A stretch of DNA of 64,000 nucleotides. Source: Reticulascus tulasneorum (lineage: Eukaryota > Ascomycota > Sordariomycetes > Glomerellales > Reticulascaceae). A program made the position numbers and the translations under genes. Numbering within the stretch: the stretch's first letter is position 1; each line of letters opens with the position of its first letter. The notes beneath the pieces are model-generated. The model was given only the letters and a program-made list of their open reading frames with translations. It was not told the origin of the DNA and made no database searches. The stretch is taken from positions 2,604,001 through 2,668,000 of the forward strand of contig LSAX01000005.1 in NCBI GenBank assembly GCA_001557505.1, in the 5' to 3' direction. Positions 1-64,000 of the stretch are shown here, in pieces.

Positions 1-129
1 AAGTGGGTCATACTGTGTATGCTTTCGATTTACTTATGAACCGCGCGGTTTGAATTGCTTTGATAGAAATACTGATAAGACTAGTTATATCCTTCCCCAA
101 AAGACAACTCCACTCCAAGTTCCCCAACT

Positions 130-1106
130 CTACTTAATAGTCACATCGAAATCTTCCGGCTTCCTCCCAAGGATCTCCTCTAGCTCGGGCGACACGACAG
201 CCGTCTCTCCGGCCCGGATAGCATCCCAGGCCGTCGCCCACGTCCGCGCCATATCTTCCGATCCGAATCGGCCCACAACCTGTGACTGCTTCGCATACCC
301 ATTGACGGCCACCTGTTTGATTTTGATATCCTTCCCAGCGATGCCGGCAAGAACTTTGACCGTTTCTGCCAAAGACCATTCTCGAGTTCCTGTCAGCAGC
401 ACCGTGGCGTTGACATACCGGAAAGTCTGCGGATCTGTCGCATAGCTGGCAATGAGCTTGGCGGACGCCTCCCCGAGCTCATCACGCTTGACCCAGGCGA
501 CACCCGGACCACTACCATCATGAGGGATGAGTATCTCATCAACAGGCTCTGCAAGGTTGAAAAAGGCCGTGTAGATCGGGGTTGACTCGGAGTACAAGCC
601 CTCACGGATGGAGGTGTACGTAAATGATGGGTCCGAATCTGCCATGGAGCTGAGATATCGCTCCGTGTCCAGGTGAGCCTGCATGACCACGGCAAGGGAC
701 TCGTTCTTCTTATCGCCTGCGAAACCGAGCGAGCTATAGAATATGTGCTTAACGCCAGCACGGCGTGCGGCATCCACAGCAGGCAGTTGGACCTGTCGAA
801 GTTTAGCACTATCATATCACCGATCCCCGATGCCTCGCTCACTTTCACACGATAGTCGTGGACATGGCTCGGATATGACACGAGGAACAGGACCTCGATA
901 TCCGCAAAGACTGCCTCCAATTCTGCAGGAGTGGATTCGTAAGACGCCTTGCGGACTTTGACGCCATTTTCAATGTAGGTCTGGGGAACTTTGTCGGGAT
1001 GACGGTTGATGAGAATGACCCGATCATTGGGAACGAGTTTTAGCAAGTGAGTGTACGTGCTACCCCCGAGCGCCCCAGATGCTGGGAAGATCCCGACAGT
1101 TTTCAT
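130..1106 (-). CDS. NmrA-like NAD(P)-binding protein
   Basis: Two exons, 1106..843 and 792..130, joined over a 50-base intron (793..842, GTGAGC donor, ACAG acceptor, branch-like GCTAAAC) give 308 residues. The N-terminus has a Rossmann start (VGIFPASGALGG) after a short first strand, and the splice restores a continuous QLPAVDAARRAG-VKHIFYSS stretch. That stretch matches the NmrA/HSCARG group of atypical short-chain dehydrogenases. Such proteins bind NAD(P) and serve as redox sensors or as reductases; the substrate cannot be told here. Without the intron the upstream frame runs out of similarity at once, so the splice is well supported. The gene is in tandem, same strand, with the MFS gene upstream. 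No catalytic Tyr-Lys pair typical of active SDRs is obvious, so a regulatory or sensor role is as likely as an enzymatic one. Confidence 0.85.
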
Positions 1107-1416
1107 CTCTAAGTGCGAAGTATTGAAGCAGCGGCTGGCTGCAAAATCTTAGAGAGAGAAGAACAATGTTCTGCTCTGTAGGTGATGTTCCTGGCGGATC
1201 TAGCAATTACTCAGCTCGTCATTTGTCAGCTGCACCGCGTTTCATTTGAACTTTACATTTATTCAGTGGGATGCTGGTCCCCTAATTATGACGTCTTGTA
1301 TGTAGAGCTAGAGTGGGGCATGCCCTGTGGGTCGTCGTAATCTGCACGGCGAATTTGTCCCACGGCAGATTGAATGCTGGATGAGTAGCTATGCTTAAAA
1401 ATCCAATGCTTGTCCC

Positions 1417-3165
1417 TCATACGAGATATCTGAAGCCCTTCTTCATTCTCAAGGCCTCATCAGGATCGTCCAAAATCTCAGCTGTTTGCCGGGTGACATC
1501 TCCATGTGGCTCCCATGCCTTCTCTTTGCCGTCAAGCTTTTTGTTCAGGCCCACGAGAATCATCTTAAACCACAGACAGCCTAAGATGGTGATGCCGAAC
1601 ATCGAGATGACGATACCGTAACTCTTGCGGTACCCATTATCCTTCAGATGCCAGACATACGAGCCAGCGACGTTGCCCAGCTGGCTGAAGGCATTGATGA
1701 GTGCGATGGCTACCGCGCGCTTTGCTGGCGGGCGTGGGAAGGACGAGCTGATCCAAGAGTAGAAGACAATAAAACTACGGTAATCGTCAGCAGGCGTGAT
1801 TTACACGACAAGTGGAGACTTACCCCGCATACGAAGCCGCTTGCAGGAAGAGTGCGATGTAACGGGCCGCCACATTGAGTGTGGACATGCTGATGATGAA
1901 GCCGACCATGCCGCCGAGTATCGGGCCAACAATGTGCCAGAACTACAGGGTATTAGTAGGAATTTTATCAAGCAAAGTTGACAACACACCTTCTCTTGGG
2001 TTCGATCGGAGTGCCAGGCGTTGATAAGTGAGACGATGCACGAGAAAACCCATGGTGGTGAGCTCATAAGCAAGGTCGGCACATATGCAAAGCCGAGCGT
2101 GCCTGTGAGTGTTGGCTACAAATACCAAGGTCAGTAAGAGCTTGCGGAGGCGTGCAAGATCTACTTACGAAGAAAGCGTTGAACGACAAGCCGACCACGT
2201 ACGCCGTAAATGTTAGCATCATCAGGTAGATCTTGACGTCCTTGACAGCCATGAGGAAACCGTCAAACGGCTTTTGGTCAACGGAGTCGGCGTCTGCCTC
2301 GCCCACATCTTCAGTCATCCGCAGCTGGGCAATAAATAGTTCCTCCTCAGTGAAACCCCGCGAATTATGCGGCAGGTCCGGGAGAATGAATGCGGCGGAG
2401 ACGGCGATGGCCATTGTGATAGCTCCCTCGACTAAGCCGCGATGTCAGCCATGGGTTTAGTAACAAGCGGTAGGTATACTCACTCCAAAACAGCCAGCGC
2501 CAGGCCGCATGGCCGAGAACGCCTTGCATGTTCGACAAGACGCCGGCGCCGATGAGCGCCGAGAAGGCGTTCGAGATCAGATTACCACAGAAGAGTATGG
2601 CGTTTCGTGACGTCAACTCGCGGCGGGTGTACCACTTTGACAAGATAAGTAGCGCGCCAGGCAGGAATGCTGCTTCAATGAACCCGAGGAAGAAGCGGAT
2701 GGACACCATGCCGGCAAAGTTATTTGCGATACCAGACAGGGTCGAAACAAGCCCCCATAGCAGCATCGCGGCGGCAATGTAGAGCGAGGGCCGGCTGATG
2801 CGGTTGATGAAGATGTTGGACGGGACTTGCATGAGAATGTAGCCCACGTAGAGAATGCTGAGGCAGGTAGCGTATTGCGTGTCGTCAAGCTTCAGGTCGT
2901 CCTGCAAGCCTTTGAGGCGCGCAGCCGCGATGTTGTTGCGGTCAAGGTAGTTCATGATGTAAATGAGAACGAAGAGGCCACAGCGCGTGTCAAGCTTGCG
3001 CTTCAGGCTCTTCTCGACTCGCGCCCGGTGCTCGGGGTCCATGGCGGCGCCACGCGCGTGCGCCGCTGCGTGTTTCTGCGCTTCGAGGCGAGCTCCATCT
3101 GAGGGTTCGACTCTCGCCTTTTCGAGCTGCGCCGCGTTCGTCTTTTCCATATCGTGGGTGGCCAT
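1417..3165 (-). CDS. MFS transporter, anion:cation symporter (Dal5/TNA1-like)
   Basis: Five exons: 3165..2484, 2431..2169, about 2103..1990, 1942..1824 and 1774..1417. Introns are 47-65 bases with clear GTGAGT/GTAAGT donors. The product is about 511 residues with roughly 12 hydrophobic segments. It carries the family marks MNYLDRNNIAAA in the first membrane segment, QVPSNIF after the second and RFFLGFIEAAFLPG. These point to the allantoate/nicotinate permease group of fungal ACS transporters; the substrate is unknown. There is one oddity. The acceptor that best keeps the conserved PTLT motif (exon start 2116) puts the exon out of frame by one base. Using the next AG (exon start 2103) keeps frame but loses four conserved residues. 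So either that acceptor is used or there is a one-base insertion near 2100. The start is the first ATG, ahead of an acidic and basic cytosolic tail. Confidence 0.85.
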
Positions 3166-4160
3166 GGCGTGCTAGGATTGCTGTAGCGTGGGTTTTCGCC
3201 GGTCTTTGAAAATATCACACTGGAGACACTCGGGATGGTGACGTTTATGTACGGGCCCAACCCTTGCAGACCTCACAGGTGGGACCGAGTCGAATCCGAC
3301 GACCATTTCTCCATCCGGTTGGTCTACGTGACTGACGAGGCGAAGAGATTTCACTTGCAGCTGCGGGGAAGGCAGATGTCCCCGCAAATCAAGGAAGCTA
3401 TCCATCGTCACCTCGACGTTTGAAGATCTCTCCTAGGGGCTGATTCCCCGGGTGCCAAGAGCCTAGACAGCGGCAAACGACGTCATTTTACCTCCCCGGC
3501 ACTGATGAGATTGGCTGGCAGTGCCGGTTGTATCCGTCGCTACTGGACCCTTGCCGCCTCAAACTACCTCCATGACATGCCGAGAGAGGGCCGATTCCGA
3601 GACGCCCATCTGATGTGTCAGAATACTGATTCGAGTTTGAAATCAGTTCAATAGTTCAGCATTCATTTTCCACGTAGCTTTCAGCCAAGTAAAACAATGC
3701 TCTGTTATTTATTGGGATTACGGGCATCTTCTGCCGTCTACCAACCCGCGTAAGCCCCGGTTCCGCTTCTGACTTTTGACCGCTCAGCCGCATCTTCAAG
3801 GATCGAAAGAAACTCGAATACCGCTTTGACTTGCATTTAGTCTTTACTCTCTCTCTCGAAGACCCTGTTTAGGGTTTTCCTTCAGATGCCTACTGCAGCT
3901 CTGTCGCACTTCCCACACGAAGAAGTTGGGGTCACATGTGCTAAATCATACTGTACGCAGTATATTTCTTCACACTCCCATATTACTTTCGAACAAATCC
4001 ACGCCTGTCATTCCGTACAACAATGAGCAGATTCCTCCGTTGTCATATCTACCTACAAGCAAGACCGGGTTTTCCCCAATGAGGCTGCGAATGTAGTACA
4101 AGTTGGCGTGTCCCCATTGACAACAAATACCCACAAAGAATTAGCAGAAACAGATATTTA
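3166..4160. other. Intergenic, nothing recognised
   Basis: About 1 kb between the 5' end of the ACS transporter and the 3' end of the protease-CorA gene. Short ORFs here lack recognisable motifs or convincing splice structure. Presumably it holds the transporter promoter and a 3' UTR. Confidence 0.5.
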
Positions 4161-7100
4161 TTACCTAAATGTGTCTGCAAACGTTGGCTGCGGAAAGGTC
4201 ATTAGAGATGGTCGGTCGCCCGTTGGACGTTGTAGACGTGGGAGGTCGTCGCAATGCCTTGATTCCCCGTCTCGACCAGTCTGTGCGGTTCTTTCAGAAC
4301 GGAGCCACTTGGGCGCGTCCCATCCTCCTTCAGCGGCTGTCGACCTCAGACGATCAAGCCACCAATTTCGGGTTGAAAACAATGCAGCAGCAGACCAAAT
4401 GGGTATTGCAATCCCGAAAATTATGACGAAGAATAAAGAAAGGCTCAGATTGGATAACGGAGTGTCGACAACTGATGTACCAAGTAACAGAGGCATAAGG
4501 GCCTGCAACGTTTAGGATAAGTACATGTAGGGAGGGTTGAAGGATATTGGAAACACACAATAGTAAACCATGTTAGGGTTTTGACATCTTTTTTTACACT
4601 GACCCGGGTTGCAGTATCATTGTAGTTCGAGATGGAGAGATGGCGCTGTATCTGGAGACATTGAGCTTTAGCCGGCGGCATGGAGAGGGCAGACTCACTT
4701 GTTGGCTATAGTCTCGGAGCGAGCTATTCAGTTCTTCCAATCTGATTTGACAGACTTTCAGCTGATAGACGTCTTCACCAATGTACGAAAGCCTTCTATT
4801 CATTTCGGAGCTTTGACATTCTGAGAAATAATGGATATCTGTCGTCGCGAAGTTCTCAAACGCTCTTAGACTGCTTCCTAGTGTGCCACTTAAATGCTTC
4901 AAAAGTCTCTCCCTGCGGAAGATATGATGAAGAAGAATCTTCGTGCTTATCTCTGGCTTCGGCGGTAGATCAGAGGGCGAAGTCCAACTGTCCTGTCGCA
5001 CGGTTAGTCATTGGTCAACGCAAAATCAATAGAGCATTGGTTGCTACGAATTGTGGAACAGTGACAATAGCCCGCCTTCACTTGGAGAAGCAACTTGTTC
5101 TAATTGTTCAATCCAAATCATTAATAAGAGAAAGTCAAAACAACTCACAAATTCTACAACAGATTGACCTATCTTGTCAATTAAGTATCGCCACTCGGAT
5201 GTCATCTGACGGGTACGAGCCTGAAAAACCAGCAAGAAGTATTCTCTCGGTGACCAGATAGGAACATTGGCGTCGTACGTGCCACCTGTAAGAGGATCAA
5301 AATGAATATCCTCCCTGTCATATCGTTCAATGGTATCTGGTGTATCGGGATCGTTCTCATCAAAAAAGGTGTCAACTACCAGGTGTGCTGTCCACGTCCA
5401 ATCATCGAGACCTGACACTACGCATGAAACTTGAGCTTCATAAATAGTGCCAACAAGACAATCCTGGTTGTTTCGTAGAAAGCTAACATCTCGGGAGCAA
5501 CGGAGCGGTTTGCCGTCTGGACGTCGACGATTATCATGGCGTAATGACCTCTTGTCTCTCCAAACCAAAAATGGTATATGAAACTCGAGAGAAAAGTTAG
5601 AAAAATCATATCTTGGCTGGCTTATGTGTTAATATCTATATGCAAATCATTGTCTTATCAGTCACCGTACTTACGATGATTGAGACACCAATAGCTGACT
5701 CGAACTCCAGGTGCTTGTGAAAAAAGGAGCGCAGTTGCCTCACTTGCGACTGTGGCGCTGTGCAGACAAGTGCAAGTATGCTCCATTTATCTAAGTTTAT
5801 GATATATCTGTAAAAGTGAGTAAGTATAAAGCGATGGAATTTGGAATCTCACATTAAGCGACGCTCAGCGTCGGGAACGTTAGTAAGGAAATTCGACCAG
5901 ACTGTTTGGGAGGATGATGGTTGACTTTCAATTTGACAGTTGAATCTCTAGAGTATAAGTCAGTCCTATCCTTCATAAATAAGTCGAGCAAACATCTGAG
6001 ATCTGGACCAGCGCTTGCCGATTCTGCGTTTGATCCCAAGATCTGGTGAAGCCCTACCTTTTTCTTCAGCTCTCTGTAAAGCTCTCGAGCAGTTAATCCC
6101 CCTAAGTGAGTCCTGCGACCAAGTTTACTTCTGTCGTCTAGAAGAGCGACTTTTGGTCTTATATAAGAGCCATTCTCGAGATCACGTAGATTTGCTTCGA
6201 AACAGAAGTCCGCAACTTTCTCAGCCTGATGTCGTAACCACCTGTGATCTATTGATAGTTCGTTTCCGAGCAGGAAATCCCGAATATCAGAGTTGGGGTC
6301 TAAGGTTTGGAGCTGGCTAAGAAATGGGATATTTTCTATTTCAAAAGTGTGAGTGGGCCACTTGCGAAACGTGCTGGGCCATCTCGGAACCGACAGTGGG
6401 GTAGTCGGGACACTCTCCGTGCCTTCTGGAAATTCAATTCTTGATTTGGTTTCAGACTGATGGCACGAATATGATGGAGTCGGGTCCTGAGTCTGACATG
6501 CAACGCTGCAGTGTTGAGGGTCTGAGTCGTCGGGTACTGCCGGGATCTTTCGCAATCTAGCCTCCAAGAATTCCATCGCAGGCCTGTCGTTCTGCGCGAA
6601 AGCAATCTGTATATTGCTTCCCAGTAAATCTTCAACGTCATTGGAAATTTCATGAAAAGCAATGATGTAGGCAGTTCTGCTACCAGGAAAACCTCTGACA
6701 ACTTGGCCATACAAGTCGCCAGTGCTTTCATCCACGACCACTGCGCCACTGTCACCGTTCAACATAACACCGTCTAACTCAAGGGCGTAAAGCCTCTGGG
6801 CAGTGTGAGTTCTTGATTGACGAAGGAATGACGCCCCTGGTATGAGAGTTCCTTTTGTTACACCGGTGGAAGCGGTGACACAAACAACTCTTCTCTCCGC
6901 TTTCCCAATTCTGCCCATGCGCTGTATCTGAAGAGGATGGGAATTGTTGCTGTCTCGGAGGACGATTTGGTTTAGCGAATTCAAACCAGAAGGAACACCA
7001 ATCGAAATAAGTGCATAGTCCAGACTAGGATTCTTTCCGCTACTGGAGCGAACGGCAATAGGACCGGCTTTGGTCAGTTCTAACTGCGACGGGGTTGATT

Positions 7101-8013
7101 CCGTATCAAGACTCCACTGCTGGGATCTTGGCTCAGAGAGATTGGTTATTTCAGATATGCTTGATCTTGTAGACTTTGTTGGCGATTTCGATCGGCCACT
7201 TTCTGACTCTGTATCGGAACAGTCAGACTCAAAAGAATGGTCGGCGTCCGACAGATCGAGCAGAGACATGCTTGCTTTGCTGGTAATATCATGGGCTCGA
7301 GGAGTATTATAATCTTCTTCGTCGTCGCTCTGGCCGTCAAAAGAACACGCATCATGCTCGTCAGTCTCCGAAATTAGCAAAGCAGGCTCGTTGCGATTTG
7401 AGATATGCTCTACTGTAAGCTGATAGAATGTTTCCTGGACACGGAGCACAACTCCTCCAGTGGCGTAACGGAGATCTCGGTTATGTCCGGCCCCAGAAAC
7501 CGTCCAAAGGCGGCGCCCAATTTTTGGATCCGATATTTCAGTGAAAAATTCACCGTCGGCCCACTCATGCCAGAACTGGTTGAGGTTTGGATTAGAGTCA
7601 ATTTCTTCGAAGGACAACTCTATTGGGGAGCCTGGAACTTCCAACGGCACATTCAGGTCTCCGAGGCCAAACTCTGGATGATTCTTGAAGGTAAGGCTGT
7701 TTCGTAATGCTTGCTTTACTCGCTTCCTTACACGGCGACTAGAGCCGCATATCATAACGATCGGGTTCGCATCACCTTTATTTGTTCCAACCATGTAGGG
7801 TCGAACGTGTATTCCTGTGTCTTGGATATCCGCGTTGTTTAAAATATTCTCAACTTCCGGTTCAATCTTCTCGTCATATCTGGCAAGGACTGCACCTCGA
7901 GCCCACCATGCTCTTTTGCGCCCCAGCTTTGTCGTAGGTATTTCACTACCACACGACCCTTCTGGATCTGTGAACATAGGTTGCGCGCTTCCGTTCGGCA
8001 TGGTGCTGCCCAT
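4161..8013 (-). CDS. Trypsin-like protease / CorA-like membrane fusion protein
   Basis: Seven exons: 8013..6058, 5947..5853, 5807..5675, 5616..5149, 4992..4699, 4651..4559 and 4502..4161. All junctions are GT-AG and in phase, giving about 1126 residues. The start is the first ATG (8013); a longer open frame upstream has no ATG. Residues about 190-470 form a trypsin-like serine protease domain with a visible triad: His in LTVEHIS (about 203), Asp in SLDYALISIG (about 332) and Ser in NGDSGAVVV (about 422). A long acidic Ser-rich insert lies between His and Asp. The C-terminal part starts at PDAERRLIYI, continues through LALVCTAPQSQVRQLR, PRYDFSNFSLEFHIPF and WSPREYFLLV, then a helical region, and ends in hydrophobic segments. 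This is the pattern of fungal CorA-like transporter-domain proteins. The first intron (5948..6057) was placed because exon 1 otherwise runs out of frame just before the conserved block. Role is unknown; a membrane-acting cell-death or defence protein is an inference. Confidence 0.78.
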
Positions 8014-8764
8014 AAAAGAATAAAAGTAAATAAAAACCACCAAAGAGAATTCGACCAACTTGGCGACCTGCGACGGATAGACACGAAGGGGATGGGAGCA
8101 GGTTTTGCATGCAATACTTTGTGGAAAATGCAATTGTTGAAGGCGATTGAGCTCAGAAGACAGGTCGGCAAGGCGTTTTCCTTAGTACAAGGTTTCGCAG
8201 CCAACCGATGTCAAACACGTTGAATGTGGGTGCCAGACCTAGCGCATCTAAGACCCAACCGACATTTTGCTGTAGGCTCATTCACGCACAATGGACCACA
8301 CTGACCAATCTTTGCTGGCCTTGCGATACCATTCGAGGCAAAGTCCTGGATATGGCCATACCCTCCATCTTAAAGATGCCACCCAGATATGTTCCGTACC
8401 ATTGGCCCAAAGTGCAGAGTTTGTAATTACTATGCGGCCGCCTCTAGTGGGATAGGGATGTGCTCCAGATAAAGCAAGGCTGGCCACGAGTCCCGCCTCG
8501 CACGGTGCCCAACGAGAACCCAATAGCCTTCAGCTTGCCCAACCATGAGCCCAACACCTTTATTCTCACAATTCTGCAGGTGATGTGTCTAACATGATTG
8601 ACGGAATCCGCCCTACTAATATAGACGATTGGGTATGCTGCGGCGCACTAATTACCTAACCAATGCAGTGATTTCGAATCTGACTGAATTCGATATAAGG
8701 TACGAGTATCCCCTTTTAATCAGCAACGGTCAAGTGGCTTAATATCAAACTCCAATCCGTATTA
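8014..8764. other. Shared 5' region of two divergent genes
   Basis: A 751-base gap between the starts of the protease-CorA gene (minus strand) and the membrane protein at 8765 (plus strand). Both promoters must lie here, so co-regulation is possible. No conserved operator was recognised and the ORFs inside lack motifs. Confidence 0.5.
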
Positions 8765-9886
8765 ATGGAGACTGGCATTGAGCTGAGTGTACACAGAGGA
8801 GCCGCCGACCTTGTTAAATCGGTGAACTCACCGTGGCGTTCTTTCTCACACGAAACAAGACTCTTTAATGGTGAGAGTAATTCAAGCATGGGCTATCAGG
8901 CATATCGAAAATATTATCAACAACAATGGACACTACTGGCAGGTAATTCTGAGGGCAGGCTTGTTGCGCTGAAAACATGCCAACAAGTGAACCAACTTGT
9001 CTTCGAATTGCTAACTAACAAACCACGAGAGGAGATAATCAATAATCTAAAACAGAGGAGCGACGTTGAGGCTTCTGATGAGCAGTGGGAAAACACAATT
9101 AACCTTGCATCAAGACTTTCCGTCATGCTGAAGATTGGCAAGGTCAAATATCAAGCGGTACATCGTGGACATCTGATATGGGAGAAAGGATCTTTGCAGA
9201 AGTTCTTGAAAAGAACGTTCAAGCCGCAGGTTAAATTTCAATACAAACATATCAGGCTTCCTAAGAGTTTCAACGTGTGGAGCTTGGAAAGCATTGGTGG
9301 CATTGAGATTAACTTTACGGACAATCTGGCGGACCACCTCAGCGTCTTTGACACAGGCGAAGATGTTGTCAAGTTAGGGGTCCGCGTCTTTCATCATGCC
9401 TCTTTCCTGGAGACCCAACGATAGTTAGTATATGAGCCTTGTGAGGGTCCGAGGCGGATGGGTGTAACTGACGCGGCATGTAGTGCAAACTCGTTATTCC
9501 CCCCCGGACTTGTCGACGAAACATTACGAACTCTAGCATTGTTATTTCCACAGTTCGAAATAAAGGCCAGAAATCGCTGGTTCCGTGCATTGTGCACCAG
9601 ACAAGGCCACGAATCCGCAGGGATTGATGAACGCCTGGCAAAATGCGGCAACCTGCAAGCAGAAGACAGACAGATTGAGAGCTTCCACTTTTGGAGGGAC
9701 CGCCTTGTGCTCTTGAAGCAGGAATATGACGATGCTACACCTGGTAAATTGTCTCAATGGTGGCACGACAGGCGAAACGGTGTCCGATGGTACACGTTTT
9801 GGGTGGCGATATTGGTTCTCTTCATAACTACCATTCTAGGTGTGGTACAGTGTATTTTTAGTGGCTTTCAAGCTTTTAGAGAATGA
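8765..9886 (+). CDS. Fungal single-pass membrane protein, unknown function
   Basis: Two exons, 8765..9423 and 9484..9886, with a 60-base intron (GTTAGT donor, GTAACTGAC branch region, TGTAG acceptor), give 353 residues. Without splicing the first frame stops right after FLETQR; spliced, it continues smoothly as a conserved block ending LVDETLRTLALLFPQ. The C-terminal third contains CGNLQAEDRQIESFHFWRD and LSQWWHDRRNGVRWYTFW, followed by one hydrophobic segment of about 20 residues near the end. I recognise this as a widespread ascomycete hypothetical family of about 350 residues with a C-terminal membrane anchor, but know no assigned function. It is transcribed divergently from the protease-CorA gene, which hints at a shared pathway. 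Confidence 0.82.
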
Positions 9887-9997
9887 TATTTATGAGCGAC
9901 TGCGATTTCTGATATCATGCAAGCCGTTCGGTCATCTCTTGCCGCAGAACTGTCATCGCAGAACTGTCAGTCACAAAGCTCTATAACGCCAGAAACC

Positions 9998-12154
9998 CTA
10001 CGCCAAAATAGCCATTCCTAGCACCAGTACACCAGGCCGCTCCGGACTGACTCCAGCACCGCGGACATCAATCTTGTTACCAAACAGTGGTGGCCAGTAC
10101 TCTCTCGGTGGCGACTCATCTACTGTACCATCCCAGCAGTACCTTTTTAGACAAGGCTCGCACCCGGCCGGCACACCTGCCCCATATGGGCTCGTTGTCT
10201 CGTTTGTCGACCCATTCGCGCGGCCTTCCCGCTGGAGACTCCGCAGCAGGATCGCACACGCCATGCAAGCGGGCCATTCCGGGTCCCTTATCCCGTTGCC
10301 CATTGTGGCGACTTGGTACCCGTTTGTTATGATGGCATCCCGCTCCGTGTTGTTCACAGTCGTGGACCACGTGCTAATGTTGGCGGTGTACACATACGGG
10401 TGGTAGGGATATATATAACCAGCGGCGGCGCTGCCGCTGCCCCCACTCCGTTGTTCCGTTTCTGCTGCATCCGAAGAAGACGGGGCGGTCGTTGAGGCCC
10501 AGGTTGATAAAGCTGTTCTTGCCCGGGACGGCAGGGAAGGACGTCCCTTCAGCGATCTTTTCTAAGCTGCGTTGATACGTGGCAACGATGCTGGTGCCGT
10601 CCGGCCATCCGCTCTTGGTGTCGGCGCTCGAGTCAATGCTCACAATGACATCCACATTGCGATTGTTAAGTATCAGGTGGTGGTAGGGAATGCTCTGAAG
10701 GTCCTCGCCCCCATCCACGAGCGTGAGGCGCTTATCGCTGGAGTAGATTGCCGTGCTCACTCCGTCAGTCGGCGGCATCCAGTGGTAGAAGGCGTTGGGG
10801 GTGAAGTCCGCAATGTCATTATTTTCCTCCCCGATGCTAGATAGGAGAGAGGTGATGGCGTTAACAACGAAATCAGGAACTGCCTCAGGCACGACGCCAG
10901 TGCTGCCGTTATTGAGGAAAAATACCACCTGGTTGAACAAACTGCTAGACGTGCCCATGACGAAACCCGCGTTGTCAAAACCTCGAACACAGGTCTCATT
11001 CTCGGCCAGTATGCCCGCGTCAAACTCACAGCCTATGAATTCTAAAGGTACGAAGCCGCGGAGGGTGCGATCGTATGACTCGAGCTCCCACGGCGTGAAC
11101 TCAAAGATCGTAGCGTTTGTGGAGACGAGCTTCTCATTCGGTGCGCGGCCGTCTGTGACTAGGAGGGGCAAAGGCGCTGCTCTGGAGGCGGACTGCTGAT
11201 TTTCTGCGATCGAGGAGAAGGTCTGGGCTTCTAGAAGTCAGCAATGGTGTAAATGAAAACGGAGAAAGATCATACCCGGTCCTCCTTGTGGAGCATTAAT
11301 GAGCTGGTATGACAGCATGCGGCCCCAGTAGTCCGTAATAGATCGCTCGAATCCTGCATTCGTCTTTTCAGAGATAGCATCAAAGACCTGCCGGTAGTAG
11401 TCGAGGAACGAGACGCTTGGCGGTCCTAGCTAGAGTCCGCCGTTAGTATCATTTCTTCTCCCTACCTGATGGGTACTAGACAGAATACTGCAAGTTACCT
11501 TCTAATATCGAGTCACTAAACTGCCAGATCCCACCTTGCACCTTCAATGCCTCGACGCTCGAGAAGTTGTTCAAGTACATACTCCCCACTAGCCAGCCGC
11601 CTCCACTCAGTGCACTCAAATACGTAACACTCTGCAGCAGGCCTCCCAAATGGCCTTGTTGGGTAGAATTCGTTGTCCGCGAGTCCTAAGCCGCTAATGC
11701 CTCGGCGCCGTTCAACATGGCGCGGTATCCTCCGCCGCTGGTGGCGATACCAATGTTCGGAAGTCTACTATCACTCACGGTGGATGAGGCGCCCGAAGGG
11801 AACAAGTAAGCGTCGACGTCAAAGTTCGGAATGGCACCCCGCTTAAGAAAATCGCGGATTGGGTCGACAGTAGCGTTTCGACGCCTGGGCAGCCATTCCG
11901 CTTCCTGCTCCGAGAGGTTTGTCCCCGGGCGGATGGACGGCCGCGGAGAAGGACATGTTGTGTTTTTGGGAATATAGCCGTCCGTATCCGCAAGAAAGAT
12001 GACGTCGGCGGCATTACCAGGGACTGAGACTGTTGTCAGTAGGCTATCTTTGCGAGGGAACTCTCACTGAACGAGAATACGCACCGGCCTTGCCAAAAAT
12101 GCAAGGCGCCAGCACGGTGGCGCCTACCAAGAGGCTACGAAGTCCACACATCAT
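9998..12154 (-). pseudogene. Lysophospholipase (phospholipase B type), decayed
   Basis: Exons can be traced from an ATG at 12154 (hydrophobic signal-like start) through introns near 12019-12096, 11466-11500 and 11230-11275, to a hydrophobic C-terminus at 9998 that could be a GPI signal. The family is clear: GIATSGGGYRAMLNG holds the cPLA2-type nucleophile, followed by [38 protein letters not shown] and LVDGGEDLQSIP. Intact relatives are secreted or wall-anchored enzymes that remove acyl chains from (lyso)phospholipids. This copy is broken. A TAG codon (11686..11688) interrupts the conserved region just after the nucleophile motif. Near 10446 and again near 10407 the frame shifts, so that the block read as PPLVIYIP lies in a different frame from those on either side. 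Three separate lesions make a functional full-length product unlikely unless the assembly is wrong. Confidence 0.82.
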
Positions 12155-12819
12155 GGTTTGATGGCCAGCTTCGTGTGAAAGCCTGGCCGTAGGACATCTT
12201 GCGTTGAGTATGAGATAAGACATACGAAATGTTGGTGCTCCGCGTGGACATTGAAAGCAGTTAGTAGTGCGGATTATCCGGTATTCGTTCGCCGTACAAA
12301 CGTCGCGCATCGCGTTTTGGTATTTCAGGGGCTTCTGGGTAGGCCAATTGGGGCCTGCAGGTGGCGCACGTTTTGGTTGGTCGGATCCCTCGCCGTCTCC
12401 TGGCCATCGCCCGATGAAGTGAGTGACGACAACGGCCCACTCCATACAGCGGGGCACGGAATTGGAAGAGGAATAAAACTCGCTTGCCCATATACCGATT
12501 GGTCCGGGACATCGACGGGATGTTAGTTTCCTTGGTATGAGTCTCTAGCCAGAACGTCGAATCACAATCCTCATCCTTCACCTCTGTCAAGATATACTTG
12601 GAACCCGGCTATTCCCTGAGGGAGGCACGTCTATTCGGATCTAGGGATCACCGGTAGTAAGACGGGCCATGAATATATCATTGAATAACAGTGTATGCTT
12701 GCACGGCCAAAATGGTGGAAACATGAGCAACTTTCTGATAAGCAGTAGATCCTGAGGATAGATCAAACAAGGTGGTGATTAACACTGACTGCGCAAACAC
12801 TAGACATCCCTTGGCAAGA
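12155..12819. other. Intergenic, nothing recognised
   Basis: Upstream region of the broken lysophospholipase and downstream of the DUF7029/7223-type gene. Short ORFs only, without motifs. Confidence 0.45.
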
Positions 12820-14585
12820 TTACTTTGGACAAAATGGGCCAGACTCGCCGAAGCCTTCACAAAAGCCCAGTATCTCCTTGAGGATGACAGACTATCCCCG
12901 GAATAAGTACCAGGTCAAGTTTCAACGGAAGGGTGACTCACAGCAATTTTGACTTCGTAGAGGGTGGTTTTCAAGCCTGCAACTTCCTTCTCAGCCTTGA
13001 AGCCAACCTCAGCTCCTAGGTTTAAGCTCCCTTCGATACCAAAATCATAATTCCCACATGCGTTGCAAGTATAAGCTACATAATCGCAATGTTAGATTGT
13101 GGGCAGATAGGGAGGATAGAGCAGAAGTACTCAAATTGTATCCCGGCTAACTTTGCATCAAAGTATGGAAGCTTCGCGCCGACAGATCCTCCAACGCCGT
13201 ATCCTAAATATGATTTAGCACAATGGAATGGTCAAGTGTTGACGCCTTGGGGAAGTACCAAAAATATTCGCTGAAACGTCGAAAGAAGGACCGAAGTATA
13301 CTTGGGCACTCATCTCGAGCTTCGAATCTAGCTCGAAGGGAAAACTTGCAATTTCAGGCTCCCAGCCGGAAGCTTTGCTGTTCTCCGGGTTTCTCAGATC
13401 GATGTAGACCACTGATGAATCGGGACTTTTTGCAGAACCCCCGAGGGTCACGTATGCCGCACCTTTGACTCCAGATATTTGGAACCCAAGACTCATCAAC
13501 ATGGTCGGGCCTATAGTGATGATACTGGGAACTGAAAATCCTCCAACTGGCATAGTGAAAAGGGATATCTCTTTGTCCAGCAATGTGCCTGTTAAATCTG
13601 CCTTGACACCTAGCTTCAGCTTGGCGAGAAGACTGACATCCTTTGGCTGGAGCTTGATATATGACTCTTTTACAGATAGCCACTTCATCCGGTGTTTGAA
13701 CTCCAAGTTGAAAAGTCCCGTCGTTCTGCAATCTGCACAGTCAGCAGAGACTTCGATACCGTTCATCTTGAACTTGAGAGCAATGGGGAAGGCCTTGGAA
13801 ATGTCCGCACTAACTGACTTGTCGACTGTCCAATCCCCGAGTCCGCGACGGATCTTGGCAACCTGAGCGTCGGTATCAGACACATGTCCGACCGTGAGCT
13901 CGTAGGAATGTGCGAGTTCCTGCCACTCAACAGGGTCGGCAATGAGCTTGGCCATGTTGTTTTCCTCACTATAAGCGAGATTCTTAACCAGGAATGGCTG
14001 ACGGTCACTATTCCAGCCACAGTCGCCGGGTCCAGCGACTAATATAAAATGTTTCTTGTCATCTGCGTTTACCCACTCCCAAACTTTCGTGGCCGATTCG
14101 AAGTCTGTATCGTCATCGAAGTAGAGGTCGACGTTTCCGCTCTTTTGGTTGCACACGATCTTGCTAACAATGCCATCGAACCTTTCCATATTCACTATGT
14201 TTTCGTCATCTCCCGGAAGCTCGATCGTGAAGTTGGCCATTATACTATCCTGGCTGTTGGTATCGCCTACTTCTGGGTTAGTCGGTGTCAGAACGAGCAT
14301 GACCAATGGTAGCGGCTTACCGGAACGAGCCCAAAGAAAGGTTTCCTGGCTCTTGAGCTCTAAAGCCGTAACACGATCTCGACGGGTGTTGCCTTCGCGG
14401 TGGTCTCTTACAGGAACAAGAGTAAGCGGAACTACGGCTTCGGTAGTATCAACCGGCATAGGTCGAATCCACTCGAATGCTCTATCATCTGGTCGGGCAT
14501 GAGCTTGCGAGTTTATGACGCTACTAAGCCCGGTGCTGCTCAACGACAATGTCGCTAGAGCGATTAAGATCCTGAGCTGAACCAT
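12820..14585 (-). CDS. Secreted DUF7029/DUF7223-type protein
   Basis: Exon 1 (14585..13259) begins with a signal peptide (MVQLRILIALATLSLSSTG). It codes a region resembling DUF7029, including MERFDGIVSKIVCN and LYFDDDTDFESATKVWEW, followed by a beta-rich DUF7223-like part. Exon 2 starts at 13203 after a 55-base intron and continues GYGVGGSVGAKLPYFDAK. A later exon (about 13075..12942) codes a Cys-containing stretch (TCNACGNYDFGIEG, LKTTLYEVKIA). A last short exon (12876..12820) ends in CPK. These proteins are secreted and often large; their function is not known to me. The exon 2 to exon 3 join does not resolve: the available GT donors and the GTAG acceptor at about 13076 are out of phase by one. 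That may be an unusual splice or a one-base frameshift. The family name rests on pattern memory and should be confirmed. Confidence 0.68.
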
Positions 14586-15528
14586 TTCCAGCTGTTGCCC
14601 TTGGAGGTGATTTGAGATTTTGGAATCAAACGCTCAAACACAAACGAGAATGGGCGAAAAGAATGAGTGAGGCCTCGAGAATATAAGAACAGGACATAAA
14701 TGAGTGTACTGTATGAGAGAATGCCAAAGAGCGGGCGGCTTGAGAATTGACTCGATAAATTCAAACTTATTACAATCACATCGGTTCTTCTCTCCCCTTT
14801 ATAGCTCCTACCCCCAACGACGAAAGTGGTGATTACCAGATTAGTAGCTCAAGGAGTCTAGCATAAATCCAATCCAGCACGGCGGCTTGGACCTCACCAC
14901 ATAGTAACGCCCGAGCTGAGTTGTTTTTGTGTATCTTGATAGCATCGCATACGGGCATATCCGACGAAGGCGTCGTTACGAATCTAGCAGGCGTTGTAGG
15001 GCCGAAAATGACACCACGAAGAACGCCATCAAAAAGCTGCACGTGGGGAAATGGGGCAGCGCAACTCAAAGGCCCAGCATTGGGCTAACTAGAAGTCGGT
15101 GCACTAAGTTTGAACCCCAGCTAGATCCCGGGGCGTTGCGTTTCAACGAAATTAGATCGGCGGTTGACGTGCATAGGAGTCGGGCTTTCTTTATCAAATT
15201 ATGCCAATGGCATCTGCATCTTCAGAAGGATAGAACAGCCTTTCAATCCACCTGCCAAAACAGGCACCGGTCGCTAAAAGAACACCCTGGGTTTGGGATG
15301 ATCGTCATATCATCTGCCGCGTTCTAACCGTTCTCTATGGTAAGGCTAATCCATACGAGGTGCCCAGTTGCTGTGACTGGCTCTTAAAAGTTAGATTGAG
15401 GTGCAAGACGTACCGAGGAGGGGCCAAGCCAGATTGAAAAGAAAGCAGCGCAAGGCAGGCACTAGAATGTCAACGAAAAACACGAATATTTGGGACGTAG
15501 CAAAGTGTGTATCCAGCAGTGGTTTGCT
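14586..15528. other. Intergenic, nothing recognised
   Basis: A 943-base gap upstream of the secreted protein and downstream of the membrane protein. Open frames on both strands (for example 14929..15327) lack motifs, signal peptides and splice support. Confidence 0.45.
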
Positions 15529-17103
15529 CTAGTTTTCTTTTCCATCACTACCTTGGGCAGAATCCCATTGGGATAGTGGATCCACGGCGTTTCTCATCTC
15601 TCCAACCCAGATAGTCCTCCAAGGCCTCCCCACCGTACCCGGCACCTCGTAATACACTGCCTTCCTCAAATGTGCGTGAAGTTGCTTCCAAGATGCCTCG
15701 AAGAACGCGGCACTTACATCTCTAGCCCCAACTTCTTTGACTGCCTGCATCATCCAATCAATCTTAGTCCTTGGGATGGACGCCCCGCTGGGGAGCCTCC
15801 TAAATACGGACCAGAGCAATGCCATACAGAGCAAAACCACGTAAAAAAGAAGTACTGCCAATGTTGGTATCGACAGCTCGACTGTTGACACGGAGACATT
15901 AATCTGCCGCGTTACTGTTTCGTGATACTCCGTATCTTTATTGATCATGTACGCCTGGTAGAATCGGAAGAGATCTTGCCCCGTGGGGAGGTATACACCT
16001 TCGCCAGTGAAGGACCCATCCATGGTACTGGCTCTGTAAAACTCGGAAAGGACGGTTGGCAAGGCCCATATGTCTGTGGTCCACGGATATGCCACATGCC
16101 AGTCGGCATCTTCGCTGAGCTGGTCCGGAGTGCGGGACGCAACGCGGCTGATCTCGCAAGTTGCCATGGTATACCAAGACTGCTCAATAGGGCCGGTGCC
16201 AATCTGGGCGGCACCGAACCTGGTGAATGTCGCAGGGGCATTGTGCAGATAAAAGGCTGCGATCTTGATTTCGAACGGGAGGTAATTCATTTGTCTCCCG
16301 GTCCGAGCAGTGTTCGGTTCGTCCTTGTAAGCGACCTCCGGGTCAGACTGAGCGATGACGAATAGGAGGATATCCTTGTACACGTCTTCTTCATATGCAC
16401 CAGCGAAGTCGCTCGTGACATTGTAGCCCGCAGTAAGAACGGTAGGAGGGAATGCAGAAGCTACCCCAGGGATCTCCTCGAAAATGGGATCTGTATACCG
16501 CCCTGTTGAACTGAGCTCGATTGATGTCCGGTTCGTCCATTGACAGCTGGATGCCCAACTTGAATTCCATTGGGATTCATCATATTTCCAGTCGACTCGG
16601 ATATCCGGTAGGAAATCGAGCAACTGATCCGAGGGGAATCCTGCAGAGTTCAATCTTTCGATGGTGTTGTTCCATTTGATCTGGGCGCTGGCCATGCTGC
16701 CGAAGTTCGACGTCGCCATCCACCCTGACACAGCTTCCTCCCTAATTTCTGATCCGGCACGCGTTGAGTACCGGGCAAGGGGTCCGGAGACGATAGCTGT
16801 GATTGATAGAAGACCAACCACAACACATTGAAGAATGATTTTGGCCAATAAGCCATCTCCCATGTCAGAGCGCAGCAAAGGCAGGGTGTCCATTACATCG
16901 CCGAGTCCGCTGAGAGAGAGGAGAGACATGATTTTCGTCCGAGGTTTCCCATTCCGAGCTAAATCCGCTGCCCCCGACTTCCAGGTGACATATGACACTG
17001 CCCAAATGCCAATCGCGCAGAGAAGATTGATTAGAAACGCCAGCACTGCCCGTACATTACCGATATCCCACGCGTCGGGAAGTACAATCCATAATTGCGA
17101 CAT
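15529..17103 (-). CDS. Fungal multi-pass membrane protein, unknown function
   Basis: A single open frame of 524 residues from the ATG at 17103; the frame continues upstream but without another ATG. Two hydrophobic segments lie near the N-terminus (AVLAFLINLLCAIGIWAV; then LLAKIILQCVVVGLLSITAI) and one near residue 425 (TLAVLLFYVVLLCMALLW). Between them is a long, probably extracellular, domain with several Asn-X-Ser/Thr sites (WNNT, WNSS, TNRT, YNVT) and WTNRTSIELSSTG. This layout of two N-terminal helices, a glycosylated ectodomain, a helix and a short cytosolic tail occurs in many ascomycete hypothetical proteins without assigned function. The first residues may be encoded by a further upstream exon, since good splice-like sites lie near 17130-17150. 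Confidence 0.7.
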   Translation of the reverse strand: MSQLWIVLPDAWDIGNVRAVLAFLINLLCAIGIWAVSYVTWKSGAADLARNGKPRTKIMSLLSLSGLGDVMDTLPLLRSDMGDGLLAKIILQCVVVGLLSITAIVSGPLARYSTRAGSEIREEAVSGWMATSNFGSMASAQIKWNNTIERLNSAGFPSDQLLDFLPDIRVDWKYDESQWNSSWASSCQWTNRTSIELSSTGRYTDPIFEEIPGVASAFPPTVLTAGYNVTSDFAGAYEEDVYKDILLFVIAQSDPEVAYKDEPNTARTGRQMNYLPFEIKIAAFYLHNAPATFTRFGAAQIGTGPIEQSWYTMATCEISRVASRTPDQLSEDADWHVAYPWTTDIWALPTVLSEFYRASTMDGSFTGEGVYLPTGQDLFRFYQAYMINKDTEYHETVTRQINVSVSTVELSIPTLAVLLFYVVLLCMALLWSVFRRLPSGASIPRTKIDWMMQAVKEVGARDVSAAFFEASWKQLHAHLRKAVYYEVPGTVGRPWRTIWVGEMRNAVDPLSQWDSAQGSDGKEN

Positions 17104-17785
17104 TATGGTGCCAGGTAATCCGTACTCACAACCTAAAACCCTGCGGTAGGTGGGTGTAATCAAATTGAACCAAAGTGTTTGGGGTGTCCCTAGATTTAAT
17201 ACGGAGGCAAAAGCGGCATTTTTGTCATCCCTCGTTCGAATTCCAGCCTGCCTCAGCTTGCATCAATATTAACATTGAATACTCCTCCTCGAGCTCTATC
17301 CCATTCTAGACCAAGCTTAGCTGCAGCAAGATCAGGCTGCCAAGCCGCTATCTCAGCTTGTGGCTCGCGTTCCCAGCCGTGATAGGGCGAATTTGCCGAT
17401 TTCTAGCGTGACACGAAGGCCTAGATTTGGGATGGCAATGTAAGGTTACGCCACAAGCAGCACGAACCATTTGATAAAACCCACAGGACCTACCGAGTGA
17501 GTTACTGAGTCTGTTGTACAATCATTTTGCTTCCAGTGATGTCATCAGCGACTTCTCAAGTCGTGCACCCTCAATGCCATTTCTGCCGGCGGGCGGTTCA
17601 GCAGCCGAATGTTGATCAAAGTGGCGCAATCCCGATATGTAAGAGACTGTGGTTAGGTTCAGTGGACATACAGGGAGACATGGGCGGGAAATTGGCCAAG
17701 TGGTCTGGACATACAGAGGGCGGTAGCTCGAGAAGGTTTAATTCTACTATCTAACCTAGGAAGACCCGATCTTTTCCAGAGTTTG
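17104..17785. other. Intergenic, nothing recognised
   Basis: Upstream of the membrane protein and downstream of the kinase. No gene-like structure was seen apart from the possible upstream exon mentioned for the membrane protein. Confidence 0.4.
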
Positions 17786-18908
17786 TCATGGTTGTTCTGT
17801 TACTAACACCGCCAACTCACTGTTCTTGAACCAGTCCCAATCCCCCTCATCGACCTTTTCTAAGATCGCTCTCCCGTATGCAATGCATCCTATTTTGTCC
17901 TTTTCCGCAATCCATTTCTTCGTAACGAAAGCTAACATTAGCACATCATCCGAGCCAGTCCGAAAAGGGGACAAAGGAATAGAGGTACGAGAAGCCGGAG
18001 CATGATGTGATACTCACATAGATACTTGGCCAAAACGTGATGTGTGTTCCAAACTGTGCGATAACCCTCTCCCTATCATCTTTCCCAAGTGGCCGCTCGC
18101 CAATATACGCCGCTAGGAACGCCCTTAACAATCCTCGGCCTCCGCGTAACCGATCGAGAAACCACGATTCGCCGGCAAAGTGTCCAACATCCGTTACCCC
18201 ATTGCCGAGACGCGCCACCTCCCAGTCTATGACCGTGAATCTTGGCTTTCTCGGCGCTGTGTCTTGGCTCATGTCGGGGAGCAGGACATTTCCCGGCCAC
18301 ATGTCTCCGTGACACAAACACAGCTTGTCGGTCTCGAGTTTCGCGCCATATTTCGCATTGATGCGCTCTCCGAGAGAAGGATCGAACCCATACTTTTCTA
18401 GCACAGAGGCCAAGCTGTTGTAGTTCCATCTGTACATTCGTCTTGCGGTGGGATTTTGATACTTAAGCTTTACTTCGTCACTGGTTGTGGAAGCATGCAG
18501 GCGAGCGAGCCAACGTCCTGTACTTTCCCCAATAAACTCCACATCGAGTCTCGGATTTTCATAGACATCCTTCAGAGAGTTTTGTCCTACATTCTCGAGG
18601 CTAAGCACATGGTTCTTGCTATCGTACTCGAGCAACCTTGGGAGCCGAATCGTCTCATCATGCGGGATGATGCCGGGGAGGGTTGTCAGAGCATGCACTT
18701 CCAGATCCATCCTGTCCACCGGGAAAGGTATTTCACGATTGCCAGCTAGAAAAGGCTCGGCATGCTTGACGATGCGGCTCTCGCCAGCAAGGGTAGTAAT
18801 TCGCCAGACAAAGTTCGAACTGCCGCCAGATACCGGGATAACTTCGGTTACGAGAATGTTCTGGGAAGCCAGATACTCACGTAACTCCTCCGCAGTAATG
18901 ATTGCCAT
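17786..18908 (-). CDS. APH-fold phosphotransferase family kinase
   Basis: Two exons, 18908..18026 and 17931..17786, joined over a 92-base intron (GTATCT donor, TGCTAATGTTAG acceptor), give 342 residues. The splice restores FWPTFVTKKW. The frame runs upstream to 19244 but MAIITAEELREYLASQ at 18908 is the natural start, with VSGGSSNFVWRI as the nucleotide-binding loop. The catalytic loop CLCHGDMWPGNVLL (His-Gly-Asp with downstream Asn) and the metal-binding VIDWEVAR are both complete, so an active kinase is expected. The family covers aminoglycoside, choline, homoserine and methylthioribose kinases; fungal members usually act on unknown small metabolites. The nearby retroelement begins about 790 bases upstream of this start. 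Confidence 0.85.
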
Positions 18909-19688
18909 CTTGTTTATAGTTTCACGTGGACAAGATATCGAATCGGTATAACGGGCGTAGGTAAGCAATCTTTGTATCGTAATTATGTGGACATTATCTT
19001 CGAGACGACTCGCGTTGGTTATGTATTTTTCTCGACTGTTGAGTGACTCATATTTTCCGAGCAGGGCTTCCAAGACGTGCGAGGTGCATGAGTGTCGACA
19101 CGCTACTAAAATGTGGGCCTGCTGCTTCTGAGGATATACCCGAGTATTGAAGAGGATCCTGGACGCAGCACGATCCTGTTCGTGCTTGCTTTTGCAAACG
19201 CAACAGATCCCCAAATATTCCCATTTGCTATGCAATCTAACCATACGATGAGAATATAGACGCCATCGTTTTCCTGGCTCATGGAATGTTCAGTACATGT
19301 GCAAAGGGCGTTGTGGTGACGATGCTTCAGGATCCTTATCCTGCCACCCCGGGTAGAGTTGCCACAACATCCAAATTCGGAAAAAATCCCATATGGCCAT
19401 GTATAGCTTCCTTGCTGTGATACGTTAGTCGCTCTTTTCTGTACCTTTACTAAAAGGACTTGTAAGTAGCGCTCGTCTGGTCCCGTTCTCTTCCGTAAGA
19501 ATTTTCATGTCCTCACCCTCAAAGATTCCTCGAGTTCTTGCTCTCGCTTGCCGGTATCGTGGACATTGGCTTGGTACCTCCACGGCTGCAGGGAGCTTGC
19601 CGAATGACCACATGATCCCTTGGAAGAAGTTGCAGAAGATCATGTTGTTAGGCAAATGCACCCACAGAGAGCCTTTGTGTGTCATATT
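18909..19688. other. Intergenic, kinase upstream region up to retroelement
   Basis: Normal base composition, in sharp contrast to the AT-rich element that follows. No supported gene. It contains the kinase promoter. Confidence 0.45.
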
Positions 19689-19693
19689 GTTGT
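19689..19693. repeat. Target site duplication (left), GTTGT
   Basis: The five bases just outside the left LTR equal the five just outside the right LTR (25607..25611), as expected for integrase-mediated insertion. Confidence 0.9.
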
Positions 19694-19923
19694 TGTGGCA
19701 TTTGGTCAGACAGCCCCCTGACCTGGATATTTCTCGATACTTCTTGGCGTCTCATATCGACGCCCCTAGAGGTCAATGCATTGCCGATGCCGGCCTACAG
19801 GGGTCTATATAGCTCGATAAAGGCAGCCCTCTGCTATGAGGGGCCCTCCTTAGTTGTAGGCTTAATCAATCCTCTTATACACGTTTATAGATAAGTCGTC
19901 GTCTTACCTAGTTAAGTATTATA
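19694..19923 (+). repeat. 5' LTR (230 bp)
   Basis: Starts TGTGGCATTTGG. The outer (left) half is largely unmutated, while the last 60 or so bases are converted to A/T relative to the right LTR (TGCCACA has become TATTATA). A TATA-like TCTATATAG is present in both LTRs. Confidence 0.92.
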
Positions 19924-22060
19924 ATTATAAGCTTAGTTATTATGATTTTGAAGTATTAACTTTAAAGTTAGGACTTTATTTAATTATCTATTCTTTTATC
20001 CTTTCTATTATAAGACTTATTAGTTTATCTCCGCGGGCGGTAATTTAATAAGTTCCCTCTTTCTTAAGATGGTTAATATTAAAAAGGTTAATATTATCCT
20101 TAACGGGCTAGCCGATTAGACGGTATAATATATAATATTTCGTCGTTAAGCGAAAGAAGATAATATTTTTAAATATATTAATCTAGATTAAGCGGATAAG
20201 ATGTTTAAGATTAACCTTAAGCTATCTTCTTTTAAAGTGATCTTTGAGGAGGTTATATTATAAGTTAATAAGTAAAATGAAGTTATAATAATAACTATAT
20301 CGTTAATTTTATCTTTGGCTTTATTATTTATATAACTTATTAAGATAAAGCTTAGATTTAAAAATCTTATTAATAAGAGAGTTTATATTCTATATATTTC
20401 TTATTAATATATATATAATATTAAATATAAAAAATAAATTTAATAGAAAATTATATATAATAACTTTATAAAATAGATCTAGAAGATTATTAATAAGTTA
20501 TAATTTAACTTAACGATTTATAATAAAAATATTTATATTATCTTTTATATTTTTTAATGGTTAATCTTTATTATAGATTAAAAAGATAATTATTAAGTTT
20601 AAATAGCTTATTAGATAGTGTTTTATATTATTAATCTATGAAAAGTTAATTATAAAGACTAATATAAACGTTAAGAGTTTATATATAATAAAGTAAAATA
20701 ATATAATATTATTAAAATTTAAAGAGAAATCGTAATATTTAACTTCTTAAATATAATTAAGTTATTAAGATTTATATAAGTATAATAAACTTATATTGAT
20801 TATTAAAATAATATTAACTATTAAGATTAGACCTTATAAGATATAAAGATGATATTCGTTAAGGATATTAAATATGATCTTAAGAAGATAATCATAATAA
20901 TATTAAAAACTCTCTATCTGGCTTATTAAATTTTATCTATCTATATAACTTTTAATAGGTTACTTAATAATATAAAAAAGTAGCTATATAAATATCTTTA
21001 TAACCTTTAAGATAGATATTTATAAAAACCTTAGATATATAATATAATTAATTAAGTTTTTTTAGGTAAGAATATTAATAAATATATCTATAAGCTAAAC
21101 AAAGACTTAATTAAGAAGGTAAAAGATATTTTTAATTAGCTAAAGTAAAAAGCTTTTATTAATAAGGTCTATATTAAGAAAAAAGATAAAGGTTATAATA
21201 ATTATTATAATATAATTATTAAGAATATTAGACGTTTATATCTAACTATTATAATATAACCTTTATTAAGGAAATATATAATAAATAATATTAATATCCT
21301 ATCATCTATTTTCTTTATTAATAAGCTTTATCTATTTATAAAGTTAACTTTATAAGATATTTACAGAGGAAAATATATTATTAACTTTCTTAACTTATTA
21401 ATATTAAGATTATATAGACTTTTAGATTATTAAAATAAGATTCTTATAAACGATATAACATATATTATAACTAGATAAAGTAAATAAGTCTTTTAAAATT
21501 TCTTAAATAGCTTAAACGGCCTTTTTATATACTTTATAATATTTTATAATATAGTATATATCTTAAACTTTTATATTAATCTTATTAAGAAGTATTTCTT
21601 ATAGATCTAAGGTTATTATATCTATAAATAAGATATAACTTTTTATTATAGATTATCTTATATAAATAATGTTATTTTTAAGACTTTGAAAGATATATAT
21701 CGTTTTATTATTATAAATTATATTAAAATTAATTTTCTTTTTTATTATATATCTAAACTTTCTATTATAATGTTTTTTGTTTATATTAATATTAATAGAT
21801 TTTAATAATAAAAGTAATATCTTCTACCGTTAAAGATATAAGATGTAAAGACATAAGTAGTTATAACTCTTTTATAATATTAATAAACTAATTATTTTAG
21901 CTTATTTATATTAGAGAAGTTTATATAGAACTTAATAAAAGTTAAGATCTATGATATTAAACAGAAAGAATATACTTTTTATAATTAAGTATATAGCCGT
22001 TAATATATCTTAAGGTCTTTTTTAAATAACTATTTAATATAATTATTCTAAAAGATCTTT

Positions 22061-22280
22061 ATCGACCTATTCTAACTTAAAGGTAGCTTTAACAAATATA
22101 AATATATTTTACTAATTAAGGATAAATATAATAAATATATTATAATTTCTACATTTATAAAAAAGACTAATATGTTTAATATCATCTTAGACTTTAAAGT
22201 TTACGTTTACTAATATTATAGATTATCTATTTATAAGATCTATATAGATAATAAAAAATCATTATTTAACAATAATTTAT
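22061..22280 (+). pseudogene. Remnant of copia integrase core
   Basis: One frame still reads an Asp in IDL at 22064, then LKGSFNKYKYILLIKDKY-like residues, and a second Asp in IYIDN at 22247. The two Asp are 61 codons apart in the same frame, matching the D-x(about 60)-D part of a retroviral-type integrase. Stop codons interrupt it (for example at 22073). Confidence 0.7.
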
Positions 22281-24149
22281 AATAAAGGTCACCTTTCTAA
22301 ATATAAGCCGTAGATAAAAGTATTAATATTAAACTTATTTTTATTTATATAAAAAAACTAAATAATAATATTAAGAACGTTAGCAAAGTAATTAAGACGA
22401 AGGCTTATATAATAAGTCTTATTTTATAGTTTCTAACGAACCTATAATTAGAGATCTAGCTAGTTATAATTTTTTTATATAATTATTCTTTTTGATAATA
22501 AAATTATTAACTTAGTCTAGTATAAATATAAGATAAATGATTTTATAGTTAATAATCTATAAGTTAAACTTTAACAATAATATTATAAACAGTATAACGT
22601 CTTAATTAAAATAAGATCTATATATATAATTATTATATATACTTTCTAAAGATAACCTTTAAGTAAAAGAGAGATAAGATTATATTTAAATATTAAGTAA
22701 AGGTATATATTAGATATCTAGTTAGGTATAAAGTTATTAATATATATTATATTTAAATTTTAACTTTTAACAAAGTAATTATGATTTACGATGTTGAATT
22801 TAATAAAGAAATCTTTTTCGACTTAGATAACAAAACGTAAAAAACTTTATATATTAACTAATATAAACTGATAATAGAGATACTAAATATCTTAGATATC
22901 TCCACTTTTTAATACGAAATAGACAAATTTACGAATATATATCGACTTATAAAATTAACCTTAAAAGTTATATAAGATAAATTGATAATAGCTAACTTGA
23001 TAAAATCTAAAGTTATCTATATTCTTATAAAGATAGTTAATTAAGACTTAAAGGTAGAAATAAGCTTAAAGACATTAGCTAAGTTATATAATAAAGATTT
23101 ACGTTTTATAAAATTTCTAACCTTAGACTTAATATTAACTTTATTTAACGGTAAAGATATTTTAACCGTTAATAAAGAGCTTAAGTTAATATATAAAATA
23201 TTAATAAGTATAATAGTTAATTAGACTATAAAGTTATAAAACTTAAGAATATATATATTAGCGATAATAGAAAGATTAGCTAATTTCTCGCTAGACGGCC
23301 TAGTTAGTAATATTATTATTATAAAACAATTAGACTTAAACGGTTTATAGAAAAATAAGATAGATTATCCTCTTCGATATAATATTAACCTTTAAGATAA
23401 ATCTTTTAACAAGTAATAGAAAAACGATAAGTCTAATTAACCTCTTTAACGTAATAAGTAAGTTAAAATTAAAATAAAGAAGAAATAAGAAATAAGATAA
23501 TAAAAGATAGACTAGTAGACCAGCTAGAACCTTATATAGTTTGTTAACTATATTCTATTAACTAACTTCCACAACGTAGACGGCCAAATAAAACTTTTAT
23601 TAGAAATAGTCTAATTAGTATTTATAACCATGATAAAGATAAAATAATATCTATATTATAATGATCTTATTAAGCTGTTTTAAATATATTAAGACTTTTA
23701 TATATATAAAAGAGGTAAGGAATTTAAAAAAGCTTATTAAAATAAGATCTATAATTTTATCCGTAAGAAGATATAATAAATAATCTATTAAGTAAAAGCC
23801 TTAAAGATCTTTTTACCGTTAAAATAAATATTTATCTATAAATTTAATTAGAACAAATATCTTAATAAATATAAAGTTTATATCTACGTACGTAAAAACC
23901 TTTAAAGATCTAACACGCTTAGATAAATATATATAACTATTCTTATAATATACTTATTCTAGTCCATAATAGCAATTTATATAAGGTTTAATCTTAAATA
24001 TAAGTAATTTGACGTTATAAACGTATTTTTAAATAGCCTGATCGATAAAACTAATAGATAAGTCTTCTATAAGCTACCTAATAGGTTTAAAGACTTTAGT
24101 TTTAAGCTACCTAACAAGCTTAAGAATAATCTAGATATCTACGTTAAGC

Positions 24150-25305
24150 TTAATAAAGTATTATATAGATTGAAAAAGTTATTATTTTTATAATATAAAG
24201 AACTTTTTATAACGTTAAAAGCTATAGGATTAACTAACTTGACAAAAGAATTATATATCTTTGTTAACAATAAGATATTTATATTATTCTATATAGACGA
24301 TATCTTAGTTTTATATAAGCTAGATAATAAGCTTAAGGTTAATAAGTTAATTAAGAAGCTTAAGTAAAAATATAAAATATATAATAAAAAAGATTTATTA
24401 TAGTTTTTAGATATTAAAATTCTTAAAGACTGATAATAATATTAAATCTAACTTTATTATGATATATATATTAAGAAGATTATAATAAAGTTTAACTTCT
24501 TTAATAATAATTTTAAGCTTTTATTAATATTAATCTTAACGACTTTAATAATAAGAAATATTAACTTTATAAATTATATTAACGTTAAGTTATTTTAAAA
24601 GATAATTAGGTTAATATTATATATTATAATTATTATAAAGTTAGATATAGCGAAGGCTATATTATAACTAGTTTATTTTTTAATAAACTTATTAAAAAAA
24701 TATCTTAAGGCGGCTTAATAAACTATCTTCTATCTCTATATAATATACTTCTTAATTATTAAGTTTAATAAGAATTTTAATAAAATGTTAATTATAATTA
24801 ATAATATATCTTTCGTTAATAATCTTAAGACCTAATATTCTTCTTAAAGATATATTATACTCTTATTTAATAAATTAATTATCTAGAAGGTTAGATTATA
24901 AAATATAATAATTATTTTAATTATAAAAGCTAAACTTCTTAATATTAAGAAAATAATAAAAAAACTAACCACTCTTAAATAGTTTTTTTAAGATATCTCT
25001 TTTAACCTAAATATATTAATAAAGTTATATTATAATAATAAATAAATAATATAACTAATCATAAAAATAGATAAAAGAATTAATATAAAATTAAAATATA
25101 TTAATATTTAGAATATATAACTAAGATAAAAGTTTAAGAAAAATAAGTTCCTTATAGATTACTTTTTAACAAAAGATATATTAATAAACAGCTTAACGAA
25201 GGTATTATCAAAGAAGATATTCAAATATTTCTACGGAATATTAAACTTAAAAGATATTCAACAACTAGTTAATATTCTAGATCTTACAGAGGATATAGAT
25301 TAAGA
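24150..25305 (+). pseudogene. Remnant of copia reverse transcriptase and RNase H
   Basis: At about 24281-24316 the frame reads ILFYIDDILVLY, the copia reverse transcriptase YVDD box. Downstream, a stretch around 24800-25300 keeps RNase H-like words (SFVNNLKT, a TKD...LTKVLS motif and KYFYGILNLKDIQQL) before a stop near 25302. Numerous stops elsewhere show it is dead. The last 150 bases are less mutated than the centre. Confidence 0.8.
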
Positions 25306-25368
25306 AAGACCAAATAGTCTAAATAGCTTTACTTTAAAGATAATAGTTTAACAGATAACCAAGCTACT

Positions 25369-25376
25369 AAGGGGTA
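25369..25376 (+). promoter_or_regulatory. Polypurine tract before the 3' LTR
   Basis: AAGGGGTA immediately precedes the right LTR and is the likely second-strand priming site of the element. It is one of the few G-rich spots left in the interior. Confidence 0.65.
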
Positions 25377-25606
25377 TATAGTATTTAGTCAGACAGCCCC
25401 CTGACCTAGATACTTCTCGATATTTCTTAACGTCTTATATCGACGCCCTTAGAGGTTAATATATTACCAATACCAACCCATAAAGGTCTATATAGCTCGA
25501 TAGAGGCAGCCCTCTGCCATGAGGGGCCCTCCTTAGCTGTAGGCTCAATCAATCCTCTTGTACACGCTTATAGATAGGTCGCCGCCCCACCCAGTTAAGT
25601 GCCACA
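25377..25606 (+). repeat. 3' LTR (230 bp)
   Basis: Same length as the left LTR. Here the inner (left) half is mutated (TGTGGCATTTGG has become TATAGTATTTAG), while the outer half is intact and ends GTGCCACA. It thus mirrors the left LTR. Confidence 0.92.
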
Positions 25607-25611
25607 GTTGT
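25607..25611. repeat. Target site duplication (right), GTTGT
   Basis: Identical to the five bases at 19689..19693. Confidence 0.9.
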
Positions 25612-25869
25612 ATTATTGATCGTTGTGTACGGACACCGCCTACCGCTTCAAGTGTCATTCATGAAATCACGTGAGTGGCTGGTTTCGTACCGCAGATGTT
25701 TACCTGACGCGTGAATTAAATGAGTGCCTACACCGAACTCGCGACATTGCCATAGTGACATCCACCCAGGCTCACTATATACGCAGCCTAGCCTCATATC
25801 CTCGCACTCCCGGACACAAGCAAGCACAGGAAAATCGCTACATGATACTGAAGTTTCAGTTACAGCAAC

Positions 25870-27690
25870 ATGTGGCTCATCAATGTGAAAACATACAATC
25901 TCGAGGCCCATTTTGAACCTCTCCCGAATTATTGCATTCTCTCGCATACATGGGGGGACGAAGAGGTCTCCTTTCAAGAATGGAACGCACTGAGACGATG
26001 GATGGCCCTGCAGAGATCTGGTCACCAATCCGACCCTATATCGAACGCGGATGCTGCCGCCACACAACTGAAGACCGGCTACAAGAAGATCATTGGTTTC
26101 CTCGAGAACGCGAGCGACGAGGCTTCAAAATTTTCCCATGTTTGGGTCGATACCTGCTGCATCGACAAGTCAAGCAGCGCCGAGCTTTCTGAGGCCATCA
26201 ACTCAATGTATCAGTGGTATGCTCGGTCGACCAAGTGCTATGCCTACCTCTCCGACGTCTCGAGTGTAGTGGACGATGAGGGGTTTCGCTCAAGCCGATG
26301 GTTCACCCGTGGTTGGACCTTGCAAGAACTTCTGGCCCCAACAGATCTTGTCTTCGTCACGTGTAACTGGAACACATATGCTATCAGGTATAGCGTCGCC
26401 CCCTTGCTCGAAGAGATCACGGGCATTCAGGAAAAGCACTTGAGAGGAACAGCGGGAAGGCGACCGTGTCTGGCAGAACGCATGTCTTGGGCGGCTTTGC
26501 GGGAGACTACACGACCTGAGGACAAGGCGTACTGCCTCCTTGGCCTTTTCGATGTCAACATGCCGCTCCTTTACGGGGAGGGAGGACAGAAAGCATTTGT
26601 TCGGCTACAAGAAGAGATCCTCAAGCAGACCGAGGACCAGTCATTGCTGGCCTGGGGTTATCACATGCACACCACGGACTTTGACATGGGCGTCCTGGCC
26701 TCGAGTCCGTCTCAGTTTGCCAGGAGCCGTCACCTACGGGCAATTGGAACATCTGCACAGCCATTCCAAATGACAAACAAGGGGTTGCACATGACTTGCG
26801 ACATTTTACCAAACAAGACGAGTATTGTGTATGCGGCGCTCGACTGCGATGTCGTGGCCACCACTCTTAATCGCCTAGTCATCCCCCTCTTGCCATATCG
26901 CAGCAAGCAGCTCGACAACCCACTGGCTGGAGATGAGTATATTCGAGTCCCCGGCGGCATGCCGGTCTTATTTCCAAAGAATTTCCCCCATCAGTCAAAG
27001 TGGCAAAATATGAAATCCATATTTATCATAAAAAATCAGGAACCTGAAGACGTGTACAACGTCCGCCTCGCGTTGCGGATCAAAGGGATTGACAGGCTCA
27101 ACGCCAACACAGTCCTAGCAGAAATCTATCCACCGTGCGGCATCTCCGCAGACGACACGATGCGGACCGTATCCACCGGTTGGTACACCAAGGGCATAGA
27201 CCGCTCCGCGCTCAGAAAGTTTCTCGAGGAACACCTGATACTTCTGCGGTTTGAACACCTGAGCAAACCACCCCACAGGGATGTTGTTAAACAGGACATC
27301 GTGGCAATACGGTTTACTGGCAAGGTGATTGAAACTACCGACTGCGTTCCGTTCACCACCACGTGGAGAGTGCAGCACGAATCTAGCCATGCTCGCGTCT
27401 TCGAGCTTTCGTCCATGACCTTCAACTCGAAGTCCATTGCCAGTTTTCTGGGACAAAACTCTTCCTTTGAAAACTCAACCGAATGGCTAGAGAGAATGGA
27501 CGACTCGGGAATACGCCCAAGTATCACAGTGAAGACCAGCAAGACCGATAGCCACGGCATTATTACCATTACCCAGGATCGGCTTCAACCCGACCGCAGA
27601 AACTTCTTTCCTTTCCATAGCAGACCCCAACCGCCAAACACTGACGAGAGACCAGTAAAGGTGATGAGCGGTCCGTATGAAGTTGCATAG
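25870..27690 (+). CDS. HET-domain protein (heterokaryon incompatibility type)
   Basis: An unbroken 606-residue frame from ATG 25870. It opens in the way of HET-D/HET-E-like proteins: MWLINVKTYNLE, then YCILSHTWGDEEVSFQEW, FSHVWVDTCCIDKSSSAELS, SMYQWY, SSRWFTRGWTLQELLAP and RPEDKAYCLLGLFDVNMPLL. These are the conserved blocks of the HET domain, related to TIR folds, which triggers cell death on non-self contact. The remaining 350 residues are a variable C-terminal part without NACHT or WD repeats. The coding end overlaps the MFS gene on the other strand by 106 bases (27585..27690), so the last 35 or so residues may be recent read-through. The copia element ends about 260 bases upstream of the start and could carry silencing marks. 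A damaged paralogue lies at 37252. Confidence 0.93.
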   Translation: MWLINVKTYNLEAHFEPLPNYCILSHTWGDEEVSFQEWNALRRWMALQRSGHQSDPISNADAAATQLKTGYKKIIGFLENASDEASKFSHVWVDTCCIDKSSSAELSEAINSMYQWYARSTKCYAYLSDVSSVVDDEGFRSSRWFTRGWTLQELLAPTDLVFVTCNWNTYAIRYSVAPLLEEITGIQEKHLRGTAGRRPCLAERMSWAALRETTRPEDKAYCLLGLFDVNMPLLYGEGGQKAFVRLQEEILKQTEDQSLLAWGYHMHTTDFDMGVLASSPSQFARSRHLRAIGTSAQPFQMTNKGLHMTCDILPNKTSIVYAALDCDVVATTLNRLVIPLLPYRSKQLDNPLAGDEYIRVPGGMPVLFPKNFPHQSKWQNMKSIFIIKNQEPEDVYNVRLALRIKGIDRLNANTVLAEIYPPCGISADDTMRTVSTGWYTKGIDRSALRKFLEEHLILLRFEHLSKPPHRDVVKQDIVAIRFTGKVIETTDCVPFTTTWRVQHESSHARVFELSSMTFNSKSIASFLGQNSSFENSTEWLERMDDSGIRPSITVKTSKTDSHGIITITQDRLQPDRRNFFPFHSRPQPPNTDERPVKVMSGPYEVA

Positions 27691-29074
27691 CCAAAGCCTC
27701 CCATCGAGCTTGCGCTTCCAGCTTTCAATAGTGGCACACCAGCAAGCCCTCCGCTCACATATCCGATCCCTCGCGCTCCATTTAGCAACCCATACAGCAT
27801 CCCCGTATCTACTGCCTCGTTTCTTTGCGCGGCTTCCTGCTCTAATTCATTGATAACTGCGCCCCAAGTTGCGCTGTAACCGCCTGCAAAGAAGCCAAAT
27901 GTGATGGAGAACAGCACCAGCAGCGTCATGCTACCCTGAGACGTCAGGCCCCACAGGAGAAAAGCTGACAGAGCAGAGCAGACGGCAGAGATGGATGTTA
28001 CTGTCGTTGCTGAGAGGTGGAAGTGCTTATTATCGCTCAAATACCCAAAGAATGAAGATGAAAGGATGCCTGGGATGTTAAAGAGGGTGAGCAACAGGGT
28101 AGCCGAGGTCTGAGACAGCAAGGTGACCTCATGCGCGTATGTGTTCAGGTAAGTTTGTGGAATGCCATACCCAGCGCTTTGGAGCACGATGGCCACGCTG
28201 TATATGTAGAAAGTCTGATGTTTCAAGAATTGCCACGGGATCTTGCGTCTCCGATGTGCGCCGACAGATATGCTTGAGGGATGTGTCGGCGTCAGGAAAA
28301 TCGCAGGAATACTGGTGGCCGCTGTCAGAGCTGCCCAGATTCGTAAGGTAACGCGAAACCCGTATCGATCGAGAAGAACGCGCAGCAGAAATGGACAAGC
28401 GGACCCTACGATATTCTTGCACGACAGCACAACTCCGTATGCGACTGCTCGGTTGCTGGTGGTAAACCACTCGCCAAGAGACAGCGTGGCCGGACTGTAG
28501 ACGAGAGCACAACCAAAAGCGGCCATAACGCCTTGAGTCGCGACCAGATGCCAGACGTGCGTGCTGAATGAGGACAGCAGGAAGCTGAGGCATGTGAGCG
28601 CAGCACCGCAGAGGGCCGCAGCCTGGCGCCATCGGGCCCATCGCCTACTAAATAGGGCAAAGAGGAAGGGCATGGAAAGATACATGACCCCATTGGAAGT
28701 TGTGCCGATGATGCCGGTAACATCGCTACTCCCTCGCAGCGTCCAGTTGCCGGAGTAATATTCCTGGAAGATGCCATAGCTCATGGCGAAGCCTGTTTGC
28801 CTGAGTAAGACAACATTGGCGAAGCAGGGAGTGACTTACCCCAGACTGGCAGCTGCAATAGTGCGGAGCCGATGAGAACCTGGGCCCTCTGCTTGCGTGA
28901 CTCCGACCGCCTCGAGTCAGTGTGATCGGGGTTAGTGACGGTTTCGGGATCCGGCTCTCGCTCGCCGACGCTGAATTGGAACGATTCGCGGCGAGCATTC
29001 CCCTCATTTTGGGCCATTGTTGAATTGGAAAGCGGAAAGAGCTTGGAAGACGTAGCCGGTATACTAATGGGCAT
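27585..29074 (-). CDS. MFS monocarboxylate-type (MCT-like) transporter
   Basis: Two exons, 29074..28840 and 28792..27585, with a 47-base intron (GTAAGT donor, AACAG acceptor), give 480 residues. A second ATG at 29017 (MAQNEGN) could be the true start. The splice restores LLQLPVWGFAMSYGIFQEYYS, the typical first helix of fungal MCT-like porters. Around 11-12 hydrophobic segments follow, with SPATLSLGEWFTTSNRAVAYG and GYGIPQTYLNTYAHEV. Members move monocarboxylates, riboflavin or secondary metabolites; the substrate here is unknown. The C-terminus is convergent with, and overlaps, the HET gene. Confidence 0.88.
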
Positions 29075-29666
29075 TTTCAAGTTTTTAAGACAATGACGAA
29101 CTTGCGCCCTGGCGTTGAGTCCTTTAAGCGTAAACTGATGATCGTTGCCGTTCTTGGCGACCGTGTAGCTTTGATTTCGGGGTGGGAACGGGTCCGATAA
29201 CGGGCGGACAGTGCCGCCATCTGGGATTCCGCGTGACTACTTAAGACTTATGACTCTTTTACTGTTCCCGAAGCGTCGCATTGAGGAACCCTTAGCCTCG
29301 GTAAGCCCACTAGGGCAATACTACGTAATACACGAGCGCGGTAATTACCAAGCGATGCCCAGTCAACGTTGGGACGGTCAAAGACAACGAGAGATGGGTT
29401 GCAGTATCCTTGGCTCTGTAGCCTCGCTAATCTGTTGTCCTCTGTTTCGTGCACTTGGAGCTAAGCTAGATATTGTCACGTCTAGTCAGCCAACTGTTCG
29501 CGCCGAGGTCGCACCAGCAATAGATATGCAGCACAACGTGCGAGTGGTCGAGGAGGAACGCGGCCCACACCTTTCGTCCACACCAAGGAAACCTATCAAC
29601 GAAAGTATAATAGGATTCTGTCCATCGCCATATGTGCCAATGCAAGTATGCACTCCTATGTCCAAG

Positions 29667-30791
29667 TTAGCAATAAAAAAGGTCGTATGGCGTTGGGGAA
29701 ACTGACGCAACAATCGGAGTAGTCCAGAACGTGTAGATAAAGGCCCAAATGTGAAGCCACGTAATAAAGGGGCGCATTACGCGTTCTAGCATTTTGCGAG
29801 CCATGTAGGGATGTGTCCTGTTGTTCAGGGTCAGACCATCCCATAGAGCTGAGATGTTGCGTACTCACTCAAACATGATCCAGAAACCGGGCGAGTAGAA
29901 AAGGCTAGTCAAGAAACATTTAGAGGCGTTTGTCTGCCATCTGACTAGTTGACTAGCAAAGTTGCTTTCTCGCATGACTGTCATAGTAATCTCGGCTTCG
30001 GGTGCGTTCTGGATGCTCACTTTCCAACCCTCAAGAAAATAGCCAACGCGTCAGGAACGTGTCGTCTCCAGAGTTCTGTAGCTTTCCAAACCAGTATTGG
30101 TTGATCACAGCATGCATGAACCTGGGGTCCTGGAGAATCTCGATGCGAACTAACAGCGTACGGCCTACGAGACAGAAAGAGCCACCATCTGCTGCGAATC
30201 GGACAGCTTGAATCTTCTTCTGATTGTCTAGAGACCGAATGGCGGTCACTTCCCAAGGCGTTATCACGCCATGTCGGCGTCGCTCTGTGGTGATGTGTGT
30301 GCTGCACCAGGGAAGTTGGTAGAGAAACTAGCACAAAAAGAATTAACGCACCTTTGCGCTCCGGCAGCGCCACCCACTCACGGATCCTTAAAGCCAACAA
30401 GAAGATGGGAAAGTACCAAAGGAGTGGGCCAAAAAGCATCATCGTCGACCAGAGCCGTGATCCGTCCAGTGACAACACTTACGCCCTTTTTCAGCTGCTC
30501 TCGCTTGTTGGCGTGAGGCGCTGTCAGAATCCTGATCTGGCCGGAGCCAGCGCCTACGGATTTGACAAGCTTCTTGACTCTTTTGCAGTCTCGAGGAATC
30601 GTTACAACTATGATCTCTCGAGGGTTGTTTGCGAGCCAGAGGCGAAGGCATGCGGTGAACGTGGACGGCGTGTCGATGGTTGGCACGATGATGCTAACGT
30701 CTTGGGGGTGGTAGCTTGGTCGTTCAGGAGGGGGCAGTGGCTTGAATGCTGCAGCATACTTTGATTCAAGGAATTTCTCGTCAAGTCCTTA
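29667..30791 (-). pseudogene. Family 2 glycosyltransferase, broken
   Basis: Going down the minus strand one finds PQDVSIIVPTIDTPSTFTA, ITALVDDDAFWP (the DxD region), VGGAAGAQ, ITPWEVTAIRSLD, VRFAADGGSFCLVGRTLLVR and NSGDDTFLTRWLF. After that come a SIQNAPEAEIT block and a C-terminal membrane part ending at 29667. This is the fungal GT2 polysaccharide-synthase-like family. Introns at 30302..30351 and about 29813..29863 splice well. Three breaks are visible: a TGA (30378..30380) between DP and VGG; an extra base near 30034 that shifts the frame after RWLFS; and a TAA (30789..30791) before the first conserved block. Further upstream (about 30842-30930) a hydrophobic stretch may be the first exon, but it does not join in frame. 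A functional enzyme is unlikely as read. Confidence 0.75.
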
Positions 30792-30930
30792 AGGCCTAAA
30801 ACGAGATCTGAGCTCCAGTTTGTGCAAGAAACAGATAAAATTTACCAGAGGTCTCCTAGAATGAAAGCCATCGCGCTACTGACAATGTTGGAGATGACTG
30901 CGCGGCTGCTAACTATCTTGGTGACGTCGA

Positions 30931-31783
30931 GAACTATCTGGGGCAAGGTGGGTAGGTAAACTTGTTGTGAGAATAATCCGGGTGATTTGCTGATATTTTC
31001 TACATATAAAGTAAGGTAGGCGCAACCTGAAAGCAAATGGCAACTATAATCACCATAGTGACACATCGCCCCTTCCCGCCTTAGCAAGTTCCTTGAGTAA
31101 TAACAAGGCCGGCTCCTAGATTTACTTTGTTAAGCAAGTAAATGCGTTCTAAATGCACATTTCTATTTCTCTGCCATCTCCTTCGGCAATTCTCAGTTCG
31201 TCGATGCAGCAATGCACTGAGCGGGTCACACCTCCCCGTATCGCCAATGTCTCCTTGTCGAAGCCAATGTCATACGACAAAGCATTTCCCTGCTTCGTTT
31301 GTGAACTGAAGACGGGGGTTCCCCTAAGTTCAGTATGCCTAGGTAGATCACGATGGCCTCTTGACGTTCAAAGCGAGCAGTCGACTTTAGTCTACAGGTA
31401 TCCTTTGTCTTCCAGGATACGTCATCTGATCTCCAGCAAAGATTAAACCATTCAGCTATTCCCACATGTCTTCCACGTGGTTGTTTTGAGCGACTATTTC
31501 TTTAGATCTCTTCTAGAAGTAGATTGAATACCGACATCTCAGACGCCAATGACGAAGATTTTGCCACGTGCAGTATGTGGGGTGGGAGGCCAGGGATCTA
31601 CATGCAGTTGCACATCCAAGAGAGGAAGGTAGTCGAGATACGTGCGATCCTTAGGAATTAACTGCAGGAAAGATAAACCCATCTTTTGCAACGAAATCAC
31701 CTTTGGATTTCCTCCTGCTTGCATTCCTCCATGGACTGTTGCCCTCAAAAATCTTTGCCAAACGACCGCAATCGGCGAGCCAG
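30931..31783. other. Intergenic, nothing recognised
   Basis: Between the 5' remains of the glycosyltransferase and the small membrane protein. Short frames (31153..31446 and others) lack motifs. Confidence 0.4.
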
Positions 31784-32647
31784 ATGAATCAGATCGGGCA
31801 AGCATGGAAGAATGTATTCTTAGGGGAACGAGACTCGGCTGAGAGAGAAAGGTATTCTGAAATGGATATGCACAGCAAGGGAGATGATGAGCGACAACCC
31901 AGTTTCGAACATCTAGCGGAACCTGATGAGGCATCGAGATCCATACCCGACCAGACGCCGGGGTCCCGACCCTCTCGGCCGCGGATAAGACGCCTGCTCC
32001 ACCCAGTCGCTTTATCCTGTCCTGCCATTACCGCGATGCTGCTTATAGCAGTCATTCTTGGTGGCCTCGCTTCGTTGGGAATCACACATTTATTGGCATA
32101 CATCCATGCCGTTGAGACCTCACACCGAAATGACCATACCCTCGCCTCCGGATCGCACGATACGCTCGATAAGCCCACTCGCTTCCTGCAAATCGCTCCG
32201 TGCGGTCAAACACCAGCAGAGGCCCGCCGCGCCGGGTGCAGCTTCGACCTCATCAGCTTCAACTGGCTACCCCCGACGTGCTACGATGGCGGACTAGTTG
32301 CGGCTTTCGAGCAAGAGCTCAACGAGCTCGACCTCTTGTACTGGTTTGCGGACCTGGGCGGTACCAAGCCTCTGACGAGGTCGCAGATCATTACAGGAGA
32401 CTACAACAACATTCACGTGCCGCTAGGATACCACGTTCGGCATTGTACTGCAATGTGGCGCAAGATGCACCGCGCGATTCTACTGGGCGATGGCGGGCTG
32501 GAGAGGGTGGACAGCTACATATGGAGCTACCACCATACTATGCATTGCGAGGAAATGTTGGTGGCACAGTATAATGCCACGGAGATGGCGAATGTATACA
32601 CCACTGAAGTAAAGGTCAAATATCCAGACTGTGGGGTTGCGGCGTGA
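31784..32647 (+). CDS. Small type II membrane protein, fungal family of unknown role
   Basis: A single frame of 287 residues from ATG 31784; an alternative ATG at 31862 (MDMHSKGDD) is equally plausible. A charged cytosolic tail is followed by one hydrophobic segment (AITAMLLIAVILGGLASLGI) and then a conserved outside domain: CGQTPAEARRAGCSFDLISF, NWLPPTCYDGGL, HVRHCTAMWRKMHRA and HTMHCEEML. Paired Cys and His motifs of this kind mark a large ascomycete family with a membrane anchor and Cys/His-rich ectodomain. It recalls, but is not clearly the same as, UstYa-type (DUF3328) proteins that act in cyclopeptide pathways. No precursor-peptide gene was seen nearby, so no pathway is claimed. Confidence 0.78.
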   Translation: MNQIGQAWKNVFLGERDSAERERYSEMDMHSKGDDERQPSFEHLAEPDEASRSIPDQTPGSRPSRPRIRRLLHPVALSCPAITAMLLIAVILGGLASLGITHLLAYIHAVETSHRNDHTLASGSHDTLDKPTRFLQIAPCGQTPAEARRAGCSFDLISFNWLPPTCYDGGLVAAFEQELNELDLLYWFADLGGTKPLTRSQIITGDYNNIHVPLGYHVRHCTAMWRKMHRAILLGDGGLERVDSYIWSYHHTMHCEEMLVAQYNATEMANVYTTEVKVKYPDCGVAA

Positions 32648-32944
32648 GGGTCCTACCGCAGCTGATGAATCATGTAAACACGGGAGATGTCGACATGCAT
32701 TGGGATCTGGGTATTGGGAGTTCACGAATAGTGGATACATCATCAGGCTTTTGTAAACGTCCGCCAAGCGGCACCACATTTGGGGGGGAAGTCACTGAAT
32801 TGCAGGATATCTAATTTTCGCCCACATCCCATCCGTCATAGTCGAGTAGCACATGCCTCCAAGGCCAGTGGCAGACTCGAACAAGATCTCTAACAAGAAT
32901 CGTCCGATTGATGTATAAGTATCAGTCCCAAACTCTCGATTCTC

Positions 32945-34672
32945 TCATATTGCCTTTGTACCATCGACAGCGCTGACCGCCTTCGCCACAACCACCGGGT
33001 CTGTGTCAAGCTTGCCATCAGTCGGCTCCGAATCCTCGTCGCCTGCCCGCCAGTTGACGGGTTCCTCCGGGACCAGTAGAACCGCTAGCGAGGTAGCTGG
33101 TATAGTGAAGGCAAACATGACGAAAGCAACGATCAAGTTGACCATCGGCTTCACCTGCGCAGCACCAACGCCGAAAGACACGCACGAACCCACCGATTCG
33201 AACGAGCGAAGGAGACCAATCGCCAACGTCAGCGTCTCGAGATCCTCGAAGAACGCCCCGACAAGCCAGTACACGAACATGTAGTGAGATTCGTTCATGA
33301 ATCTGGAACCCGAGTTAGAACGTCACACATGTCAAGCCTAAGAGTTGGAAATACCTGAAGAGCACATTGACGGCAAAGCCTCTGCCGAAACCGGGGGTGG
33401 CCCAGTCTAGGGTTACTTTCGGCACTGCCTCCGAATATTTCTTCTCATTTGCAACCTGCCAGCCAAACAGACCAAGCATCACAACGGCAAAGAAAGCCCA
33501 CGTGATCTTTGCTAAGGCGGGACGGCTGAAGTACTTGAGGTCGTAGAACCAGCCCCAGAACACGTTGGCAGCCGTCGCGGCCAGACCCGAAGAAAGCGCA
33601 CCCAGGGTGCGTGCCCGAACCGAGAAGTATTTTGTCAGATAAATACCTTGATAGGTCCCGTTCCAGTTGAATCCCACCAAGATGGGGATTAGAAGATAGA
33701 ACTGTTTCGTCTTGAGCAGTGCAAATAGCCTCTTGAACTCGCCGAGCACAGCCTTGTTCTTCGTTGGGTCGTGCAGTTTAGTCCCGTTCGGCCGAATGAT
33801 CTTCTCCGGAGGCGATACTAGAAGAGCCAGCGGCAGACCGAGGCATTGCAGCGCGATAAGGACTAGGTAGGTTGAGTAGCCGACCTTTCCTCGTTGCTCC
33901 TTTTTGACATTTAGCGACAGCTGGATCGAGGCGCCGATGAGCTGGCCAAGCTCGCGGAGGCCAAGCCATATCCCAGCTAAATGGCGTTAGTTGAAAAACG
34001 CCTTTGCCAAGTATTGAGAAGTGGTTGACGTACTAAACTTGCCGCGATCTTTAACGTCGCCGTAGCCTAGCGCGATGGCGCCCTCCGACGCCCACAGCGC
34101 CGAGGCGGCAATGCCGCATGTGACGCCGCCGAACAGCACGAACCACTCCACTCCGTAGCGATTGTTCACGTAGAGAGATGCCGAGTACGGGGCGTACCCG
34201 AGAGTTCCAAGGATGAGCACCTTGCGCAACCCGAACTTGTTCGCCATGACTGAAAAGAACGAGCAGCCAAAGACCATGATGCTGTGCATGTTAGCGCCAA
34301 TATCGCTTTGGTTTGGAACGGTGATTCGTACCCGAAAGTCAACGAATTTGCCCCATTGACCAAGTACGGCTCCTGTTGCCCACCAGCACCCGTGTCTAGA
34401 AATCCGTCGTCAGCATCGTACCCATCAGCTAGGACCATCGGGTGGAACATACTATTCAATGCATTCCATATCCCTGGCTGCGTGAAAGATATAAACCCGA
34501 CAATAATGACGTTGAACAATGGACTTCTATACCATCTTGTCAGTCGCGAGACGGGTTTGGCTCCTTGCGTACCGCCCTCCTCGAGCTCTGAGCTTTGTTT
34601 GGAAGACATGACGTGTGATGGCTTACGTTCTGGGAGAGGAATGGCAGGCTGATGGTCTGGACCGTCCTGCAT
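32945..34672 (-). CDS. UNC93-like MFS transporter
   Basis: Four exons: 34672..34332, 34281..34034, 33976..33355 and 33302..32945. All are in phase with introns of 50-57 bases, giving up to 522 residues. A second ATG at 34609 (MSSKQSSEL) may be the real start. Marks include SPLFNVIIVGFISFTQPGIWNALNSM (read as two parts around the first helix), GIWLGLRELGQLIGASIQLS, YLTKYFSVRARTLGALSSG and the closing FMNESHYMFVYWLVG helix. Fungal UNC93-like proteins form a distinct MFS clade with unproven substrates. The gene is divergent from a TauD-like dioxygenase with 443 bases between starts, a pairing that suggests uptake and oxidation of one substrate. Confidence 0.88.
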
Positions 34673-35115
34673 TTATGAGCACCCGTCAACCATGCAGGGT
34701 GGATCTTAATTCGAGGCCGAAGAGTTTTCCGTTCTGGGATCACATACGAAGGTGGCTAGCAGCGGGGACTGAACGACTAGTGGCAATGCTGTGCTCTGGA
34801 ACCACAATGAGACAATCGTCGCCTTACTGGATCGGCATTAGAATCAGTCCCGCTGCACTGGGCCCGAGTGCGTTTTGTTATCCTTATCTCGTCTAAGCTT
34901 TGTAGTTGACGATCTGGGCTGGCTGCACGTCCATGGTGCGTGCTACCAGGATCTGATGGCGACATTTAAACGGAGTGGAACTCGGCACTACTGCAACTAG
35001 CTTCAACGGTCAATACGTAAGCATAATAAATATCCGATTGCTCAATTATAAGATGCGATAGGGAGAGAGCCATCGTTCGGTGGCATTCGCGAAGCTAACC
35101 GAATGCAAGACAGCC
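34673..35115. promoter_or_regulatory. Divergent promoter region, UNC93-like / TauD-like
   Basis: The only sequence available for both promoters. No specific operator recognised. Confidence 0.5.
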
Positions 35116-36446
35116 ATGGCAGCCGTTGAACTTCTTCCCGCGCCATACCCCCCAGCGACAACCCTGCCGGCGCCGTACACTGATGCTGCATTTCCCCTTT
35201 CGTTGAGCCCCTCGGTGTCCGAGCCCGACGTCGAAAGACTTGTTGAAGCCGTGCAAGAACTCAGCTCCAAAGGGGAGATCAAGAAGATACTACGCGACCA
35301 TGGCGCCATTTACTTCCAAAACCTAGGACTCAAGAACCCGGAGCAGTTCTCTCGGTTTGCCCACGCATTCGGCTGGACGGCTCATGAGGACATTGGAAAC
35401 CCGGTGAGGCGTACGGTACACGCGAAGAATGTTGCAACCGCAAACGAGGGCCCAAACACGCAGCCTGTATATCCGCACAATGAGTTTGGGCTGAGCCCGC
35501 ATTATCCAGCGTTTGTGCTTTTCTGGTGCGCATCGCCTCCAGAACAAGGTACGCCTCCCGCAAGGCACCCGCTGAATGCCACTGATGTTCTGTAGGCGGC
35601 GAAACGCCGATTAACAACTCAATCATTCTGTACAACCGACTTAAGTCTGAGCATCCTGAATTCATCGAGGAAGTGGAGAAGCGGGTAGGTGACAGATCCC
35701 GAAGAGTCATCCCATTCTAATTCTCTGTGCAGGGCGTGCGATATCAGCTATTCTACCCAAACACGCCTCGAGATCAGACATCATCTGCCGGAGCCTCAGT
35801 TCTACAAAGTTACGGCAAACACGTTCTGGAGGACGATAGCACTGATGTTGCGCGGAGTAAGGTGGAGGCCGAGATTCAACGACTCCCGACCGCGACGTGG
35901 GCCTGGGAAAACCAATCCGACGAGAACACACTAGGAGACTTGCGGGTGTGGCAGGATCTCCCTGGTAAGCAAGCTCTTCCATAAAAAGGTACATGGCTCA
36001 CTTCTCAAGCGGTTCGCATACACGAGCAACGCGGAGAGCCCGCCTTTTTCAACAATGTGGTCTCTCGCTACTTGAATGCCATCGACGCAGGAACGCTAGA
36101 CGCTCCGTATTTGAACAAGGACGGAAAGTACCAACCTCCCGCATTTGTAAGTCGTCCTCATATTTATGCGCTTTACTTACCAACACATACGCCTAGTACG
36201 GTGATAGCACCCCGATTCCCCATCGCTACCTCGAGTCCGCTGTCCGGATCATCAAGTGCGTCTTCCTCATGACTGGTGTGTAATAGACTAACTTCTAGCT
36301 ACAGAGAAACAAGGTCGCTGGTGAAGTGGGAACAGGGCGATGTGCTGCTTCTCGACGTATGACTTATTCCTCCCTCGATTGCGTGCCTAAGTTAATCGTC
36401 TCAGAATCTTGCTGTTCAGCACGCCAGAGAGCCTTGGACGGGGTAA
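35116..36446 (+). CDS. TauD/TfdA-like 2-oxoglutarate dioxygenase, C-terminus damaged
   Basis: Seven exons: 35116..35548, 35596..35684, 35733..35964, 36010..36146, 36197..36255, 36299..36356 and 36405..36446. Six introns of about 42-50 bases all keep phase, giving some 349 residues. The Fe(II) site is visible: PHNEFGLSPHYPAF supplies the first His and acid, and DNLAVQHAREPWTG supplies the second His and the 2-oxoglutarate-binding Arg. The family oxidises sulfonates, aryloxyacids or other small acids. In frame, a TAA follows HAREPWTG directly at 36444. The bases after it still code a plausible tail (SHMQFANDGIGQESY, ending at 36508) in a frame shifted by one, so a G seems lost from the GGGG run. 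The catalytic core is present, but the last strand is missing as read. Confidence 0.8.
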
Positions 36447-36508
36447 ACAATCTTTGTTTATCTCACATGCAGTTTGCTAACGATGGCATAGGCCAAGAAA
36501 GCTATTAG

Positions 36509-37251
36509 CTAGTCTCTGGGATAACCCAATTGAGGCGTGATGGATCAGGATCAGAACTATATATCTAGCCAGGAAGTTACCCTAATGCCCAGAGTCACAA
36601 ATCAACTGAGAACGGGAGTGCGTTTCGCCTCCTGTGAAGTATCAACGTGATATTGTTTGGAATCGCAGGCCCAGAGGCACACCATGGCTGCGTCTCACTT
36701 CAATTAGCTTCTTCCTATGCCTATCAGCAACTTCTTTATAGCCCTATTTTGAGAATGGAGAATTTGGCCATGAATTGCCCCTAACATTCCGCGATTCTCC
36801 ATATTTCTCGGTGTACTAGACTACTCATAACTAACACAGTGCAGCTTCTTTGAGTTTGTCTTGCGCGGCATTTACTTGCCCTTAGTAACCTCCATTGAAA
36901 GGCCGAGATGGAAAAAGGAGCATAATGGAATGCCATGGGCGGTATTCAAAATTGGAGAAGAAGTTATGCCACAGAGTTCGATCATTAAAGCCTCATCAAA
37001 TACGCCTTCCACGCTTCCTAACACACCTTTGGCATTTCTGCTGTAGAATGTGTTGGTGTTGTACGACAATGCTGCACCAATAGATCACTGGAGCAAGAGG
37101 CTTATGTCATCCAGCGCAGCCTCACCATGTGGCTGGCATTCCCCCTCCAGATCTCCCACATTTCAAAATAAAAGGCGTTGAAACCATCCTTCAAGTCTTT
37201 ACGATTTCCTTCAAGATATGTACTGTCCAGTGTACAACTGAAGCGCAAGCC
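36509..37251. other. Intergenic, nothing recognised
   Basis: Between the dioxygenase tail and the second HET gene. No motif-bearing frame. Confidence 0.4.
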
Positions 37252-38931
37252 ATGTCCATCCGGCTGATCAATTGTCGAACTCTTCAGATGAAGGTTTTCA
37301 CTGGAGGGACCATACCTGCGTTCGCGATCCTGTCGCATACATGGATAGTGGATGAGGAAGTCAGCTTCCAAGAGATGACTGCCATTAGTGCAAACTCCGT
37401 CCACCCAGCCGCGTTTAGATCGGGGTACGACAAGATTGTAGAGACATGCCGCAAGGCATTGGGCCATGGCTTAGACTACGCCTGGGTCGATACTTGCTGT
37501 ATTGACAAGACAAGTAGCGCGGAGCTCAGCGAAGCCATCAACTCGATGTTTAGATGGTATCAGGAAGCGCATACATGTTACGTCTTTCTTGCCGACCCTG
37601 CCCAGGGAGGACAACTTCGAGTCTACCATGCCGGCTTGCAAATGGTTTACCAGGGGATGGTGCCTCCAAGAGCTGATAGCGCCAAGCATGGTGAGGTTTT
37701 ACGACAGCAGTTGACGTTACGTTGGCGAAAAAAAGAGCTTGAAGAACACAATATCAAGAATTACTGGCATAGATGTGGCCATCTTGTCCGGCCTGACCGA
37801 TCTTAGTACCGTTCCCGTGGCGAGAAGAATGTCGTGGGCGGTAAGGAGAACAACAACTAGGCTGGAAGACATGGCTTATTGCCTACTCGGCATCTTCGAC
37901 GTAAACATGCCCATGCTCTATGGGGAAGGTGCAAAGGCTTTTGCACGACTCCAGGAAGAGATCATCAAGAGATCCAACGACCTTACCATATTTAGCTGGC
38001 TAAACCATAAGTCAGATCCCTCGAATATAATCCCCCCAGCCGTGAAGATCTTCCAGGCGGGTTGTCATATCAAAACCTCTTCGCCGGGTCACCCAAAGAC
38101 TTTGCACAATGTGGAGACGTCACTCACATCCGCGATCAAATTCTTTCAGGAAGCGAATTCTCCCTGACCAACTATGGGGTATATTTCAAAAAGGCCAAAC
38201 TCAAGGTTAACACCGTTCGACAATGCTACGTAATGCCGCTCAACTGTCTTCAAGGAAATACAGAAGATGAATGTGGCATGACTCTCCTGAAGGTCGGGTC
38301 TGCTCTCTTTGTCAGGGCAATTATCGCACCCGGCAGCTACGGTATGCGAGATCACCAAAGCAGAGACGATGATTCGTTTGCCGTTACCGAGGAGGCATAC
38401 ATCTTGACAACGGTAACCCGGTCTATCGAGAAGCAGCTCTCACGCTCCTCTCGCTCTGCCCTTCGCATCGAGTGCGCTGAGACCTGGTTACACCATGGGC
38501 TTAGTGGCATTGTCGCAAAAGAAAGATGGGATGCGCCCTGTGTCCGGTTTCTTACCCAAGGAGAGGCATCATTCGAGGGCTACTGTATGGTGTTTCCTCT
38601 TCTTAGCGGCAACGAAAATCGACCTCCAGCCTGGGATGGTGAATCCGACTACTTTTACTTAGCCTGTGGGCTCGGGATAGCCCCGCTATCCGACGCATGG
38701 GTCCGTCTTTACTCAGCTAGCGAATGGCGAGAGTATCAAAAGGAAATCGGGGAGATGGTGGGTCTTCAATACCTTGGGTTTAATAGGAGCATTGACGAGG
38801 ACTACAAAAAAGACACTCTAAGGCTCGGCCGGACTCTAGTGTCTGTTAGCACAAAGATTAATTTATCCAGAGAGATTGTGATATTACTTGAGTTCAAAAG
38901 CCTTGATAACGGGGCTGCTCGCAACAAATGA
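37252..38931 (+). pseudogene. HET-domain gene, broken paralogue of the 25.9-kb copy
   Basis: From ATG 37252 the product opens MSIRLINCRTLQMK and AFAILSHTW, then YAWVDTCCIDKTSSAELSEA and SMFRWYQ, very like the intact HET gene. Near 37608 the frame moves by one base (GGGAGG run). The next block, KWFTRGWCLQELIAPS, is in another frame and ends at a TGA (37712..37714) where a Trp is usual. It resumes beyond the stop in the same frame (ITGIDVAILSG, YCLLGIFDVNMPMLYGEG). A third lesion near 38060 returns it to the first frame for FAGSPKDFAQCG and the 290-residue C-terminal part. No GT-AG intron explains any of the three. If read correctly this is a dead allele; dead het alleles are expected where incompatibility has been lost. 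Confidence 0.82.
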
Positions 38932-39589
38932 TTCACAGAATAGGCTGACAATCTTTTTACCTATGAAATGATCAAATACTCTGGAAAATTTGGATGTTGA
39001 TGTATTGAACTTTTCAACTAATCGACGTTGATGACACCCGGAACTGCAACGAGTTAGTTGGCGCAGAGGCGACTGAGACCAGTGCTGTAGAACTTGATTA
39101 GGTTGCCTCGCTCTATCTCTGCTATAACTGTATTGGAAAGCAATATAAATGCTACACCCCGTAGACCAGAGGACCAAGCGTATAACAGCTTAATTTACTC
39201 ACATGCTGCGATGCACGCATTGGATGGAGACCCTTTTATTGGACACTTACTTAGTCTTTCATATACTGATGCAATCTTTGCAGTCGATAGAGGTGGTGGT
39301 TGCGCCAATTTCTGTGACATTTCAAGGATTGCTATTCTACCGTAGAATAAGAATGGACGGACCACAAGACAGATTTGCCACTCGTTTAAGACAACGGCCA
39401 AGTAGACTCGCGCAAAGGAACAAGAGTCCTCCACTTGATTCGTCACAGGAACAGTAGACGAGAAGATAACAAATTTCTGGTATGATAATAGCGCGATTCC
39501 TACAGCTAGCCAATCCTGCCCTTCCGTTTTCCGAGGTTCCGCTTCCAAAAGGCCTACCTTGCATCACTTCTCCAAGCAGGTTGTGCCAG
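38932..39589. other. Intergenic, nothing recognised
   Basis: Convergent gap between the broken HET gene and the acidic protein gene. Short frames only. Confidence 0.4.
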
Positions 39590-41169
39590 TTATCTACGAC
39601 CACCATCTTTTCTAGATCTGGATAAATGCCCTGGGGTATGGTTGGGCATCAATATGGCGGCTAGCACAGTCGCGATGCTCTCAAGCGCGTCGAGGTTGCC
39701 GCCTTCCACTAACATGCTCTGGTGGTGCTCTCGAATCATTTCCGGCGACCAAGACCCAGATGATATTCGGTCAATGTGCAGAAGATCACAAATACGCCGC
39801 AGTGATGCTACAAAGTCTCGAATTGTGTTTGGATCGAGGGCGCAGAAATCTTCAAACGAGATGCCTCCAGCACGACCAGAAATCTTAGCCTCGATCCACT
39901 CGGAGCCGTGGTTAGTGAGCGCAAAGGAGATGGCGTCGAGGATGAAGCCGAACGACTGGATGACCTCCACAGCAATCTGGCAGACCGAGGGAGGTAACCA
40001 TTCACGACTGCTTTGCAAGAGCGCGATTGCCCGCCGTATCTGGTCTTTCAACTCGTACAGCTCTGTGCGGAGGGTGCCGACCTGGTCAGTGGAACGGGGG
40101 GGTGGGGCGAAGCTGCGTGTTTCCGGGACACTCTGGGTCGGGAACTTCAGGTTGTTTGTCTCGTACTCGTTGAAATCACTAGGCGAGGTCAGGTATCTGT
40201 TACGGTACAGCAGATTGGGAGCACTTACACCTGCATGATGGGCAAGAAATCATCCATGTGTTTCTCGAACTCACCCAACGAATCCGCATATTCCTCCAAC
40301 TCCGCCCAGTGTTGGTTGCCACTCTTTTCCTGTGTGCATTCATGCATTATACCCTGAGCGCCTAGCAACTTGACTCTCAAACCGGACATCCACTCGTATA
40401 TGCCCGGATCCAGGGGTATATCACGCGAGGATCTCTCCCAGTGCTTGGCATAACTCGAGACGATTGGACGGAGGTCTTTGATCTGAAGTGTCAAAGTCCG
40501 GCAGACGTAGGCAATCCGCTCGGCAGTTCGAGGGCTGCCGGACCGAAGCTCTTCGGCGGCGCTTGAGGTTTCGGCGAGGATATCAGTGAGGGTGTCGAGG
40601 ACTTTGACGAAGATAGCGGGGTTCGTGTGGCTGTCGACTTGCTTCGTTACGCCTCGGTCAAGGTCTTCTTTCAGGCCACGTTGGTCCCAATTTGAGGCAA
40701 GCGGTTGTTGATCGATTCGGGAGCGGATATCCGTTACGGGCCTGGGTGGGGCAGCAGACCCGCTGCTATACTTCGTACCTAGTTGCCGCGACTGCCATGG
40801 GTTAGGAGGGGTTACAGGTGGCTGCTTTTGTGGAAGAGGAGTCCCAAGCATCCCAAGCAAAAAATCGGTTCGGTCAGGGTCCTCGGGTTGCTTCGTGACC
40901 TTGTGGGTGAAGGGGTTGTTGGAGATTGACTGCTCGCCTTGTGACTGGTGCTTCGCCGCGGTCGTTTCCATAGGTTCTGCTAGTTCGGGCTCGGGCTTGC
41001 TAGCAGGGTCTGGTACAGGCTTGCTGACCGGCGACGAGTTACGCGACACCATGACGGGAGCACTATCCTCATCATCTGAAGAAGGGAGCGAAACGACGGA
41101 GTAGGCATCGTCGACATCTTCCCAGTCATCCGCAAGGCTCGCCGCTGGCGGTTTGTGTTTGGTGGCCAT
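39590..41169 (-). CDS. Hypothetical acidic/helical protein
   Basis: Two exons, 41169..40229 and 40178..39590, with a 50-base intron (GTAAGT donor, GCCTAG acceptor), give 509 residues. The frame extends above 41169, but MATKHKPPAASLADDWED at the ATG is the natural start. The first 200 residues are acidic, Ser/Pro-rich and probably disordered (SLPSSDDEDSAP, PDPASKPEPELAEP). The rest is predicted helical, with VLDTLTDILAETSSAAEEL and LGEFEKHMDDFLP. I recognise no domain. It lies just upstream of the 3' end of the AAA protein gene on the same strand, but 617 bases separate them and no shared role can be claimed. Confidence 0.7.
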
Positions 41170-41786
41170 CGGGTCCACTGCAGCTGCGGTTCGTGGAGGG
41201 GGTGAAGTATGGCCACTACAAAGTGATCTGATATAAGCTTTGTCTTCTGGTTTGGTGTAGATGATGAACGAGGCCGGCGATATCACAAGCTGGATGAAAT
41301 AAAAAACAGTGGTCTGGTGAGGAGACGAATGTCAGGTAAGGCGTCCTGCAGCCTGGTTTGGATTTTTGGGGGCCGAGTCCAAGGACTTGAGCTTCAGCTG
41401 GCAGCAGGTAGCAAGGTGAGGTGAGGTACACTTTCGTTTGCTTTAGGTTCGAATGTGCCTGCCTAGCTAGCTCCTGCAGGCTGCCAACGTAGCTGTACGG
41501 GAGCTCTGTCCTATCACAACGCTGATGCGGGGTAGAGGGATGACGAGTACTACCCCGCCGTGCGCGATAAGGCTCACAGCTGGCATCGGCTGGAGGCTCG
41601 CAATATCGTTCAACATTTAGTTACCTGGCATGGACTCTTGGAGGTCATCAGCATGCTTCTACTCAGGTACCTCATACTACCTGAGGCAAGTAATTCTGGA
41701 TGATAATCTTAGCCATGGCTCCCAATGTCCACCTAAGGTAACACTATCTTCGCAGAGAACAAATCCGTTATAACGCCAGCCACCGA
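41170..41786. other. Intergenic, nothing recognised
   Basis: Upstream of the acidic protein gene, downstream of the AAA ATPase. Contains its promoter; no gene seen. Confidence 0.4.
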
Positions 41787-44700
41787 TTACGCCCACCCAT
41801 GGTCCGCCATGAGCGTCGTCCGCATGACGCTCGCCGTCGACTGAGTCTTCTTCTTCGAGGTCTCATTTAGTGTTCCCTCCAATACCGAAACCAGCTCCGG
41901 CACTGAGATCACCAGAGGCGACAGCCCCGACAGGTGGTCGACCTGTGTGACCCTGCTCTTGAACACGTGCCCGATGACCTTGTCCGCCAGCGTCTCGATG
42001 CTCCGCCCGCTGGCCCACGTCGACCCGGCGCTTAGCCTCGTCAGGAGTTGCGTTAACGGGGAATAGCCTGCCTCGCTCGCATCGTAGACTTGGATTCCAA
42101 CCTTTCCGATGCAGTTGCGCAGGTGCTTGAGGCACTGCTCTGGTTTCATCGGTCGGAACACGAGCTCCGTGGCGAATCGGCTCTGCATTCCTTGATTCGA
42201 CTTCATCAGCTTGTCCATATCTTCGTCGTAGCCAGCGAGAATTATAATGAGCTTCCGCGAATATTTTAGTTTCGTCACACAGTCAACCAGCTCCGCCACG
42301 GCATCTTTTGCGAATTCGCCCTCGGCCAGCCGGTACGCCTCGTCGATGAAAAGCACCTTTCCTAGCGCTCGCTCGACGAGTGTGACAACTTTAGGTCCTG
42401 TGTGCCCAATGTATTTGCCAACTAGGTCAGAGGCCGAGCACTCTACCACGTCCGGCGACGAAAGGAACCCCATGTCGTAGAAGATCTGTCCCACCTTGCG
42501 AGCCGTTGAAGTCTTGCCCGTGCCTGGAGGCCCTTTGAAGACAAAGGTGAAAGGGATATGCGGCCGTGGGTCGACACCGTAGAGGCGCATTCCCGCCACC
42601 ATGTTCTGATATCCTACGAACTGGTTGACGATGCGGCTGAATCCAACAAAGTCTTTAAAGAGCTGCTTGCAGTGCTCAGTGGCGTGCTTCGGCCGGTCGT
42701 GGTCAGGGTCGAAGTCCTCTGGATGCAAGGGGACGTCATCCAGATTGTGGACGCCACCGGTCTTCCGAACTCGGTTGTGTCGAGCCAGCTTGGCCCGGGT
42801 CAGTAGGTTGTCGACCTCAGCACCATTACCAAACCTTGGGCGGTTCTTGGCCCGATTCAGCACGTCCATCGCCACCTTCTTTGCTTCAGAGTCAGCGCAC
42901 AACCCGTCCGCGTCCAGCCGGATGTCGAGGATCTTCCCGAGCCGGTCGCTGTCGTAGTCTTCCAACCGGAATGCAGTATCAAGAGGAAACCGCCGTGCCA
43001 GGCCCTGGTTACTGTTCTGGTAGAGCTCCTCCATCTGCTCGGGGTAGCCGCATAATATGACACATCGGTCCTCGCCTGGCGCATTCTGCACTTCCGCTAC
43101 AAGTGTGTCGACAATGCATTTCCTGAAGTCGCTATTCTTATCAGTCTTGCTATCCTGGCCCGGGTCGAGCATGTGCGCATCGTCTATAATCAGAGTGTTG
43201 CCCCGGGCTGCATCAAGCGCAATCTTGGTCCTCTTCTCTGACTCGCCTATAAACTCGGATATAAGGTCGGCAGGCGTCCGGACAAGGACGTCACCCTTAG
43301 ATAAGAACCCAATCTCGCCTAAAATTCGGCCAAACAGGTTTGCAACGGTGGTCTTGCCCGTACCGGGTGGTCCCACAAACACCCGGTTTGCGGAGACCCC
43401 GATCGGTTTCTGGCCGCCCGTCTCGCGGACATGGTTGTAGGCGACCTGATCGGCAAGAGCCAGTATTGATTCTTTTACCTCCTCAAACCCCACCATATTT
43501 TGCAGCGACTTCCAGGTTGGGCTTGTCTCGGGAGACCAAGACGCGTTGGCCCCAGTGATGTCGGCCCGAATGAGGAGGAAATCGTCGGGCTCCTTACCCT
43601 GCCGCCGCAGGAGTTGTAACCGCCGAGCCTGACGCTGGCAGGCTTCGTTCACTGCCGTTTCGAGTGTCACGATGTTGGCAAAGTTTCTTGATCCCTTGTC
43701 ACGGTACACCTTGCTGACAAGAATACGAGAACTGACACGCCCGCGGTTATCGCCGTCAATCTTCATTTTGCCCTTGAATCGGCGCTTGATGATGCGATCC
43801 ATGACCGTGAGCAGCTCCTCCTCCGAGTAGTCCACAACCTTGACGATGGGGAAAGTGTTTAGTATGCGAGTGTTGAACACGAGGATGTCGTGCATCTTTT
43901 CAGTATGACCACAGAGTATAACGGTAAGCTTGTTCGTCAGACCGCGCAGGCGGGTCAGCAGAACCCAGAGCTCGATCCGCTCATCAGCAAACTCGTGCAC
44001 GTCATCAATGAACGCGACCTAGTCGTATGTTAGAACCATGTAACTGTAAGAGGATCCGAGTGGTGGCATACAAGTCTCTCCCCTTTCCGGCACGCTCGGT
44101 CAGCATCTGAACAAAAGTCGTCCCGGAACCCTGCCGCTCGAGCAAGACATATCCCCGTTCCCTTGACGAAGTTTCGCCTCTTCACTACACGCAGTGACTG
44201 GAGTAATTTTATGTAAAGCTTTGCTACGGTTGTCTTGCCTAGAAGAATCCTTAGCATGTGACAAAATGAATTCACTAGCATACTCACCGGTGCCTGGACT
44301 GCCGACAAAAGCCACGTCGAATCTCTCATTTTCAAATACGGCTTCTCGCCTCTTGGAGGCATCGAATCGTGCCTTGACACCGAGAAAAAGGGCCTTGACG
44401 TCCTCAAGTCCGGTGAGACTCATAACCTTATCTAGATGCTTGTTCTCAGCGGCTTCATCACGCTTCTGGCGCAGCCATTCTCTTGTCGACGGTGAGCTAG
44501 AATCGTAATCTTCGTCCTTGAGGTCTTCTGAGTCCGAGTCCGAATCAGAGTCGGAGTCGGATCCAGATTCAGAACCAGACAGCGAGATAGGAGGCGGAGG
44601 AGGACCAACGATCCCAGGTCTCACAATCACTGCACCGGGTGGGACACCTCCCGGTGGCCGCGGTACCATGCCAGGCGGCCCCATTCCAGGCGGCGGCGGC

Positions 44701-45179
44701 GGACCCATAGGTCTTGGCATCACACCCGGCGGCAATGGCTGTGGTGGGCCCCTCATCATGACAGGCGGCGGCGGCATGCGGGCGAACGGGTTGTACGTGG
44801 TACCGTTCTGCATGGCTAGATGGGGAGGAAGGTGAGGCCCCACAGCTTGGTAGAAGATACCATTTTGGTTGATGATTCGTTGTACGATGGGTCCCACCGA
44901 GGGAGGTAGAACACCGTTGACCGGCATGCACGGGTTTGTGGGGAATGGCAAGCCCTTCCTTGGGCCTAGCACAACGCCCGGCGTCGGCTGCCCGCTGACG
45001 TCCCCATCGGTCCCACCACCAATCGTCGTTCCCGGCGGGCGGATGCCATTCTGTAAGTTTGCGCCCGAATTTGCGGGAACGGCCCCATCAGTCGATGCCG
45101 GAGCCTTATCCTGAGGCTGAGAATCAATGCAGAGGAGTCGGGTCACGCTGAAGTCTGGATCGGTAGAATGATACTCCAT
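41787..45179 (-). CDS. Triple-AAA ATPase, CbbX/SpoVK-like, with Pro-rich N-terminus
   Basis: Three exons (45179..44288, 44238..44072, 44018..41787) give about 1096 residues. The first 215 are Pro/Gly-rich (GPPPPPGMGPPG type), followed by a Ser/Asp repeat. Three AAA modules of the CbbX/CfxQ type follow. Walker A motifs are GSPGTGKTT (split by intron 1), GPPGTGKTT and GPPGTGKTS. The matching Walker B motifs are VAFIDDVHEF, TLIIDDAHML and VLFIDEAYRL. Only the third has the catalytic Glu; the first two have Asp instead and may hydrolyse ATP poorly. Fungal members are nuclear or cytosolic, and their substrates are unknown. In exon 2 (about 44165-44090) the reading frame is open but unlike the family, whereas the next frame reads QGSGTTFVQMLTERAGKG. 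Two compensating one-base shifts are suspected. Confidence 0.88.
44519..44580. repeat. Imperfect hexamer repeat coding a Ser/Asp run
   Basis: Alternating TCCGAG/TCGGAG/TCAGAG units in the AAA gene give the acidic SGSDSDSDSDSDSED stretch. Such repeats often vary in length between strains. Confidence 0.7.
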
Positions 45180-45584
45180 GCTGGCGTCCCCATGGGCTGC
45201 GAGTAGAGCAGTCGAGGACGATAATCAGAAATAGGGCGATGTAGAACAGAAAACCTGTTGACTATCTCACTCGACTCGTCTCTGCGCGCAGCTATCGGCC
45301 GCCATCGCGAAGTATCAGAGAGCGGCAGGCTGCCTGGTGAAAGGGGAGAAAGCTGAAAAGCCGAGAAAAAAGCGATGCGGGTGGCTTTGATGAGTTGGCG
45401 TGGGGGCCGCGGGAGGGATACCCGCCAGTGGCTTGAGCTAAATACAGGGTCTGGTGCAGGTAGTGGGTGGGGCGCAGCTTGACGCGGGACATTCACGCAT
45501 AGAAAGCCAAGGTAAGGTAATTACTACGTAGTAGAGTACGAGGTGGCTGGAAGCAGCGTTGTTTATTGGGATTGGATGTGCAGA
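45180..45584. other. Intergenic, AAA upstream region
   Basis: Holds the AAA gene promoter and the 3' end of the GT8 gene. No gene seen. Confidence 0.4.
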
Positions 45585-46525
45585 TCAAGTGCCAGCGTCG
45601 ATTTGGCGGCGCACCTCCCACCACTTCCCAACCATGTCGACGTAGAACTGGTCGTACGCCGGCGCGTCTTCCGGCAGCTCCACCCTCCCGTCCGCAAAAT
45701 GCCACGGCTTATCCTTGCCGATGAAGTGGAGGACCTTGTGCTTGTGGCGGTATCGCAGCACCGCTGGAACGTAGAGCCGGTAGACTTTGTGCATCTCCAT
45801 GTTGTAGGTGAAACTCAGCCTATACCAGGTGCGGCCTTCCGGCTGACCTTCGTCCCCCTGCCCTCCTGCCTGCTCCAATAGCTGTTTCATCGGGTGGCCG
45901 TTGGTGCCATCGCCGAAGAAGGTGTTGAGCAATCCCTGGTCACCGCCATCAAAGGATTCGATTCGAGATGCTGCTGTCGTAAGTTCCGCGAAAATCGGCG
46001 CGCTGGGCACGAGTAGCATGACGCCGCTGTTGAAGCAGTCTGGGAACCCGAGCTCTGGTGATGCGGCGAACGTGATGGACGATGGAAGCCCGAAGAGATT
46101 GTCTAAGTTCGCCAGCACCAGCGTGTCGGCGTCCAGATACAAGATTCTCTGGAACTGGGTGAGCGACCATAAATGCAGCTTCGTGAGCGTCGCGTGGAGG
46201 TCAGGCCGTCCGATGATGGCAAGGTTATCCGATGCTACGCCCGAGATTGCTGGTACGGTGATGACATTGTCATAAAGCGTATCCAGCTCCGCAGCGCAGC
46301 TCGCTGCTTCGGGCGTGACAAGCACGGAGAGTGCAACTACGGTGCCCGTGTTTCTCAAAGACTGGGCGAGAACCAGTGCAGCTGCTCGTCGTTAGCTTTA
46401 TCACCAGAGGCAGGCAGCCTTACCGGTGAGATAGCCATCGTTTGTCAACAGCTGGGTGGGCTGTCAGAATACTGTGCAGAATCATGGGATGAAACACAGA
46501 CCGTGCAGTACGTGCAGTTATTCAT
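45585..46525 (-). CDS. Glycogenin-like family 8 glycosyltransferase
   Basis: Three exons (46525..46502, 46451..46424, 46381..45585), in phase, give 282 residues. The tiny first two exons were chosen because they build YCTLLTNDGYLTAALVLAQS, the standard start of glycogenin and galactinol synthase-like enzymes. The first donor (GTCTGT) is weak. The core has KLHLWSLTQFQRILYLDADT with the metal-binding DxD, CFNSGVMLLVPS, DGGDQGLLNTFF and the late HFIGKDKPW. The enzyme should transfer a sugar from a nucleotide donor. At 282 residues it is close to the bare catalytic domain and lacks the long glycogen-synthase-binding tail of true glycogenins, so it is more likely a general GT8 enzyme. Confidence 0.85.
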
Positions 46526-47632
46526 GGTAGCCAAACAAGAGCTCTGGGATAATTCGACAAACAAGCGTAGATTCGAGAGAGAAATCGAAGAATTTTCGGA
46601 GCACTGGACGAATGACTTTGAAATGTGGGCCGCACAGCCAGACGCGAGCGTTACAGCGACCACGGGCGAGGTAAATGTTATCTAACCACCTCGGACGAGT
46701 ACACGTAGGGCTTAAAGCAGTATAGTCAACTGGCAGGTTTTGAAAATGCTTGCCATCTGGTTGCAAGCACGCTTCCGGTCGCCGTCATCGATTTAAACGA
46801 TACCTAAGAAGTCCATTCACAATACCACCAGTATACCAGGTTCTGAGAAAAGGTGATGGCATCCTGGAAGGTTTTTAGGAGCTTTCAGACGGGAATAGTC
46901 TTTTTGAGGTCTTGAATGTTCTCCCAAGTTGTACAGAACTGGGTGTGCCAATTACATCACATCGATAGCTCAACGATCCATAATAGCCACATTGTCAGTT
47001 TCAAAGTACGAGCTGGGGCGGCGACTAGATTCCATCAGAATTCCTATCTCCTGCGCAAATAACCTGAAAAGAAAGAGGTTTCTTGTCATTGCGCATGGAA
47101 CATGGAACATGAATGACCTTTGCGATGCGAGCTTGGAAACTGCTAATGATCACGCGCAGTCTTCCGGTACGGCCCCGACAAAAAGTTCTACATCTTGTGC
47201 GATTTGCGAAGTTGCAGTCTGTGATGTCAACAAAATGATGGTGCTTGTTGGTCCTAAGTTAATTGGTGGCGGAATTGGAGACCCCTCACGGCGGCAGGGA
47301 GCCCCAAGACCGTTGGCAAACTTAATCTGCACTGTGACGGCGCACCGCTGCGATATGTTGGTTGCGGCCTGCACTAAGCGATGTCTGCGATCGGCAGTGG
47401 GCGTAGAAATAGTGACCGTCGAGAATATTTTTAGACTTATCACACTCAGTTGGTCGTCAAACGTTAGCCACGCACTTAGGGTTGGTTACAAAGTGTTCTT
47501 TTAGCAGCTTACCACACGACACACACAACAACAACAACAACAACAAAGAACACATTTACTTTGACACCTCCACGTTCTCGCCTTTTGAGCACTAATTAAT
47601 ATCCCTTTGATAACTAGAGATCCCTATCCACA
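46526..47632. other. Intergenic with a CAA microsatellite
   Basis: Divergent promoters of the GT8 and F-box genes. Frames such as 46929..47504 have no motifs, and no further gene is supported. Confidence 0.45.
47526..47546 (+). repeat. (CAA)7 microsatellite
   Basis: Seven perfect CAA units about 90 bases before the F-box gene start, probably in its 5' leader. Confidence 0.85.
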
Positions 47633-49052
47633 ATGAAGAAGGTTAGAAGCTTCCATCCTGCAAATGATATTAGTTTTGCTGACCGAACTGTAGAGCTACC
47701 AACCGGCATCCCTTGTGGACTGCCCTGAAGACGTGCTGCAAATTGTACTGGGGCTACTCCCACGAGCTGATCTCCCTGCGGTTTGTCTCGCTCACAGCAC
47801 TTTACACACACTTGCTGCGCCGTTTTTATACTCCAGAATTGAATGGATGTGGCGAGATTCACGGATTCCTCCAATCACTCTCCTCCTGCGAAGTATTCTG
47901 CGCCGGCCTCATCTGGCTACCCTTATACGAAGTCTCATACTCCGCGGAACTGACACATATTACTTTCGATCGATTCGCAAACTCCCAATTTCTGACTCTG
48001 AACTGGAGGAACCAATTGCGTTCCTCAGTAACATCAACATCCCGTATCGCAATATATGGATACGGGAACTGCGGCGCGGCACGATGGACGCATTTGTCGC
48101 TCTCCTGCTATCACGTCTTTCTAATCTCGTATATCTCTATCTGGGTCCAGACTTCAGCAAAGAAATCCAGCTTACTGGCATGTTGCAGAGATTGGAGCCT
48201 GGGCAGCAGACGGATTCTGGGCCGCCTGGCTTCCACCATCTTCGTGACGTTATCCTTGACCTTCCCCCAGATGGCAGCAACCTCACTGGCAAGAACAGCA
48301 AAATTAAGAATACAGAAGATGTCCTTACGTTCTTCTATCTGCCGGTAGTCAGACATATCACGGCGACCTTAGACAACCCAGTCACATTTTCCTGGCCTAC
48401 ATACGCACCTACTCCCTCGCACCTCACATCATTAAAGCTGTTCGCTTTACATGAAACACATCTCGGTCACATACTCTCAGTCACAAATCGTCTCACCAGC
48501 CTCTACTGGGGGTGGTCATATCACCCAGACTTCAATCGTGATCCGTCCATCACGCCGGTGGTGGATCTTGACCAGGTTGTAGCCGCAATATCTCATGTCC
48601 GAGACACCCTGGAAAATCTCACTATCGCCGCCAGCTGTTCCGATCACACACCCAGCTCTTCCGCCCTTGGGACTAGGGGAACGTTAGATGCTCTCAAGAC
48701 CTGGGATCAACTTAAGGAAATGGAGATTCCCCTGGTTTTCTTAACAGGCTGGTCTCTGGACACCACAAAACGGTTAGAAGATACTGTCCCCAGAAATATC
48801 GAAGTTCTAACCATCACGGATGATTTATGGCTGAACAACTACAACAATTGGAAGGAGCACGCCGTTTTCGAGTGGGTTCGATTCTGGCTCGGGAACTTGA
48901 AGTCTTCGACACCCCGTCTGCGTCGGTTCACTATGCTTGTCGAAGCATCGGAAGAAGATGACAATCTTGCAATACGACATCAGGAACTGGAGCTCTGTGC
49001 CAGGGCCGGCGTGCAGTTCGAAACAACAAAGGCAGCAAGAAATATTCACTGA
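47633..49052 (+). CDS. F-box-like protein
   Basis: A nine-base first exon (47633..47641, Met-Lys-Lys), a 52-base intron (GTTAGA donor, GCTGACC branch, TGTAG acceptor) and exon 2 (47694..49052) give 455 residues. The long frame by itself has no ATG near its start, which supports the mini-exon. The N-terminal DCPEDVLQIVLGLLPRADLP, followed by LAHSTLHTLAAPFLYSRI, is an F-box-like segment. The rest is a Leu-rich helical/repeat region typical of fungal F-box proteins that recruit targets to SCF ubiquitin ligases. The target is unknown. Confidence 0.82.
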
Positions 49053-49229
49053 TTTTCATTGCAACCAACGAAATGTCTACTGCTACTGTTTTCGAGCGCG
49101 GGCCCTACATGCAAATAGAGTCTTTCCTGAAATTTTGCATTTAGCATTTCTCCTCTAGGTGCCATGTTATTTTCTCAATGCTCTGTACATATGACTCCCA
49201 CGCCTCCTACTCCAAGTTACACCATCTTG

Positions 49230-50118
49230 TTACGTAGAGGAACCCGGTCCAGGCCGATTAGACCAGCATAATTGAATTTGGTCTATGAGCGGTGGGCCAC
49301 CCGCAATTGTGTTCAGGTCATATTGTCCTTCGAGCTTTGCATCGCTTACGCGCAAAACTCTCAAATTCTCATTTTCCACAAGCAAGTTACATCCCCAGGT
49401 GTCCTGACATCTGTCAGTTATATCCAGCATATCAGGCATCATCAATAGGTTATCAACTCACCTCTTGGGGGTCTCCACAAGGCTCATGACCTTCGAGCTC
49501 ATCAGTGCCCATTACTACCGTACCAACCACTGCTTGTTGCTTAGAAAGCTGGGTGCCCGGGTGTGCGATATAGTAAAGATGCATGGCCATTGGTTCTCCG
49601 CATTTTCCAATGTGGGCGTGTCTCTTGATGCTACCAGACGGGCTGAGATCTCTCCAAATTAATTGACATACTCGAAGACTCTCGTAAATAGGGGAATCTC
49701 GGTGATCGTAGCTGAAAGAGGACGATCCTTTTTGTGATGATGCGAGAATAATTTCGTTGCCCCAAGCCAGGATTGTTACAACTGATGGATGATTTCTTCT
49801 ACCGATATCATACTGCACCATATCCGGCTGTATCTCTTTGTATGCATCCTTTGCCACCTGCCAGAGTTGTGCGTCACTGAACGTACTGATGGGCTTGGGG
49901 AACTTGAGATGAGTGCTCCACATCCAGTTCCGACCAACAGCAGCGTTCTCGCCCCTACCCGGCGGCCAAGCTTTTGCAAGGGAAAAGTCAAGCCTCATTC
50001 CCAGTGGGCCTAGGGGCTGCTTCAGATTTTCGATGTCATACGCATTCAGCACATTGCTAAAGATGCATAACACGGAGAAAAACAGCAGCCCGAGTGATTG
50101 AAGCGCCATATTGACCAT
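49230..50118 (-). CDS. Small secreted protein, unknown function
   Basis: Two exons, 50118..49462 and 49403..49230, give 276 residues; the GTGAGT donor and TGTCAG acceptor keep phase. The ATG at 50118 (or 50109) starts a clear signal peptide (SLGLLFFSVLCIFSNVLNA) with likely cleavage after NAYD or thereabouts. The mature protein has six or more Cys, Trp-rich patches (GRNWMWSTHLKF) and HIGKCGEPMAMHLYYIAHPG. I recognise no family. Its size, signal peptide and Cys content fit a secreted effector-like protein, but that is inference. Confidence 0.72.
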
Positions 50119-51551
50119 GATGAACTTAGAGACTGGATCGCTGGTCTGCATTTGAACGTTTAGTAAGCGCGAGACTGAACACTCTTTGCCACAGGTGGGA
50201 TGTTCTGATCTTACCAAAGTAATAGATTTTAACTAAAAACGAGGACAATCTCGTGTCCGATGCGTTTATCTTTGGTTTCGATGATGAACAGCAGACGAAA
50301 TTGTGTACGGCATGGGCGAGGCTCATCCATAGAGTTTGGCAGATCACATCAGCTTTAAATGAGGGCCCGGACAAAAGAGTCAATGGCCACCTAGGGGCTG
50401 CCAGCCGCTTACTTGCACAAATCACGTTGCCGCTGTGATGTCAATTGCGTTGGCTTCAGTCAAAGTACCCGTTGGCGACTCTGTGCATGCACAATTATGG
50501 CACGAGTTCGTGAGGTTTGAGGCTGTGTCATTGTGCGATACACATAACTGGTTGGAAAGACTGTCAAGCAGTACAAACGAATGAGGAGCCAACGGGACCT
50601 AGTGAACAATGGCGGCCAACACCAACTAGTACGCGTAATTCAAATTGAAACATCGAGGAAACTCGTACCTACCAACAGCTCGCATGATCCAGTCTGGTTG
50701 GTTCAGACAACAGGTTTGCTTGCCGGTCAACACTGGTCGATATGCTTGTCCCAAGGAGCGGACGGTGGCGTGGAAAGAACAAAAGTGCATGTGAACACTG
50801 GTAGGTTTCAGAAAAAGGGAAAACATCCGCAATCAAAGTTAGCTAGTGCAAGAATTTCAGAATCGAGGTTTAGAGCCGAAATAGGCTCACCATTCAGTAG
50901 GCTGGTTGGATTCCAAAAGCTCAGTTTAGGCCAATACTTCTCATCAATGTTGGCTGCAAGTGGGGAGAGCACGAGAGGGCTCGCAGGATGGGGTGTTGGG
51001 TGTGTGTGTGGATGGGCTGGTATGCCTCAGTGACAACTGACGTTTGTTTGAAACACTCTGTTTGACATTGTGAGCTGTCTTCTTTTGTCTGCCACCCGCC
51101 TCGTCTTTTGGAACCAACATTGTCAAGTTTTTGCATTGTGTTGGCGCCAGATAGGGCCGGGGCGGGGGCCGGTGTGGGGGCTGGTGTGGGAGCCGAATGC
51201 GAGATTGCTTGCTGGGCCAACAGCAACTTACCAATATGCGGTTCAGTACAGTGTACAGCAGAAGCTTTGGGCTATGACAAGACTGTGAAGAGTGACAGTT
51301 GGCAAGATCCAACAGCGGTATTAAGAATAACAGATGTTGGTTTCGTGGGTCACTAGAGGGGTCGAGAGAGGCGGAGGGGCGCGGCGAGTTTTCCATGGTC
51401 ATCTCACCCGCACTACAAGTAGAACTGGCGGCAGACAAAACAATGGAGCTCTTTATAACAACTCGGTGGCACGTTTCTTGAACTCATCTCTGCTAGGTTG
51501 AAGACCCTCAAGCTGACAATCGGGTTGCCATCTCCCTACCTCATTTTGACA
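50119..51551. other. Long intergenic region with G-rich tract
   Basis: 1.4 kb between the starts of two divergently transcribed genes for secreted proteins. Open frames here are low-complexity (Pro/Ala or Gly) shadows without motifs. It contains the G-rich tract at 51154-51190. Confidence 0.5.
51154..51190 (+). repeat. G-rich tract with five G-runs
   Basis: Runs of 3, 4, 5, 5 and 3 G separated by one to seven bases; the composition could form a G-quadruplex. It lies about 360 bases upstream of the SGNH gene start. Confidence 0.55.
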
Positions 51552-54256
51552 ATGTTGAACTTATTATATTTTGGCTTGGCAACGACTTCAATACTTGGCC
51601 GAGTAGCTGCCATTCCCGCCTTGCTTGAGTCTGCGGGCAATGAGTCAGTGCCTGTGGACTTGCGAGCCAGGGAAGACAACTACTTTGATCCAGAAGACCT
51701 TTCTTTCATCAAAACCTTGGCAGCCATTGGAGACTCTTACTCGGCCGGTATCGGTGCGGGCAACAGGCTTGGGAGTTTTGTGAACGCTCTAGATCCTACC
51801 AGCGGTGAGCCCTACCTTGAGAGAATGGCAGAGGATCACAAACTAACATGTGGTGCTAAGACTATGCTTGCAGTCGCTACGACCATGCATATCCATACCT
51901 TGTCAATAGCGATCCCAGATTAGGCGACTCCTCAAAAAGGGCCTTCCAGTTCCTCTCCTGTTCTGGTGGCGTGGCGGACGATGTGCTTCGAGAACAGATT
52001 CCAAAGCTCAACTCAAATCAGCAGGCAATTCTGCTTTCCGTCGGTAACACACTTCCCCGAGACTTCTAGCTGCATGACATGGACTTAGCTAATGCCACTT
52101 TAGGTGGTAATGATGTCGAGCTGGTCAACATCCTGAACCAGTGTATTTTCCAAGTAAGTAGTCTTACAATTGCTTGTCCTGCTTATAGTTGCATTTGGAC
52201 ATGCTGCCAGAAGCATCTGTATCGCACAAACACTGGTTGACCTGCGTGCAGTGGGCCGTCCTGAACCCGACACAAGTTAAGGTGGCTAAGCTAGCTGCCT
52301 TGGAAGAAAATTTCAAATGGGCCGCGGAGGTCGATTGGGATAGATTGGGTCATGGCTGTGATGGACAGCTAGACCGCACGCAATCGATCATTGATAGCGC
52401 CGATTTCAGCAAGAAAATCGACGCGGTCCTGAGTGCTGCCAAGAAAAAGCTAGCTCCAGAGTTAGTATACTCCAGACGATTCTCGTTGCAATAACTAACA
52501 GAGATACATCAGTGGCATCATATACTACACTGGGTATGTCTTGCCCTTATATGTATTGCGTCAGCCACTGATTCTGACCACAGCTACGCCAAGTTCTGGT
52601 CTGAAGATCTTACAGCTGATTGTGACAAAGTGACTTGGACAACCTGGGTATTTGTCTGTACACCCTACCCACATTGAAAAGGAGTGCATGAGACTGATAG
52701 TCATTTAGAAAACATATAACATCTTCCAGGACTATCAATACCTCACCAGAGCACATCGCAAGAGAATGAATGACCTTGTCGATGCTGTTAATGCTAAACT
52801 GGTTTGTATTCCTCTCAACAAGTCTTTTATTCCAGCAAATTCTAATAAGTCTGCTATAGGAAGCTGCAGTAGCGAGAGCCGGTCCAAATGTCAAGTTTGT
52901 GAATTACGATAAATATGTTGGCGAACTACACGGCCGATACTGCGAGCCTGGCGTTGATGAGTCAGCCAAAGATAGCAACACACGGTAGGGTTACTATTAC
53001 TTAGTATATGCCAGTCGTATGCGCTAAAACTGAAACAGAGTTGGGTTGATGTTCTACGAGCTCAGCACCTTTGACCCGCTGGGCGGCACTCCGTGGAAGC
53101 GAAGCAGTGGGGATCCCCTGGCAGGAACGTTCAAAGGTCAACTAGACATGTTTGCACAGATTACACTCCTATTGGACCCGAATGCCCAATTCAAACAGCA
53201 GAAAGCAAACCAAACAGACGACGGGCCAGGAGGTTTAACTGCAGGGGCCGCGATTAGCGACAGTAATGCGTCGGGGGCCGACTCATCAGAAATTCAAGTC
53301 CCCAATTTTCTTCCGGATGGGTACGTGAGAACTAAAGTTACTCAACTTGTTCACAACATTGTTGCTAATAGGAGTCACAGATATGGCCGTGTTTTCCACC
53401 CTCAGATTTTGCTTCACGAAATCGTTGCAAACCTCATCGTTTTCAACATGATGGATCAACATTCACGAAGTACGGGCCACCCAGAAATTCCCGAGAATCT
53501 GGAGATCAATGCCTGCCAACATCTTCCACCGATTCGGGAATGCCCACCTAGCTCCTACAAGCCATATACAACATTCTTCCCCTACCCAAGTTCGACTACC
53601 CCTATCGGCGGCCCGTATGGCACACAGTGTGGCTGCACCTGTGGTCCTGGCCACAGGAGAGCACCACTTCGCTGGGCCTCCAATGACAAGGGAAGTGTGA
53701 CAAGCTGGTGTGAACCCACCTATGCCTCGGCCCCGAGTGGCTTCACGCGTCTGAATATTGGCTGCACCATAACAACAGAACCGCCAGCAACAGCAACAAC
53801 AACAGCCATGCCTCCGGTAAAAACAGGCACACAGCACTGCTTTCCAGCCCCTCCCCATGTTTCCCCGGATCTGCCTATTATGAACGGGACGGTCTACGAT
53901 GTGGCCCATAAACTGTGCACTGAGAACATATCGAAAATAGGCAAGATTACTCGAGACTTCGAGGGACTCTTCTCCAAGCAGCGCGCGAAAGGTGTTTGCT
54001 ACGATATGAATGTGACATGGCTCAAGACCAGGAACGGGTGCAAAGATGGACCACCACAGTCACCACCAACGATTGATGAGTGCACTAGTCTGCTATGGAA
54101 TAATTATTTGAATTGTGAGTGCAAAACTAGACGGATATCTTTGGAACGCTATTTTAACAGCAGGGCTTTCTAGGTAACAATCAAGGGTTTGGTGGCAATA
54201 TTGAGGTCGGGTGTCTCTTTTTTGAGACAGTGACGGCACAGACTTGTCCAGGTTAA
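51552..54256 (+). CDS. Secreted SGNH/GDSL hydrolase with Cys-rich tail
   Basis: Eleven exons: 51552..51804, 51861..52043, 52104..52153, 52252..52464, 52502..52533, 52584..52647, 52709..52801, 52860..52984, 53039..53320, 53381..54114 and 54174..54256. All join in phase, giving about 703 residues. A signal peptide (LLYFGLATTSILGRVAA) comes first. The catalytic block AAIGDSYSAGIGAG holds the nucleophile Ser, and SVGGNDVELVNILNQC holds block III. The block V Asp-His pair probably lies in the GRVFHPQ region. The C-terminal 250 residues are a Thr/Pro linker (TTEPPATATTTAMPP) and Cys-rich sequence ending NNQGFGGNIEVGC and FETVTAQTCPG. Members act as extracellular esterases or lipases. The acceptor of intron 1 was set at 51860 because it restores CSRYDHAYPYLVNSD. 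Confidence 0.87.
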
Positions 54257-54500
54257 TGGCCCTATTGAAATAGATCATGCTGCCTGCTTAGTGGAGGGTG
54301 CAGGTTGGACAAGCAGAGACCTATTGTTTCAAGTATGGGAGAATGACGGTTATGGCAAGAGGTAGAACAGCAGACACTTGACTGGCAATGGCAGATATCT
54401 CTGGGTATCATGGTCATATGCAATTCCCTGTCTTTGTTCTTGCTGTAACTAATCTGCGCAGAACATGGTCATCGATTTACGCTTAATTCGATAGGCCTTT

Positions 54501-55754
54501 TCATGTATCATCTATGAATAATACCCCTGCTGGTCCAGAGTATTCTACCCCACGAAGCCACACCTTCCTGATGTTCCTAGTGGCCTTGATATCTGCAATC
54601 GGATCTCCGTCAATAAGTATTAAGTCGGCTCGTTTGCCAGGTGAGATGACACCACGATCGCTAAGTCCCCAAAGATCTGCCGCGCGTGATGTAGCTGCTC
54701 GTAAAGCATCGACAGTTGACAGTCCTGCGTCCACTAAGAGCTGTAGTTCCAGATGAGCACTGCTTCCGAATGGCACTGTCACAATTAAACCAGGCTGAAG
54801 ATTGGCGTCTGTGCCGGCGAGGATGGGAACTCCAGCTTGATACATAATCTCAACGCTCTTGTTTGCTACCGCATATTTAGCAAGTGGATTGAGCTCAGAG
54901 ATGGCTAGCATGATCGATAAAGTAGGCACTGAGATCTGTTGCCGACAGTGAATTGCCTCGGCGCTGTGGGTGTCGATGAGTTTGTCGAGTGGGGCGTGAT
55001 GGATTTGATCTGCGCCTGCAGTCATTGCCTGTAAGTAAGCATCAAATGTCGCAGCGTGACAGACTGCTTTCTTTCCATGCTGGTGGGATTCCGCTACCAG
55101 CACGTTTAGTGTATCCTGATCCAGCCCAGGAGACTCTGCAACGAGTTTGATGTATTCTGAGCCGAGCATAACTTGACGATCAACCCATTGCACAGCGTCG
55201 CTAGCATTGTGGACAAGGAGAGTTCCGCTCGGGTCGACGATACTGGTGATGTTACCATGCACGCTGCCTGGCGCGGCTGCTGGGGCACTTCCTATGCGAA
55301 TATCCACAAGCCCGTAGTGATTCTGCAGCGATTGGCACATTTCAGCCGAGAAGCATGCCATGGTGAACGCGGTGGTGACACCAAAGCGACTGAGTTCCTG
55401 CAAGTCCACAACGCCGGTAGGATGGCAGTGCGAGTCGATGAAGCCGGGGAGAAGCACGCCACCGTTCCCGTCTATGCGCTGAGTAGCACCCTCAGGATCG
55501 GTACCAATGAGTTCCCCCTCGATCACAACTGTCGCTGGGGCGAGCAGTCTGGATCCATCAAAGACCCTTACGTTGTCGATCGCGATTTTGGACTGAAGGC
55601 AAGGTGAGATGGAAGGAACTGCTCGAGCTCTGTTGTTCTTGCCTGCAATGGCTGAAAAGTTGACATCAGGTTGAATTCCATTATGCAAGTTACATGCTTG
55701 GGCACTTAACCCGAGGAGGAGGACCTCTAGCAGAGCAATAAAGGAGCGAATCAT
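54501..55754 (-). CDS. Secreted metal-dependent amidohydrolase
   Basis: An uninterrupted 417-residue frame from ATG 55754 with a signal peptide (RSFIALLEVLLLGLSAQAC). All the metal ligands of the imidazolonepropionase-like amidohydrolase family are visible: GFIDSHCHPTG (HxH), a Lys in EYIKLVAES, His in KAVCHAATFDAYL, His in ADQIHHAPLD and Asp in PILAGTDANLQPG. The C-terminal beta-sandwich closes with SPGKRADLILIDGDP. The enzyme should hydrolyse a cyclic amide, or a similar bond, outside the cell. A Zn2Cys6 regulator lies just upstream on the same strand and may control it. The substrate is unknown. Confidence 0.92.
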   Translation of the reverse strand: MIRSFIALLEVLLLGLSAQACNLHNGIQPDVNFSAIAGKNNRARAVPSISPCLQSKIAIDNVRVFDGSRLLAPATVVIEGELIGTDPEGATQRIDGNGGVLLPGFIDSHCHPTGVVDLQELSRFGVTTAFTMACFSAEMCQSLQNHYGLVDIRIGSAPAAAPGSVHGNITSIVDPSGTLLVHNASDAVQWVDRQVMLGSEYIKLVAESPGLDQDTLNVLVAESHQHGKKAVCHAATFDAYLQAMTAGADQIHHAPLDKLIDTHSAEAIHCRQQISVPTLSIMLAISELNPLAKYAVANKSVEIMYQAGVPILAGTDANLQPGLIVTVPFGSSAHLELQLLVDAGLSTVDALRAATSRAADLWGLSDRGVISPGKRADLILIDGDPIADIKATRNIRKVWLRGVEYSGPAGVLFIDDT

Positions 55755-56213
55755 GGCTATGCTGCCGTGTAATGGTTGAAAGTGGAAGAGAAGTAAACAA
55801 AAAGGCCAGACATCTCAGTGGATGCTACGCCTTATATACTTTGTAACGTACCGCGGGACTCATGCAGAAGCTCGGCATTAGCTTTAGGGGTGATAGTCGG
55901 TCGTCAATCGCGATTCTTGGACTGGCTGGACAGCCCGATGGAGGCTGTGGCAGGACGAGGCAGAGGCAGTAATCTTCTGCCGATCCATGTATGCTCGGTA
56001 GATCGGACTTCTGGAGCCTCCGGAAGTGATGCATGCGCCCTCACCAGAGCACCTTTTATGAACATCTCTCATGGCTCGCGCTGTCATATCAATCCAAGTG
56101 AAGTTTCGTGTTGAAATGATGCGGCGGACCGATGCAGCCAGTTTCGGGCTAGCGCTGTGACTCGCGGCGCTAACCCGATATGGCTGCATTAGCCCTTGTA
56201 ATACCCTCATCCT
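55755..56213. other. Intergenic, amidohydrolase promoter region
   Basis: 459 bases between the regulator's 3' end and the amidohydrolase start. No CGG-type binding half-site was identified with confidence. Confidence 0.4.
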
Positions 56214-57831
56214 TCAGGAGGTTCGGAATCCCGGATGGTTCTCCAGCCACGTACTTCTGGATCGCAATGCAGTCATAATTCCCCATCCATGTCCAATCTG
56301 AAGTAATCGGTCCAAGATCCATCTTTGCTGGGCCGGTGGAGTAATTTCGACCAAGCTCGCCACATGTAGCCCTCGCAAAAGATAAAAAGCTCCCAATGCC
56401 TTGCCTTGTGGTCCGATTCTCAACTCACCTGACCCATCAATCTCTCCCAGCATGTATGCTGCACTTGCACAGATCTTGTCTACCGTCTCCAGGATGTGTC
56501 TCTGTAGGTATTCCCTAGGCAATATGAAATCTGGGTGATTGATGGAAATTTGGTGGAGGATACCCACGCCGAGAATCAGGTTCTGAAGGATGTGTATATG
56601 ACTACACCAGTATCCGATCCACATTGCACCCTGTTGGATGTCGGTGAACAAATGGAACCTCGTAACAAGAGACGCCTGATTCTCTCCCTCTAAGGAGTAC
56701 AAAGGTGAACGGCAAGTCCGATATTTCACATCTTCTGGGGCATCATCGGCCCATAAATGTAGTCTGGATAATCCAGAGAAACCCCTTCGAAGCGTCTCAA
56801 TAAACTCGGCGGTGTCGATACCTAGGCTTTTTGACAACTGATCTCGTATGAATTGGATCTTACAGCTAGATTCCGAAATGCTGCGCAGCAATTGCCATAG
56901 GGATACTTCTATCGCATGAGATCCAAGGAAGTGCATGTCGATATCGCACCTTCTTGAGTTAGAATGCCTGCCATCCAACGCGGATATCTGCATTCTGCTA
57001 CAGATGGTTTGGATCAGGCTTCGTTCCTCAGAGGACACTGGTGATTTGGAGCCATGCATTTGCAGAAGCCTCGCCAATCCTTGTTGATGCGGATCGAGTC
57101 GTGCAAGTGTCCCGTTGAGAGTCTGCCACGATTAGGTCTAAACGAGATATGCCATAACTCGAGCGCTCATACATACTTCGTATTTCTGGAGAAGGAATAT
57201 GGACGCCATCAAGCAGTGAATCTGTCCCTCTCTTAATTCCTGCAGTGCAAGACTAACTGATCTTAGCGCTTGGCCGTATAGTCGATGCGCCCTAATATGG
57301 AGTTGCTGAATACTGTAGACATTGGCTATATTGGCAACAGAGGTGGCGAGAAGTGAATGCCTCAAGCAATCAACATGTGCGTTGCTCGCGAATAGTCTAG
57401 GGAGAAAGTCTAAATAGCCTTGCCTGCTTCTGATGGGGGCAGAGACGTAATTCTGGAAGAAATGCGCCACTGCATTCTCCTCCCATTTCGTCGAGATCTG
57501 TTGGGACACGCAGCCCGGGGCGAGAGAATATGGAGATTCAGCTGTAGACTTGGCAGTCCACAAAACCTCGACACTTTGCTGGTGTGGCTTCCCAGTCTTA
57601 GCCGCAACGCCGGCATTCATTGATCGGAATATGCAGTCGCTTTGCTGTCGATATCCAGGACAGGCTCGGTCGGCCCTCGTGCATCGACCACAGCTCGGCC
57701 GTTCCTCATCACACTAGCACGTGTTATTTGAGGCCCTGCATATGGTTCACGGTGATAACTGTCATCCGAACCTTAACTTTCATTTTACGGCATGCATAGC
57801 AGCCTTTGCTGATTGCCGGTCGTTTAGACAT
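56214..57831 (-). CDS. Zn2Cys6 transcription factor
   Basis: Three exons, 57831..57772, 57713..57177 and 57122..56214, in phase, give 501 residues. Joining exon 1 to exon 2 across a 58-base intron builds a full binuclear cluster with spacing C-x2-C-x6-C-x6-C-x2-C-x6-C: GCYACRKMKVK from exon 1, then CDEERPSCGRCTRADRAC from exon 2, followed by PGYR. The long open frame alone lacks the cluster. The rest is helical, as in the fungal-specific regulator domain, with FLPRLFASNAHVDCLRHSLLA and ALGAFYLLRGLH. It likely binds promoter CGG motifs. Nearest candidate targets are the amidohydrolase downstream or the sugar transporter upstream. Confidence 0.9.
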
Positions 57832-58640
57832 GCCAGACTCCGACCGACTGGGGCAGCAAGATGATGGGACAGCGACACCTCGTCGCTCCAAGATCATTCG
57901 GACGGACGTGCCAATTAGACCGAATAGTCAAGCGACGACACTGTGTAGGCTCTTGCTTATTCAATTCGGATGGTGTCGAATCGAATTTTGAATCTGAGGA
58001 AGGAAGAAAGACCAAGTAGACATGAAGTGTCGGAACATGGTGGGTAAAAGGTGCAGAGCAAGGATGATACCCCTGGCAGTTCCAGGACGGCGTCAGGTGC
58101 CTAATTGGCGAACTGTAGTGGGCCATGATTGAGTTATCAGCATTATTAGGCTGCAACAAAAAAAGGTGCCGCTTAAATGGTGGGACAAATAGATGGCAGA
58201 TTCATTGTCGCCAGGTGCATGCAACTTTCCTTTGGAAAGAGGTATGTGGAATGGAACTTGTGTAAGTTGTTGAATATTCTAATTATTGTTATTTACTCAT
58301 TAATGTACTTATTCATTACAATATCCCATGAATAGCTACTTGAATATCTTGATATTTTACGCTACTATGTACAATTTCCCCTGAGTATCTAGGTACGTAC
58401 TACACGTACTTTAAACCAATCAATATTAATCACTTCACGGGATATTATCGAGGCATTTACAACCAATTTATGTGAAGGCTCTTATATCAAACACTCACAT
58501 TTCCTAAAACTGTGTAGCAAAGATTGTACATAGTAGATGTGAATGGCTTTGTATATTGCCTGCCTACTGCTGATACCTGTATCTAAGGATGCTTCAATCC
58601 CAACTTTATAGTGATGATAGAGGTAGTGACATCTTGAAAC
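57832..58640. other. Intergenic, AT-rich in its right half
   Basis: The regulator's promoter on the left; the AT-rich 58240-58560 stretch probably contains the 3' end signals of the sugar transporter. Confidence 0.45.
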
Positions 58641-60194
58641 CTAGAGAACATAGTCCTTAAACTGCCTTGTGGACACCTTCCTTTCAAACATAATGTCCAA
58701 CTCCTCAAAAGTCCGACCTCTACACTCCGGAAGACGGAAGTAGCACCAAATGCATGCCAGGATAGAAATACTGCCGTAAACCAAACCGGTCTTGGCACCC
58801 AAATTAGCCTCATCAGCGGCGAGAAGATAGGGTGAGGCGACATTGTAGACAATTCCGAGGGTAGAGTAACAAATAAGAGCGATTGCCACGGTATGGCCAC
58901 GAAGCCTCGTCGCAGATGTCTCGGAAAAGATCACGTACGCCACGGGGCCGACTGTGAGGAAATAAATGAAGAACCAAACGATCAGCAGGGCAGCTTGCGC
59001 GTTAAGCATGTTCGTTGTGTTGGGTGCAATGCCCAGGAATCCGATCAATAGCATGAGCATGGTGAGAGCACATAGGCCTCCAAAATATAGAGTTCGTCGG
59101 CCGAAGCGCGTAATCAAGAAGAAGGAGCAGCAGGTTCCGAAGAAACCCAGCGCAGTCATGCCAACGTTCATGTTGAAGGCTTGGTCTGTCTCCATTCCCG
59201 CGTTCTGGAAGAATACGACGGCGTAAAAGGGTAGGGATAGACCGCACAGAATCTGGATGGACCACGCCATGGCCGAGATCTCCGTGCGGCGCAGGTTGAC
59301 GCCCTTGAAGCACTCCATGTATGTTGTTCCGGTGTTGTTCTCTATTTCGCGAAGATTGGTGCGTTCGATCATGGCTAGCATGATCTTGATATCAACTTTT
59401 TCCGGCTTGCTGATCAACTGACGCAACGCGGCTTCCGCCTTATCCGTCTTCCCGTGTCGGACCAGCCAGTAGGGTGATTCGGGCGCCCAAAAGATGAATG
59501 TGAAGATGACAACGGGCCACATCCACTGCAACGCGAAGGGGAGTCGATATCCCCACTCGTTGGAGTAGTGAGTCATCCCAACAAGCACTCCCGTCGAAAT
59601 AAGTTGCCCTGCAGACCAGCAGAGGTTCACATAGGCCGTCAAAAGGTCGCGGAGCTTGAGCGGGCAGACCTCCGAGGCGTAGGTCGGGGCGAGCGAAGTG
59701 AGGACACCCCAGATGATACCACACAGCATCTGACCGACAAACAGAACAATGTTGGTTGTGGCGAAGAAAGATATGAAGATGAACCCTGAAAGGAGCAATA
59801 GACAGCCGATCAATGTCATCTTGCGACCGAAGCGTTCTGCGATGTGTCCCTGGATACCGCCACCCACGACACGACCAACGGGGGAGCTCATGGCAAAGGC
59901 CGTCTGCCACGCTGCCGAAACAGTGTACTGCCCCTGAGATTCGCGGCCGTACTGGAGCTTGAAAGCGGGAAGGCCGTAGAGATTGGTGATCAGGTTGGAG
60001 TCGTAGCCGTCCATGATGATGCAGACGCAGAAGAGCACCGACCAGACTACGGCCATGCGATAGATGCTAAACGCATCCCTGACGGTGAGGCTGTGCTCGA
60101 GCTCGCTGGCTTCGATTGTGTCCTCGTGAAGTTCAACTGTGCCCTTCTCGCCCTCAGCATACTTGACGCGGTCTTTGTTCGCGTCGGAAACCAT
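58641..60194 (-). CDS. MFS sugar transporter, maltose permease type
   Basis: A single-exon frame of 517 residues from ATG 60194 (MVSDANKDRVKYAEGEKG); upstream sequence in the same frame is rejected because it lacks family similarity. Twelve hydrophobic segments are present. Sugar-porter signatures are GGGIQGHIAERFGRKMTL, LAPTYASEVCPLKLRD, PESPYWLVRHGK, FGRRTLYFGG and the closing PECRGRTFEELD. VWSVLFCVCIIMDGYDSNLI at the first helix fits the alpha-glucoside (MAL-type) clade. It should be a proton symporter for maltose or related glucosides. It is divergent from an FMN-dependent oxidase. Confidence 0.92.
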   Translation of the reverse strand: MVSDANKDRVKYAEGEKGTVELHEDTIEASELEHSLTVRDAFSIYRMAVVWSVLFCVCIIMDGYDSNLITNLYGLPAFKLQYGRESQGQYTVSAAWQTAFAMSSPVGRVVGGGIQGHIAERFGRKMTLIGCLLLLSGFIFISFFATTNIVLFVGQMLCGIIWGVLTSLAPTYASEVCPLKLRDLLTAYVNLCWSAGQLISTGVLVGMTHYSNEWGYRLPFALQWMWPVVIFTFIFWAPESPYWLVRHGKTDKAEAALRQLISKPEKVDIKIMLAMIERTNLREIENNTGTTYMECFKGVNLRRTEISAMAWSIQILCGLSLPFYAVVFFQNAGMETDQAFNMNVGMTALGFFGTCCSFFLITRFGRRTLYFGGLCALTMLMLLIGFLGIAPNTTNMLNAQAALLIVWFFIYFLTVGPVAYVIFSETSATRLRGHTVAIALICYSTLGIVYNVASPYLLAADEANLGAKTGLVYGSISILACIWCYFRLPECRGRTFEELDIMFERKVSTRQFKDYVL

Positions 60195-60819
60195 TGCGAG
60201 CGCTACTTGATGTTGATGACTCTGTGAGACAGCACAATGATGAATCTGTATGAGTAGAAGAATTGTCCTGATGGCCAAGTCTACGAGACGATCTGTACCC
60301 CGGATTTTGGATACCCCAGGTTTTATGCAACTTATTTGAAGCCATGGAGAGCCTCCGTAAGATATTTCCACTTTGGGGTTCTCAGCCTCCAGTCCACCCC
60401 TTCCCCCCACACTCCACCCTAATCTCGTCAGGTGTAGACGACTCCATGATTCGGTGGGGCGACCCAATTAAGCAGCCATGGCATTCATAAGCAGATGCAA
60501 GATGTCCTTACTGGCTCGGTTACAAAGGCAAGAAATCCGATTGATTATCCTGCAATGGAATGACCCAAGAACCCGGAACCCACCCAACCGTCCGAGCTCA
60601 GATGCGGGGTCGTGGAGGAGGCTGGACACGAGCTGGCATGGATCGGAGTAAATTTCCTGAATTGAAAAGCTTCCCCAGCACTGTTAGTCATCGACGAGTT
60701 GAGGTTTTAGCTAGCGGTTTTGGCTTCGCAATAAGAGGCGAATTGGAGATCTATCAGGATGTGAGGTCGAAACCAGGTCCTACTCGCTTTATGATCACTT
60801 ACAGCTCTTACACGCATAC
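60195..60819. promoter_or_regulatory. Divergent promoter region, sugar transporter / FMN oxidase
   Basis: 625 bases shared by two divergent starts. No defined operator seen. Confidence 0.45.
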
Positions 60820-61929
60820 ATGATGTCATCCGAACTTGTCTTATCATTGTCAGAGCTGGAAGCTGTGGCTCTGCAGAAGGTCGACAAAATCACTCGAGAC
60901 TACTGGATGAACGGCGCAGGAGACAACTCGACAATACAAAACAATGTCGACGCTTTCAGGCAATACCGAATACGGCCGCGCGCATTGCGGAATGTTCGCA
61001 ATATCGACATGTCGACCATGGTTCTCGGCCAACGAGTAAGCATTCCCGTGGGAATTGCGCCGTCCGGGTGGCACAAAATGGCCAGCCCTGTGGGGGAGGC
61101 CGGCACCGCTCGGGCCGCAAAGGCACTGGAAACATTGATGGGGGTGTCAATGAGCACCGCCTTGGGTGCCGCAAATGGCGACGCCTCATCTCCGGAAGAA
61201 GTTCGATCTGCTGGCGGCAGCGCGATCAAATTCTACCAGCTATACATGTTCAAAAACAGAGAGTACACCAAGCAACTCCTCCAGCGCGTGGAGAGCGCTG
61301 GCTACGAGGCAATAATGTTAACCGTAGACACTGCACATGTCGGCCGACGTATAGCTGAGATCCGGAACCGTCCACAGATGCCCCAGTTTCTGCGTATAAT
61401 TAACTTTGGAACGCAGCTCTCAGGCAGCGCTGCGCCCAACCAAGAAGACCTCACTATCGACTCTGGCCTGGTTTGGGAAGAAATAATCCCTTGGCTACGG
61501 AGCAACACGAAGATGCAGATATGGTTGAAGGGGATTATCACTGCTGAGGATGCCGAGCTTGCCGTCAAACATAAGGTCGACGGGATAATCATCAGTAATC
61601 ATGGCGGCCGACAGCTTGAGGGGTGTGTGGCGACCCTAGAAGCCTTGCCTGAGGTCGTGTCTGCTGTGGCCAAAGCCATACCTGTGCATATCGATGGCGG
61701 CGTCCGCACCGGGGGTGATGTGTTTCGGGCCCTGGCACTCGGGGCTGATTTTGTGTGGATTGGGCGACCAGTCCTGTGGGGTCTGGCTTATGACGGACAG
61801 GCTGGGGTTGAGCTCGTGCTGAATATTCTTCGGGAAGAGCTAAAGATCTGCATGGGACTATCAGGATGCGCGTCCATTGAGCAAATCAATCCTGGGTATC
61901 TATCTCAGCGTAGGACATCCATGCTCTAG
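60820..61929 (+). CDS. FMN-dependent 2-hydroxy-acid oxidase/dehydrogenase
   Basis: An uninterrupted 369-residue frame. The alpha-hydroxy-acid oxidase family is clear: ITRDYWMNGAGDNSTIQNN at the start, GIAPSGWHKMASPVGE, KFYQLYMFKNRE, QIWLKGIITAEDAEL with the conserved Lys, IISNHGGRQLEG with the catalytic His and Arg, and IDGGVRTGGDVFRALALGAD for the FMN phosphate. Related enzymes oxidise glycolate, lactate or other 2-hydroxy acids to 2-oxo acids, reducing oxygen or cytochrome. It has no cytochrome b2 domain, so an oxidase is more likely. A peroxisomal signal is possible but weak (ends TSML). There is a second ATG one codon on. Confidence 0.93.
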   Translation: MMSSELVLSLSELEAVALQKVDKITRDYWMNGAGDNSTIQNNVDAFRQYRIRPRALRNVRNIDMSTMVLGQRVSIPVGIAPSGWHKMASPVGEAGTARAAKALETLMGVSMSTALGAANGDASSPEEVRSAGGSAIKFYQLYMFKNREYTKQLLQRVESAGYEAIMLTVDTAHVGRRIAEIRNRPQMPQFLRIINFGTQLSGSAAPNQEDLTIDSGLVWEEIIPWLRSNTKMQIWLKGIITAEDAELAVKHKVDGIIISNHGGRQLEGCVATLEALPEVVSAVAKAIPVHIDGGVRTGGDVFRALALGADFVWIGRPVLWGLAYDGQAGVELVLNILREELKICMGLSGCASIEQINPGYLSQRRTSML

Positions 61930-62293
61930 CACAAGTTAGCTATCAGATAGGCTAGAGCGAGGAACAAGTGCTACTTCGTACACACTACTGCTCCAGTCGA
62001 CAGTTCTCAATGCTTTTTGTCTGACGCGTTCGAGGTTCTGGGCCAGCCTTCTCATCCTCCGCCTGTCGCCAAGTTGTGGGGAAAGCGGGGAAGTATCATG
62101 ACCCCATACCATGCTCGCACCTCGCTCTGAGATTCCCCGTTACCCCACAATCAACTCGGCATCCGGCCGGTTATGCATCTGCTTCTGATAAAGGGAGAAA
62201 TCCCCTCTATGAGTCCAAATGTGTTTGATTTTACCACAATGCAGAACAGGAGATAGTTTCCTGCTCTTCCCTGCTTCTTCATTGAGTAATTAA
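61930..62293. other. Intergenic, promoter of the terminal regulator
   Basis: 364 bases; nothing specific recognised. Confidence 0.4.
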
Positions 62294-64000
62294 ATGCGGC
62301 CCTCACCCCCTCCGCCTAATTCCAATATCGGTTCTTCTACTCCACCCGGCCACGAGCCGATTGCCATTGACCAGAAGCCACCAGCGAAACGGGGCTGGTG
62401 CGTGTTTTCCATGGGTGAACTTGTAAACTTGAATTATCTTGCTGACCCCGTGGCTTCAAAGTCAGCCCTGTAGGACCGCCCATGCAAAATGTGAGTCCCC
62501 ACTGAGGTCTAAGCGACCTGGGCCTTGAAGTGGATGGAGGCGAGTTGTTCACACTCTGCACATTAGGTGATGCCCAACACCCCTCTTGCGGTCGATGTTC
62601 CCTCTTGAAGCGCCAATGCGTTAGAGGGTTGTCGTTTCCGTTTCGCCATGGCAATAATCCCGCTGCTCGAAATGAGAATGGGCATCTAGAACCAAACGAT
62701 GAGTTTGAATTTGCAGAGGACCAGGTCTGGGTGCCTTGTCAAGGCAATGGTCTGAATACGACCCCTTGATACTGTTTTATGTGCATGTCCTGACCCGTGC
62801 CTAAATAGTCGAGTTCGTATATGAAGGATTTCCAGATGAACGGCAACAACTCAGTTGTGACATAACGCCTGATGGTTTTGAACGGATACCAGAAAGCTTG
62901 CCGGTTCTTAATGATTGCCGGTCAAGCCCAGCAGCTTCACAGGCGCCATTTTCAGCGTTCAGCACACCGTCTCATGCTCCTCTACCAGACAGAGCATCGT
63001 CTGAGGCTTACTCTCCGCAATTATCTCTTGGGCCAACTCCAGACTGGGACGTATGGCACCCAGAGAACTCGAGTCATCAGTCCACCACGTCTCACGCCGC
63101 AGACGTACCGGACGAACTACCTCTCAGCCCCCCACATTCTAGTCGGGTGCCATCCACTCCTGATACGACGTCTCCCACACCCTGCGCCTGGCCACTAACT
63201 GACAAGTCTGAAGCCGTTCTGTTGCATCATTTCGTAACCAAGCTCTCGCACTGGGTCAGACAATACCCCTGCAGCCAAATAGCCTGAAGACATCTGACTC
63301 ATTTGTTAGTTTGACTACTGTGACCCTCATAACTCTTTTGCAACTTCGGTGGCTCAGCGGGCTGTTAGCTCACGGCCCTTGCTATATGCAATCCTCGCCA
63401 CCTCAGCGCGACATTTGAGTCTGACAGATGGCTACGATACATTTGTTGCCGATCGATATCATCGAGATTGCCTAGCTTTGTTGATTCCTATGCTCGATGA
63501 CTCCGATGCTGGTCGGGACGAAACACTGTACGCCGCCACAGTCATTTTGCGCCTCTTTGAAGAAATATCGGGTACGTCCGAAATCTTCAAACTACCAGCT
63601 CAACACCATTTGACCTCGTCAGCTAATTTGAGGCAGTGCCATTCGTCGGTCAGGATGCACAAGGCCACTTCGTTGGTACACACATATTCGTCCGCGCTCA
63701 GGCATATCACCAACCGTGGGGTATTCCGCAAGCGGCATTCACGGTCGTACTTCGACAAGAGATCATTGTAGCGTTTCGGACACAATGCCCAGTTCAGCTG
63801 CTGACGGAATATATCGAAGTAGACAGAGCTTTGGAACAAACTGATGACTGGTCCTGGGCCTTTCATGTCATTGTACTCTGTGCTGAGGTTTTGTCATTCT
63901 GTTACGGAGACGGCCCTAAATCGATAGAAGACTGGGACCGACTTGATGCCCGGGCACGATCTTGGATGAATTCGAAGCCAGCTTCCTTTGAGCCAATATA
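62294..64000 (+). CDS. Zn2Cys6 transcription factor (3' end outside window)
   Basis: Exons 62294..62397, 62462..62490, 62567..62749, 62809..63254, 63310..63571 and 63637 to the window end, all in phase. Splicing assembles the Zn2Cys6 cluster from three exons: GC at the end of exon 1, QPCRTAHAKC across exon 2, and DAQHPSCGRCSLLKRQC in exon 3, giving C-x2-C-x6-C-x6-C-x2-C-x6-C. Then come an acidic Ser/Pro linker and the fungal-specific domain (HHFVTKLSHW-FDYCDPHNSF, ILATSARHLS, RDCLALLIPMLDD, FVRAQAYHQPWGI). It is incomplete at the right edge. Possible targets include the FMN oxidase next door. Confidence 0.88.

What the first reader, a model, noticed from the sequence alone, without database searches (positions are those of the whole stretch)
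4161..8013. Serine protease fused to a CorA-like membrane domain in one reading frame
After splicing, one gene carries a trypsin-like domain with a visible His/Asp/Ser triad, a long acidic Ser-rich insert, and a C-terminal block like the fungal CorA-like transporter-domain proteins. Fungal cell-death systems are known in which a protease activates a pore-former (HET-Q2 subtilisin-like protease with the gasdermin HET-Q1). A cis fusion of protease and membrane domain could be an activation module of that kind. The function is inference; the domains and joins are seen. This is the best candidate for an undescribed system in the window.
Basis: partly seen in the sequence, partly recalled or inferred. 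Interest (0 to 1): 0.75.

Follow-up and report, generated by a model that had tools for sequence, protein, structure and literature searches.

The report
Fungal protease fused to CorA-like channel
A fungal gene really does encode an intracellular trypsin-type protease joined to a CorA-like membrane-channel domain, and it sits head-to-head with a second membrane-protein gene in an arrangement found at six places in this genome, which points to a possible protease-and-membrane signalling or cell-death module.

Summary

A divergent gene (8765-9886, plus) encodes a protein with one C-terminal membrane helix. Homologues of both genes sit head-to-head at six loci; the compared flanks share nothing clear. 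Of nine protease-family places found, six have the partner. Of the other three, one is catalytically dead, one shows only the N-terminal domain, and one is fused to HeLo, a cell-death domain.

The conserved unit therefore looks like protease plus membrane partner, with CorA as one of several swapped C-terminal domains. A cell-death or nonself function is inferred, not shown. I did not find this S1-type protease, the partner or the CorA fusion in the papers searched.

The parts
6058..8013 (-). Exon 1: N-terminal domain, whole protease, linker and first ~106 residues of the CorA-like part
   Evidence: one open frame; homology
7633..7983 (-). N-terminal alpha/beta domain, residues ~11-127
   Evidence: conserved in homologues; mostly confident in own model; NAL1-like together with the protease
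6589..7551 (-). Chymotrypsin-fold protease, residues ~155-475
7405..7407 (-). Catalytic His203
7021..7404 (-). Acidic Ser-rich insert between His and Asp
   Evidence: mostly pLDDT below 50
7018..7020 (-). Catalytic Asp332
6748..6750 (-). Nucleophile Ser422 (GDSG)
4161..6375 (-). CorA-like part, residues 547-1126, exons 1-7
   Evidence: homologue fold
5853..5947 (-). Exon 2
5675..5807 (-). Exon 3
5149..5616 (-). Exon 4
4699..4992 (-). Exon 5 (its 5' join lies in a variable region; least certain)
4559..4651 (-). Exon 6, with the start of TM1
4161..4502 (-). Exon 7, rest of TM1, TM2, tail and stop
4377..4442 (-). TM2, residues ~1034-1055
   Evidence: hydropathy
8765..9423 (+). Partner gene, exon 1
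   Evidence: family alignment
9484..9886 (+). Partner gene, exon 2, with the C-terminal membrane helix (~9788-9859, by eye)
   Evidence: intron ends
8014..8764 (.). 751-base gap between the two divergent start codons (304-751 at six loci)

Best explanation
The locus is a two-gene module. Gene 1 is an intracellular NAL1-like S1 protease with a CorA-like C-terminal part. Gene 2, head-to-head with it, encodes a protein with one C-terminal membrane helix. SHOWN by sequence or predicted fold: the fusion, the intact triad, the CorA relationship, and the repeated divergent pairing. INFERRED: the protease is held inactive (the acidic insert is a candidate for this) until its C-terminal part senses or is brought to a trigger; the CorA-like part puts the protease on a membrane or is the sensor; the active protease then cleaves or otherwise acts on the membrane partner, which carries out the output, most likely a membrane-directed nonself or cell-death response. 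Because the partner is kept while the C-terminal part differs between paralogues (CorA-like here, transglutaminase-like in L013, nothing recognised in L015 and L051), protease plus partner is the core and CorA the variable input or location domain.
Against: No expression, cleavage or phenotype data. The pairing was tested in one genome only, and paralogues could have inherited it from one ancestral pair. Three partner-like places have no protease in about 9.5-9.9 kb. The partner has no Pfam match and no clear solved relative, so its role as substrate or executioner is a guess. The HeLo paralogue has no partner. Four of the six fusion homologues (P0003, P0004, P0006, P0008) end, as annotated, before a second membrane helix. 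Other roles of paired genes (ordinary membrane signalling, shared regulation) are not excluded.
Confidence: 0.45

Rival explanations
1. Cis activation: the protease cleaves its own linker and frees or opens the CorA-like domain as a pore.
For: Both domains in one protein, kept in relatives; long low-confidence linker after the protease. A CorA-family protein is a membrane effector in type III CRISPR immunity (abstract and passages of PMC10600005).
Against: Five paired paralogues have no CorA-like part in their loci yet keep the partner. The window copy lacks the SMN/SMQ motif at the CorA filter position that 12 of 20 stand-alone relatives have.
Confidence: 0.2
2. Integrated bait: the CorA-like domain mimics a real CorA-type protein (stand-alone paralogues exist at L016 and L017); tampering with it by a parasite switches on the protease, which acts on the partner.
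For: Different C-terminal parts after a constant protease; degenerate filter motif; stand-alone CorA-like paralogues in the same genome.
Against: No trigger is known; rapid evolution was not tested.
Confidence: 0.15
3. Ordinary membrane-anchored housekeeping or quality-control protease, unrelated to cell death, with a co-regulated neighbour.
For: Deg/HtrA proteases and NAL1, regulatory or quality-control enzymes (recalled), are among the structural matches.
Against: Paralogues are very divergent and differ in architecture, and one bears HeLo, unlike a typical housekeeping enzyme.
Confidence: 0.2

Closest known systems
HET-Q1/HET-Q2 and other fungal gasdermin-protease gene clusters
   Same: A protease gene tightly clustered with a membrane-acting partner; multidomain proteases of varied architecture (passages of PMC12881547, PMC10197012)
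   Different: There the proteases are mostly S8 or CHAT and the partner is a gasdermin; here the protease is S1-type and the partner has a C-terminal membrane helix and no Pfam match
Rice NARROW LEAF 1 (NAL1) protease
   Different: 14-15% identity in the aligned rows; no CorA domain (recalled; NAL1 papers seen only as a search listing)
CorA Mg2+ channels
   Same: Soluble domain, long stalk helix, two C-terminal membrane helices
   Different: Filter-position motif missing in this copy; protease at the N-terminus
CRISPR-associated CorA effector
   Same: CorA-family membrane protein used as an immune effector (PMC10600005, abstract and passages)
   Different: Bound by SAM-AMP in bacteria; fused there to phosphodiesterases in some cases, no protease fusion in the passages read
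HeLo-domain proteins (HET-S and relatives)
   Same: A paralogue (L062) joins HeLo to the same protease module
   Different: The window protein has no HeLo match

Membership tests
Chymotrypsin-fold (S1, clan PA) serine proteases | His-Asp-Ser triad in sequence order with GDSG | tested here: met
   His203, Asp332, Ser422
Chymotrypsin-fold (S1, clan PA) serine proteases | Double beta-barrel fold | tested here: met
Chymotrypsin-fold (S1, clan PA) serine proteases | Proteolytic activity | not testable with these tools
   needs an assay
CorA superfamily | Sequence relationship to CorA | tested here: met
   by relatives: PF01544 over cut-off in 4 of 9 stand-alone homologues scanned, any hit in 8 of 9; family profile to solved CorA E 3e-6. 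Window protein alone: no Pfam CorA hit
CorA superfamily | Two C-terminal membrane helices after a long stalk helix | tested here: met
   hydropathy of the window protein; homologue model, membrane helices at lower confidence
CorA superfamily | GMN filter motif (recalled) | tested here: not met
   absent in the window copy; 12 of 20 stand-alone relatives have SMN or SMQ there
CorA superfamily | Pentameric channel | not testable with these tools
   not modelled
Fungal gasdermin-protease system | S8 or CHAT protease | tested here: not met
   S1 fold
Fungal gasdermin-protease system | Gasdermin partner | tested here: inconclusive
   no Pfam match for the partner; its fold was not predicted
Fungal gasdermin-protease system | Protease and membrane partner genes adjacent | tested here: met
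   six loci
Fungal NLR | Central NACHT or NB-ARC domain | tested here: not met
   no such Pfam match at E up to 1
NAL1 proteases | N-domain plus protease superposing as one unit | tested here: met
NAL1 proteases | Hexamer, ATP effect (recalled) | not testable with these tools
   not modelled

The most novel reading that the evidence does not exclude
A gasdermin-independent fungal immune or allorecognition module: a NAL1-like intracellular S1 protease (Cys-nucleophile in some paralogues), divergently paired with a dedicated tail-anchored membrane executioner, whose C-terminal domain is swapped to set the trigger; in this copy the trigger or output domain is a whole CorA-type channel, giving a protease-gated ion channel.
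Probability: 0.3. Interest if true: 0.87.

Novelty: new variant of a known kind. Interest (0 to 1): 0.66.

Why it matters
The reviews of fungal cell death that I read in passages describe two-gene protease/pore modules built mostly on S8 or CHAT proteases with gasdermins. A third protease class, tied to a different membrane partner and here to a CorA-type channel, with a paralogue fused to HeLo, would widen what fungi use for regulated death or nonself recognition, and gives a gene pair that can be tested directly in laboratory strains.

Full report
1. The gene. The window lies in a 42.8 Mb genome, contig C17:2604001-2668000; it is fungal by its genes and homologues. On the minus strand one open frame runs from 8181 to 5854. 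With the ATG at 8013 and six GT..AG introns the model is 1126 aa with no frame break. Branch-point-like sites were found in three of six introns with a simple pattern, so support for the joins comes mainly from homology: relatives read straight across 6058/5947 and 5853/5807. The join into exon 5 lies in a variable region and is the least certain.

4. How widespread the fusion is. Of the 11 homologues, P0001, P0002, P0003, P0004, P0006 and P0008 carry CorA-like sequence; of these only P0001 and P0002 run, as annotated, through both membrane helices. P0005 and P0007 appear to end inside the first part of it. P0009, P0010 and P0011 do not show it; P0009 has a weak VWA match and P0011 coil-like matches. 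Names in the listing: Thelonectria, Fusarium, Ilyonectria, Neocosmospora, Podospora, Xylariaceae; two have none.

5. The partner. Beside the gene, divergently, lies 8765-9886 (+), two exons, 353 aa, one C-terminal membrane helix by eye. No Pfam family matches it. Genome searches with its second part and with the L026 relative together found nine places: beside the window gene, C2 0.849 Mb, C2 1.880 Mb, C17 0.232 Mb, C34 1.268 Mb, C25 0.040 Mb, and without a protease C15 3.491 Mb (L024, match holds a stop), C17 3.536 Mb (L025), C35 0.034 Mb (L052, remnant-like). No protease piece matched in L024, L025 or L052 at E 0.01.

6. The pair. Protease-family places found: nine. Six have the partner head-to-head: window, L013, L015, L026, L050, L051, with 304-751 bases between start codons (start codons chosen as the first plausible ATG). 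Three do not: L014 first gene (His to Arg, Ser to Ala, F-box), L014 second gene (only the N-domain matches), and L062 (HeLo). In one search nine protease pieces and eleven partner pieces were run against 16 loci: partner matches fall in the five fetched pair loci and in L024, L025, L052 only; none in L014, L062, L016, L017 or the 3.1-3.5 kb around four ordinary trypsins. Counts are lower bounds by the search tool's own note, and one more planned genome search did not complete. Comparing all reading frames of 60 aa or more in the six loci (first 16 kb of the window, 9-9.9 kb for the others), similarities below E 1e-3 lie in the two pair genes or on their opposite strands; the one exception is a 39-residue match at E 4e-4 outside both. 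The partners are 19-38% identical to the window's, so the order has been kept while the flanks differ. Duplication of one ancestral pair explains the origin, but not by itself why the pair stayed together.

7. Links to cell death. L062 is one open frame of 1276 aa with a HeLo match (32.8 bits, cut-off 23.2), a kinase-like middle (my reading, no Pfam hit), and the same N-domain plus protease (profile match, probability 98.8, E 5e-17 over 403 columns). HeLo of HET-S permeabilises membranes (PMC12881547, passages). The same review says over 80% of fungal gasdermin genes are clustered with protease genes, mostly serine proteases and some CHAT; PMC10197012 gives about 63% S8 and 19% CHAT.

8. Judgement. 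Its idea of a protease plus membrane partner is strengthened, but the evidence points to the neighbour as the conserved partner and to the CorA-like part as one of several C-terminal parts. What the module does is inferred. I rate the architecture as near certain (about 0.95) and the favoured mechanism 0.45.

Noticed in passing
L013 3518-5899 (-) and L015 3093-5345 (+): Two paired protease paralogues have GDCG, a Cys in place of the nucleophile Ser, with His and Asp kept; P0011 too. A cellular chymotrypsin-fold Cys protease would be unusual (recalled).
   Followed up: partly
L062 3518-7348 (-): HeLo domain, kinase-like middle and the same N-domain plus protease in one 1276-aa frame.
   Followed up: partly
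L013 3518-5899 (-): Protease paralogue with a C-terminal Transglut_core domain (49.1 bits, cut-off 23).
   Followed up: no
L014 3399-5693 and 7392-9413 (+): Two neighbouring genes: a catalytically dead protease with an F-box, and a gene with only the N-domain and, by eye, finger-like Cys/His motifs further on.
   Followed up: no
L024 near 4530-4820 (-); L052 4092-4944 (+): Apparent remnants of the partner gene with no protease match beside them.
   Followed up: partly
L025 4539-6109 (-): Distant partner-like gene near a STAND/TPR-like gene (by eye) rather than a protease.
   Followed up: no
L002 (C2 0.857 Mb) and L015 (C2 0.851 Mb): One of the four ordinary Pfam trypsin places lies about 5 kb from the L015 protease; probably coincidence.
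   Followed up: no
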